Shown in pieces: positions 1 to 28,445 of a DNA stretch of 28,445 nucleotides. Where the stretch lies: positions 1 through 28,445 of IMG/VR virus record IMGVR_UViG_3300030328_000271. The stretch is one strand, 5' to 3'. The notes below the pieces were generated by a model. That model was given only the letters and a program-made list of their open reading frames with translations, was not told the DNA's origin and made no database searches. The stretch is from a virus. The stretch's first letter is position 1. Each line of letters starts with the position of its first letter. The translations under genes and the position numbers were made by a program.

Positions 1-3
1 TAA

Positions 4-327
4 ATGAAAAACTATAAAGCAATGAAGTCTGCTAAAAGCTGGTCTGTAAAGAAAGCTAAAGTTGTTGACCAAGCAGCAATTTCTGAAGTCAAAGATGACG
101 ATGGAAATGTTGTTAGGTCAGCACGAGCAGAAGAATCACATGATGAATTACAGCTAGTTAAAAAGCAGTTTGATTCAAGTAATGGTAAAGCTCTTGATGA
201 TTCAGTTCAATCTTATAGCTTAGAACAAGTAGCTAGTGAAATCCAACGCTGTAAAGATAGAGCATCTGAAGCTCAGTCTGAACAAGCTGATTGGGAAGAA
301 CTAGAAAAAGATTTAAAAGCACTTTAA
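4..327 (+). CDS. Hypothetical post-capsid protein
   Basis: Acidic and basic 107-residue protein without a signal peptide or membrane segment. Its C-terminal third (about residues 72-107) is rich in Glu, Gln, Lys and Ala and looks like a helix or short coiled coil. The start ATG follows directly on a TAA at bases 1-3, which must end a gene outside the window, so translation is probably coupled to it. Because the right end of the window breaks off in the major capsid gene, that upstream gene may be the capsid gene itself. This would make the ORF a head-associated or post-capsid accessory protein. I do not recognise a family; the coding call is firm, the role is not. Confidence 0.7.
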   Translation: MKNYKAMKSAKSWSVKKAKVVDQAAISEVKDDDGNVVRSARAEESHDELQLVKKQFDSSNGKALDDSVQSYSLEQVASEIQRCKDRASEAQSEQADWEELEKDLKAL

Positions 328-352
328 TCAATAACCAAATAGGAGTCTAATC

Positions 353-577
353 GTGGCTAAAAAAGAAAAAAACGAGCCTCAAAAGTTGAACCTATTCGAC
401 AAAGAGTATTTGTTGGATGACTTAACGGATGAGCAAAAAGCAATGGTAAATCACATTGCAGATTTAGAGAATAAAATTTCTGGAACTGCTTTTAACCTAG
501 ACCAACTTAATGTTGGAAAGGAAGCATTTATCAATCGCCTTAAGGAATCTTTAGAAGGGGAGTCTGAAGAGGAATAA
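353..577 (+). CDS. Small phage protein, DUF6447-like
   Basis: 74-residue protein starting at GTG, supported by an AGGAG Shine-Dalgarno at 341-345. The pattern 'Leu-x-Leu-F-D-K-E-Y-x-L-x-D-L-T-x-E-Q-K' followed by a helical region ending 'F-I-N-R-L-K-E-S-L' resembles the small DUF6447-type proteins often found next to capsid genes in marine phages. That match is from memory of the family pattern. No enzymatic motif is visible. Its stop overlaps the next start by one base (TAATG), so the two are translationally coupled. A minor structural or capsid-associated role is the likeliest guess. Confidence 0.65.
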   Translation: MAKKEKNEPQKLNLFDKEYLLDDLTDEQKAMVNHIADLENKISGTAFNLDQLNVGKEAFINRLKESLEGESEEE

Positions 578-861
578 TGCTTGTTCGTAGATGTGCAAAA
601 GGTCATAAGGTTTATATCTTTAAACCAAGAACAAAAGAAAATGCCTCATATAAATTTAATGAGTCTGAAACAATTTCTTTTGATGCGCAGAACAAGTCTT
701 ATATTGTAACAAGTGATGGGGCGGTAGTGAAGAGAACTGATTCTTGGATTACCGCTCAATCCAGTTATGATGATGAGTGTAAAAAACATCACGATGATAC
801 TACTGGAAAAATTAAAGTTGGAATACACACCCTAGTCGATGGAATAGCTACAAAATTATAA
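577..861 (+). CDS. Hypothetical protein, possible small beta-rich head protein
   Basis: 94-residue protein with no signal peptide or transmembrane helix. It begins with a Cys/Lys/His-containing stretch (R-C-A-K-G-H-K-V) and alternating hydrophobic residues suggest beta strands up to about residue 55. It is coupled on both sides: its ATG overlaps the preceding TAA, and its TAA overlaps the next ATG at 861. Placement between capsid-adjacent genes and the lysis block suggests a head or neck accessory protein. I recognise no family. Confidence 0.6.
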   Translation: MLVRRCAKGHKVYIFKPRTKENASYKFNESETISFDAQNKSYIVTSDGAVVKRTDSWITAQSSYDDECKKHHDDTTGKIKVGIHTLVDGIATKL

Positions 862-977
862 TGGATAAAGATTACACAGATTTAATGAAAATAATAATTT
901 TCGTAGGGTTGTTTTTTTTGCTCTTTATGTTTTTAGCTTGTGATAGTGGTTGGAGTGTAGCTGGTTATGAAGTATGA
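861..977 (+). CDS. Tiny membrane protein with lipobox-like Cys
   Basis: 38-residue ORF below usual length cutoffs. A short charged N-terminus (M-D-K-D-Y-T-D) precedes a strongly hydrophobic stretch at about residues 9-25, ending F-L-A-C-D. Leu-Ala-Cys resembles a lipobox, so the protein could be a lipoprotein with a very short mature part (C-D-S-G-W-S-V-A-G-Y-E-V). The Asp after the Cys would favour inner-membrane retention in enterobacteria, which argues against a classical outer-membrane o-spanin. Overlaps on both sides (TAATG in, ATGA out) support real translation. Location in the lysis block suggests a lysis role, either antiholin, holin-like or spanin-like. Confidence 0.55.
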   Translation: MDKDYTDLMKIIIFVGLFFLLFMFLACDSGWSVAGYEV

Positions 978-1309
978 GTAATGAGAAAGATTACTCTCCA
1001 CAAACAGCACGAAGTATCAAATCAGGATTGGTGGATGATAACTGGAGTTTGCATATCAATATTCGTTGGCTTTTACAACTTTGTCTTGCCATTTCTGCGA
1101 TTGTTTATGGATACATGGAAATTACAAATCGCATTACAGAGCTTGAGCGAAGAGTGGAACTTGCTGATGCCGAAATTGAAGAGCTTGTCAATAAACATAT
1201 AGAAAACGAAGAAGCAAAAATTGCTCAAATGGAAAAAGAAATAGAATGGTATTCAAAGGAATTAAACTTAAATCCGTTATCATGGGGAAAGAAAAAAAGA
1301 AAAAAATAG
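974..1309 (+). CDS. Single-pass membrane protein with coiled coil, i-spanin-like
   Basis: 111-residue protein with a hydrophilic N-terminus, one transmembrane helix at about residues 31-50, and a long heptad-like coiled coil from about residue 52 to 95 rich in Glu, Leu and Ile. The end is basic (K-K-K-R-K-K). One helix followed by an extended coiled coil is the layout of Rz-type i-spanins and of several holin accessory proteins. It begins ATGA-coupled to the lipobox-like 38-residue ORF, so the pair could be a spanin pair in unusual order. A 73-residue ORF in another frame inside it is probably a shadow. The lysis role is inferred from topology and location only. Confidence 0.65.
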   Translation: MSNEKDYSPQTARSIKSGLVDDNWSLHINIRWLLQLCLAISAIVYGYMEITNRITELERRVELADAEIEELVNKHIENEEAKIAQMEKEIEWYSKELNLNPLSWGKKKRKK

Positions 1310-1404
1310 CACCTAATAATTGGTGGATGGAAGATGTATGGGTAGAATTAGATGACATTGAGCATAGTTATTTTATTAACAAAGAGTTGCGAAGAGTTAA
1401 GTGA
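1282..1404 (+). CDS. Small hypothetical protein
   Basis: 40-residue ORF that starts inside the end of the previous gene and ends with TGA overlapping the next GTG (GTGA). The N-terminus is lysine-rich (M-G-K-E-K-K-K-K) and the middle is acidic and aromatic (N-N-W-W-M-E-D-V-W-V-E-L-D-D). There is no membrane segment. Its reality rests on the tight start/stop overlaps that run through this whole block. No family recognised. Confidence 0.45.
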   Translation: MGKEKKKKIAPNNWWMEDVWVELDDIEHSYFINKELRRVK

Positions 1405-1520
1405 AATTAATCGATTTTATTTGTATGATATGTAATAAAAAATGTTTAAAACGCTTTAATGGCTTATGTAAAGAATGCCAAGAAGAAGAAATAACTGGAT
1501 ATAGAGGTAAAGAAGAATGA
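1401..1520 (+). CDS. Tiny zinc-ribbon protein
   Basis: 39-residue ORF beginning with GTG that overlaps the preceding TGA, and ending in a TGA that overlaps the next ATG. It contains two metal-binding knuckles, C-M-I-C and C-K-E-C, separated by 13 residues, with an acidic/basic tail. This is a minimal treble-clef or zinc-ribbon layout. Such knuckle peptides are common in phages and may bind nucleic acid or protein, but the target is unknown. It sits unexpectedly among membrane and lysis genes. The four Cys in register make chance unlikely. Confidence 0.55.
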   Translation: MKLIDFICMICNKKCLKRFNGLCKECQEEEITGYRGKEE

Positions 1521-1810
1521 CTGAATTAGCGGAATTATATTTGCAATTAGGCAGTGCGGGGTTTATTGCGTTACTGTTCGGATTTATGATATATAATCTT
1601 ATACAAGAAAACAAAGACCAAAGCGAAGATTTAGAAGAAATAAAACAAAGCATTCATAAGATGGAAAATGTTTTAGACCAATCAATGCAAGTAAATATTA
1701 AATTAATTGATAGGTTAAATAAGTCTGATGAAAAGAGAGAAGAATTTTGGAGACAATTATCCGATGACCTAGCTTATTTAAAAGGTCGAATTAATGGAAA
1801 CACTAAGTGA
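1517..1810 (+). CDS. Holin-like membrane protein, BhlA/UviB style
   Basis: 97-residue protein with a short N-terminus (M-T-E-L-A-E-L-Y-L-Q-L), one transmembrane helix at about residues 12-28 ending in Tyr-Asn, then a charged helical or coiled-coil tail. This layout, an N-terminal helix and a charged cytoplasmic tail, matches the BhlA/UviB holin-like family, and the gene lies about 450 bases before the endolysin start. Start and stop are both coupled (ATGA in, GTGA out). Several neighbours also have one membrane helix, so which is the true holin is not settled. Confidence 0.6.
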   Translation: MTELAELYLQLGSAGFIALLFGFMIYNLIQENKDQSEDLEEIKQSIHKMENVLDQSMQVNIKLIDRLNKSDEKREEFWRQLSDDLAYLKGRINGNTK

Positions 1811-2022
1811 AACTAAATACAAATATATCAGTTGAAAATATTATAACAATAATAGCTCTTATTTGCTCTGTCACACTTGCTTTTGGGTTTATGCAATACG
1901 ATATAGACCTTATTGAAGAAAAGCTAGATTTAAAGGCAGATAGAGAGCTAATTGATTATAAGTTGGATATAATAATTCAAGACATTGCAGAAATTAAACA
2001 AACACTAAAGGAGAGAAAATAA
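1807..2022 (+). CDS. Small single-pass membrane protein with coiled coil
   Basis: 71-residue protein starting at GTG coupled to the preceding TGA. A transmembrane helix spans about residues 12-30 (I-I-T-I-I-A-L-I-C-S-V-T-L-A-F), followed by a heptad-like acidic helix (I-D-L-I-E-E-K-L-D-L-K-A-D). The topology is close to the upstream holin-like protein, suggesting a holin/antiholin pair or a hetero-oligomer. No conserved family is recognised. Confidence 0.6.
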   Translation: MKLNTNISVENIITIIALICSVTLAFGFMQYDIDLIEEKLDLKADRELIDYKLDIIIQDIAEIKQTLKERK

Positions 2023-2023
2023 T

Positions 2024-2257
2024 ATGGACTGGTTAAATTGGGAAAATGCTGCGTATTTAATCGCAATAATTTTAGGTGGACTAGCAACAATGGTTGCAAC
2101 TAAATGGAGAATGCTTTTAAAATCTTTGCAAGATGTAGCAGAGACCTATAGGGAAGCAAAAGCTGATGGGAAAGTTACAAAAGAAGAAGAGCAAAAAATC
2201 GCAAAAGAGTGTATGGATGTATTGTCTGAGGCGATTAAAATGGTCTGGAGAAAATAA
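2024..2257 (+). CDS. Putative holin
   Basis: 77-residue protein with an N-terminal membrane helix at about residues 9-27 and an amphipathic C-terminal helix carrying A-D-G-K-V-T-K-E-E-E. The 'A-x-x-D-G-x-x-T-x-E-E' tail after a single helix is the pattern of holins of the LLH type and similar phage membrane proteins. A GAGAG ribosome-binding site lies just upstream and the gene is immediately followed by the endolysin, the usual position for a holin. Of the small membrane proteins here it is the best positional holin candidate. Confidence 0.6.
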   Translation: MDWLNWENAAYLIAIILGGLATMVATKWRMLLKSLQDVAETYREAKADGKVTKEEEQKIAKECMDVLSEAIKMVWRK

Positions 2258-2258
2258 T

Positions 2259-2693
2259 ATGCCGAAACTCGGTCGAAGAAGTATGAAACGACTTGAGGGA
2301 GTAGACCCTAGACTTGTAGCGGTATTGCAAAAAGTTGTCAAATATTATGACATTACAATTATTGAAGGGTTGCGTTCTCAAGAAAGACAAAATGAATTGT
2401 TGGCGCAAGGAAAATCTAAGACCAAGTTCGGCAAACATTGTAAGGGTTTAGCAGTTGATATTGCGCCATATAACTACAAAACTCGCAAAATAGATTGGAA
2501 TAATAGAGATGACTGGCATTATCTAGGTGGATTTGTTCTAGGTATATCGGCAATGATGGGCGTTAATGTTCGTTGGGGTGGAGACTGGTCATCTCCCAGT
2601 CTTGATAAAAGTGTAATGATGGGAAAAGAAGTTAGGACAACATCTGATAACGGATTTGATGACCTTTTGCACTTTGAATTAATAGAGGAGTAA
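2259..2693 (+). CDS. Endolysin, M15-family L,D/D-alanyl peptidase
   Basis: 144-residue cell-wall peptidase that should cut peptidoglycan cross-bridges during lysis. The zinc-binding motifs of M15 (VanY/T5 endolysin-like) enzymes are visible: S-K-T-K-F-G-K-H60-C-K-G-L-A-V-D67 and the C-terminal H138-F-E. 'E-G-x-R-S-x-E-R-Q' near residues 36-43 is also typical. The ATG at 2259 is chosen over an upstream in-frame ATG at 2166 because the latter would run through the holin gene, and the protein starting here has normal length for single-domain M15 lysins. There is no signal peptide, so export depends on the upstream holin. The final E-E-stop overlaps a strong Shine-Dalgarno for the next gene. Confidence 0.88.
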   Translation: MPKLGRRSMKRLEGVDPRLVAVLQKVVKYYDITIIEGLRSQERQNELLAQGKSKTKFGKHCKGLAVDIAPYNYKTRKIDWNNRDDWHYLGGFVLGISAMMGVNVRWGGDWSSPSLDKSVMMGKEVRTTSDNGFDDLLHFELIEE

Positions 2694-2696
2694 ATA

Positions 2697-3779
2697 ATTA
2701 GTAAGAAAAAACAACCTAATGGGGTTACTAAGTTACCAACAAAAGACCCTGATGGGAATTTAGTAGCTTGTCCAAATTGTGAAAGCCAAGAAGGTTTAAG
2801 AAAAGATGGTTTTCAATATTGGAAAAATAATAGAAAAAGGCAAAGATATTATTGTAATGATTGTGGGAAGAAAACATTGAATCCTAAAATAGTTGAATAT
2901 AATGATTTTAGTGTCCAAGATTTACCAGTTGAGGAAATGAACATTGATGATATTATTGAATATCGTAAAAAAAGATATGTTCAAAAGTACGATGCATATA
3001 AACAAAGACAACTAATTGATATTAAAATTAATAAGACTGGAATAATTGGGATATGTCATTTTGGAGACCCTCATGTTGATGATGATGGAACTAATCTTGC
3101 AGAGGTTTATTCTTTATGCGATTTAATTCGTGAAACAGATGGATTATTTGCGGGTAATTTAGGCGATGTGCAAAATAATTGGGTTGGTAGATTAACTTAT
3201 TTACATGGGCAACAATCAACAACTGCGAAAGAATCATGGTTAGTATCAGAGCATTTCTTAAATAGTGTAGATTGGCTATATTTGATAGCAGGAAATCATG
3301 ATGTTTGGAGTGGGGATGGAGACCCTTTGGAGTTTATTATGCGTGATAAAAAGGCATTATATAAGCAACATGGCGCAAGAATGAATCTTAGATTCCCTAA
3401 TGGCAAGTGCGTTAGGGTAAATGCTAGGCATCAATTTAAAGGTAATTCCATGTGGAATACTGCTCATGCAATTAGTAGAGCGGTTCAAACTGGATGGAGA
3501 GACCATATATTAACCGCAGGTCACACTCATGTAAGTGGTTACCAAGTTTTAAAAGACCCAGCATCTGGTCTAATTAGTCACGCAATCCAAGTAGCCTCAT
3601 TTAAAAATATGGATGAATATGCTAATAAACTTGGCTTAGATGATAAAAATATATTTAATGCGCCAGTTACAATCATTGACCCTAAGTATGACGATAATGA
3701 CAACAGGTTAATTACTACATTTTTTAATCCGTATGAGGCTGCAGATTATTTAACATTTAAACGCAAGAGAAAATCATGA
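2697..3779 (+). CDS. Zinc-ribbon/metallophosphoesterase fusion, probable AUU start
   Basis: Calcineurin-like phosphoesterase that should hydrolyse a phosphoester with a two-metal site. The metal motifs appear in order: G-D124-P-H126-V-D, G-N-L-G-D157-V-Q-N-N, G-N-H-D (199-202), H245, and G-H-T-H (275-278). Upstream of the first conventional start (TTG 2877) the frame stays open and encodes a zinc ribbon, C25-x2-C28 and C53-x2-C56, with R-K-R-Q-R-Y-Y just before the second knuckle as in transposase-type zinc ribbons. No ATG, GTG or TTG exists between the stop at 2691 and 2877. ATT at 2697 sits at the same spacing after GAGGAG-TAAATA as the ATG at 6485. Starting at ATT gives 360 residues. The ribbon suggests nucleic-acid binding, so a nuclease or DNA-end role is possible; the substrate is unknown. 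The end overlaps the next gene (ATGA). Confidence 0.8.
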   Translation: MSKKKQPNGVTKLPTKDPDGNLVACPNCESQEGLRKDGFQYWKNNRKRQRYYCNDCGKKTLNPKIVEYNDFSVQDLPVEEMNIDDIIEYRKKRYVQKYDAYKQRQLIDIKINKTGIIGICHFGDPHVDDDGTNLAEVYSLCDLIRETDGLFAGNLGDVQNNWVGRLTYLHGQQSTTAKESWLVSEHFLNSVDWLYLIAGNHDVWSGDGDPLEFIMRDKKALYKQHGARMNLRFPNGKCVRVNARHQFKGNSMWNTAHAISRAVQTGWRDHILTAGHTHVSGYQVLKDPASGLISHAIQVASFKNMDEYANKLGLDDKNIFNAPVTIIDPKYDDNDNRLITTFFNPYEAADYLTFKRKRKS

Positions 3780-4765
3780 GTACATACGAATCAACATATT
3801 GTAATACAACAACAGATTTACTATTTGTAGAGCCAAATTTAGCTCAATATGATGGGAAAAGAGTTTTAGCTAGTAATTGGGTAGCTAGTGGAACAACGCA
3901 TTTATTTTACTTATATAATAGTGGCGATGTAAGTGGGCAATTATATTTAGATGGGCAAGAAATGACTGCGGTAACAGATACGCCTAATGCTAATGATGAA
4001 TATAAATACACCGCATCAACTGATTTATTAGAGCTATACCAAAGCGGTGGAAGTGCTAATACTTTAAACTCAAGCATGATTGAAAGTTCTAGCGATTGGG
4101 CAACATTAAAAAGCGATGCGGTAAAAAGAGCAAGTGATTTTATTCGTGGGTATTTACCTTTCCCAATTTATTCAAACGCAGGTGTTGGAACTCAAGATGC
4201 ATCTGCCTCAGATTTTCCCGAAATTATTGTAAGAAGTTGTGCAATCTTAACTTGTGAATCTTTGATTAGACCTTATGATGTAGAAAAAGCAGACCAAATA
4301 TTAAGCCAAGTAATAAATGAACAAGGAACTGGCTATCTTGATATGCTTAGAACTGGGCAAGTGCATATCTATTCTAGCGAAAGCGAATATAAGAAGCGTG
4401 GAATATTAAGGACTATAAGTCAAAACGCTAATTCAACTGGTGGAATCGTAGACATAAAAGGCACTCCATCTTATTCTTGGGATAAAATAAAAATTATAAT
4501 AAGCAATGGTGGCACAATAACAGAGGGCGTTGCTAATAGTAGTGTGAAGTTTAATTCTTTTATAGGCAATGAAAATGGATTGAAATTAGAACAAATGGCT
4601 AGTGATGAAGTGATAGATTGTTATTGGCAATTAGTTGGGCATAATATGTATTGCAGATTTTCCGCAGGATTATATACGACCAATGATGAATTTGAATTAG
4701 AAATTAGTGGCACAACTGACCAAATGTTCACACCTATTAAAAGGGTACAAATGACTAGACGATAA
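3776..4765 (+). CDS. Putative head-tail connector, Mu gp36-like region
   Basis: 329-residue structural protein. The middle (about residues 107-195) carries 'L-K-S-D-A-V-K-R-A-S-D-F-I-R-G-Y-L-P-F-P' and then an all-helical segment, the arrangement of gp36/gp6-type adaptor proteins that form the ring under the portal. The first 90 residues and the last 110 look beta-rich and may be added decoration domains, which makes it about twice the length of simple adaptors. It is ATGA-coupled to the phosphoesterase upstream and TAATG-coupled to the next neck gene. The adaptor call rests on a sequence pattern and position and is moderate. Confidence 0.55.
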   Translation: MSTYESTYCNTTTDLLFVEPNLAQYDGKRVLASNWVASGTTHLFYLYNSGDVSGQLYLDGQEMTAVTDTPNANDEYKYTASTDLLELYQSGGSANTLNSSMIESSSDWATLKSDAVKRASDFIRGYLPFPIYSNAGVGTQDASASDFPEIIVRSCAILTCESLIRPYDVEKADQILSQVINEQGTGYLDMLRTGQVHIYSSESEYKKRGILRTISQNANSTGGIVDIKGTPSYSWDKIKIIISNGGTITEGVANSSVKFNSFIGNENGLKLEQMASDEVIDCYWQLVGHNMYCRFSAGLYTTNDEFELEISGTTDQMFTPIKRVQMTRR

Positions 4766-5187
4766 TGCCAACAGATTTTACAAACATATTATTCACTAAA
4801 ATTATTGAGCCATTGGCAAGTTTAATTAATGCAGAATTTAGTATTCCAGTTCATTACGATGAGCATCGTGGAAATTCTAGCTTTTTAATTACACCTCAAG
4901 CAGATTCTTTAGTAACTCAATTATCTTATGGAACTCAAAGAGAATATGAGATTGAAATAAATTATCAAATAAAATTTGGTGGTAATTACAATAAGAATAG
5001 TATAAAACAAGTTAGTGGAATAATGGAAAGATTAAAAAGGTTGGTAAATAATAATCCAACATCAAGTAATGGTGCAGAATTTTTTGATGCTAATATTTCT
5101 AGCATTGAATACGAACAAGATGAAGATGATAAATCTTTATTAAGGGGAATCGCAATATTTAATTGTCAAAATATAGAGGCATTATAA
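4765..5187 (+). CDS. Putative tail completion/neck protein
   Basis: 140-residue protein. An N-terminal helix (T-K-I-I-E-P-L-A-S-L-I-N-A) precedes strand-helix-strand segments, similar in size and order to tail terminator proteins that cap the tail tube (lambda gpU or SPP1 gp17 type). It lies between the connector and the tail tube gene, where siphoviruses place this function. It is coupled by one-base overlaps at both ends. No diagnostic motif exists for this family, so position carries most of the weight. Confidence 0.5.
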   Translation: MPTDFTNILFTKIIEPLASLINAEFSIPVHYDEHRGNSSFLITPQADSLVTQLSYGTQREYEIEINYQIKFGGNYNKNSIKQVSGIMERLKRLVNNNPTSSNGAEFFDANISSIEYEQDEDDKSLLRGIAIFNCQNIEAL

Positions 5188-5381
5188 TGAAAGTAAAAGC
5201 AAGACTAAATAAATTTCACAGAGTGAATCCTAATGGAGTTGCTTGTGATAAATCCTCACTTAAAAAACTTCGGAATGGTGAGGTCGTAGAATTATCCGAA
5301 GATGTAGCCAATGAACTCATAAATATGGGATTTGTTGAGCCAAATAAAGAAAAACAAAAGAAAAAAAAGGAGAGTAAATAA
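5187..5381 (+). CDS. Small neck or tail-associated protein
   Basis: 64-residue basic protein with 'G-E-V-V-E-L-S-E-D-V-A-N-E-L-I-N-M-G-F-V-E' in the middle, a pattern shared with small phage proteins located beside tail tube genes (DUF7210-like, from memory). The tail ends K-E-K-Q-K-K-K-K-E-S-K. The ATG at 5187 is preferred over TTG 5163 because it overlaps the previous stop (TAATG), as most genes do here. Likely a structural or assembly factor. Confidence 0.5.
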   Translation: MKVKARLNKFHRVNPNGVACDKSSLKKLRNGEVVELSEDVANELINMGFVEPNKEKQKKKKESK

Positions 5382-6460
5382 TGGCAGATACTCGTGTACT
5401 CCCTGTAAGTAGTGTTAAATATGGCTTAAAGGCAGAAACATCTTTCGGGGTAGCTTTAGATTCAAGTGGAGCAGATGGAACTGCGTATTATACGCAACCA
5501 GTTGTTCAAGTAGAAAAACCAACATTTAATATTTCAAGAGAATCGAGATTATTAAGTGGTCGTGGTAGTATTAAAAACGCAGCTGATACAATAACAAATA
5601 CAAGGGGTGGAACAATTACGATGCCTTTTGATATGTTAGCAACACCAAGAACATTAGCTCAACACCTATTATTAGTAGGGCAAGAAAGTGGCTATTCTAG
5701 TGGCGTTCATGAAACAGAGTTTGATGGTTCAAGTAATGCAAATTCTATAGGTGGGTCAATATCTAGTGGTATGCCACATAGCGCTAATTTAGCTTATTAT
5801 CCCGCTGCTAGTGAAGGTATTAAAGTTTGTGGCGTAGTGTGTTCAGACCTTGAAATATCTGGTGATGTAGGAGCTAATAATGGATTAATTTCTATGAGTG
5901 GAAATTACTTTAGTGGATTTTCTAATCCAGTATCTACATCAACAAAGCTAGAAGAGGACTTCACAATAGCTAATTGGGCTGCAGGGGAAACAACTCACTT
6001 TAATGTTATGGATGCAGATGTAAGAACATTAGATGTTGAGGGTAATGCAACTCAAACATTTATTATGAAATCATTTTCATTTAGTATTGCTAATGGTATC
6101 AATAGAGTTGGATTTGATACAAATGGTAATGCTGAAGTATATGCTTTCCCTGAGTACGCAATAACTGGTAGTCTAGTAATTAAGTATGATGATGAGTTTG
6201 ATTATGGCGCTGATAATAATGTGATTCAAGATTTTCTTGATGGCAATACTATGAGTCTAGCAATCAAAATTGGCGATGGAACTGTAAGTGCTGAAGGCGA
6301 GTTAAATATCTTAGCAGAGATACAATATACTGGAGACCCTAGCCAAGATTTAAGTGAGAGCGGTGTATTTCACTCACTTGAATTTGAGTGCGTTCAAAAT
6401 GGTTCAACTGAAGCGTTGAAAATATCGACATACAAAAACGAAGCACCAGATGCTTTTTAA
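5381..6460 (+). CDS. Major tail tube protein
   Basis: 359-residue beta-rich protein full of Gly, Ser, Thr and Asn with few Lys. Its position, directly before a frameshifting chaperone pair and the tape measure gene, is the standard site of the siphovirus tail tube gene. Segments such as 'R-E-S-R-L-L-S-G-R-G-S-I-K-N', 'D-L-E-I-S-G-D-V-G' and 'S-F-S-F-S-I-A-N-G-I' alternate as beta strands, consistent with a tube fold carrying an extra exposed domain; family tube proteins are often 150-250 residues. GGAG with ATG start at 5381 is coupled to the preceding TAA. There is no contractile sheath gene, so the tail is non-contractile. Confidence 0.75.
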   Translation: MADTRVLPVSSVKYGLKAETSFGVALDSSGADGTAYYTQPVVQVEKPTFNISRESRLLSGRGSIKNAADTITNTRGGTITMPFDMLATPRTLAQHLLLVGQESGYSSGVHETEFDGSSNANSIGGSISSGMPHSANLAYYPAASEGIKVCGVVCSDLEISGDVGANNGLISMSGNYFSGFSNPVSTSTKLEEDFTIANWAAGETTHFNVMDADVRTLDVEGNATQTFIMKSFSFSIANGINRVGFDTNGNAEVYAFPEYAITGSLVIKYDDEFDYGADNNVIQDFLDGNTMSLAIKIGDGTVSAEGELNILAEIQYTGDPSQDLSESGVFHSLEFECVQNGSTEALKISTYKNEAPDAF

Positions 6461-6484
6461 TTAATAGTAAAAGAGGAGTAAATA

Positions 6485-6760
6485 ATGATAGTTGATACTA
6501 AATATGGTCAATTTGAATGTAATGATATAACTAGAAAAAAACGCAGAGAGCTTTATAAGAAAGTAAAGAACATCTATGCTACTGAGGACATGGAAAAAAT
6601 GCATGACTTAGCAGATGAATTTGCTACATTAGCTTTTGGAGATGAAAAAAAAGCCGAGGAGAAACTTGCAAAGCTAACTGCGCTAGAAGAAGATGAAGTG
6701 TTAATGACGATTATAAATAGTTATATGGGGGTTAAAAGCCCTTTAAAGACTGGCGATTGA
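6485..6760 (+). CDS. Tail assembly chaperone, short form (gpG-like)
   Basis: 91-residue mainly helical, charged protein between tail tube and tape measure genes, the place of the lambda G/GT chaperones that help fold the tape measure and recruit tube subunits. A strong GAGGAG Shine-Dalgarno precedes ATG 6485. Its last codons contain T TTA AAG in frame at 6742-6748, ten bases before the TGA stop. This is an X-XXY-YYZ slippery heptamer and is expected to let some ribosomes shift by -1 into the downstream ORF. Sequence similarity to lambda gpG cannot be judged by eye, as these chaperones diverge fast; position plus frameshift signal make the call. Confidence 0.72.
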   Translation: MIVDTKYGQFECNDITRKKRRELYKKVKNIYATEDMEKMHDLADEFATLAFGDEKKAEEKLAKLTALEEDEVLMTIINSYMGVKSPLKTGD

Positions 6761-6834
6761 GAACTGCACTATGGTTTTCCTCGTTTGGAATCCCAAGAAC
6801 TGGTTTACTCCTCCCATATACCGCTCAATCGCCA
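6742..6834 (+). promoter_or_regulatory. Programmed -1 frameshift signal: slippery heptamer plus stem
   Basis: T TTA AAG at 6742-6748 sits in the zero frame of the short chaperone. Two bases later TGGCGATTGAG (6751-6761) is perfectly complementary to CTCAATCGCCA (6824-6834), an 11-bp stem with a 62-base loop. Inside the loop, TATGG (6770-6774) can pair with CCATA (6814-6818), extending the structure. Slippery site plus downstream structure is the classical frameshift stimulator. The 2-base spacer is shorter than the usual 5-9, so partial melting of the stem base may set the working distance. Confidence 0.7.
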
Positions 6835-7155
6835 ACTCTTTTTAAAAGAATAGAGTACAAAACAATAGGGGATATTGATGATGAAATCCAAAGAATTTTA
6901 TCAGAAAAAAACATACACAAATTTGGTGTTGGAAAAAGTTTATATTTTCAATTACCATTTTTTTGTAATCCCTCTGATGTTATTCCAGATTGGTGTTATC
7001 AAATGATAGAAGATTATCACTTGGTCAAAACATATAACATTCCATTGGCAACCGATTTAGACAATTTAAGCGTTTGGCGTTCTGATTGTTTTTTAGCTAT
7101 CGAAAGTGAATTAAATCATATTAAAGAATATAAATTAAAAGAAAATGGTAGATAA
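6748..7155 (+). CDS. Tail assembly chaperone frameshift extension (gpGT-like)
   Basis: The C-terminal part of a predicted -1 frameshift product. After decoding 88 residues of the short chaperone to AAG at 6746-6748, the ribosome would re-read base 6748 and continue G-A-C, T-G-G, C-G-A (D-W-R-L-R-T-A-L-W), giving a fusion of about 223 residues. This frame opens at 6736, right after a TAA at 6733-6735, so the slippery site lies in the short window where both frames are open. An independent start would have to be TTG 6757, which has no Shine-Dalgarno. The extension has aromatic and Cys-rich parts (F-F-C-N-P-S-D-V-I-P-D-W-C-Y). It ends two bases before the tape measure ATG. Confidence 0.72.
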   Translation, partial: DWRLRTALWFSSFGIPRTGLLLPYTAQSPTLFKRIEYKTIGDIDDEIQRILSEKNIHKFGVGKSLYFQLPFFCNPSDVIPDWCYQMIEDYHLVKTYNIPLATDLDNLSVWRSDCFLAIESELNHIKEYKLKENGR

Positions 7156-7157
7156 TA

Positions 7158-9113
7158 ATGGCGGTTAAAAATGTAGTTTTAAAAATTGGGGCTAAAGGTG
7201 TTAAAGGCACAGTTAAAGGTTTAAAGTCTGTAGCTGGTGGATTAACTAGCATAGGTAAAAAAGCTGCGATTGTTAGTGGTGGATTTGCAATCTTATCTAC
7301 AAAATTAGCGGGGGATTTTCAAAAAGGGTTGATGGAAGTAACGACCCTAATGAAAGGTACTACAGAAAACACTTTAAAAAACTTAGGTAAAGAATTAACA
7401 AGCGTAGCTAATGCATCTGGTCTTGCTTTAGATTCTTTAACAAAAGCTAAATATGATATTGTTTCAGCGGGGTTTAGCAATGCTGCCGATAGTGCTATTG
7501 TTTTAGAACAAGCCACAAAACTAGCGGTTGGTGGTGTCACAACTGCTGCAGGGGCTGCCGATATTTTAACATCTGCTCTAAATGCTTTTGGAGAAGGAGC
7601 AGACCAAGCGGATGAAGTAAGTGACGCATTATTTACAACTGTTAGATTAGGTAAAACCACTATAACAGAATTAGGTGCTAGTTTGGGGCAAGTATTACCA
7701 TTTGCTAAATCTTTTAATTTAAGCCTTGAATCTGTTGGCGCATCAATGGCTACATTAACCGCTGCTGGTATCAATACCGCAGAATCAACCACCGCTTTAA
7801 AAGGTGCTATTGTAGCTTTAGAGTCGCCGTCAAAAGGCGCAAGAGATGCAATGAAAGAATTAGGGATTGAAGTTAAAAGGTCGGATGATGGAACTGTTGA
7901 TTTGCTTGGAACTGTAAAACAATTTGAAGGATTATCTCCAGAAACTATAAGTAAACTAATTCCAAATGTAAGAGCGCAATTAGCCTTAAAAACGATGGTA
8001 AATAATATAGGGTCTTTAAGTGATAACTTAGAAGAATTTGAAGATACTACAGGAGCAACACAAACCGCATTTGATAAAATGTTAGAGGGATTTAATCAAC
8101 AAATGAAAATCCTTAAAAACAATTTTCAAACAGTATTTATTGCTATTGGTGATGTAATTATTGAAAAGATTCAGCCACACATAAATGCTTTAAATAAAGA
8201 ATTTAAAATGTTAAATGAAATAGGGTTTGATAATTTAGCTCTTGCTCTAAAAGACCAACTGCCTCAAATATTAACAACTCTTTCAAAAATGATAGAGATT
8301 GTGATGATAAATATTGGAAATCAGGTTGATGTTTTAGCGTTGAAATTTGAAGATATGATAAATCCATTTGAGGATGCAAGTGAGGAAATAGCAGCTATAC
8401 AAAAGCAAAACGAAGAAACCTTTAATCTAAGCCTAGACACTATCGGATTAATGGCTACGAATATGTATAATGGTATTATTACTAAAGCTAAAGAAGCAAA
8501 AGAAAAACAAGATGCATTAAACAAATCAGTAGAAGATAATGGAACAAAAACAGGAGCAACTAGAAATATTATATCATCGTTACTTGGTTTAAGAATGAAA
8601 GAACATGATTTAGGAATAAAAATAGAAAAAGTAACTAGTAATAATATTGTAAGCCAAAATGAATTATTAAAACTAAAAGAAGCGCAACTTCAAGCAGAAT
8701 TAAAAGGCGCAATAATGTCGGGTCAATCTGCTAAAGATGCAATGAAGAGTGTGGTAAGAGCTAAAACAATGGAAGGTGTTGTTGGACTTATGGCGAGTAT
8801 TTTTAAATCAATGCCTTACCCACTTAATTTAGTTTTAGCTGCAGGAGCAGGTGCTGCAGTTGGTGGAATCGTAGATGACCAATTAGCAAAGTTTGCAGAT
8901 GGTGGTATTGTTCAAGGTAATGCATCAAAAGGTGATGTTGTTCCAGTTATGGCGACCGCTGGGGAACTTATATTAAATCAAGCTCAACAAAATAATCTTG
9001 CTGGTGGCATGGGTGGTATTACTATAAATATTGGTGGAAATATGATAGGAGAAGAATCATTTGTAAGAGATACATTAATTCCAGAGATTGAAAGAGCGCA
9101 GGTATTAGCTTGA
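7158..9113 (+). CDS. Tail tape measure protein
   Basis: 651-residue protein that sets tail length and runs through the tube. The N-terminal half contains the TP901/PhageMin-type tape measure core: 'F-Q-K-G-L-M-E-V-T-T-L-M-K-G', 'L-D-S-L-T-K-A-K-Y-D-I-V-S-A-G', 'T-T-V-R-L-G-K-T-T-I-T-E-L', 'A-M-K-E-L-G-I-E-V'. The middle is helical, and the end has F-A-D-G-G-I-V and G-G-I-T-I-N-I-G-G, common at tape measure C-termini. At about 0.15 nm per residue it predicts a tail near 95-100 nm, an estimate only. It is the longest gene after the tail hub gene, and its TGA overlaps the next TTG start. Confidence 0.9.
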   Translation: MAVKNVVLKIGAKGVKGTVKGLKSVAGGLTSIGKKAAIVSGGFAILSTKLAGDFQKGLMEVTTLMKGTTENTLKNLGKELTSVANASGLALDSLTKAKYDIVSAGFSNAADSAIVLEQATKLAVGGVTTAAGAADILTSALNAFGEGADQADEVSDALFTTVRLGKTTITELGASLGQVLPFAKSFNLSLESVGASMATLTAAGINTAESTTALKGAIVALESPSKGARDAMKELGIEVKRSDDGTVDLLGTVKQFEGLSPETISKLIPNVRAQLALKTMVNNIGSLSDNLEEFEDTTGATQTAFDKMLEGFNQQMKILKNNFQTVFIAIGDVIIEKIQPHINALNKEFKMLNEIGFDNLALALKDQLPQILTTLSKMIEIVMINIGNQVDVLALKFEDMINPFEDASEEIAAIQKQNEETFNLSLDTIGLMATNMYNGIITKAKEAKEKQDALNKSVEDNGTKTGATRNIISSLLGLRMKEHDLGIKIEKVTSNNIVSQNELLKLKEAQLQAELKGAIMSGQSAKDAMKSVVRAKTMEGVVGLMASIFKSMPYPLNLVLAAGAGAAVGGIVDDQLAKFADGGIVQGNASKGDVVPVMATAGELILNQAQQNNLAGGMGGITINIGGNMIGEESFVRDTLIPEIERAQVLA

Positions 9114-12016
9114 GCTTATCCCCATCAAACAACTATACTGGAGCATCATATCTAGGCAATGTAAAAGAAAACTGGTTATTTCAATTATTTAATCAAGATT
9201 CATATTTGTCTCTTGATGGTTCAGATGACTATGTAAATCTAGGTTCAACATCTGGAAGTAGCCCATTAAGTTTCACTAGCACGACAAAAATGTCTGCTTG
9301 TGGGTGGATAAAGTTTTCAACATTAAACAATATTGAATATATATTTGCTAATAATTCAATAGAAAATTGGGCTGGTGTGGTTATTCTAAAAGATGGCGAT
9401 AACAAACTCGGTCTTTTATGGGGCGATACAAGTGGTACAAATAATACTGATTATGAACTAATGAGAACTGATGGAACTTTTAGCGCAAATACTTGGACTT
9501 TTTTCGCAATTACTACAGATTTTTCTTTAACCGCATCTAATACTAAAATATGGCTAGGAACTGGGAGTACGCTTACTGCTCAAACAATTTCTAATTCAGG
9601 TAGTGCAAGTATTACAACGCCAACTTACACAAGTGGTAATGCTTATATTGGCAGATATTTTTCTACATATTCAGAACTTGATATAAGAAACTTAGGATTT
9701 TGGACTGGTGAATTAGATTCTGATAATGTTACTGCATTATTTAATAGTGGAAATTTTCTATCATTTGAAGAAGATTCTGGGAACTATAATCAGTCATCAA
9801 ATCTTAAAGGATATTTCGAGTTTAATAATGGTGAAAACTTTGCTCAAGACTTAACAGGAAATGTAACTACTGGAACAATTACTGGTGCTAAATATAAAGG
9901 ATTTTTACCATTATCATATAGAGACACAAAAGTTGATAATGTGTTTTATCATGGCGTAGTTAAATCATCTGCATCAATTAGAAATAGTATTGATGTTTTA
10001 AAATCAACTGAAAAAATAGGAAACTTATCTTTAAGTATTATTAATTCAAAATATCAAGGTAGCGATTTATCTAAAGAATTATTTTTAGGTTCTAATAATT
10101 ATTACAATAGGACAATTAAAGTTTACTCACAATTAAATGAAATAAATGATATTAGTGAATGTTTGCAATTATATCATGGCAGACTTACAAGTATTTCGCA
10201 TAATGATTCTGATATAAAATTAAGCATAGTACAAAAATCTCCGTGGGATAATATAACTATTCCAAATGTTAAGTCCGAAAGAGGTAATTTTTTTCCTGTT
10301 GTTTATGGTAATTATATAAAAAATACAAGCACTTACGCATCAACTGCTTATGTTGGAACTCTTAAAAGACAAGCGTTCCCAGTTAAAGTTGATAGCATTA
10401 ATTATTATTATAATTGTTTACTTCATAAAGACATAGGTTCGACAGATACTATGTTGCATTACTATGAAGAGAGCATGGATGCTTTTTTGCCTTTAGAAGA
10501 TAGCCACAATGCATTTGCTTTAGGAGATGGCTACGCACTAAAAACATCATGGAAGTTAAAAAGACATATAAAATTTAAACCATTGGGTGTAATTGCTAGG
10601 TCTTTAGGAGCTAATTTCACAAATATTATTGATGGAGATGTAAATCACGCATTATCAGATGGACAATCTAGTATTGATATGGCTAAAGCTAGTGATGGAG
10701 CATCAACTAATATTCATAAGGATAATTTATTTACTTTACCTTTATTATCAGACTTGCCAGACATTATAAGTACCAGCAATAATCATGGATTAAAAGTAGA
10801 AGTAACTTGGAATATGACTGGAGTTAGTGGCGCAACTACAAATACTAATGGATTAACAGTTAATAGCATTACAATTTATGACCAAAGTAGATATGCAACT
10901 GGCTCAATACCTAATTCTACTAGTGATGGAACTCAATTTGCAACCAATGGAACATTTAATGGCTCTTTAACTTCGGGTACATCGACAACAATTTCAGAAG
11001 TTACAAGTGCTACAACTGGCTCTGTAACTGCTAATAGCTATCACACTTATCCGTGGGATAATGGAATGTCTATAAGATTCAAAAGAGTTGTCACATCAGC
11101 AACTGATGGAGCTGGTGGATTTTCATCAACTATTGATGGAACTTTAAATGTTGCAGATGTTAGACTGACTGGAACATTTAGAATCCACGATTATGCATCA
11201 AGGGTAAATGAAATAAAAGAATTATATTGTGGAGCAGATGGTTTAACTGCTAGTTGGGATAGTGGAGCAATTACTTTAGGATATGAAGCACATAGAGATT
11301 TATTAATTCGATATGCTGGTATGCCAACAATAGAACCTGAGAATTGGAGTGCATTAGAAAGTGACAGAAATACTTGGGCAATTAGATATTGGCTACATGA
11401 TGAAAAAGATTTAAAAAAGATATTAGAAAAATTACAATATGAGTTTGGCATTATTGCGTCAATTTCTCCATCGGGTGTTTTAAAATATAAATGGATTCAT
11501 GGAACAGGAACTAATAATGCTTTTAGAGCAGAAGATGTAGTTGCAACATTAAATAAAGCTGACATAAGTAATACTGAAATTAAAACAACTTCATTAAAAG
11601 ATGTGGTAACAAAAACAATAATAAACTATCGCAAACACCCTGCTAAAGATTCCTATATAAATAGAGTTACCGCTTTAAACGCAGACCCTAGAAGTAAATA
11701 CAATATTAAAAGTAAAGAGAATATTGCAACAGTAAATTTAGATGCTTTAACTTTTGCTCCAGCAACTACTCCTGCAACAAATAAACAAGCAGACTTTTAT
11801 TCTTATTATAGCCAAGTAAATTCCGATGTAAAAAAGATTGTTGATTGTGAGATTGTTAATATTCAAAAAGGGTATTTATTAGAAACTGGAGATATAATTA
11901 AATTTGATGATATGGTGGTTGAGCCATTTGGGAGTGATTGGTCAAATTATTACATGATTGTAAGCATTAGTCGAAGTGCTGGAAAAATTAAAATTACCGC
12001 AAGAGAGGTAGGATAA
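9110..12016 (+). CDS. Tail hub/tip protein with inserted LamG lectin domain
   Basis: 968-residue tail-tip protein starting at TTG coupled to the tape measure TGA. The first 30 residues (K-E-N-W-L-F-Q-L-F-N-Q-D) and residues about 264-330 (L-P-L-S-Y-R-D-T-K-V-D-N-V-F-Y-H-G) look like parts of one beta-sandwich tail protein, interrupted by a concanavalin-like LamG domain at about 31-262. Its signs are L-D-G-S-D-D-Y-V near the start, L-D-I-R-N-L-G-F-W-T-G-E-L near 190-202, and L-K-G-Y-F-E-F-N-N-G-E-N-F-A at 232-245. The remainder is a long hub-like part ending in a beta domain. The LamG domain likely binds a host glycan or surface polymer. The next gene overlaps by one base. Confidence 0.72.
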   Translation: MSLSPSNNYTGASYLGNVKENWLFQLFNQDSYLSLDGSDDYVNLGSTSGSSPLSFTSTTKMSACGWIKFSTLNNIEYIFANNSIENWAGVVILKDGDNKLGLLWGDTSGTNNTDYELMRTDGTFSANTWTFFAITTDFSLTASNTKIWLGTGSTLTAQTISNSGSASITTPTYTSGNAYIGRYFSTYSELDIRNLGFWTGELDSDNVTALFNSGNFLSFEEDSGNYNQSSNLKGYFEFNNGENFAQDLTGNVTTGTITGAKYKGFLPLSYRDTKVDNVFYHGVVKSSASIRNSIDVLKSTEKIGNLSLSIINSKYQGSDLSKELFLGSNNYYNRTIKVYSQLNEINDISECLQLYHGRLTSISHNDSDIKLSIVQKSPWDNITIPNVKSERGNFFPVVYGNYIKNTSTYASTAYVGTLKRQAFPVKVDSINYYYNCLLHKDIGSTDTMLHYYEESMDAFLPLEDSHNAFALGDGYALKTSWKLKRHIKFKPLGVIARSLGANFTNIIDGDVNHALSDGQSSIDMAKASDGASTNIHKDNLFTLPLLSDLPDIISTSNNHGLKVEVTWNMTGVSGATTNTNGLTVNSITIYDQSRYATGSIPNSTSDGTQFATNGTFNGSLTSGTSTTISEVTSATTGSVTANSYHTYPWDNGMSIRFKRVVTSATDGAGGFSSTIDGTLNVADVRLTGTFRIHDYASRVNEIKELYCGADGLTASWDSGAITLGYEAHRDLLIRYAGMPTIEPENWSALESDRNTWAIRYWLHDEKDLKKILEKLQYEFGIIASISPSGVLKYKWIHGTGTNNAFRAEDVVATLNKADISNTEIKTTSLKDVVTKTIINYRKHPAKDSYINRVTALNADPRSKYNIKSKENIATVNLDALTFAPATTPATNKQADFYSYYSQVNSDVKKIVDCEIVNIQKGYLLETGDIIKFDDMVVEPFGSDWSNYYMIVSISRSAGKIKITAREVG

Positions 12017-13005
12017 TGAGTTATCAAAAAGTAGGTACACCAAAAGCGTACTTAGATATAATACAACCACTATTAGAAAAAGGCGTAATAACTGGAACAG
12101 ACCAAATTACTGGAACTGGATTATTAACAACTGCATCAAGTATCATTCAACTATTTGACAATAAACCTAATAACGCTATTACAATAGGTGGAAATGGCAC
12201 GAATACGCAACAAACGATTGTAATTGATACCAACATAAGCACAGATGGGAGATTGTTGGCAGAGCCTATGTTTGTAGCTATTTTAGGGCATAACTTAAAA
12301 AGTGCTGATGCTAAGTTTAAAATTGAGACAGATGATGCTAGTGATTTTGGTTCTGCTCAAACTCCAACAATGACTGAAGTTTGTAATGGTACAATTAGCT
12401 CTGCTTATTCTGTTCCCGCTAGTGATGGATGGACATTAATAACATTTACACAGGCTACCGATAATAGATACCATAGAATTGTAATTGATTCTACTACAAG
12501 TAACTACGATGAAGATATAAAAATTGGATGCATATTATATGGAACTACCTATGAGTTCCCAAATGCTCCAGATTTAAATGTTAAAAAATCTTTTAGTTAC
12601 GATGGAGTAAAAATTAATGAATCACTAGGTGGTCAAAAATATGCTCACGCTACACACTTAACTAATGGAAGTTGGATTTCAACTAGCTTTTGGGATGATT
12701 CTACAGAAGCACCATTAAAAAGTGGTAGAATAAAATTAGATATGTCTTTTAGTTTTTTATCTGAAGGTGATGTTTTTAGTAGCAATGTATATAGGGCGGA
12801 AAGCTCACAACAAGATGATGCGATTGTACCTAAATTATTATACTTAACAAATGGTGGGATGTTCCCATTCTTATTACAATTAGACAAAGATGATGCAACA
12901 AGTAATGATGGTTTTTTATGGTGTAGGCTAGACAATGAGCCATCTTTTAGCCAAGTGGCTTTTGGTCAATACACTACTCAATTATCATTTGTAGAAGAAT
13001 TTTAG
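12016..13005 (+). CDS. Distal tail or receptor-associated protein
   Basis: 329-residue Thr/Ser/Asp-rich, beta-rich protein, last of the late tail operon. The middle looks like a beta sandwich (A-I-T-I-G-G-N-G-T; R-Y-H-R-I-V-I-D-S-T). Its place at the end of the tail gene run suggests a tail-tip or fibre-like component. It has no enzymatic motif and no collagen or coiled-coil repeat. The TAG at 13003-13005 is followed by an AT-rich stretch and a long-loop hairpin that may end the late transcript. Confidence 0.5.
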   Translation: MSYQKVGTPKAYLDIIQPLLEKGVITGTDQITGTGLLTTASSIIQLFDNKPNNAITIGGNGTNTQQTIVIDTNISTDGRLLAEPMFVAILGHNLKSADAKFKIETDDASDFGSAQTPTMTEVCNGTISSAYSVPASDGWTLITFTQATDNRYHRIVIDSTTSNYDEDIKIGCILYGTTYEFPNAPDLNVKKSFSYDGVKINESLGGQKYAHATHLTNGSWISTSFWDDSTEAPLKSGRIKLDMSFSFLSEGDVFSSNVYRAESSQQDDAIVPKLLYLTNGGMFPFLLQLDKDDATSNDGFLWCRLDNEPSFSQVAFGQYTTQLSFVEEF

Positions 13006-13054
13006 TTTTAATAATTAAAAATTTAAAGTAAGTTCAATATTACAAAATCTCTTT

Positions 13055-13122
13055 GAGGGGTGGTTTATCTTGCTACATCCCAGTAGCTACCTTCTTGTTG
13101 GATAATCACACTTCCACCCCTC
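13055..13122 (+). other. Intergenic long-loop hairpin, terminator-like (element B)
   Basis: GAGGGGTGG (13055-13063) is perfectly complementary to CCACCCCTC (13114-13122), with a 50-base loop that holds a second hairpin, GCTAC (13072-13076) against GTAGC (13083-13087) around a 6-base loop. The 3' arm is followed by TATTCTTT, a weak T-rich run, so this may terminate the late transcript. The loop is longer than normal for an intrinsic terminator, and a structured RNA or processing signal is also possible. The rest of 13006-13237 is AT-rich and otherwise holds only the promoter and leader described separately. Confidence 0.6.
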
Positions 13123-13170
13123 TATTCTTTAACTCTTTACATACCCTATAAAAAAAAATTAATAAAGTAC

Positions 13171-13199
13171 TTGCACCCTATTGCTAGGCTTGGTACATT
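13171..13199 (+). promoter_or_regulatory. Sigma70-like promoter for the early/replication operon
   Basis: TTGCAC (13171-13176) and TACATT (13194-13199) are separated by 17 bases. Transcription would begin near 13206, inside TTGTGATTAT, a 10-base sequence repeated at the same distance from the promoter at 19.9 kb. It would drive the gene at 13238 and the tightly packed genes behind it. Confidence 0.6.
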
Positions 13200-13202
13200 A
13201 CA

Positions 13203-13225
13203 TTGTGATTATTAAGAAAAACAAC
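13203..13225 (+). repeat. Shared initially transcribed sequence, copy 1
   Basis: TTGTGATTAT (13203-13212) followed by AT-rich bases and ending AACAAC recurs at 19945-19964, each copy directly after a -10 box. TTGT near the left end and ACAA near the right end give it partial dyad symmetry. It could be an operator for one regulator of both operons, or a conserved 5' leader. Confidence 0.45.
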
Positions 13226-13237
13226 AAGGAGTTAAAA

Positions 13238-13708
13238 ATGAACAACATAAAAGAAATATTAAAAAGAAGAGAAAATTTAGACACTATATTTAGTGTTTTT
13301 TCTGAAGGTAATACTGTTAGTAAAGAAGGAGTCTTTGGCGCTTTTGAAAACTTAATTGAAGTGATAGAAACTAAAAAAAGATTAGAAAAGTGGATTAGCA
13401 AAACTGGTCGTACTCTTTTAATTGTTTCACTTGGTTGCGATGAAGAGGATGATTTTATGAGTTGGAATGTAGTAAAAAGAGACTTTTGTAACATTAGCAA
13501 AAAGAGATTAAATGATTGTAAAAAAAATGGTACAATTGAATTATTTGAAATGAAAGAATCTTCTTTAGATGTAGTAATTAATGTTAATGTTTTAATAAAT
13601 GAACTTATGCTAGTAAGAACTGATGTTGAAGTTGAGTCTCTTATATCTGAAATGACTTCTGATATTGCTTTACTAGAAAATAGTTTAGGTTTTGAGATAG
13701 GAGCGTAA
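13238..13708 (+). CDS. Hypothetical early protein
   Basis: 156-residue helical, charged protein, first gene of the early operon. ATG 13238 is chosen because of a good AAGGAG at 13226-13231 and because it lies downstream of the predicted promoter. An upstream in-frame start would fall inside that promoter. There are no membrane segments or metal motifs; two Cys occur in 'L-G-C-D-E-E-D-D' and 'R-D-F-C-N-I'. First genes after early phage promoters are often host-takeover proteins, but nothing here shows a function. Confidence 0.6.
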   Translation: MNNIKEILKRRENLDTIFSVFSEGNTVSKEGVFGAFENLIEVIETKKRLEKWISKTGRTLLIVSLGCDEEDDFMSWNVVKRDFCNISKKRLNDCKKNGTIELFEMKESSLDVVINVNVLINELMLVRTDVEVESLISEMTSDIALLENSLGFEIGA

Positions 13709-13712
13709 TTAT

Positions 13713-14021
13713 ATGTTACTTAAAAAAAGCGAAATCAAAAAGCTCATAAGGGATGAGGGATATAGGATTAGTCCAGAATCTTATGAGGGTATAAATAGAG
13801 CGGTAGAAAGCACTATTAAACAAATGCTAGTGCAAGTAGCCAATGACAATATGAAAACCTTAATGATGCAACATACTGGGGCAAGAACGACCACAATAGA
13901 ATCTAATTCTTGCTCAAGATGTGCTAACATTAAAAGCACTTACATTAGGTGGGCGAGAAATGTCCAACAATTTTGTGCGGATGAGGCAACCATAATGTTT
14001 AACAAATTGAGGAGTAGATAA
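13713..14021 (+). CDS. Small DNA-binding-like protein, weak histone-fold resemblance
   Basis: 102-residue basic protein. Residues about 5-56 read as helix, loop, long helix, loop: 'E-I-K-K-L-I-R-D-E-G-Y-R-I-S', a helix 'Y-E-G-I-N-R-A-V-E-S-T', then 'N-M-K-T-L-M-M-Q-H-T-G'. This resembles archaeal histones (I-I-K-D-A-G-x-x-R-V-S; G-R-K-T-I-x-x-x-D), although the central helix is about five residues shorter. The C-terminal half has C-S-R-C at 67-70 and a later Cys. I read this as a possible nucleoid or regulatory protein; fold prediction would decide. It is coupled to the HNH gene by a one-base overlap. Confidence 0.45.
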   Translation: MLLKKSEIKKLIRDEGYRISPESYEGINRAVESTIKQMLVQVANDNMKTLMMQHTGARTTTIESNSCSRCANIKSTYIRWARNVQQFCADEATIMFNKLRSR

Positions 14022-14476
14022 TGAAGATTTTTAAAAGAAATTGTAAGGGTTGTAAAATTGATTATCCTTTTGAATTTTTTCCATTAGCTAAAAAAATTAC
14101 TGATTTAGATGCAAATGGACAACCATTTCGCAGACATCGATGTGGGAAAAATGGGAATAGTTGCTATAATGGACATAAATACTATCATACACCTAATGGT
14201 ACAAGAGCAAAAGGGGAAAGACTTCAAGAGTTAAAAGAAACTTTGTCTTGTTCAATAAGTGGTTGCGGTTATTCTAAAAAAACTCATGATAGATTTACAA
14301 CTTCTGCTTTAGACTTCCATCATCATAGGAAAAATAAAAAACACAATGTTGGTAACATGATTAGCGATGGCTATAGCTGGGCAAATATTTTAAAAGAAAT
14401 TAAAAAATGTGTTGTCATTTGTTGTAGATGTCATGCAGAATTGCATGGTAGTAACCGACATAAAGAGGCTAATTAA
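14021..14476 (+). CDS. HNH endonuclease-like protein
   Basis: 151-residue Cys/His-rich protein. An N-terminal zinc knuckle (C-K-G-C) is followed by an HNH region: C-S-I-S-G-C-G-Y, then A-L-D-F-H-H-H (the catalytic His region), and C-C-R-C-H-A-E-L-H near 134-142. The layout of two Cys pairs around D-F-H-H and a terminal H-A-E-L-H matches HNH nucleases. It may be a homing-type or a replication/recombination nuclease. It is flanked by normal phage genes, and no interrupted target gene is visible. Start and stop both overlap their neighbours. Confidence 0.75.
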   Translation: MKIFKRNCKGCKIDYPFEFFPLAKKITDLDANGQPFRRHRCGKNGNSCYNGHKYYHTPNGTRAKGERLQELKETLSCSISGCGYSKKTHDRFTTSALDFHHHRKNKKHNVGNMISDGYSWANILKEIKKCVVICCRCHAELHGSNRHKEAN

Positions 14477-14691
14477 TGATAGCACCAACTAATCTATTTG
14501 AATTACAAAAGCTAAGAAAAGAGTATAATAAATTGAGTAGTTTTATAAGAAGTTTAGATGTTCATTTTGCATTTAATTCTAATATCGATTTAGCTATGCT
14601 ATTAACTGAATTATTACTTATGCAAAAGCGCATTGATGCGATGATTACAGAGATGGATGCTTTTGAACAAAACGAATTAGGAATGAAATAA
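14476..14691 (+). CDS. Small helical hypothetical protein
   Basis: 71-residue protein, almost entirely helical (L-Q-K-L-R-K-E-Y-N-K-L; M-L-L-T-E-L-L-L-M-Q-K-R-I-D-A-M). There is no metal motif or signal peptide. Its start overlaps the HNH gene stop. The last base is five bases before a structured intergenic RNA, so it may be the final gene of a short subunit of the operon. No family recognised. Confidence 0.5.
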   Translation: MIAPTNLFELQKLRKEYNKLSSFIRSLDVHFAFNSNIDLAMLLTELLLMQKRIDAMITEMDAFEQNELGMK

Positions 14692-14695
14692 AAAT

Positions 14696-14786
14696 GAGGG
14701 GTAAGAAATATATAATTACTATTTATTTTCATGTAGTAAATATGAAATATATTTGTAGAACTTGCCCCTCTTATTTAATAAAGGGG
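14696..14786 (+). promoter_or_regulatory. Long-loop hairpin with possible RBS switch (element D)
   Basis: GAGGGGTAAG (14696-14705) pairs with CTTGCCCCTC (14761-14770), 10 bp including one G-T, with a nested TTACTA/TAGTAA hairpin (14716-14721, 14734-14739) in the loop. The same 3' arm also contains CCCCT (14765-14769), which can pair with AGGGG (14782-14786), the ribosome-binding site of the gene at 14792. The two pairings exclude each other. If the first forms, the RBS is free; if the second forms, it is blocked. This is the architecture of a translation switch, with no known riboswitch class recognised. Confidence 0.45.
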
Positions 14787-14791
14787 ATATA

Positions 14792-14971
14792 ATGAGACCT
14801 ATGGTAACAGATGACGATTTTACACCATTTTTAAGATGGCTAGTAACTAATCATGATTATGATGAAGAGCAGATTATTCATGTAGTAGAAAAGCCATATC
14901 GATATAAAAATTTATATAATGAGTTTTTATTTTGGGATGACATAAGTGGGGGTTATAATGAAAAAAAGTAA
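14792..14971 (+). CDS. Small hypothetical protein
   Basis: 59-residue acidic protein rich in Asp, Glu and Tyr (F-L-R-W-L-V-T-N-H-D-Y-D-E-E-Q-I; F-L-F-W-D-D-I-S-G-G-Y). ATG 14792 follows AAGGGG with good spacing, whereas an upstream in-frame start at 14762 lies inside the hairpin. The end overlaps the HTH gene's start by 14 bases. No domain recognised; it might be a small anti-host or regulatory protein. Confidence 0.5.
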   Translation: MRPMVTDDDFTPFLRWLVTNHDYDEEQIIHVVEKPYRYKNLYNEFLFWDDISGGYNEKK

Positions 14972-15278
14972 ACATCAAAGAATCAAAGAACATTTAGAAT
15001 CTGGAAAGTCAATCACAAGTTGGGAAGCGATAAAAGAATACAATGTAACTAGATTAGCTGCGATAATCTTTAATCTTAAAAAAGATGGAATGAAAATAGA
15101 GTCAAAAGATTTTACAGAGAAAAATGGTTATGGAGATATTATTAAATATACTAGATATAAATGCTTAAATATTATAGAAGATAAAGACCAATTAGATATG
15201 TTTAGTAGTAAACCAAAAGAATTTAAAAGGTGGTTGGATGCTCCACCTACATTTGATAAAAAAAAGCATATAAGATAA
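14958..15278 (+). CDS. HTH_39-like DNA-binding protein
   Basis: 106-residue protein whose N-terminus reads 'H-L-E-S-G-K-S-I-T-S-W-E-A-I-K-E-Y-N-V-T-R-L-A-A-I-I-F-N-L-K-K-D-G', the helix-turn-helix pattern of HTH_39 (PF14090, from memory) found in many phages. The rest is charged, with Tyr/Cys near 'Y-T-R-Y-K-C-L-N-I'. ATG 14958 is preferred over TTG/GTG in the preceding gene. Its place amid two structured intergenic RNAs and early genes makes it a candidate transcriptional regulator of this operon. Confidence 0.65.
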   Translation: MKKSKHQRIKEHLESGKSITSWEAIKEYNVTRLAAIIFNLKKDGMKIESKDFTEKNGYGDIIKYTRYKCLNIIEDKDQLDMFSSKPKEFKRWLDAPPTFDKKKHIR

Positions 15279-15283
15279 TCACA

Positions 15284-15341
15284 TGGGCATGGGGTTTTCC
15301 TCACACAACGTCATGTTTGGATTTCGCTTTCCTCATGCCCA
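15284..15341 (+). other. Intergenic long-loop hairpin (element C)
   Basis: TGGGCATGGGG (15284-15294) pairs with CCTCATGCCCA (15331-15341), 11 bp with one G-T, around a 36-base loop. The loop includes TTTTCCTC and TGTTTGGATTTC. It lies between the HTH gene and a 28-residue ORF that has an AGGAG site. It resembles element B in the segment TGTT(T)GGAT..TC..TTCC just before the 3' arm, so the two may be copies of one RNA element. The arm is followed by only AATCATTTAAT, so it is a weak terminator. Confidence 0.5.
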
Positions 15342-15362
15342 ATCATTTAATAGGAGATAATA

Positions 15363-15449
15363 ATGAAGAAAAATCATCCACTTTATAATAAATATAAACA
15401 TTTACTAGTTTTTCCAATCAGTAAGCGTAGATGGTTTATAAAACTTTAG
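15363..15449 (+). CDS. Very small basic peptide
   Basis: 28-codon ORF with a good AGGAG at 15352-15356 and ATG 15363. The peptide is basic and aromatic (H-P-L-Y-N-K-Y-K-H; K-R-R-W-F-I-K-L). Its stop is followed within a few bases by the Shine-Dalgarno of the next small gene. A strong RBS is the only support, so it could also be a leader peptide. Confidence 0.35.
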   Translation: MKKNHPLYNKYKHLLVFPISKRRWFIKL

Positions 15450-15458
15450 GAGATAATA

Positions 15459-15569
15459 ATGAAAGATTTTTTTGAAAACTTTGAGATGTGGGTGTTCTTG
15501 TATATTACGGCAGCATTCTCAGCTTTAGTAATACAATTTTTAATTAAACTAATAATAAGGAGTATATAA
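15459..15569 (+). CDS. Very small membrane peptide
   Basis: 36-residue ORF with a TTTAGGAG Shine-Dalgarno and ATG at 15459. After K-D-F-F-E-N-F-E there is a hydrophobic helix of about 20 residues (W-V-F-L-Y-I-T-A-A-F-S-A-L-V-I-Q-F-L). Its TAA overlaps the ATG of the next gene. A membrane peptide ahead of replication genes could be an inner-membrane anchor or a host-membrane effector, but no function can be shown. Confidence 0.45.
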   Translation: MKDFFENFEMWVFLYITAAFSALVIQFLIKLIIRSI

Positions 15570-16087
15570 TGCAAAATAACGAGCGTAAACCTAAGATTGA
15601 TTTTGAACAAGGAAAGAAATATAAGATTCAATTAATCTTTGATACTTGTAAATCTGGTAAAACAACTAAGCCTGATGGCAAATCATATAATTGGTATTTA
15701 TATCAATGCCAATATAATTCAAATGAATATACATTTTTTGCAGATTATGATTTACATGATGAATTAAAGAAATATGGTCGTGGAGATATTTTAGAAATCC
15801 AAGACAATTATGAGGGCGATAATCCTTATGGTCACGATTGGAGCGTTATGTCAGTTGGAGTTACAGGTTCATTAGATAAGATTATGAAAGATAGCAAGAA
15901 TAAGACTGAGGTTAAAATTGAATTATTTGCTTGTATGAAAGTTGCATCTTCATTTAGTAAATCATTAGATGAGTTAAAAGCCAACACTTATGTAGTGCAA
16001 CAACTGCACAAAGAAATGGTTGATGAAGTAATTAATGAATCATCTCAAGCTCAAGAGGTTATTGATAAAACTGAGGAATTATTCTAA
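15569..16087 (+). CDS. Putative OB-fold/single-strand-binding-like protein
   Basis: 172-residue acidic-tailed protein. The first 80 residues contain alternating beta strands and aromatics (Y-K-I-Q-L-I-F-D-T-C-K; Y-N-W-Y-L-Y-Q-C-Q-Y; Y-T-F-F-A-D-Y-D-L-H; G-D-I-L-E-I-Q-D-N), an OB-fold-like pattern, and the last 30 residues are acidic (S-S-Q-A-Q-E-V-I-D-K-T-E-E-L-F), as in single-strand-binding proteins. It is coupled directly to a resolvase, which fits a replication/recombination role. No signature motif confirms this. Confidence 0.45.
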   Translation: MQNNERKPKIDFEQGKKYKIQLIFDTCKSGKTTKPDGKSYNWYLYQCQYNSNEYTFFADYDLHDELKKYGRGDILEIQDNYEGDNPYGHDWSVMSVGVTGSLDKIMKDSKNKTEVKIELFACMKVASSFSKSLDELKANTYVVQQLHKEMVDEVINESSQAQEVIDKTEELF

Positions 16088-16461
16088 TGATTAATAGTCA
16101 AAAAAAAGGAAAGAGAGGAGAACTTGCAGTTGTTAAAATTATTAATAAATATCTTGGCACTAACTTTCGCAGGACTCCTAATTCTGGTGGTCTCAGTTTT
16201 AAAGGAGATATTATTGACATTGATAATACCAATCCCCTTTATGATTTCCACATTGAAATCAAGAATACTAACACACTTCAAATCCCTAAGTGGATGGAAC
16301 AAATAGATAGAGATTTGCCACTTGGAAAAACTGGTCTTTTAATAGCAAAGTTTAGAGGCGGTTGGTTTGCATGGTTAAGTCTTGAGGACTTTTTATATCT
16401 TATATCTACAATTATGGAACTTCAAAATAAAGTGCGGACTTATGAAGAAGTCGATGATTGA
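16087..16461 (+). CDS. PD-(D/E)XK Holliday-junction resolvase-like protein
   Basis: 124-residue nuclease-like protein. N-terminal K-G-K-R-G-E-L-A-V-V supplies the conserved Glu; G-D-I-I-D-I and then F-H-I-E-I-K supply the D...E-x-K metal site of restriction-like resolvases such as archaeal Hjc. Its length fits these enzymes. It probably cleaves branched DNA before packaging or during recombination. It follows the OB-like gene by TAATG coupling. Confidence 0.72.
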   Translation: MINSQKKGKRGELAVVKIINKYLGTNFRRTPNSGGLSFKGDIIDIDNTNPLYDFHIEIKNTNTLQIPKWMEQIDRDLPLGKTGLLIAKFRGGWFAWLSLEDFLYLISTIMELQNKVRTYEEVDD

Positions 16462-16708
16462 ATGGATATTGGATGTAACCAATGAAGATTTATCTAATAG
16501 GAGAATCAAGAGTAAGAAAAAAGCTAGTGCATTTGAGCGATTACATCATAGGATAGATGACATATTATTTTATTGTGAACCTTGTAATAGAGTATGGCAA
16601 AAGAATCGCAAAATGATGTCTAGGGATTGGGAATCATATCCATCTAACCACATACCAATAATCGGCAAACAAAAAAAGAAGTGTCCAAATTGTAAGGAGA
16701 AAAAGTGA
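16442..16708 (+). CDS. Zinc-finger protein
   Basis: 88-residue basic protein with C-E-P-C and C-P-N-C pairs in the C-terminal half, forming a likely zinc ribbon, and a helical N-terminus (E-W-I-L-D-V-T-N-E-D-L). It starts in the end of the resolvase gene; ATG 16442 or 16454 are both in frame, and neither has a clear Shine-Dalgarno, so the start is uncertain. The TGA overlaps the GTG of the next small ORF. Role unknown; possibly a nucleic-acid-binding partner of the replication genes. Confidence 0.55.
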   Translation: MKKSMIEWILDVTNEDLSNRRIKSKKKASAFERLHHRIDDILFYCEPCNRVWQKNRKMMSRDWESYPSNHIPIIGKQKKKCPNCKEKK

Positions 16709-16872
16709 GATTAACAGAATACATTGATTTAATAACTCGTGAAAAACTTCCAGATACAGAAGATATAACATATTCTCATTTAGAATATAGAGATGAAGAT
16801 GGAATGTTATTAAAGAAGTATAAGGATTTAAGAAAAGAATATAAAAAAAGGAGATTAAATGATAACAAGTAA
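16705..16872 (+). CDS. Small hypothetical protein
   Basis: 55-residue charged, helical ORF starting at GTG that overlaps the preceding TGA. It is acidic in the middle (E-Y-R-D-E-D-G) and basic at the end (R-K-E-Y-K-K-R-R-L-N). It overlaps the next gene by 14 bases. Genuine translation is supported by the overlap pattern and the aggressive coding density; no family recognised. Confidence 0.5.
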   Translation: MRLTEYIDLITREKLPDTEDITYSHLEYRDEDGMLLKKYKDLRKEYKKRRLNDNK

Positions 16873-17083
16873 AATGAAATTACCACTTATTAGAGTTGAT
16901 ATTGGTAATAATCGAAATAGATGGTTTTGGGATGAGCATGAAGCTATAATTTTTGCAAGTGGTTATTACAATACCGATACATTTGTTAAAAATCAACATC
17001 CAATATTTGAACATGGTTTTAGCGTAGACCATAAAGATATTTGCAAATTTTTAAATGAAATGGAGATTAAAAAAAATGGCTAA
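16859..17083 (+). CDS. Small hypothetical protein
   Basis: 74-residue protein with Trp and His in 'N-R-N-R-W-F-W-D-E-H-E-A-I-I-F-A-S-G-Y-Y' and 'H-P-I-F-E-H-G-F-S-V-D-H'. It has a good GGAG Shine-Dalgarno before ATG 16859. It ends 8 bases inside the replication initiator-like gene, so the two are coupled. No known domain. It could be a replication accessory protein from position alone. Confidence 0.5.
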   Translation: MITSKMKLPLIRVDIGNNRNRWFWDEHEAIIFASGYYNTDTFVKNQHPIFEHGFSVDHKDICKFLNEMEIKKNG

Positions 17084-17717
17084 ACGATTTATAGATACTA
17101 AGTTATGGGATAAGGCTTGGTTTAGAAAACTATCCCCACAATCTAAATTATTATGGGTTTATATAATAACTAAATGCGACCACGCTGGAATCTTAGATGA
17201 GGATTGGGAAGCTGCATCGTTTTTTATTGGTTATAAAATGAACGATGATTTAATACCAGTTGTCATTAGAGATAAAATGATACCTTTAACAGAAACTAAT
17301 CAATATTTTATTCCATCGTTTATAGAATATCAATATGGTGTGTTAAGAATTAATTCTAAACCACATTTATCTGTTATTAAAAGACTAGAAGAGAAAGGCT
17401 TAAATAACTATTTACAAAAGAGTTTAATAACTCTTAAAGATAAAGATAAAGAAGAAGATATAGATAAAAGACAAGATAAGTTTATAGATAAAGTAAATGA
17501 GGTTATAAAAGAGAAAAAATATAGCAATGATGAAACTAATAATTTTGTAGGATTTTGGACAGAGCGTAATAACTCCAATACTAAGATGCGGTTTGAACTT
17601 CAACAGACTTTTGATATTGCTAGAAGATTGGCAACATGGGTAAGAAATAATAAAGAGTGGAAAATAAACAAGAAGGAAAATAATGAGCGAGAAGAAATGC
17701 AGTTCACAGGAAGCTAG
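17076..17717 (+). CDS. Winged-helix replication initiator-like protein
   Basis: 213-residue protein. The start 'R-F-I-D-T-K-L-W-D-K-A-W-F-R-K-L-S-P-Q-S-K-L-L-W-V-Y-I' is typical of phage DnaD/O-like replication proteins, where W-x-x-L-S-P-x-x-K-L-x-W begins a winged helix. Residues about 115-150 are a lysine/aspartate-rich linker (D-K-D-K-E-E-D-I-D-K-R-Q-D-K), followed by a C-terminal helical region. ATG 17076 is chosen for its GGAG at 17062-17065. It probably recruits host helicase to the phage origin; no iteron cluster was noticed inside the gene. Confidence 0.6.
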   Translation: MAKRFIDTKLWDKAWFRKLSPQSKLLWVYIITKCDHAGILDEDWEAASFFIGYKMNDDLIPVVIRDKMIPLTETNQYFIPSFIEYQYGVLRINSKPHLSVIKRLEEKGLNNYLQKSLITLKDKDKEEDIDKRQDKFIDKVNEVIKEKKYSNDETNNFVGFWTERNNSNTKMRFELQQTFDIARRLATWVRNNKEWKINKKENNEREEMQFTGS

Positions 17718-18081
17718 TTTTTTTGTTAATGACTTATTTGATACATTAGACATTAAAGGAAACAACCAACTATTATTCAATCAATTTTGTAGCCTATTAA
17801 TGAAGTTTGATAAGGAGACAATTAAAAAGGCTTGGAAAGATATTGTTTATAGTTGTGAACCGCCTAATGGACAAATGGCGGGTAGACTTCCTAAGATGTT
17901 TGTTATAGAAAAAATATTAATGAGCAATAGGATAGATTCTTTTAATATAGAACATCGAGCAAATAAGAAAAAAGAAATAGAGGCAGGAACAATATCTAAA
18001 TTATTTAATTGGGGTATTGAATATCATGAAGGGAAAATAACTAAACAAGAACTAGAAAAAAGGATAGATGAAAATTTATGA
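17683..18081 (+). CDS. Replication-module helical protein, helicase-loader partner?
   Basis: 132-residue helical protein overlapping the initiator-like gene by 35 bases. It carries no Walker motif, so it is not a DnaC-type ATPase. 'C-E-P-P-N-G-Q-M-A-G-R-L-P-K-M' is a distinctive loop. Overlap with the winged-helix gene suggests a physical partner, perhaps a helicase-loading adaptor. It is ATGA-coupled to the cytosine methyltransferase, so replication and modification genes share one transcript. Confidence 0.45.
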   Translation: MSEKKCSSQEASFFVNDLFDTLDIKGNNQLLFNQFCSLLMKFDKETIKKAWKDIVYSCEPPNGQMAGRLPKMFVIEKILMSNRIDSFNIEHRANKKKEIEAGTISKLFNWGIEYHEGKITKQELEKRIDENL

Positions 18082-19169
18082 TTTATAAAATTCCAAGTAT
18101 GTCAGATATTAAAAATATTAAGTCTAATGGATATAATGTTATATCAACATTTAGTGGATGTGGTGGTAGCAGTTTAGGTTATAAGATGGCAGGTTATAAT
18201 GTATTATGGGCAAACGAATTTATACCAGCGGCGCAAAAATGTTATGAGGCTAATCATTTAAATACATTTTTAAATAAAAATGATATAAGAAGTATAACAA
18301 TAGAGCAGATAAAAGAAGAAATAAATAATAAAGATATTGATATTTTAGATGGTTCTCCACCTTGCGCTAGTTTTTCAATGGCTGGTTCAAGAGAAAAATC
18401 TTGGGGTAAGGAAAAAAAATATTCTGATACTACACAAAGAGTTGATGATTTGTTTTTTGAATATGTTCGATTAGTAAAAGGGTTGCAACCAAAAATATTT
18501 ATTGCTGAAAATGTGCCAGGTTTAAATATTGGAAATGCTAAAAATATTTTAGGGCAAGACCAGATGGATTTTTTCAATACTCAAGAAGATACTATTTTAT
18601 ATCAATTAAGAGCTTGTGGGTATAATGTTCAATTTAGGGTTTTAAATGCTAAATATTATGGAGTTGCTCAAGCTAGGAAAAGATTATTTATTGTGGGCAT
18701 TAGAAACGATTTGAACATGATTCCATCTTATCCTAATAAAAAAGATATTATTTATGATGCTAAAAGTGCTTTTTATGATGTTGTTAATACAGATAAAGAT
18801 ATTTTAGATAGTACACATAAAGATGGAATTGTAAAAAGTTATGTAATGCAATTAAAAGAGGGGGAAAGTGGCGATAAATATGCTCCTAGTGGTTATTTTG
18901 GTTTGCAAAGAATATGGTTTAATAAACCATCTCCAACAATATGTCAAAGACAAGGTAATAAAGGTGCTTGTTTAATCCATCCTAAAGAAAATAGAGAATT
19001 AACTGTTCCTGAATTAAAAAGACTACAAGGATTTCCTGATGATTTTATTTTGAATGGTAGTTACAAGCAAAATTGTGAGAGAGTAGGTAGGTCAGTTCCA
19101 CCACCATTAATGAAAGAATTATCAAAGCATTTACAAATAAAGGTATTGGATAAATATTATGAAAGATAA
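18078..19169 (+). CDS. C5-cytosine DNA methyltransferase with G-R-S-V motif X
   Basis: 363-residue enzyme that transfers a one-carbon unit from SAM, or a SAM analogue, to C5 of cytosine. Motif I is F25-S-G-C-G-G30, catalytic motif IV G92-S-P-P-C96, motif VI E144-N-V, and motif VIII Q198-A-R200-K-R202. The target-recognition region lies at about 215-280. Motif X reads V-G-R338-S-V-P-P-P-L, with Arg where almost all family members have Asn (G-N-S/A-V). All catalytic residues are kept, so the enzyme should be active, but its cofactor pocket differs. The ATG overlaps the upstream TGA and the end overlaps a CmoA-like gene by 11 bases. I infer that it may use carboxy-SAM and make 5-carboxymethylcytosine. 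The target sequence is unknown, and no partner restriction enzyme is visible. Confidence 0.92.
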   Translation: MIYKIPSMSDIKNIKSNGYNVISTFSGCGGSSLGYKMAGYNVLWANEFIPAAQKCYEANHLNTFLNKNDIRSITIEQIKEEINNKDIDILDGSPPCASFSMAGSREKSWGKEKKYSDTTQRVDDLFFEYVRLVKGLQPKIFIAENVPGLNIGNAKNILGQDQMDFFNTQEDTILYQLRACGYNVQFRVLNAKYYGVAQARKRLFIVGIRNDLNMIPSYPNKKDIIYDAKSAFYDVVNTDKDILDSTHKDGIVKSYVMQLKEGESGDKYAPSGYFGLQRIWFNKPSPTICQRQGNKGACLIHPKENRELTVPELKRLQGFPDDFILNGSYKQNCERVGRSVPPPLMKELSKHLQIKVLDKYYER

Positions 19170-19875
19170 AGTAATAAAAAATAAATCATGGGAATTTGAC
19201 AAAGAAGTGACAAGCGTGTTTGATAATATGTTGGAAAGGTCTATTCCACAATATGAGCAAATGCGACTATTGGTTTCTAAATTATCATCTGAAGTAATTA
19301 ATGATATTGATATACCAACAAAAACAATAATAGATATTGGATGTAGTAAGGGCAGAGCTTTAGAGTCAATATATAAATTACATCCATATTTAAAATATAT
19401 TGGGATAGAATATAGCAAACCAATGTATGATTATTGCGTAGATAAATGGTCAGATAAGAATAATGTATCTTTTTTAAATACTGATTTATGTGACTTTTAT
19501 CCAAATATAGATAGACCAGATAATGTATTATGTTTATCAATATTGACATTGTGTTTTATTCCAATAGAATATCGCTCATTTGTTTTGACTAATATTTATA
19601 ATTCATTATGTAAGAATGGCGCATTAATTATTGTAGAAAAATGTTTATCAAATAATTATGCAACTTCTAATTATATAGATAATATTTATTATGATATGAA
19701 AAAAACAAATGGCTACACCCAAGAACAAATAGCTAGTAAAAGAAAATCATTAGAGGGTGTATTAGTGCCATTGCAAACATCCTTTAATGAAGAGCTATTT
19801 AGACAAGTGGGGTTTAATAAAATTGATGTATTTTGGAAGTATTTAAACTTTACAGGATGGGTGCTTATTAAGTAA
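19159..19875 (+). CDS. cmoA: CmoA-like carboxy-SAM synthase
   Basis: 238-residue Rossmann methyltransferase-fold protein that closely matches CmoA, which makes carboxy-SAM from SAM and prephenate. Landmarks in order: W11-E-F-D with D-N-M-L-E-R-S-I-P (22-30); motif I D59-I-G-C-S-K-G65; N-G-Y-T-Q-E-Q-I (184-191); K194-R195-K-S-L-E-G-V; and the C-terminus F-W-K-Y-L-N-F-T-G-W-V-L-I-K. Arg195 aligns with the Arg I recall as contacting the Cx-SAM carboxylate (E. coli Arg199). E. coli CmoA is of similar length. In bacteria Cx-SAM feeds CmoB for tRNA modification, but no CmoB gene is seen here; the neighbour is a DNA methyltransferase, which overlaps this start by 11 bases. A different small-molecule methyltransferase remains possible. 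Confidence 0.85.
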   Translation: MKDKVIKNKSWEFDKEVTSVFDNMLERSIPQYEQMRLLVSKLSSEVINDIDIPTKTIIDIGCSKGRALESIYKLHPYLKYIGIEYSKPMYDYCVDKWSDKNNVSFLNTDLCDFYPNIDRPDNVLCLSILTLCFIPIEYRSFVLTNIYNSLCKNGALIIVEKCLSNNYATSNYIDNIYYDMKKTNGYTQEQIASKRKSLEGVLVPLQTSFNEELFRQVGFNKIDVFWKYLNFTGWVLIK

Positions 19876-19911
19876 CTCTTACCTAACTCTTAAAATAAAT
19901 AAAAAAAAGAG

Positions 19912-19940
19912 TTGACTGGTGTTGTTTTATTCCATATTTT
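19912..19940 (+). promoter_or_regulatory. Sigma70-like promoter for the amidoligase operon
   Basis: TTGACT (19912-19917) and TATTTT (19935-19940) are separated by 17 bases. The start point would be near 19947, within a copy of TTGTGATTAT that also follows the promoter at 13.2 kb. AACTCTT at 19874-19880 and 19885-19891 can pair with AAGAGTT at 19907-19913, which overlaps the -35 box. It drives the amidoligase, amidotransferase and cyclotransferase genes. Confidence 0.65.
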
Positions 19941-19943
19941 CTT

Positions 19944-19964
19944 GTTGTGATTATCAATAACAAC
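19944..19964 (+). promoter_or_regulatory. Putative operator, dyad-symmetric leader (copy 2)
   Basis: GTTGT (19944-19948) and ACAAC (19960-19964) are perfect inverted arms, with inner ATT and AAT also symmetric. It covers the predicted transcription start. The copy at 13203-13225 keeps TTGTGATTAT and AACAAC. A single repressor or activator binding both promoters would explain the pattern. Confidence 0.4.
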
Positions 19965-19982
19965 ATAACAAGTGAGGAAAAA

Positions 19983-20999
19983 ATGAATACAAAAGGAAAA
20001 TTTAATAATAATAGAGGTTTTGGAGTTGAAATCGAGTTCATCAGACCTAATAGTGTTTCTAAGCAAATTATATGTGATGCTTTAACAGTTACTTGTGAGG
20101 TAGAGGGATATAATCATATCACTAGACCTCATTGGAAAATTGTTACTGATTGTTCAGTAAATGAAAATGCTAACCAATATAGTAGAGGTTTGGTAGGAGA
20201 TAATGAAATTGTTTCTCCAATTCTTTATGGCGAAAATGGTTTTGCTCAGTTAAAGAATATCTTAGACACTCTTAATGAATTAGGATGTGAAGTTAATTAT
20301 ACTTGTGGCATTCATGTTCATCACGATGTCACTAATAAGATGGTTGAAGGTAAAGAGCAGAGTCAAAAATTTTTAGCTAACCTTGTAAAATTTGTTGCTA
20401 AATATGAGCATCTAATTTATAAGTTAGTTTCTCCATCAAGATTAGATGGTAGAATGTATAGCACTCCTGTGAGAAAAGAGTTTTTTGGACAAGCTGTAAG
20501 AATGGGAGAGTCAATAGATAAGGCTGATGTTAAAAAAATGGTTGCTAGAGTTAAAGATAATTGTGAGCGTAAGTATCGTTATAGTAGTGAGATTAACAAT
20601 AACCAACCATCTCCAAGCGTTCAATATAATAGAGCTTGTGGTCTTAACTTTCGTAATGTTTGGACAAGAGGGTCTGTTGAGTTTAGATATCATAATGGTT
20701 CTTTAAACTTTGATAAGATTGTTTCATGGATTGTTTTTACTCAAGCGATTGTTAATACAGTTGAAGATTCAAATGCTATTCAAATGAACTATGTTCCTAA
20801 TAATTATAAAGGAATTACTAGAATGAGAAAAGCAATAGGTTTTGTTTCAACTTCTAATAGAGATGATGTTGTAAAATCTTCTAGTGCTTATATGTTAAAG
20901 AGATTTAAGCAATTAAGCGCAAGAGAAGATGATTATGCAAGAAATAGACAATATAGTTATGTTCAAGATGGACTAACTACAAACCAAATAGGAGCGTAA
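19983..20999 (+). CDS. Amidoligase (COOH-NH2 ligase)
   Basis: 338-residue glutamine synthetase-like enzyme that should join a carboxyl group to an amine using ATP. Amidoligase_2 landmarks: F-G-V-E16-I-E18 (metal/ATP), T55-D-C-S, E75-I-V-S-P, C108-G-I-H111-V-H113-H114-D, and S231-V-E-F-R-Y-H-N-G-S-L-N. ATG 19983 is chosen because it follows GTGAGGAAA and the leader; an upstream in-frame start lies in the operator. It is followed by an amidotransferase and a cyclotransferase, the trio described by comparative genomics (Iyer, Aravind and colleagues, from memory) as a predicted peptide or metabolite-conjugating system. The carboxyl substrate is unknown. Here a modified nucleobase is a new possibility. 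Confidence 0.85.
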   Translation: MNTKGKFNNNRGFGVEIEFIRPNSVSKQIICDALTVTCEVEGYNHITRPHWKIVTDCSVNENANQYSRGLVGDNEIVSPILYGENGFAQLKNILDTLNELGCEVNYTCGIHVHHDVTNKMVEGKEQSQKFLANLVKFVAKYEHLIYKLVSPSRLDGRMYSTPVRKEFFGQAVRMGESIDKADVKKMVARVKDNCERKYRYSSEINNNQPSPSVQYNRACGLNFRNVWTRGSVEFRYHNGSLNFDKIVSWIVFTQAIVNTVEDSNAIQMNYVPNNYKGITRMRKAIGFVSTSNRDDVVKSSSAYMLKRFKQLSAREDDYARNRQYSYVQDGLTTNQIGA

Positions 21000-21000
21000 T

Positions 21001-21891
21001 ATGTGTGGTTTAGCGGGAATTATTTTAAAACAAAAAGATAGAGACAATGAGACACTTAATCGTGTCTCAAGGTCTTTTTCAAAAATGCTTACAGAGGCAG
21101 ATGTAAGAGGTGGTCATGCCACAGGATTTGCTTTAATAGATAAGTATGGAGATTATGTAATATGTAAAAAGCCAAAAGATGCTTATGACTTTTTTAATGA
21201 TAATGAAGTTAAAGATAATATTAGTTTGGTTTATGATGGCATCACTACAATGATGGGTCATACTAGATATGCGACATTAGGTTCTCCATCAATCAATAGT
21301 AACAATCATCCAATTAGGACAGGTCAAACGATAGGAACTCACAATGGTTCTATATCTAATCACAAAGAGCTATTTCATAAGTACAATATGAAACGATATG
21401 CTCAAGTAGATAGTGAGGCGATATTTAGATTGTATGAGACTTCTAATAATGTTGATGAGTTCTTAGATGATAGATTGCCAAAAGTTCAAGGTCGTGTTGC
21501 GATTGTTTGGGCGGACTTAGAGCGACCAGATTATGTTTATATGGTAAAAGCTAACAATCCGATTCAAATGGTTTATATTCCAGAGTTTGATTGTTATGTA
21601 TATGGTAGCACCGATACAATTATAGATGCGGGTTTATGGCACTATTATAAGCGTATTACGATAGAACCTAATACAATGGTTAGGATTGATACTAGGACTC
21701 TTAAGATTGATACAAAAGATATTAAGATAAAAGAACCAAAGCCAAGAAGATATTCGTTCTACGATTCAAAGATTGGAGCATATAAAGACGAACCTCAAAC
21801 AGTTGATAGATTCGTTCCGAGGTTTTCGTATAGTGACCAATTAAAAATGTTTAAAGCTAGTGATGGCTCAAAGATAAGGAAGGTAAAATAA
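21001..21891 (+). CDS. Class II glutamine amidotransferase
   Basis: 296-residue N-terminal nucleophile amidotransferase. It begins M-C2-G-L-A-G-I-I with the catalytic Cys directly after Met. G-H-T-R-Y-A-T near residues 82-88 and T-H-N-G-S-I-S-N-H near 112-120 form the glutamine-binding and oxyanion parts. It releases ammonia from glutamine for a partner synthase. The natural partner is the amidoligase one base upstream. No synthase domain is fused, so ammonia must pass to another protein. The C-terminal 60 residues are basic and variable. Confidence 0.88.
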   Translation: MCGLAGIILKQKDRDNETLNRVSRSFSKMLTEADVRGGHATGFALIDKYGDYVICKKPKDAYDFFNDNEVKDNISLVYDGITTMMGHTRYATLGSPSINSNNHPIRTGQTIGTHNGSISNHKELFHKYNMKRYAQVDSEAIFRLYETSNNVDEFLDDRLPKVQGRVAIVWADLERPDYVYMVKANNPIQMVYIPEFDCYVYGSTDTIIDAGLWHYYKRITIEPNTMVRIDTRTLKIDTKDIKIKEPKPRRYSFYDSKIGAYKDEPQTVDRFVPRFSYSDQLKMFKASDGSKIRKVK

Positions 21892-22496
21892 TGATTGAAG
21901 TATTCGTATATGGTACATTAAAAAAAGGTGGCAGTAATCATTTTTTTTTAAAAGATTGTAATTTTGTTAGGCACGAGATTTTAAAAGACCATGCAATTTA
22001 TGCGCCAAAAGGTTTTTCGTTTCCATTGCTTATGCAAAGTAAGGGAGATAAGGTATATGGAGAAGTCTATCGTATAAGTAGCACAACATTAGCTAAATTA
22101 GATATGCTTGAAAACGAGGGAATTTTATATACTCGCGTTAATGATATTGAATTAGGGTTTCAGTATTATCTTTTTAATAGAGAATATGGAGATGTCGCTT
22201 GGGATGAAGAGCATGATAAAATACCTAATGGATATTGGAAAACCATGATGGAAGTTGATTTGAGCTTAATAATAGATAATCGTAACTATACAGATAAGGC
22301 AGATAAGTTAGTATTTCACATGAGATTTTTTGATGGGAAACGAGCGCCAACAAATAAAATCTATATGGAGTTAGTAAAGAAAAGAAGTTATTTAGATTTA
22401 AACACCGAAAATGAAGAGATATTTTTAAGGGATTGTATAATCGAGGGAGTTGTAAGTGAGTTCAGAGAGCCAATACATAGATTCTATAATATGTAA
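21891..22496 (+). CDS. Gamma-glutamylcyclotransferase-like protein
   Basis: 201-residue protein with the AIG2/GGCT pattern: V-F-V-Y-G-T-L-K-K-G-G at residues 4-14, later G-E-V-Y-R-I and L-A-K-L-D-M-L-E-N-E-G, where the catalytic Glu lies. Such enzymes release 5-oxoproline from gamma-glutamyl amines or peptides. Residues about 115-201 are an added domain of unknown fold. It is TAATG-coupled to the amidotransferase and is the third member of the amidoligase trio. It may remove a gamma-glutamyl group from an intermediate or recycle side products. Confidence 0.75.
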   Translation: MIEVFVYGTLKKGGSNHFFLKDCNFVRHEILKDHAIYAPKGFSFPLLMQSKGDKVYGEVYRISSTTLAKLDMLENEGILYTRVNDIELGFQYYLFNREYGDVAWDEEHDKIPNGYWKTMMEVDLSLIIDNRNYTDKADKLVFHMRFFDGKRAPTNKIYMELVKKRSYLDLNTENEEIFLRDCIIEGVVSEFREPIHRFYNM

Positions 22497-22602
22497 TATA
22501 TGCGAAAAGAATGTAACGATTGTAAATAGACAGGATAAGGGAAACAAATCAAGATGGGTTTGCGAAAAATGTAGTGAAAAATATCCAAGATGGAACAATT
22601 AG
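22456..22602 (+). CDS. Small zinc-ribbon protein
   Basis: 48-residue ORF starting at GTG with GAGGGAG upstream and overlapping the end of the cyclotransferase gene by 41 bases. It has C-N-I-C and C-E-K-C, a paired knuckle layout, with R-W-V before the second pair. It is too short for usual gene callers. A function linked to the amidoligase operon is possible, but none is shown. Confidence 0.5.
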   Translation: MSSESQYIDSIICNICEKNVTIVNRQDKGNKSRWVCEKCSEKYPRWNN

Positions 22603-22754
22603 AACACATAGTAACAATAGTATCTTTTGAAGAGTTTAATGATTTAATAAAAAAAACTGGCGATGATGAACTAACCATAATGGAACTAATAGATGCTATA
22701 GCAAAAATTAATGGAGAAATATATGAGCAAACAAACTCGATTGGAGAATGTTAA
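22590..22754 (+). CDS. Small hypothetical protein
   Basis: 54-residue acidic helical ORF (F-E-E-F-N-D-L-I-K-K-T-G-D-D-E-L) that overlaps the zinc-ribbon ORF by 13 bases and the next gene by 32 bases. Long overlaps at both ends are consistent with dense phage coding, but also reduce certainty. There is no recognised domain. Confidence 0.4.
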   Translation: MEQLEHIVTIVSFEEFNDLIKKTGDDELTIMELIDAIAKINGEIYEQTNSIGEC

Positions 22755-22995
22755 TCACGACTTTTTATATCACGCTGAAATAATGTATGAAACAAAAGAT
22801 GTATTAGATTATAAAAGCGCAGTCGGAAACTCTCTTAAAGACTTACTAAAAGATATAGACATACGATTAAAACAATTAGCTAAAAGAAATCCTAAGATAG
22901 TTCAAGTATTATATAAGCCTCAAAACGAGTCAATAAACATAACTCCTAAGATACTATCCCTAATGAAACTAAAACCTTTTTATAGTTCAAAATAG
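22723..22995 (+). CDS. Hypothetical protein
   Basis: 90-residue protein with a helical, charged composition. ATG 22723 is preferred over ATG 22711 because GGAG at 22713-22716 has proper spacing for it. It ends this operon and is followed by about 107 bases without a gene. No domain is recognised; Tyr and His residues are frequent at its N-terminus (F-L-Y-H-A-E-I-M-Y). Confidence 0.55.
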   Translation: MSKQTRLENVNHDFLYHAEIMYETKDVLDYKSAVGNSLKDLLKDIDIRLKQLAKRNPKIVQVLYKPQNESINITPKILSLMKLKPFYSSK

Positions 22996-23015
22996 ACCCC
23001 TTTAAACGCTATAAT
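22986..23015 (+). promoter_or_regulatory. Candidate promoter for the packaging operon
   Basis: TATAAT (23010-23015) is a perfect -10 box. The best -35, TTCAAA at 22986-22991 with 18-base spacing, matches four of six positions and lies at the end of the previous gene. It would drive the small AT-hook gene, terminase, portal and head genes. A hairpin CCATAAA/TTTATGG at 23079-23094 overlaps the GG of the following ribosome-binding site. Confidence 0.4.
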
Positions 23016-23102
23016 AGCCTAGCATATTTAATTAAAATAAGCACTTTCATTAATTTTAAAAGAGTTTTTAAATTTAAACCATAAAAATTTATGGAGATTG
23101 CT

Positions 23103-23207
23103 ATGCCTAAAGGCAAGGGAACTTATGGTTCAAAGCGTGGTAGACCACCTAAAAAATCTAAATCAATGAAATCAAAAAAAGCTAAGTTTGGCAAAAGAGG
23201 CAAATAA
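23103..23207 (+). CDS. Small basic AT-hook-like protein
   Basis: 34-residue, extremely basic protein containing R-G-R-P-P-K, an AT-hook core, followed by repeated K-S-K. The GGAG at 23093-23096 has good spacing to ATG 23103. It is directly upstream of the terminase region, and an AT-rich genome would be a natural target for such a minor-groove binder. It could help DNA condensation or packaging recognition. Marine phages often carry a similar P-K-G-K-G-T-Y-G-S peptide here, from memory. Confidence 0.55.
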   Translation: MPKGKGTYGSKRGRPPKKSKSMKSKKAKFGKRGK

Positions 23208-23370
23208 AACTTCTTTAAAAGCCGAATTAGTTGGCATTAAAAATTTAAAGATTGCTGGAGCGTGGCGAATAGAGTTCGATGTATATGAATTTGAAACAGA
23301 AGCAGTAAAAGATTTGATGGATATGTTAAATAAACCTGTGGCAATGGGATTAGTTCAAATAGATGACTAA
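23188..23370 (+). CDS. Small hypothetical protein
   Basis: 60-residue ORF beginning with TTG and overlapping the AT-hook gene by 20 bases. It is predicted beta/alpha (L-K-A-E-L-V-G-I-K-N-L-K-I-A-G-A-W-R-I-E-F-D-V-Y). It overlaps the small terminase candidate by 8 bases. The TTG start is the only candidate with this frame open, so the start is uncertain. No family recognised. Confidence 0.45.
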   Translation: MAKEANKTSLKAELVGIKNLKIAGAWRIEFDVYEFETEAVKDLMDMLNKPVAMGLVQIDD

Positions 23371-23686
23371 ACAAACGAAGAACAAACGTAAGGATGGTAA
23401 ATTTGCTAAAGGCAATAAGCTAGGCAATAGATGGAAAAAGGGAGAGTCTGGCAATCCTAATGGTAGGCGTAATGCTTATAGTGATTTAATAAAACAATTT
23501 AGTTATCAAGAAGTAAATGGCAAAGAGCGCAGAGAGATAATATTAGGTAAGTTATTTCAATTAGCAGAGCGTGGAGATTTAAGAGCAATACAATTTATAG
23601 TTGAGCGCATGGAAGGAAAAGCATTGGAGAGGCAAGAGAGAACAACAAAGAATGAACCAATACAAGTAATGGTCATAAATGATTAA
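23363..23686 (+). CDS. terS: Putative small terminase subunit, DUF5681-like
   Basis: 107-residue basic protein immediately before the large terminase, which it overlaps by 8 bases. The N-terminus has 'G-K-F-A-K-G-N' and 'W-K-K-G-E-S-G-N-P-N-G-R-R', the K-G-x-S-G-N-P-x-G-R pattern of DUF5681-type proteins commonly adjacent to terminases. The rest is helical (A-I-Q-F-I-V-E-R-M-E-G). It would recognise DNA for packaging. Assignment rests on position and this pattern. Confidence 0.65.
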   Translation: MTKQTKNKRKDGKFAKGNKLGNRWKKGESGNPNGRRNAYSDLIKQFSYQEVNGKERREIILGKLFQLAERGDLRAIQFIVERMEGKALERQERTTKNEPIQVMVIND

Positions 23687-24881
23687 ATGGACACTAGACA
23701 AGACAAGAAAAGATATATTAAACGACCCAAGCAGGTTCAAAGTCTTAGTCTGTGGTCGGAGATGGGGCAAGACTATTCTGTCGCTTATGTATTTATTGAA
23801 AGACCCATTTCAACCAAACGAAAGACGATGGTTCATTACACCAACTTATCGAATGGGCAGAAATATTGTGTTTCCTACTCTTCGCCAAATGTTTCAAGGG
23901 TTTGTTGGAGCTAAGTTAAATGAGACTGAAATGTCAGTAAGATTTGAGAATGGAGCAGAGTTTGCAGTTAAAGGCGCAGACAATGAACACGCATTAAGGG
24001 GTGTGGAATTAACTAAATGCGTAATGGATGAGATGGCATATATCAAGCCTCATGTTTGGGAAGAGATTGTTTATCCTATGTTAGCAACAACACAAGGAAG
24101 TGTGTTATTTATAGGCACACCAAGCGGTTATGATGTGATGTATGATTTATATAGTCGTGGGCAAAGTGAAAAGAATTGGCGCTCATGGCAGTTTAAAACA
24201 ATAGATGGTGGCTTTGTATCAGCAGATGAAATAGCTAGTGCAAAGAAAACAATGGATGCTAGTGTATTTAGGCAAGAGTTTGAAGCATCATTTGAATCAA
24301 CTGGTAATAGAGCTGCGTGGAACTTTGATAGAGAGATTCATGTTAAAAGAGCTAAAGAGTTATCTAGTTATAAATGGTGGGGATGTGATTTTAATGTTGA
24401 TTATATGAGCGCAGTATTATGTACGCAATACACCGATGGCACAATTCATTACTATGATGAAATAAGATTAAAGAATAGTAACACCGAACAAATGGCTAGA
24501 AAAATGAAAGCGATTGAACCTAATGTTGAAGTCTATCCTGACCCTGCAGGAAGTGCTAGAAGCACAACAAGCAATAGGTCAGACCATCATATCTTAAGAG
24601 ATTATGGATTCTTAATTAGGGCAAAGAAATCGCATCCAAGTCACATAGATAGATTAAATGCATTAAATAGGAAGCTATTAGATGCGGATGGTAATGTAAC
24701 AATGACCATTGACCCTAAATGTAAATATTTAATAAAAGATTTAGAGCAAGTGCAGAGAGATAAAAAAGGGGGGATTGAAAAATCTAACATGGAGCTTACT
24801 CACTCACTAGATGCTTGTAGCTATGCGATTAGTTATAAGTTCCCTGTGATAAGTAAAGCAACACGAATAATGAAATGGTAA
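23679..24881 (+). CDS. terL: Large terminase subunit
   Basis: 400-residue packaging ATPase-nuclease. Walker A is C25-G-R-R-W-G-K31-T32 and Walker B is C-V-M-D117-E118, both typical of terminase large subunits. The C-terminal nuclease domain has W-W-G-C-D-F-N-V-D, Y-P-D-P-A-G and a late H-S-L-D-A-C, acidic residues placed as in the RNase H-like nuclease. It moves DNA into the capsid through the portal, encoded five bases after its stop, and cuts concatemers. It is on the short side for the family but intact. Confidence 0.93.
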   Translation: MIKWTLDKTRKDILNDPSRFKVLVCGRRWGKTILSLMYLLKDPFQPNERRWFITPTYRMGRNIVFPTLRQMFQGFVGAKLNETEMSVRFENGAEFAVKGADNEHALRGVELTKCVMDEMAYIKPHVWEEIVYPMLATTQGSVLFIGTPSGYDVMYDLYSRGQSEKNWRSWQFKTIDGGFVSADEIASAKKTMDASVFRQEFEASFESTGNRAAWNFDREIHVKRAKELSSYKWWGCDFNVDYMSAVLCTQYTDGTIHYYDEIRLKNSNTEQMARKMKAIEPNVEVYPDPAGSARSTTSNRSDHHILRDYGFLIRAKKSHPSHIDRLNALNRKLLDADGNVTMTIDPKCKYLIKDLEQVQRDKKGGIEKSNMELTHSLDACSYAISYKFPVISKATRIMKW

Positions 24882-24885
24882 TAAT

Positions 24886-26238
24886 ATGATAAACTTTGGT
24901 AGAACTGTTAATCAAGTAGTAATCCCTGAACAATCCGAGCAAATAATATTGCAAACAGTTGCAAAAGCAGAGCAAGAGTTTAATGAAAAAGCACAAGCGG
25001 AAAGAATGACGGCATTAGACTTTTATTTTAATATAAATATGGATAAACATATTGAGCAATATTTCTCAAGTGAATCATTGCAACAGATTCCAACTTACCC
25101 ACAAAAAGTAGTGCCTAGATTTTCAAGGGCGAGAATGATGCTATATAAGGATGCTCCTAAAAGGATAATAGGTGGAGAAGAGAGTGATGATTATAAAGAG
25201 ATTGCTTATATGTTAGATAGCCAAACTAAATGCTTTAGTGAATTAGCTTGGTTGTTAGGAAGTTGCCATTTTAAAACTAAATTTAATGAGCGTAAGCAAA
25301 GACTTGAATATGAGATATTACCATTTGTAAAAGAATATTATCTACAAGGTGAATCTGACCCTTATGGATATAGTTATGAAATAGATAAGGGTAATAACAA
25401 AGATAGGCAATATGTCTTTTGGTCTGAAGATAGAGAAGGAATGCAAGGAATGCATTTTAAGTTTAATCAGAAGGGTAATCGTTATGCAGTTAATGGTAAT
25501 GAGGATATGGTTAATCCCTATGGAATAAATCCAATTAGTAAAGTAATATATCCATCATCTAGTTTTGATGTTGTTAGAAGTGCTATTCAGATTGGTATTG
25601 CAATGACTGAAATTGCATTAAGCGTTAGGAGTAGATTAGGACAACCAGTATTTACTGGAATAGATGAAGGTCAATCAGTTATTAAATCTGGTATTGATTC
25701 TGCTATAATATTACCTGAGGGTGCAACATTCCAATATGTATCTCCGAGTGGCGGGATTGATGAAATGATTGAAAGCGTAAAAGCATTTGCTAATCAAACA
25801 GCAGAGAACAATCATCTTAGAATTAGATGGGGCGAATCTGGTGGCAATAGTCCAAGTGGAGAAGCCTTAAGAATATTAGAGATTGAAAATCTTGAATCTC
25901 GTGAAAGTGACATCCCTTATTTTAAAGAATGGGAACATAGTAGATATGAGATAGATAGAACGATATTAGAAAAGCATGGAGTCATGAATCTTAATGAGGA
26001 CTTGTCTATTGACTTTGGCGAGGTGTCATATCCAATGAGTGTTGAGCAAGAGTTAAAGATGTTAGAGTGGAAGTTAGCTAATGGCATAATGAGTAAGCGT
26101 GATTTACTATTACATTTTAATCCTGATATGAGCGATGAAGAGTTAGAAACAAAGATGGGAGAAGTGCAAGAAGAAAAGCAACAAGAGCGTGATGCACAAC
26201 AACCTACAAGTCAAATTGAAAGAATCTTAAATGCCTGA
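24886..26238 (+). CDS. Portal protein
   Basis: 450-residue protein between large terminase and the gpF-like head gene, the place of the portal in most tailed phages. It is mostly helical with a basic/acidic surface, and segments such as 'G-E-S-G-G-N-S-P-S-G-E-A-L-R-I-L-E-I-E-N-L' are similar to portal helices. Its C-terminus is Gln/Glu-rich. The stop overlaps the next ATG by 8 bases. The family call is by position, length and composition. Confidence 0.75.
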   Translation: MINFGRTVNQVVIPEQSEQIILQTVAKAEQEFNEKAQAERMTALDFYFNINMDKHIEQYFSSESLQQIPTYPQKVVPRFSRARMMLYKDAPKRIIGGEESDDYKEIAYMLDSQTKCFSELAWLLGSCHFKTKFNERKQRLEYEILPFVKEYYLQGESDPYGYSYEIDKGNNKDRQYVFWSEDREGMQGMHFKFNQKGNRYAVNGNEDMVNPYGINPISKVIYPSSSFDVVRSAIQIGIAMTEIALSVRSRLGQPVFTGIDEGQSVIKSGIDSAIILPEGATFQYVSPSGGIDEMIESVKAFANQTAENNHLRIRWGESGGNSPSGEALRILEIENLESRESDIPYFKEWEHSRYEIDRTILEKHGVMNLNEDLSIDFGEVSYPMSVEQELKMLEWKLANGIMSKRDLLLHFNPDMSDEELETKMGEVQEEKQQERDAQQPTSQIERILNA

Positions 26239-26926
26239 TAATGTTGATAAAGCAGTTGAATCGTTTATGGCTAATATTGAAAAGATAGAAAACGAATTGA
26301 AAGATGATTTGGAAAAGATGGCTTATAAAATGAAAGACATGACTGATACTGAATTACTTCAAACAACTAGACGATTAAACTTCTTACAAGAGTTAGTTGA
26401 AAAAGGTTATGGCGATGAGATTAATAACTTAATGAATGAGTATGATGTCTTATTAGCTAATGCGGTAAAGGAAGCTAAAAAGCGAGGCATAGCACCATTA
26501 AAATCTGAAACAGTTCAAGCATTACAACAATTAAAAGATTTAGATACTGAGATATTGTTAGGTAGGGCAGGTGCTTTTAGTAATGATTTAAAGAAGTTAT
26601 TATTTACAAATATTTATAGTGGTACAAGCATATCAGAAATAGTCGCTCAATTAGGACAAACTAATCTAGCAACACATCAATTAAATGTTGCGGTTAATAC
26701 TGGTCTTAGACAATTTAGTGATTTTAGTAGATATAATATATTCAAAGGAGAGAATGTTAGATGGACTTATGTGGGTACTCAAGATGCAAGAACGAGACCC
26801 GCTTGTGTATCAACGAATAATAATGAACCAGCAAACGGGTATACAGAAGCTCAAGTAAATGATTCCGATACTCCATTTGGCGTAAGGGGTGGATTTAATT
26901 GCAGACATAGTTGGATGGTATTATGA
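26231..26926 (+). CDS. Head morphogenesis protein, Mu gpF/SPP1 gp7-like
   Basis: 231-residue protein with a helical N-terminus and the characteristic C-terminal segment 'V-R-W-T-Y-V-G-T-Q-D-A-R-T-R-P-A-C' followed by 'F-N-C-R-H-S-W', the C...H/C pattern of the phage Mu F-like minor head domain. In SPP1 the homologue is an ejected or head-internal minor protein attached near the portal. It is ATGA-coupled to the next gene. Confidence 0.8.
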   Translation: MPDNVDKAVESFMANIEKIENELKDDLEKMAYKMKDMTDTELLQTTRRLNFLQELVEKGYGDEINNLMNEYDVLLANAVKEAKKRGIAPLKSETVQALQQLKDLDTEILLGRAGAFSNDLKKLLFTNIYSGTSISEIVAQLGQTNLATHQLNVAVNTGLRQFSDFSRYNIFKGENVRWTYVGTQDARTRPACVSTNNNEPANGYTEAQVNDSDTPFGVRGGFNCRHSWMVL

Positions 26927-27393
26927 AGATATTTAATGTAGTTAAAACAGATAAAAAAGATTGGAAAATTCTTGGTGGTAAATTAGCAACTAGAATTGTA
27001 AAGGATGCAGATAGAGGCATAAGCCAAGATAAAAATGGAGAACCATTTAAGGCATATAGTTTTAATTATTCTTTAAAAAAGGGAATGGGTAAGGCTGGTA
27101 AAAAAGGAGTGTCAAAAGATAGGCAAGTATCGCCACCTAATTTAAGATTGACTGGTAAGATGTTAGATTCTATTAAGGCACAAAATGCCACTAAGGTAAG
27201 CGTGGAGATACTATTTGCTGATGGCGAGAAGGTAATGGGTCATGCTAAGAAGAGAGGCAATAAGCCTAAAAGAAATATATATGGATTGAATAACGACAAT
27301 CAAAAGTTTTTAGAAGATTATTTATCAAAGAAAATAGAAAACAATATCTTAAGGTTTGTTGCTAAAGATATAGAAATAGATTTAAACATATAA
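26923..27393 (+). CDS. Putative neck/virion morphogenesis protein
   Basis: 156-residue protein with 'D-K-N-G-E-P-F-K-A-Y-S' and 'S-P-P-N-L-R-L-T-G-K-M-L-D-S-I-K', the L-x-x-T-G-x-M-x-x-S-I pattern of Mu virion morphogenesis or HK97 gp10-like neck proteins. The ATG at 26923 overlaps the previous TGA. It sits among head genes, so an accessory head-neck role is likely. Confidence 0.6.
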   Translation: MKIFNVVKTDKKDWKILGGKLATRIVKDADRGISQDKNGEPFKAYSFNYSLKKGMGKAGKKGVSKDRQVSPPNLRLTGKMLDSIKAQNATKVSVEILFADGEKVMGHAKKRGNKPKRNIYGLNNDNQKFLEDYLSKKIENNILRFVAKDIEIDLNI

Positions 27394-27423
27394 TGATTTT
27401 TAATAACAAAAACGGAGGACTGA

Positions 27424-27993
27424 ATGTCTGAAATTAAATCAGGGGTAAAGGTAGAAAAAGAAGTACCTAATCCAATGCAAGATAATGCAAAAGAGGTGGC
27501 AACTGATAGCCAAACACAAACAACCGAACCTAGCGCAGAGGTAGGAAGTTTAATTGCAGAGAGCAAAAAGTATCGTAGTCGTGCGCAACAGGCTGAGGAT
27601 TCATTAGCTAAACTTGAAAAGAAGTTGCAATCTGATAAAGAGGCACAAATGGCAGAGCAGAATAAATGGCAAGAACTTGCTGAACAACGAGGTTCTAAAC
27701 TTCAAGAGCAAGAACCAGTCATAGAAGCTGCAATGAAACAACTTGAAAGTCTTAGAGAAGAACTCCTAGCCGATATGAGTGAAGAGGATAGAGAAACATT
27801 TGGTGATTTACCACTAGATAAACTTAAAGTTCTCCACACTAAATTAAATATTGAAACTAAAGCCGAGGTTGCACCAACTGATTCAACTCCTGCTAGAAGC
27901 GCCAATCCTGATAATAAAAGTTGGGTTGATTTATCTGATGATGAAAGGCGTTCTAATTGGGGTAATATATTGGATGCATATCGAAGGCGTTAA
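27424..27993 (+). CDS. Scaffold protein
   Basis: 189-residue very acidic, Gln/Glu/Lys-rich protein with coiled-coil segments (about residues 45-115) and a disordered Asn/Pro/Ser part before a C-terminal basic helix (W-G-N-I-L-D-A-Y-R-R-R). This composition, and placement directly before the major capsid gene, is typical of capsid scaffold proteins; the basic tail would bind capsid subunits. A CGGAGG site precedes the ATG. Confidence 0.75.
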   Translation: MSEIKSGVKVEKEVPNPMQDNAKEVATDSQTQTTEPSAEVGSLIAESKKYRSRAQQAEDSLAKLEKKLQSDKEAQMAEQNKWQELAEQRGSKLQEQEPVIEAAMKQLESLREELLADMSEEDRETFGDLPLDKLKVLHTKLNIETKAEVAPTDSTPARSANPDNKSWVDLSDDERRSNWGNILDAYRRR

Positions 27994-28009
27994 ATAAGGA
28001 AAGTAAATA

Positions 28010-28445
28010 ATGGCTAAACATTATCAAGGTAGTCCAGTTACTACCACAACAGACCAGCATTTCATACCAGAAATCTGGATGGACGGAATCTATAAATTTT
28101 TTGCGAGAAAAACTGTCTTTCGTGGCTTAATCGATGACTATAGTGCTATATTTGGCAGTGCTGGTTTTGGAGATGTATTACATATCCCTGAAATGAGCAT
28201 TGTTAGTGCTGCTGATAAGTCTGCAGGTTCAGATGTTACTTATGATGCAACTGCAACAACAGAGACTCAACTAACAGTTAATAAACATAAATATGTTGCA
28301 AAGCTGTTTGAAGATGTGGCTCAAATTCAGTCAAATGCGGATTTGGTTGCTAAGTATTCTAAAGTAATGGGTGAATCTCTTGCTCGTCAGGTTGATGCTG
28401 ATATTTGGGCTGAGTTAGATGGTTTAAATCAAACTCAAGCATTAT
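28010..28445 (+). CDS. Major capsid protein, truncated by window end
   Basis: First 145 codons of a capsid protein. It begins A-K-H-Y-Q-G-S-P-V-T-T-T and includes 'H-F-I-P-E-I-W-M-D-G-I-Y-K-F-F' and 'G-D-V-L-H-I-P-E-M', which resemble the N-arm and early domain of HK97-fold capsid proteins of many marine phages. It has a good GGAAAG site and follows the scaffold gene by 16 bases. The frame is open at the edge, so the rest is missing; a normal protein of this kind is roughly 280-350 residues. Confidence 0.75.
   Translation, partial: MAKHYQGSPVTTTTDQHFIPEIWMDGIYKFFARKTVFRGLIDDYSAIFGSAGFGDVLHIPEMSIVSAADKSAGSDVTYDATATTETQLTVNKHKYVAKLFEDVAQIQSNADLVAKYSKVMGESLARQVDADIWAELDGLNQTQAL

Follow-up and report, generated by a model that had tools for sequence, protein, structure and literature searches.

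An amidoligase, glutamine amidotransferase and cyclotransferase cassette of a marine-type phage with a small amidoligase-partner domain

The window analysed here is a linear virus record of 28,445 bases, possibly a fragment (IMGVR_UViG_3300030328_000271), of a marine-type virus that infects bacteria and whose terminase shared only about 40% identity with diverse phages. Its plus strand encodes, at positions 19983-22496, an amidoligase, then a class II glutamine amidotransferase (GATase) and then a gamma-glutamylamine cyclotransferase (GGACT). These genes are tightly coupled; the GATase start lies one base beyond the amidoligase stop, and the GGACT start overlaps the GATase stop as TAATG. The same order was kept in 28/28 family contigs spanning the region (with an insert before GGACT in a few). 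The original prediction of three coupled genes with full motifs was borne out, with profile scores far above chance and complete motifs, and the gene content, motifs and coupling of the cassette are established in the present analysis.

The amidoligase of 338 aa (19983..20999, with its ATG at 19983 and its stop at 20999) has a GS-like fold by family and was recognised by the Amidoligase_2 profile (PF12224) with 104 bits against a curated cut-off of 22 (E = 1.3e-29), the ExE, HxH and ExR residues being conserved. Across 15 sequences the residues G14, E16, E18, H111, H113, E233 and R235 were invariant and look like those of a metal/ATP site, while no homologue was found when the amidoligase profile was compared with solved structures. 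The GATase of 296 aa (21001..21891) consists of a GlmS-type glutaminase domain only and was detected by the GATase_6 profile (PF13522, 2.7e-15). The Cys2 nucleophile and the HTR, HP (NHP/LHP-type), HNG and Asp (VDSE) motifs expected of class II enzymes were all found; they are conserved as far as Arthrobacter phages and can be aligned with those of 1XFF, the glutaminase of GlmS. The third gene (21891..22496) encodes a 201-aa fusion in which the GGACT portion spans about 21900-22241 and matches the PF06094 profile at 8.6e-20. It carries the YGTL motif, and E74, Y7 and G8 were invariant. An AlphaFold2 model of the protein (pLDDT 92, pTM 0.87) matched human GGACT (3JUB/3JUD, the latter being the E82Q mutant), catalytic glutamate included, placing the protein in the GGACT/AIG2 cyclotransferases. 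The fold and the catalytic Glu are thus common to both proteins, but the window protein has an additional domain, here called c12.

The c12 domain, about 75 aa at the C-terminus of the GGACT protein (22248..22472), did not figure in the original prediction; it was conserved in every relative reaching it, and in distant phages a separate small protein comes after the amidoligase. When only stand-alone copies were used to build a profile, it found the GGACT C-terminus with E-values of 5.5e-6 and 1.2e-5 in two relatives (L008 and L029), and it was weaker on the window's own copy (0.058, reversed decoys reaching 0.5 at best). Profile-profile alignment of stand-alone c12 with the GGACT C-terminus by hhalign gave 96.3% and an E-value of 1.6e-9. 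An independently predicted structure, that of a viral protein of 86 aa, also matched the domain (TM 0.74). No significant named family was found for c12 in Pfam, NCBIfam or PHROGs, and the best E-value of a fold search against the PDB was not below 0.7. The small proteins of phiEco32 and gp20 and gp23 of LUZ24 were considered as c12 members and rejected, as they gave no match. By these comparisons, c12 is an undescribed protein family and a new fourth component of the cassette.

Most stand-alone c12 copies, in phages as well as bacterial genomes, lay 0-100 bp downstream of amidoligases; this position alone is no test, because the loci had been fetched via the amidoligase. Whole genomes were also counted (126 genomes, 8 copies), and c12 was beside an amidoligase in 8/8 cases, in eight whole genomes, about 100 bp downstream, with two pairs in one genome. 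Among 119 Bacteroidia genomes the sole c12-bearing genome was also the sole amidoligase-bearing one, and no c12 was found in the 118 that have no amidoligase. We conclude that c12 depends on the amidoligase. The pairing is not strict in the reverse direction, since within 3 kb of the 103 amidoligase groups with enough flank c12 was present in 56, GGACT in 50 and GATase in 28. It had been suggested that the conserved neighbourhood be searched for an always-present carboxyl substrate enzyme; none was fixed, and the constant companion of the cassette in the neighbourhood comparison was c12, a small undescribed domain. As a separate observation, an amidoligase-c12 pair of Bacteroides xylanisolvens (L165:4853-11845, its stand-alone c12 at L165:6714-6947; also in L172 and L174) lies by a ParA-like gene, and the nearby genes seem to resemble a conjugative-transposon tra region.

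Few c12 positions were conserved and none was invariant, a pattern that may fit binding rather than catalysis. Single proteins joining GATase to GGACT were also found, in phage C75C1 (L013:6711-7604) and at L083:6085-7047, with a weak N-terminal GATase-like match and GGACT at the C-terminus. Together with the GGACT-c12 fusion they link these components to a single pathway. The small partner downstream and the two-gene mobile module might also suggest that the amidoligase is paired with c12 in the manner of a toxin and its antidote, with GGACT undoing a toxic modification. We hold this to be very improbable: c12 is fused to an enzyme in the window, it is missing beside many amidoligases, and c12-less amidoligases persist in phages.

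The trio itself is already known. Amidoligase, class II GATase and gamma-glutamyl cyclotransferase lie close together, as in the window, in phiEco32, LUZ24, RIO-1 and PSA-HP1, where they were predicted to form a phage peptidoglycan modification cassette (PMC5498523, PMC3890496), a prediction for which PMC5498523 cites papers of Iyer and Hardies. The cell-wall action of the phiEco32/LUZ24 cassette is likewise a prediction (PMC5498523, PMC11318856), and no experimental test of it was found in the literature searched. The earlier statement that the trio belongs to a predicted system without a known substrate agrees with these reports (PMC5498523, PMC3890496, PMC11318856). The window holds the core of the phiEco32/LUZ24 cassette, with amidoligase, GATase and cyclotransferase together, but the five-gene form of these phages has in addition an ATP-grasp ligase and a COOH-NH2 ligase, and the window has neither. 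A search with LUZ24 gp21 detected the ATP-grasp ligase in phiEco32 but in 0/9 window-family records, which may be incomplete; the COOH-NH2 ligase (PF14395) was detected in LUZ24 and phiEco32 and was absent from the window and the relatives searched. Since both ligases are absent, the window cassette was filed as a variant and not as a five-gene member. The c12-GGACT fusion was not found among the tested LUZ24 and phiEco32 cassette proteins. The Arthrobacter phages Salgado and Ottawa carry the same three families contiguously as a bare trio (PMC5513430), though with GGACT first in the order, unlike the window. In Ottawa a weakly recognised c12-like protein, gp67, which belongs to an unnamed PHROG, is located after the GATase, whereas c12 of the window is fused to GGACT.

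Upstream of the cassette, a tandem direct repeat with an 11-bp period, TAACTCTTA-cc-TAACTCTTA(AAA), is located at 19873..19895 on the plus strand. It occurs once in the window, against a chance expectation of 0.04, and is conserved; the exact form was present in 18 loci, about 100 bp before the amidoligase wherever that start was mapped. The repeat accompanies the trio irrespective of the genes in the slot upstream, and, lying ahead of the cassette, it looks like an operator. A candidate sigma-70-like promoter (TTGACT-17-TATTTT, 19912..19940, plus strand) is weak, with 9/12 consensus matches; such sites were not above chance frequency, and the -35/-10 hexamers were not conserved in relatives. 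Of the original idea that the trio has its own promoter, separate regulation is supported by the conserved repeat, but the promoter match itself does not rise above chance. As the trio and the repeat are conserved while the slot genes change, the trio is probably a separately regulated resident unit.

The slot before the trio swaps DNA-modification genes across the family, and the trio stays constant. It holds a CmoX-CmoA pair in the window and L008, an N6/N4 methylase in L005 and L006, a TAGT glycosyltransferase, in some cases joined by an epimerase, in L002, L004, L007, L018, L023-L027 and L114, dUTPase with thymidylate synthase in L017, L028 and L097, and an ordinary C5 methylase on the opposite strand in L019, L020 and L022; L029 is an exception, no modification gene being recognised there. 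Non-representative members were assigned to families by BLAST clusters. These genes are probably exchangeable cargo. Two further features of this region may be recorded: TET-associated glycosyltransferases (PF20691) at L002:4192-5040 and L018:4088-5712, two in tandem in L018, with no TET gene seen nearby, and a pair of conserved genes, 220 and 132 aa long, that precede the slot (window 17055-18081) and are common to many relatives. In the wider neighbourhood, enrichment was weak and non-significant both for N6/N4 methylases (7/139 near, 1/132 far, p = 0.07) and for ParB (8 against 3, p = 0.22). Because the slot content varies across relatives, the trio cannot have one and the same modified base as its substrate family-wide. 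A fixed link to DNA modification was rejected for the family, as the slot changes and CmoA was present in 2/21 records. The view that the trio is separate from the modification genes was supported, three genes and repeat being constant while the preceding genes vary; a tie between the trio and the neighbouring modification genes was not supported, the slot content differing from relative to relative. The cassette is independent of the DNA-modification genes, with the trio beside a DNA-carboxylating pair in two genomes counting against this.

That pair was characterised further. The CmoX-like DNA cytosine C5-carboxymethyltransferase (18078..19169, plus strand) had as its top PDB match 8YF3, the crystallised SpCmoX (1.7e-65), and carries the SPPC motif as well as an Arg at the M.HhaI N304 position, which in CmoX reads carboxy-SAM (PMC12783734); the ordinary C5-MTases of L019, L020 and L022 have Asn instead of Arg and no SPPC. 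The CmoA-like carboxy-SAM synthase (19159..19875, plus strand) matched the CmoA structures 1IM8 and 4GEK (E = 8.5e-26 and 2.1e-22) and phrog_4752 (5.5e-61). Both genes are adjacent to the cassette and were judged to lie outside it. With the Arg, the SPPC motif and an encoded CmoA, window 18078-19875 has the features of a natural 5-carboxymethylcytosine pair without CmoY; the two genes overlap, and PHROGs annotate them only as DNA and tRNA methyltransferase.

CmoA-CmoX-CmoY is a newly described DNA carboxymethylation-amidation pathway, the last step of which is CmoY, an AMP-forming, ATP-dependent amide ligase that joins an amine and in some cases has a glutaminase domain (PMC12783734). CmoX and CmoA are also encoded directly upstream of the window trio, but a CmoY-type gene (PF00733) was absent from the window and from the CmoX-bearing relative L008, the positive controls being detected. 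In chemical terms it is an attractive idea that the trio amidates the carboxymethylated base: amidoligase and GATase would amidate the carboxymethylcytosine made by CmoX and CmoA in the window phage, replacing CmoY. CmoX keeps the decisive Arg and SPPC, CmoA is intact, the published pathway finishes with an amide ligase (PMC12783734), and only 108 bp separate CmoA from the trio start on the same strand. Yet CmoA was found in only 2/21 trio-family records, the trio being in every region-spanning family contig, and the trio has an upstream element of its own. Furthermore, amidoligase, GGACT or c12 occurred at 0/84 other CmoX loci, many of them on short contigs, and CmoY-like ligases at about 36 of these 84. 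The window amidoligase belongs to an enzyme family different from CmoY and, with no PF00733 match and no co-occurrence with CmoX elsewhere, neither it nor the GATase can be counted as CmoY or as a conserved stand-in for it. We thus consider DNA tailoring by the trio quite unlikely, and the same small chance is given to its mechanistic form, in which a GS-type ligase unrelated to CmoY would amidate 5-carboxymethylcytosine while GGACT-c12 trims or docks.

We instead propose, with a probability of roughly 0.4, that a resident, DNA-independent cassette forms and cleaves an amide on one constant host-derived carboxylate, most likely of the host envelope. The reactions and roles that we infer are as follows. 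The GATase would free ammonia from glutamine, and the GS-like amidoligase, using ATP, would couple the carboxylate to this ammonia or to a different amine. GGACT would cleave gamma-glutamyl amides to 5-oxoproline and the free amine, and so may reverse or trim the cassette product. The c12 domain, judged from fusion and adjacency, may be a small non-enzymatic partner docking on the amidoligase, with the GGACT fusion holding ligase and hydrolase together. The cassette would in this way change a host envelope component, e.g., the peptidoglycan stem peptide, and exclude competing phages or elements.

An envelope component is the most likely target on the basis of the published prediction (PMC5498523, PMC11318856). 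The module was found in phages and genomes of both Gram-positive and Gram-negative hosts, and an envelope role fits this spread and the bacterial-chromosome copies, whose neighbours resemble prophage or conjugative-element genes. Also in its favour is a peptidase M15 gene ahead of the amidoligase in another phage lineage (L044, L047 and L054), where a metallophosphoesterase gene, too, lies directly before the amidoligase. The two other phiEco32/LUZ24 ligases missing from the window family count against the wall model. The enzyme chemistry would suit equally well a soluble target (a metabolite, a nucleotide or a protein of the host, for instance a toxin or defence signal) which gamma-glutamylation or amidation silences. 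Gamma-glutamyl protection and deprotection pathways provide a precedent for such a target, and the module is located in phage accessory regions and mobile-looking genome regions; but no conserved substrate-supplying gene was found and the immediate neighbours are diverse, and we regard a soluble target as possible, if rather unlikely.

What is new at this locus is the c12 domain, the form of the cassette without ATP-grasp and COOH-NH2 ligases, and the constant trio with its own repeat behind a swapping slot that here holds CmoX-CmoA. Since the cassette is uncoupled from the DNA-modification slot next to it, the search for its substrate is directed away from DNA, the exception being the natural CmoX-CmoA pair directly before the amidoligase. 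For a cassette long cited as a system predicted to exclude superinfection or to modify the wall, c12, which in whole genomes occurs only beside the amidoligase and in the phages of the window is fused to the cyclotransferase, provides a new experimental handle.
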